DNA of 7,126 nucleotides from Candidatus Nitrosopumilus sp. (lineage in GTDB: Archaea > Thermoproteota > Nitrososphaeria > Nitrososphaerales > Nitrosopumilaceae). Below the pieces are notes generated by a model. It did no database searches. It was given only the letters and a program-made list of their open reading frames with translations, and was not told where the DNA came from. How positions within the stretch are numbered: the first letter of the stretch is position 1; each line of letters begins with the position of its first letter. The stretch lies in the NCBI GenBank assembly GCA_011055585.1, contig DRGT01000129.1, forward strand, positions 1 to 7,126, written 5' to 3'. Of the stretch, positions 1 to 7,126 are shown in pieces. Both the position numbers and the translations under genes were made by a program.

Positions 1-96
1 AAATTTAATTCCAGTAAATATAGTTCTGTCTAGACCATCCCAAATCCAATAGAAAAAACTGACCAATCCGGTCTGTCTACGTAATGAAGCGTCCAT
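1..96 (-). CDS. Cytochrome b/b6-type subunit of complex III, N-terminal 32 residues only
   Basis: This is the first 32 codons of a gene that runs off the left edge. The translation starts MDASLRRQTG and contains the stretch FYWIWDGLDRTIFTG, which I recognise as the N-terminus of thaumarchaeal cytochrome b/b6-domain proteins. In that family the subunit is a multi-pass membrane protein carrying the b haems and the quinol-oxidising site, and it works with the Rieske protein encoded just upstream. The ATG at 96-94 lies inside the end of the Rieske gene, in a different frame, with a 20-base overlap. This implies co-transcription and probably translational coupling. The nearest purine-rich sequence, AGGA, ends only one base before the ATG, too close for a normal ribosome site. 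Haem ligands lie outside the window, so the call rests on the short N-terminus plus the Rieske neighbour. Confidence 0.82.
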   Translation of the reverse strand, partial: MDASLRRQTGLVSFFYWIWDGLDRTIFTGIKF

Positions 97-682
97 ATCC
101 TACAACCCCATTTGCATTCACACCCCAGACGGGCGGTTTAATCCATAAAAATCCATCAATGTCTTCTTCAAAGTCAAGCTTTGGAAGTGTGTTTGAAGGA
201 GGAGCTTGAAGTGAAGCAGGTCCTGCAAATGCAGTTCCTGTTACTGGATTATACATGCTACCATGACATGGACATTCTCCCCTCTTACGACCCTCTTCCG
301 GCCAATATTTCCATAAACACCACAAATGAAGACAAATCATGCTGTAAGCTCTAAAAGAACTAACATCTTTTTTGTCTCCACCTAATTCTTCTGGCAAACG
401 AATGAATTGCCATTTTCTAAAGGCCTCTTCATCTAAAACGTCATCTCCAGTTTTAGGATAGGTGATAACTTCTGCATGGTTTGTTGGAAAAGTGTTAACA
501 TTAGCTTGTGTCCCATCGGGAAGAATTACTTTGACTTTTTCAAGAGATACTGAAGAAGGATTTGGCATGAAATTTCCCCACGGAACAAATGGAGCAAAGG
601 CCAAAGCTGTACCTGCAGCTCCCATTAATTTTAAAAAATCTCTTCGAGAAAGCCCACTAGAGCTCTGATCCTGCTCCGACAT
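77..682 (-). CDS. Rieske [2Fe-2S] iron-sulfur protein of complex III, Tat-exported
   Basis: From the ATG at 682 this encodes 201 residues. It should carry electrons from quinol at cytochrome b to a periplasmic-side acceptor (a small blue copper protein in ammonia-oxidising archaea). Both Rieske boxes are intact: C117-L-H119-L-W-C122 and C137-P-C139-H140-G-S142. C117, H119, C137 and H140 are the expected cluster ligands, and C122 and C139 the expected disulfide. A GPAS-LQAPP loop follows, matching the family's proline-rich loop. The N-terminus has a twin-arginine signal (S12-R13-R14-D-F-L-K) and a hydrophobic segment at about 19-36, probably kept as a membrane anchor. The frame stays open upstream to a TTG at 703 (208 aa), but the TATA box at 708-715 predicts transcription starting near 685, which would exclude that start. 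A GGAG six bases before the ATG also favours 682. The gene overlaps the cytochrome b start by 20 bases. Confidence 0.95.
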   Translation of the reverse strand: MSEQDQSSSGLSRRDFLKLMGAAGTALAFAPFVPWGNFMPNPSSVSLEKVKVILPDGTQANVNTFPTNHAEVITYPKTGDDVLDEEAFRKWQFIRLPEELGGDKKDVSSFRAYSMICLHLWCLWKYWPEEGRKRGECPCHGSMYNPVTGTAFAGPASLQAPPSNTLPKLDFEEDIDGFLWIKPPVWGVNANGVVGYGRFIT

Positions 683-707
683 GCCAAGCTCCGTACTTGC
701 CAAATTG

Positions 708-715
708 CTTATAAA
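708..715 (-). promoter_or_regulatory. TATA box of the Rieske-cytochrome b unit
   Basis: On the minus strand the sequence reads TTTATAAG, a near-ideal archaeal TATA box, preceded by the purine-rich AAACAAAG, which could be a TFB recognition element. With the usual archaeal spacing of about 26-27 bases from box centre to transcription start, initiation falls near position 685. That is two or three bases before the ATG at 682, so the transcript would be essentially leaderless. The box sits between the protease stop (723-725) and the Rieske ATG, which suggests the respiratory genes are transcribed independently of the protease gene. The transcription start is inferred, not seen. Confidence 0.65.
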
Positions 716-722
716 CTTTGTT

Positions 723-3700
723 TCATTGTTTTTTGGAAATTTTCTTTTTTCGAATAGCTAGTGGAATAAAACTAGCTCCGATCGCGATACCAATTCCAAT
801 TCCAATAATAAGATAATAACTTGAATCTATTGTTGTTTCAACATCTGTTGGTTTTTTCTCAATTATAGAATGATCAACTGTAAATTGAATTGTTTTTGTT
901 GCAATATTATCAGCTTTGTCACTAGATGTGATTTGAATTTCATAATCTCCATCATCTAAGCTAGAAGTATCAAACTCAAATAAAGTTTGATCAATTATTG
1001 TTTCTCCTGTTGGAAGAATAATAGAAACAGCCTCATTTTCAGGTAAATTCACGTCATTGACAGTAAAATTAATTAAAAGAGTTTCAGAAACTTTCATGCC
1101 TTCTGTTGGAGAGTTAATGTCAAGTTGAGGTTCCAAAGTGTCTAAATTAAATTCAAAAATTTCTGTAGAACTGTTTCCAGAAAGATCTATCGCCATAATT
1201 TTAATTTCATGAAATCCATCGGAGAGTGATTCTAATTTTATTTGCTCTGTTGCATTAAAAATAAATTCTTCATCATCAAGAAAATATTTTACAACATCAA
1301 GATTATCATCTTTTATTTCAGGATTTTCAAGATAATCTTGGTTTACAAATTCCGGAATTTGAAAAATTATTTCTGGTTTTTTGTCATCGGGTGAAATTGT
1401 TGTAAACTTTGCAATAATTGTAATTGGTTCAGTTGTAGAATTTCCACCAAACAAACCTGAATGAAGCAGCATGCTATATGTTCCAGTTTGATTAATTGGT
1501 ACATTCAAAACTGTTGATGTATCATCTTTGTTTTTTACTGGGAAAAATCCTCCACCCTGACTAAACGGTGAAGTTCCAAGCCAGTCTATGGATGGCCATC
1601 CCAGGAAATTGCCAAATACTCCCGATGGGACATTTGTTTGAACAATTTTTCCGTTTGGATCCATTACAAAAACTGAAAAGTGTGAATCTTTGTCTTTCCA
1701 TGAAACATCAATTGACGCTGAATTAATTGTTGGATCTTCAATGTCAAAATAATATTGTCTCCAATCACCAGCCATGTATCTATTAACCATATCAAATGCT
1801 CCTTTCACGTATCCATTTCCAAAAAGAACGTCTTCACTTTGTTTACCAGTAATTAAAACAATTGAATCTTTTTCATCAATTGTTTTCTTTACAACAAACG
1901 AAACAGGAACGTTAGCTGTATGTTGATCTCCTTCAAATGTTAAAAATCCTTGATATACACCAGATTGATAATTTATTGGAGTAATAATTGTGGCTTTAAG
2001 TTTTGAAGAACTGTTTGGAGGAACCGTAATTCTTTCTTCATTTACCCAAATTACATCCCATTTTTCTTTGTTGTAGTAACTAGCTGATAATGTATAATCC
2101 ATTGAAGTTGAATTTAATTTTGTTTCGCCAGTCCAATAAGAAAATCTAATTGGAACAGGATAAACTCCTATTAGAGGTACATTTTCAAATTTTTCGTTTG
2201 GTTCAGAAACTCTAACTTCTTGAACTGTGCCCCATGAACCGCCACGATTAATCATAGATAGCTCATCACTTGAAATATCATTGTCATCATTTTTGTCATT
2301 CCAATCATAAAGATAAAGAGAAGAAATTCTCAAATCATTAGCAAAAACATCATCAGTTTTGTTTAGGAATGTATCAAATGGAAAATTTACATTGAGGATC
2401 ATCAATGAAGCATCGGATGGAATTGGATTTGATTCATCAAAAAGTGATTCAAGTGTTTTGTGTTCTTTAACATCAGAAAGTCTGATGTAATTTGGTGCAT
2501 AAGTTCCCGTTTCATTTAAAATTGGATCTTGTTGTTGCACTTTAGTCATTCCATTAAATTCGGTTTTTTGAATTAATTCTAATTTTTGTGGTTTAATTGT
2601 TATTTCTAGTGGCTGTGATGAGGGATTTTCTATTGTAAATGTAGCAGTACTTCGTTCGCCGGGAGAGAGTTGTCCACCAAACCAGCTTGTATGATAAAGT
2701 TTTTTGTCAGGTAGTTGGAATTTTTCGAATCCAAAAGCAGTAGAGTTTAGTTTTTCAAATGGACCATCCAAAATTTTCTTTACATTAGAATAAGTGGCAT
2801 CATTATAAACAATGAACATGCCCTCTTCGCCTTCTACAAATCTTATTGCATCATTTACATTCACAAGTCCTGAACCTTGAGTAAATGGATCGTTTTGCAG
2901 ATCAGTTGCAGTAGACATGAGAATGTTTTTTACTCTATATGGATCTGGTTCTTGTAATTTTTCTTTCATGCTTTGTATCACTAATGCTGCACTGCCTGAA
3001 ACAAGAGGTGCAGCCATACTTGTTCCTCCAAATAACGAAAATGGCTCTCTTGTAGAATTTTTTTCAAGTTTTGTTACTGATGCTGGTGTAAAACTATATG
3101 CTCCTATACTCATTAAATCAGGTTTTGGATCTCCAATTATTCCAGGACCTCTACTTGAAAAATCAACTACGTGGTTTTTGTGATCAGTAGTATTTCCAAA
3201 TCTTGGTTGATCCTTGAAAGTTGAATAACCAACAAATACATTATTTGTTGTTGCGCCAACTGAAATTGCAAAAGGCGCTGCACTCGGTAATCCTACAGTT
3301 CCATATCCATGACCAGAATTGCCAGCACTTGTCACCATTGTAACTCCTGGATAATTAGCATCAAGAGATTTTGGTGTAGCAAGAACATTTACAATTAAAG
3401 ATAAAATATCTACACCAGGTGGTGTTTCAAACGATGGAAAATTTGAAACGCCCCAACTGTTTGAAATAATATCGACTCTAGGACTACCTGAAAACTTCCA
3501 TTCAGTTTCTTCGTTATCAAAACCAGATAACCATAACCACGAGTAAACAGTATCACCAAACCATAATGCCTTTACAGGAATGATTTTTGCATCAGGTGCA
3601 ACTCCTTTAATTGTAAATTTTTTTGTGTTGTTGTAAATATCATATTCTTGAACACCTTGAGAAACAATTGATGCCGAAACTGATGTACCATGTCCCAAAA

Positions 3701-4970
3701 AATCAGTCATCACACCAAAGAACTGTCCATTTTCATCCATTGGTGGTAGCAAAGTTCCGTTTACTGCTTTGAATGTGTCATCGATTTCAGATTTTGTGTC
3801 TTGAATTATTCCATGAACATCTAATACTTTAGCTCCCACCGTACCTGCACTATAATCAAATTTTCCATCATCATCAAAATCATAAACTAAAAATTCATTT
3901 CCATCACCTATCTTAATTGGAATTTCATCAGTAAAATCAAAATCATAATCAGGTCGTTCTCCACTGGGTAAATCAAATCTTGTGTAATCTTCCCATGATG
4001 TTGAAAGATCTGGAATTATTGTATCGTAAACACCTTTTACAGTAGAATCTACAACCAATACTGGTACAACTTGAATTCTAGCATTAGCTCCTGCAAGAGA
4101 ACCTTGATACATTACTCCTAGATGATAAATTCCACTTTGTGAACGAATGTAATCTCGATTGTTTTGTCCAATTTTCATATCTTCAAGCAAGGTTCCATTA
4201 AAAACCGGAGCTCCGCCAGCTTGTGGATAAAACGAATTGTAAATTTCTATTTGAGTCCCGTTTCCATCTTGATGTATATCAAGAAAAACTCCACTTTTAT
4301 TTCGATAAGCTTTTGAAGTGATATCGTCAGGCAATGTCTTGGAATAGTTTCTAATTATTCCATCTTTATCAATACTAGCGAAAAATGTAGCATTTGTAAG
4401 AATAATTCCTTGACCGTCTGCATCTAACATTATTGGATTGTTATCTTTGTCTCTGGCCAAAGAATGTTGAATATCAGGATTTGAAAAGTCTACACCAGTA
4501 TCAACAACTGCTATAGTGACTCCCTTACCAGTGAAACCAAAATCTTCATGAACCTTGTCAGAATTTACAATTTCTCCAATTTTGGAAACTTCTTTGATGT
4601 CATCTTGTTGGTGAAACTCCAATGGAAAATCTTCTATAACAAAGTATCCTTGTGATTTAAGTTGAGAAATTTTATTTTCTGTCGATACAATTACTGAGAA
4701 AAATCCATTATTTGATTGAACTAAATTAATTTCTGATTTAATGTCATTTAATTTACCAGAACCAAAAATAAGATATCTTTTTTGAATTTTTTGTTGTTCT
4801 GTAACAATTGGATCAAGTGTTACGATACCTGAAGAAAAATCAAAAACTGATGAATTTGGTTGTGAATTTTGTTGAGGTAGATCACCTCCTAAAAAACCAT
4901 AGGAATTACTAGAAAATGCTGAAATTAGCAGAACTATTGAAAGCAAAATTGCCACTTTGGGCATAGTCAT
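723..4970 (-). CDS. Giant membrane-anchored subtilisin-like (S8) serine protease
   Basis: This encodes a 1415-aa secreted endopeptidase of the subtilase family. In order it has a signal peptide (about 4-24), a propeptide-like region (about 60-120), and an S8 catalytic domain with Asp157 (VVDTGV), His427 (GHGT), oxyanion Asn551 (SAGNSG) and Ser651 (GGTSMAAP). All four are intact, so it should be active. Asp and His are 270 residues apart, far more than in typical subtilisins. Residues about 760-1190 form several beta-rich regions, followed by two Ig-like repeats with an 89-residue period (about 1197-1366), one Gly-rich transmembrane helix (about 1386-1406) and a Lys/Arg tail. The catalytic part should face outward. 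I count 20 N-x-S/T sequons. The gene lies 25 bases behind the coiled-coil protein gene. The ATG at 4964 is an alternative start. The substrate is unknown; processing or turnover of surface proteins is an inference from context. Confidence 0.93.
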   Translation of the reverse strand: MTMPKVAILLSIVLLISAFSSNSYGFLGGDLPQQNSQPNSSVFDFSSGIVTLDPIVTEQQKIQKRYLIFGSGKLNDIKSEINLVQSNNGFFSVIVSTENKISQLKSQGYFVIEDFPLEFHQQDDIKEVSKIGEIVNSDKVHEDFGFTGKGVTIAVVDTGVDFSNPDIQHSLARDKDNNPIMLDADGQGIILTNATFFASIDKDGIIRNYSKTLPDDITSKAYRNKSGVFLDIHQDGNGTQIEIYNSFYPQAGGAPVFNGTLLEDMKIGQNNRDYIRSQSGIYHLGVMYQGSLAGANARIQVVPVLVVDSTVKGVYDTIIPDLSTSWEDYTRFDLPSGERPDYDFDFTDEIPIKIGDGNEFLVYDFDDDGKFDYSAGTVGAKVLDVHGIIQDTKSEIDDTFKAVNGTLLPPMDENGQFFGVMTDFLGHGTSVSASIVSQGVQEYDIYNNTKKFTIKGVAPDAKIIPVKALWFGDTVYSWLWLSGFDNEETEWKFSGSPRVDIISNSWGVSNFPSFETPPGVDILSLIVNVLATPKSLDANYPGVTMVTSAGNSGHGYGTVGLPSAAPFAISVGATTNNVFVGYSTFKDQPRFGNTTDHKNHVVDFSSRGPGIIGDPKPDLMSIGAYSFTPASVTKLEKNSTREPFSLFGGTSMAAPLVSGSAALVIQSMKEKLQEPDPYRVKNILMSTATDLQNDPFTQGSGLVNVNDAIRFVEGEEGMFIVYNDATYSNVKKILDGPFEKLNSTAFGFEKFQLPDKKLYHTSWFGGQLSPGERSTATFTIENPSSQPLEITIKPQKLELIQKTEFNGMTKVQQQDPILNETGTYAPNYIRLSDVKEHKTLESLFDESNPIPSDASLMILNVNFPFDTFLNKTDDVFANDLRISSLYLYDWNDKNDDNDISSDELSMINRGGSWGTVQEVRVSEPNEKFENVPLIGVYPVPIRFSYWTGETKLNSTSMDYTLSASYYNKEKWDVIWVNEERITVPPNSSSKLKATIITPINYQSGVYQGFLTFEGDQHTANVPVSFVVKKTIDEKDSIVLITGKQSEDVLFGNGYVKGAFDMVNRYMAGDWRQYYFDIEDPTINSASIDVSWKDKDSHFSVFVMDPNGKIVQTNVPSGVFGNFLGWPSIDWLGTSPFSQGGGFFPVKNKDDTSTVLNVPINQTGTYSMLLHSGLFGGNSTTEPITIIAKFTTISPDDKKPEIIFQIPEFVNQDYLENPEIKDDNLDVVKYFLDDEEFIFNATEQIKLESLSDGFHEIKIMAIDLSGNSSTEIFEFNLDTLEPQLDINSPTEGMKVSETLLINFTVNDVNLPENEAVSIILPTGETIIDQTLFEFDTSSLDDGDYEIQITSSDKADNIATKTIQFTVDHSIIEKKPTDVETTIDSSYYLIIGIGIGIAIGASFIPLAIRKKKISKKQ
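906..1229 (-). repeat. Two tandem Ig-like domains at the protease C-terminus, 89-residue period
   Basis: Protease residues 1248-1266 (1229-1173) and 1337-1355 (962-906) share the pattern S-L-x-D-G-x-x-E-I-x-I, with an Asp and an Asn later, each at an exact 89-residue offset. This is the end strand region of two consecutive Ig-like domains that place the catalytic part away from the transmembrane helix. Copies are diverged at the DNA level. Confidence 0.65.
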
Positions 4971-4987
4971 TGAAGTTTTTTTTGCAT

Positions 4988-4995
4988 TATTATAA
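4988..4995 (-). promoter_or_regulatory. Possible TATA box for the S8 protease gene
   Basis: The minus strand reads TTATAATA in the 25-base gap between the coiled-coil gene and the protease gene. Its centre predicts a transcription start near 4965, right at the second in-frame ATG (4964). That would give a leaderless mRNA beginning at MPKVAILL. No Shine-Dalgarno-like sequence precedes either ATG; the bases before 4970 are an A-run followed by CTTCA. In such AT-rich DNA a TATA-like match can occur by chance, and the short gap fits co-transcription equally well. Confidence 0.35.
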
Positions 4996-5988
4996 TTATC
5001 TTCTTCTTGCGAGTATCACAACTTGTAATGCAACTATAATTCCTATTGCGCCAACTATTGGAAATAATAATGAATTAAGTTGTGTAGATGCTTCTTCCAT
5101 GTTTTCCACTGAAGAAGACATGGATGTTACGCTTGAGGCGATGTTAGTGCTAGCTGACGTTAATGTAGAATCAAATTCCTCAATTCTAGATTCTAAAATA
5201 TCAAGTTCACTTGATGTTTCATCTAAAATAGAATTTAGTTTTACAATTTGTTCTGATATTCCACTAATATCTTGTTTTAATACAGTTGTTGCAGCAGAAC
5301 CATGTGAAGTTGAGCCTTGACTAAAAGTTACAACATGAAAGACATATGTTCCTTCAAAAGTAGCAGTATAATCAACAAAATACAGACCTGGATGTAAAGT
5401 TTGAAATGAAGATGTTAGAGTTTGTACTTCATCATTTGGAAGATGAACATGTGACGTTTTAAGAAGTTCTTGTGGTTCACCGCCAACCAGCATGCCATCA
5501 CTTGTAGTTTGTACAAAAATTCTAAATGGAGTATTTACTGCTGCGGTTTCTGGGGCAAAAACTAAAGTGTTTATCTGTCTTTCAACTGGAACTTCAATAA
5601 GCTCTGTAGTTGATGTAAATTTGACGTCTATTGTTTTTGATATTCCATTTTGTGTACTACTAATTACTTCAACGGTGTATGTTCCATATGGAAACGTTAT
5701 TGAAGAATCTGGCCATGTTAATAGAACGTGATTGAACGAGCCATCTGTACCTACTTGAACTTGATCAAATTTTGCAATTGTTCCATCGGGTGCAAATAAT
5801 CTTATGATTATGGTTTCATCTGGTAAAGCTTTTCCATAAACAAAAAGTGGTTTACCATCGGTGTAGACTTTATTGTCAGTGAATATATCAAATGTTACTG
5901 AGAAACCTGTTTGAATAAAGCTCATGGAAATAATTCCTAACAGTGTGATTACAAAAATTGTTTTCAATTTAGCTTTATTTGAAATCAT
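4996..5988 (-). CDS. Signal-peptide, two beta-domain, coiled-coil stalk protein with C-terminal membrane anchor (candidate S-layer anchor)
   Basis: I do not recognise a named family for this 330-aa protein. It has a signal peptide (1-30: positively charged start, then a hydrophobic core). A first beta-sandwich-like domain (about 31-125) shows the D-x-G-S-F and Y-G-T-Y-T-V-E-V pattern common in extracellular Ig-like domains. A second beta domain (about 138-222) has a histidine group: H180, H182, H199, H218. A coiled coil (241-307) follows, with I, L or M at ten successive heptad a-positions (241, 248, 255 and so on to 304). A transmembrane helix (about 309-326) ends in RRR, so the body faces outside. 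It lies downstream of the S-layer gene and 25 bases before the protease. The architecture matches the stalk protein SlaB of Sulfolobales, hence the proposed anchoring role. Its own promoter is unclear: TTTTAAAA overlapping the upstream T-tract is one weak option. No N-x-S/T sequon was found. Confidence 0.9.
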   Translation of the reverse strand: MISNKAKLKTIFVITLLGIISMSFIQTGFSVTFDIFTDNKVYTDGKPLFVYGKALPDETIIIRLFAPDGTIAKFDQVQVGTDGSFNHVLLTWPDSSITFPYGTYTVEVISSTQNGISKTIDVKFTSTTELIEVPVERQINTLVFAPETAAVNTPFRIFVQTTSDGMLVGGEPQELLKTSHVHLPNDEVQTLTSSFQTLHPGLYFVDYTATFEGTYVFHVVTFSQGSTSHGSAATTVLKQDISGISEQIVKLNSILDETSSELDILESRIEEFDSTLTSASTNIASSVTSMSSSVENMEEASTQLNSLLFPIVGAIGIIVALQVVILARRR

Positions 5989-6052
5989 CTCATAGATATT
6001 ACTTCTGGAATATTGATCTAGTTTTTGATAACTATCGTTAGGTTGTGTTTTT

Positions 6053-6086
6053 AAAAAAAAGAAAAAAGGGGAAAGTTTGAACTTTC
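6053..6086 (-). terminator. Stem-loop plus T-tract terminator of the S-layer gene
   Basis: Fourteen bases after the S-layer stop, the minus strand has the perfect inverted repeat GAAAGTT-CA-AACTTTC (6086-6071). It is followed by CCC and then a pyrimidine run of six T, one C and eight T. A T-rich tract alone can terminate archaeal transcription; the added palindrome makes this a strong terminator candidate. It separates the presumably very highly expressed S-layer gene from the coiled-coil gene starting at 5988, and may let a minority of transcripts read through. Confidence 0.75.
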
Positions 6087-6099
6087 TTGTTGTCTAGTC

Positions 6100-7126
6100 T
6101 TAACTTACAGATATGTCGACTGATGCGGGTGGTGATAGTGCAGTTGGATTATCAACTGACTCCCAAACAAACACTGTTGCAGTGTATGTGCCTGATGCGT
6201 CAGGTGTCCAAGACAATGCTGGGCTAAATGATTGTCCAGCAGAGAGTGTACCTGAAATCCATGCTAGTGCGATTGTGACACCGCTAGCATCCTGAACCTG
6301 TACCAAGTATGCAAATGATTGTTCTCTATCTTGGCCATTTGCTAAGTCGGCTGTAATCTGTACCTGTTGATCAATGGATACACTTGCTAGTGAATTTCCG
6401 AATGCGTCAACAACTCTTGCGTTAGCAGCGGGTGCTCTCTCAAGAGGTGGAACGATTGTGCCGATTAGTGAAGTGCCAGTAATGTCGAGTTCATCTGCTG
6501 TGGTATATGGATCAGGTAGTGTATTGTCCTCATATTCTGCGGTGATTGTGTCACCTTCTGAAACTCTGAGTCTGTGACCAGAAGATTCATCGGTAGTAGT
6601 GAAGAACACTGTTCCCTCGAATATTCCAGTTGCCTCATTAGTTTCAGTTACAGTAAGGTCAATACCTCCAGCGTCAGAATCTGACCAAACGTCGACATTA
6701 AAGTTGTCGACTGCTTCTGGATTTAGATTCATGTCTGGGTCAACTACACGTACTACGCCTGTTCCGCTTGCGGGATAACTTGCTTCAAGCCATTGAGTTT
6801 CACCGATGTTCCATCTGACGAGTGCTGAGCCGACTACAGTTTCATCCTCTGAGAATTCAAAGGAGACTGTAATACCGTCATCATCATCAGTTTGTAGGAA
6901 ACCGCTGGTTGGACCTGAACCCTCTGTTCTTGGGTTAGTGTCTGCACCAACTGTTCCAGTGGTATCACCAGTTAATGTATCACCATCTGCGTCGTGTGCG
7001 AATCCTGTAAGGATTACTTCACCTGTGAAGATACCAGTATCGGTACCTGTCTCGACTAGCTTGTATTCGTTAAGTTTGAATCCTCTGGTCGCGACCTTTA
7101 CTGGGTCAAGACTAGTTTCTCCAATT
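6100..7126 (-). CDS. S-layer lattice protein, C-terminal 341 residues (5' end outside window)
   Basis: The frame is open from the right edge to the TAA at 6102-6100, so the gene is truncated by the window. The ATG at 6732 is internal, because coding sequence continues above it without a stop. The product is acidic, rich in Thr, Gly, Val and Asp, free of Cys and beta-rich, like the major thaumarchaeal S-layer protein that forms the cell's outer lattice. Two copies of an E-T-x-x-x-T-G-I-F-x-G motif about 136 residues apart mark repeated Ig-like domains. A DDDDG run could help bind cations. The last ~105 residues form a separate beta domain ending in a TYTATVFVWES strand and DISVS. There is no C-terminal membrane helix, so this end cannot anchor itself. 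A hand count of one 60-base row (6121-6180) gives 47% GC, well above the protease gene, consistent with codon selection in an abundant protein. Confidence 0.85.
   Translation of the reverse strand, partial: IGETSLDPVKVATRGFKLNEYKLVETGTDTGIFTGEVILTGFAHDADGDTLTGDTTGTVGADTNPRTEGSGPTSGFLQTDDDDGITVSFEFSEDETVVGSALVRWNIGETQWLEASYPASGTGVVRVVDPDMNLNPEAVDNFNVDVWSDSDAGGIDLTVTETNEATGIFEGTVFFTTTDESSGHRLRVSEGDTITAEYEDNTLPDPYTTADELDITGTSLIGTIVPPLERAPAANARVVDAFGNSLASVSIDQQVQITADLANGQDREQSFAYLVQVQDASGVTIALAWISGTLSAGQSFSPALSWTPDASGTYTATVFVWESVDNPTALSPPASVDISVS
6595..7053 (-). repeat. Two divergent Ig-like domain repeats in the S-layer protein
   Basis: Seventeen residues at 7053-7003 (ETGTDTGIFTGEV...) and at 6645-6595 (ETNEATGIFEGTV...) align without gaps, sharing E-T, T-G-I-F, a G two residues later and a V. 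Their starts are 408 bases (136 residues) apart. The likeness is at protein level only, so these look like old domain duplications rather than a recent DNA repeat. More copies probably lie upstream, outside the window. Confidence 0.6.

Follow-up and report, generated by a model that had tools for sequence, protein, structure and literature searches.

Three genes for surface proteins follow one another in the DNA analyzed here, a stretch of 7,126 nucleotides that we call the window, and the locus raises the question of whether their products work together or are only encoded side by side. A first-pass annotation had reported a lattice gene, a coiled-coil membrane protein gene, and a gene for a 1,415-aa membrane-anchored subtilase in a row on one strand, and we found all three ORFs in that arrangement on the minus strand (Table 1). 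The spacers are 111 nt from lattice gene to stalk gene and 25 nt from stalk gene to protease gene. A Rieske gene lies 3' of the protease gene in the same direction and is part of the conserved neighborhood.

We read the window as a cell-envelope gene cluster of a Nitrosopumilaceae-like ammonia-oxidizing archaeon (AOA) and put the probability of our best explanation as a whole at about 0.6. According to this explanation, the NmSLP-type protein would form the lattice, and the stalk, whose two beta-sandwich domains and family come from computation, would pin it to the membrane through a coiled coil of about 65 residues, by analogy with SlaB. The giant subtilase, tethered by its own C-terminal helix and active-looking from its sequence, would most likely act beneath the lattice. 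It is probably coexpressed with the stalk and yet accessory, and its probable substrates are damaged envelope proteins, or proteins and peptides that enter the space under the lattice. AOA are major ocean nitrifiers, and at stake is how their lattice is anchored and maintained; the gene pair points to a protein that should anchor it.

Table 1. Features of the window, in window coordinates
Feature	Position	Strand	Comment
NmSLP-type (Nmar_1547-like) lattice protein, C-terminal 341 aa	6100..7125	-	5' part lies beyond the window end
Oligo-T tract 3' of the lattice stop codon, candidate transcription terminator	6053..6071	-	From spacers of 33 aligned sequences; putative function
Conserved element AGAAGTAATATCTA, candidate promoter of the stalk-protease unit	5993..6006	-	Putative function
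SlaB-type membrane stalk, 323 aa from TTG 5967	4996..5967	-	Listed ORF 4996..5988, 330 aa
Stalk coiled coil, residues 241-306 of the 330-aa ORF	5071..5268	-	Heptad periodicity
Stalk C-terminal TM, residues 307-325 of the 330-aa ORF	5014..5070	-	Hydropathy
S8 subtilase, 1,415 aa: signal sequence, large insert between catalytic D and H, further domains, C-terminal TM	723..4970	-	
S8 catalytic domain of the subtilase, residues 148-700	2871..4529	-	PF00082, E 1.9e-38
Subtilase C-terminal TM, residues 1388-1406	753..809	-	Hydropathy
Rieske protein with Tat signal	77..703	-	True start probably ATG 682, codon 8

The lattice protein is of the NmSLP family

The lattice fragment matches residues 1401 to 1734 of NmSLP (PDB 8c8k chain A) with an E value of 8.9e-181. 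NmSLP is the S-layer protein of Nitrosopumilus maritimus (Nmar_1547; PDB 8C8K series; von Kugelgen et al. 2024, PMC11153153). In the part that lies within the window, the C-terminal 341 aa, homology to Nmar_1547 extends across the C-terminal Ig domains, and we concluded that the two proteins belong to the same family. Hydropathy analysis of this fragment indicated no C-terminal transmembrane segment (TM).

According to passages of the NmSLP paper, the lattice covers the cell almost without gaps, the AOA lattice is thought to concentrate ammonium, and a minor SlaB homolog with a C-terminal TM is found in most Nitrososphaerota, Nitrosopumilus included (PMC11153153). The lattice and stalk halves of the locus are thus largely known, and their outline, a lattice plus SlaB, is already published for AOA in those passages. 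Two statements there count against the stalk as the anchor: the SlaB homolog is present in considerably smaller amounts than NmSLP, and NmSLP may contribute to anchoring through its own tenth Ig domain (PMC11153153). The same passages mention neither the gene order nor an adjacent protease, and in the main text the word "protease" occurs once, for an inhibitor cocktail. In listings and passages from the literature on AOA and Nitrosopumilus S-layers, SlaB, and subtilases, we found no description of a lattice-stalk-protease cluster.

The coiled-coil protein is a SlaB-type stalk

SlaB is described as having beta-sandwich domains, a trimeric coiled coil, and a TM (passages of PMC10903991 and PMC5744192). 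We found the same types of domain in the single chain of the stalk ORF. Hydropathy and AF2 indicate a signal at its start and a coiled coil followed by a C-terminal TM, and its AF2 model (pLDDT 84.1) has two N-terminal beta-sandwich domains, not the three given for SlaB in PMC10903991. The sequence is related to SlaB as well. It matches NCBIfam SlaB NF040788 at 2e-10 with 40.2 bits, which falls short of the equivalog cutoff of 700 bits, a cutoff that S. acidocaldarius also fails to reach. A profile of the stalk matched the SlaB chain 8qox_B with an E value of 0.0015, and a single-sequence search did so with an E value of 0.033. The same chain was the top Foldseek match of the stalk model (6.9e-10), but the TM-scores were low (0.26/0.19), which we counted against a SlaB-type reading. 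VIA-align also aligned the stalk to 8qox_B; complement and alpha-2-macroglobulin domains ranked above SlaB there, a match that reflects a common sandwich fold and from which we took no functional meaning. The family, profile, and fold matches identify the coiled-coil protein as a SlaB-type stalk, and together with the NmSLP match they bear out the lattice and SlaB-like stalk proposed earlier.

The hydrophobic period of the coil is 102 degrees, with a peak that 0 of 1,000 shuffled sequences reached. The periodicity power was 0.46 at the heptad angle versus 0.14 at the 11-residue angle.

A search of 300 genomes of the phylum with the SlaB family gave matches in 162 at 1e-5 and in 5 above the cutoff. 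We rejected 162 as a count of SlaB proteins because Bacillus subtilis and Caulobacter, among 14 controls, also match, so that the 162 include coiled-coil false positives.

The stalk-protease pair is conserved among Nitrosopumilales-type genomes

We scanned genome contigs, kept 80 loci of 95 confirmed relatives, and scored only loci with enough flanking sequence. The protease gene lay directly 3' of the stalk gene in 72 of 78 scorable loci; at L057 and L062 it was about 2.1 and 1.3 kb beyond the stalk. Rieske adjoined the protease in 54 of 61. In a set of 300 genomes of the class, the stalk was matched in 192 (threshold 1e-3) and the protease in 176 (threshold 1e-30). Of the stalk matches listed, 119 of 150 (in 117 of 148 genomes) were followed on the same strand, at a distance of no more than 3 kb, by a listed protease match, and the median gap among the matches listed was 35 nt in profile coordinates. 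The lattice-stalk-protease order is therefore not confined to one strain, and it recurs beyond chance.

Conservation of the three-gene order, as first proposed, held in dozens of Nitrosopumilales-type genomes and failed in three genomes of 2.5 to 3.0 Mb, read at region level, that we call Nitrososphaerales-like, an order name of our own inference. These three carry a lattice-type gene (24 to 30% identity) 44 to 51 nt 5' of the stalk gene, and their protease gene is elsewhere, between genes that by eye are ribosomal protein L11-like and thioredoxin-like. Among the matches listed, ten Nitrososphaerales-like genomes had stalk and protease apart, far from each other on the same contig in 3 and on different contigs in 7, which counts against our best explanation.

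We also read 20 regions around SlaB-like matches outside the AOA, chosen from the better matches and not at random. In 12, a large ORF matching the AOA lattice profile lay directly 5' of the stalk-like gene. Five had another large ORF upstream (four of them SlaA-SlaB-like by our interpretation), two encoded a single long chain of which part is SlaB-like, and one had neither. The lattice-stalk pair recurs in Nitrososphaerales-like genomes and other Thermoproteota without an adjacent protease, so it looks older than the stalk-protease pairing.

The arrangement resembles that of Sulfolobales slaA and slaB, in which the lattice gene also lies directly 5' of the stalk gene (passages of PMC10903991 and PMC5744192). 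We found this order in the window, in 43 of 62 scorable loci, in the three Nitrososphaerales-like regions, and in other genomes, which suggests that SlaA/SlaB-style pairing is not confined to Sulfolobales. The lattice protein itself showed no homology to SlaA: the AOA lattice profile (A6) gave no match at an E value of 0.01 to the large ORF 5' of SlaB in L147, L148, L154, and L155. The AOA locus further differs in having a promoter-like element between the two genes and a protease gene after the stalk.

Where the lattice gene is not directly 5' of the stalk (19 loci, 18 scorable for the protease), 16 of the 18 have the protease adjacent; the exceptions are L046, with no protease within 10 kb, and L057. 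Lattice-type matches occur elsewhere in all 12 genomes whose lattice and stalk genes are unlinked (in G008, by way of L046). They are full length in at least five (G099, G080, G089, G146, and G052), and in G080 the lattice-type match is about 54 kb from the stalk.

A promoter-like element precedes the stalk gene

The 14-base element 5' of the stalk (Table 1) is also present where no lattice gene precedes. We examined its spacing in 89 loci, of which 13 were without the element or at a contig edge, using a pattern that was loosened after the data had been seen. An in-frame stalk start lies 22 to 28 nt 3' of the element in 72 of the remaining 76 loci, and at 24 or 25 nt in 62. From this spacing, the window stalk probably begins at TTG 5967, not ATG 5988. 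The element is consistent with a TATA-like promoter from which a leaderless transcript would start.

The relaxed pattern itself is neither abundant nor strictly private to the stalk, and we did not retain it as a stalk-unique motif. It matched 14 times in eight genomes versus 10 times for a reversed control; 5 of the 14 matches lay just 5' of the stalk, and 2 of the 8 genomes had no match at all. The evidence for the element is thus its fixed spacing to the stalk start. In the three Nitrososphaerales-like genomes, the lattice-stalk spacers have no such element and contain, by eye, a hairpin-like repeat and a T-rich run. A candidate RNA hairpin in the lattice-stalk spacer had four pairs, with double changes at 3 of the 4, and reached only -1.02 kcal/mol, and we do not claim it.

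A single transcription unit may span stalk and protease, since the pair is kept without an upstream lattice gene and a promoter-like element directly precedes the stalk. In Sulfolobales, a conserved spacer separates slaA and slaB, which are bicistronic, and the slaA transcript is much the higher (passages of PMC5744192); a separate promoter here would, by comparison, part the lattice from the stalk.

The giant subtilase is active-looking and can be lost

The protease has a signal and a C-terminal TM by hydropathy and a Pfam S8 domain (Table 1) in which the D, H, N, and S catalytic residues are intact; D157, H427, N551, and S651 do not vary across the 36 rows of an alignment containing the window protein. 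The AF2 model, built with 34 sequences, has a mean pLDDT of 58.5, and its structural matches are to S8 proteases in general (Vpr and Streptococcus proteases). From the signal, the catalytic residues, and the C-terminal anchor, we predict that this active-looking protease sits on the outer side of the membrane. Under a lattice that is nearly gap-free, such a protease should act beneath it; this location, proposed earlier from the signal and the TM, is plausible and the most likely one. Turnover of envelope proteins and peptide scavenging both fit these features, and docking on the stalk is possible.

Thaumarchaeal S8A proteases are mostly membrane anchored, and the expanded S8A set of sponge symbionts has been interpreted as serving protein scavenging (passages of PMC6790972, the Candidatus Nitrosospongia paper). 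The thaumarchaeal S8A proteases probably include the family of the window protease. Those passages link the S8A genes to serpins and transporters rather than to an S-layer cluster.

Eight loci read lattice-stalk-Rieske with no protease gene between (L055, L070, L078, L097, L098, L099, L100, and L102); L055 and L103 come from the same genome. We searched for the protease directly in these eight genomes, which are drafts or metagenome-assembled genomes of unknown completeness, and found a best match of 6.3e-11 or weaker, with no match at 1e-3 in two. The weak matches were mostly frames of about 680 to 700 aa that resemble a second, smaller S8 protease. The contig carrying L102 spans 1.46 Mb of a 1.5-Mb genome. 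The protease was also absent from four genomes in which the stalk is present (G161, G287, G288, and G293; best match, 3.4e-9). Its absence from the eight genomes with lattice and stalk indicates that the protease is accessory and dispensable for having either, and argues against an obligate lattice-stalk-protease complex. We concluded that the protease link, though conserved, is subject to loss. Because otherwise similar loci naturally have or lack the protease, strains can be compared to test its role.

Likeness to tetrabrachion and STABLE is weak

Staphylothermus belongs to the Desulfurococcaceae. Among 36 genomes from the SlaB-like list, outside the AOA set, 5 carry a protease relative at 1e-10. 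Two of these subtilases (L169, 1,385 aa, and L170, 1,394 aa) are from Desulfurococcaceae-like genomes, match the AOA profile in the catalytic domain and the C-terminal part, and end, by eye, without an evident membrane helix. The L169 subtilase has named relatives in Thermosphaera and Desulfurococcaceae. In four of the five genomes, about 72, 82, 131, and 456 kb lie between the protease relative and the best stalk-like match, which in the fifth is on another contig; in three of the five, that match spans only the coiled-coil part of SlaB.

The window shares with tetrabrachion/STABLE a coiled-coil stalk and a large subtilase at the cell surface. In contrast, the tetrabrachion of Staphylothermus marinus has a 70-nm stalk of 11-residue repeats (passages of PMC5744192), whereas the window stalk is a heptad coil of about 65 residues and not a right-handed 11-residue-repeat coil. 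The arms and stalk of tetrabrachion are in one gene, whereas the AOA lattice and stalk are in separate genes, and the protease here has its own TM. The resemblance put forward at first is thus weak in coil repeat, gene layout, and membrane anchoring.

Alternative roles of the protease

STABLE binds the tetrabrachion stalk (passages of PMC5744192), and a corresponding assembly here would have the subtilase bound to the stalk, which would fix its height beneath the lattice. The persistence of the stalk-protease pair where the lattice gene is not upstream, the possible common transcription unit, and the related Desulfurococcaceae-like subtilases speak for it. We nevertheless consider it unlikely: a protease with its own TM can remain at the surface unaided by a stalk, the coil has heptad and not 11-residue repeats, the protease is missing from eight genomes in which lattice and stalk are kept, and the five non-AOA relatives are far from the best stalk-like match or on another contig. 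STABLE has also been proposed to cleave the tetrabrachion precursor (passages of PMC5744192), and the window protease might likewise mature the lattice protein or the stalk. That role is highly improbable, because both persist in the eight genomes with at best a weak protease match.

Our preferred reading, an accessory protease at the membrane under the lattice, can be extended. Nitrosopumilales might keep a protease station beneath their ammonium-concentrating lattice, in which a SlaB-type stalk and a giant tethered subtilase from one transcription unit work together, added to a lattice-stalk pair ancestral to much of Thermoproteota; we offer this extension tentatively, as less probable than not by a good distance. 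It is quite possible, if still short of an even chance, that the protease is instead an independent nutritional enzyme for mixotrophy, with its site beside the stalk due to shared expression or inherited order only. The membrane-anchored S8A proteases and their scavenging interpretation are in keeping with such a role, as are the tight linkage to Rieske and, in the three Nitrososphaerales-like genomes, the placement between L11-like and thioredoxin-like genes. Mirror-tree analysis favors it too, in that the co-divergence of stalk and protease is not specific. The stalk-protease partial correlations were 0.61 (57 rows) and 0.69 (33 rows) when Rieske was the sole control. When cytochrome b was used alongside Rieske (53 loci), stalk-protease gave 0.60 versus 0.615 for Rieske-cytochrome b. 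In 29 loci, a cytosolic neighbor (DNA-glycosylase-like by eye) gave 0.65 with the protease versus 0.59 for the stalk, and with one more control the values were 0.46 and 0.62. Co-divergence did not separate the stalk from an unrelated control gene, and because the cytosolic neighbor co-diverges as strongly with the protease, we gave the test no weight. Against a purely nutritional enzyme, we found that the stalk-protease pairing survives without its usual lattice and Rieske neighbors at L042, L044, and L050, the last with only 863 nt of upstream sequence.

Lattice and stalk genes across the compared loci

In genomes outside the set of ammonia-oxidising archaea, we found lattice genes related to NmSLP, the S-layer lattice protein of N. 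maritimus, paired with genes for stalks like SlaB of Sulfolobales (loci L138, L139, L140, L144, L145, L152, and others). We also found that large ORFs of 997 to 1384 aa at L149, L156, L171, L173, L176, and L177 match parts of the SlaB model and end in a membrane-helix-like stretch. It is possible that these encode single-chain S-layer proteins resembling tetrabrachion.

At the loci that have the 14-base element, the stalk start codon lies 24 to 25 nt from it in 62 of 76. Some public entries of the stalk family, which comprises the window's stalk and its relatives, are named "methyl-accepting chemotaxis protein," and the label "tetrahydromethanopterin S-methyltransferase subunit B" also occurs; both names perhaps stem from the coiled coil.

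The genome of L102, in which the lattice gene is split, also lacks the protease. Rieske and cytochrome b-like (respiratory) genes lie 3' of the S-layer cluster at many loci.

Features of the window and of compared loci (L numbers)
Feature	Location	Strand	Remark
Rieske gene	window 77-703	-	
Stalk ORF	window 4996-5988	-	
14-base element	window 5993-6006	-	Constant distance to stalk start codon at most loci with the element
Transposase-like ORF (IS605/TnpB-like)	L062:6014-7219		Separates stalk from protease; identified by eye
Transposase-like ORF (IS605/TnpB-like)	L045:15312-16526		Separates protease from Rieske gene; identified by eye
Lattice gene in two ORFs	L102:3708-8498		733 + 855 aa
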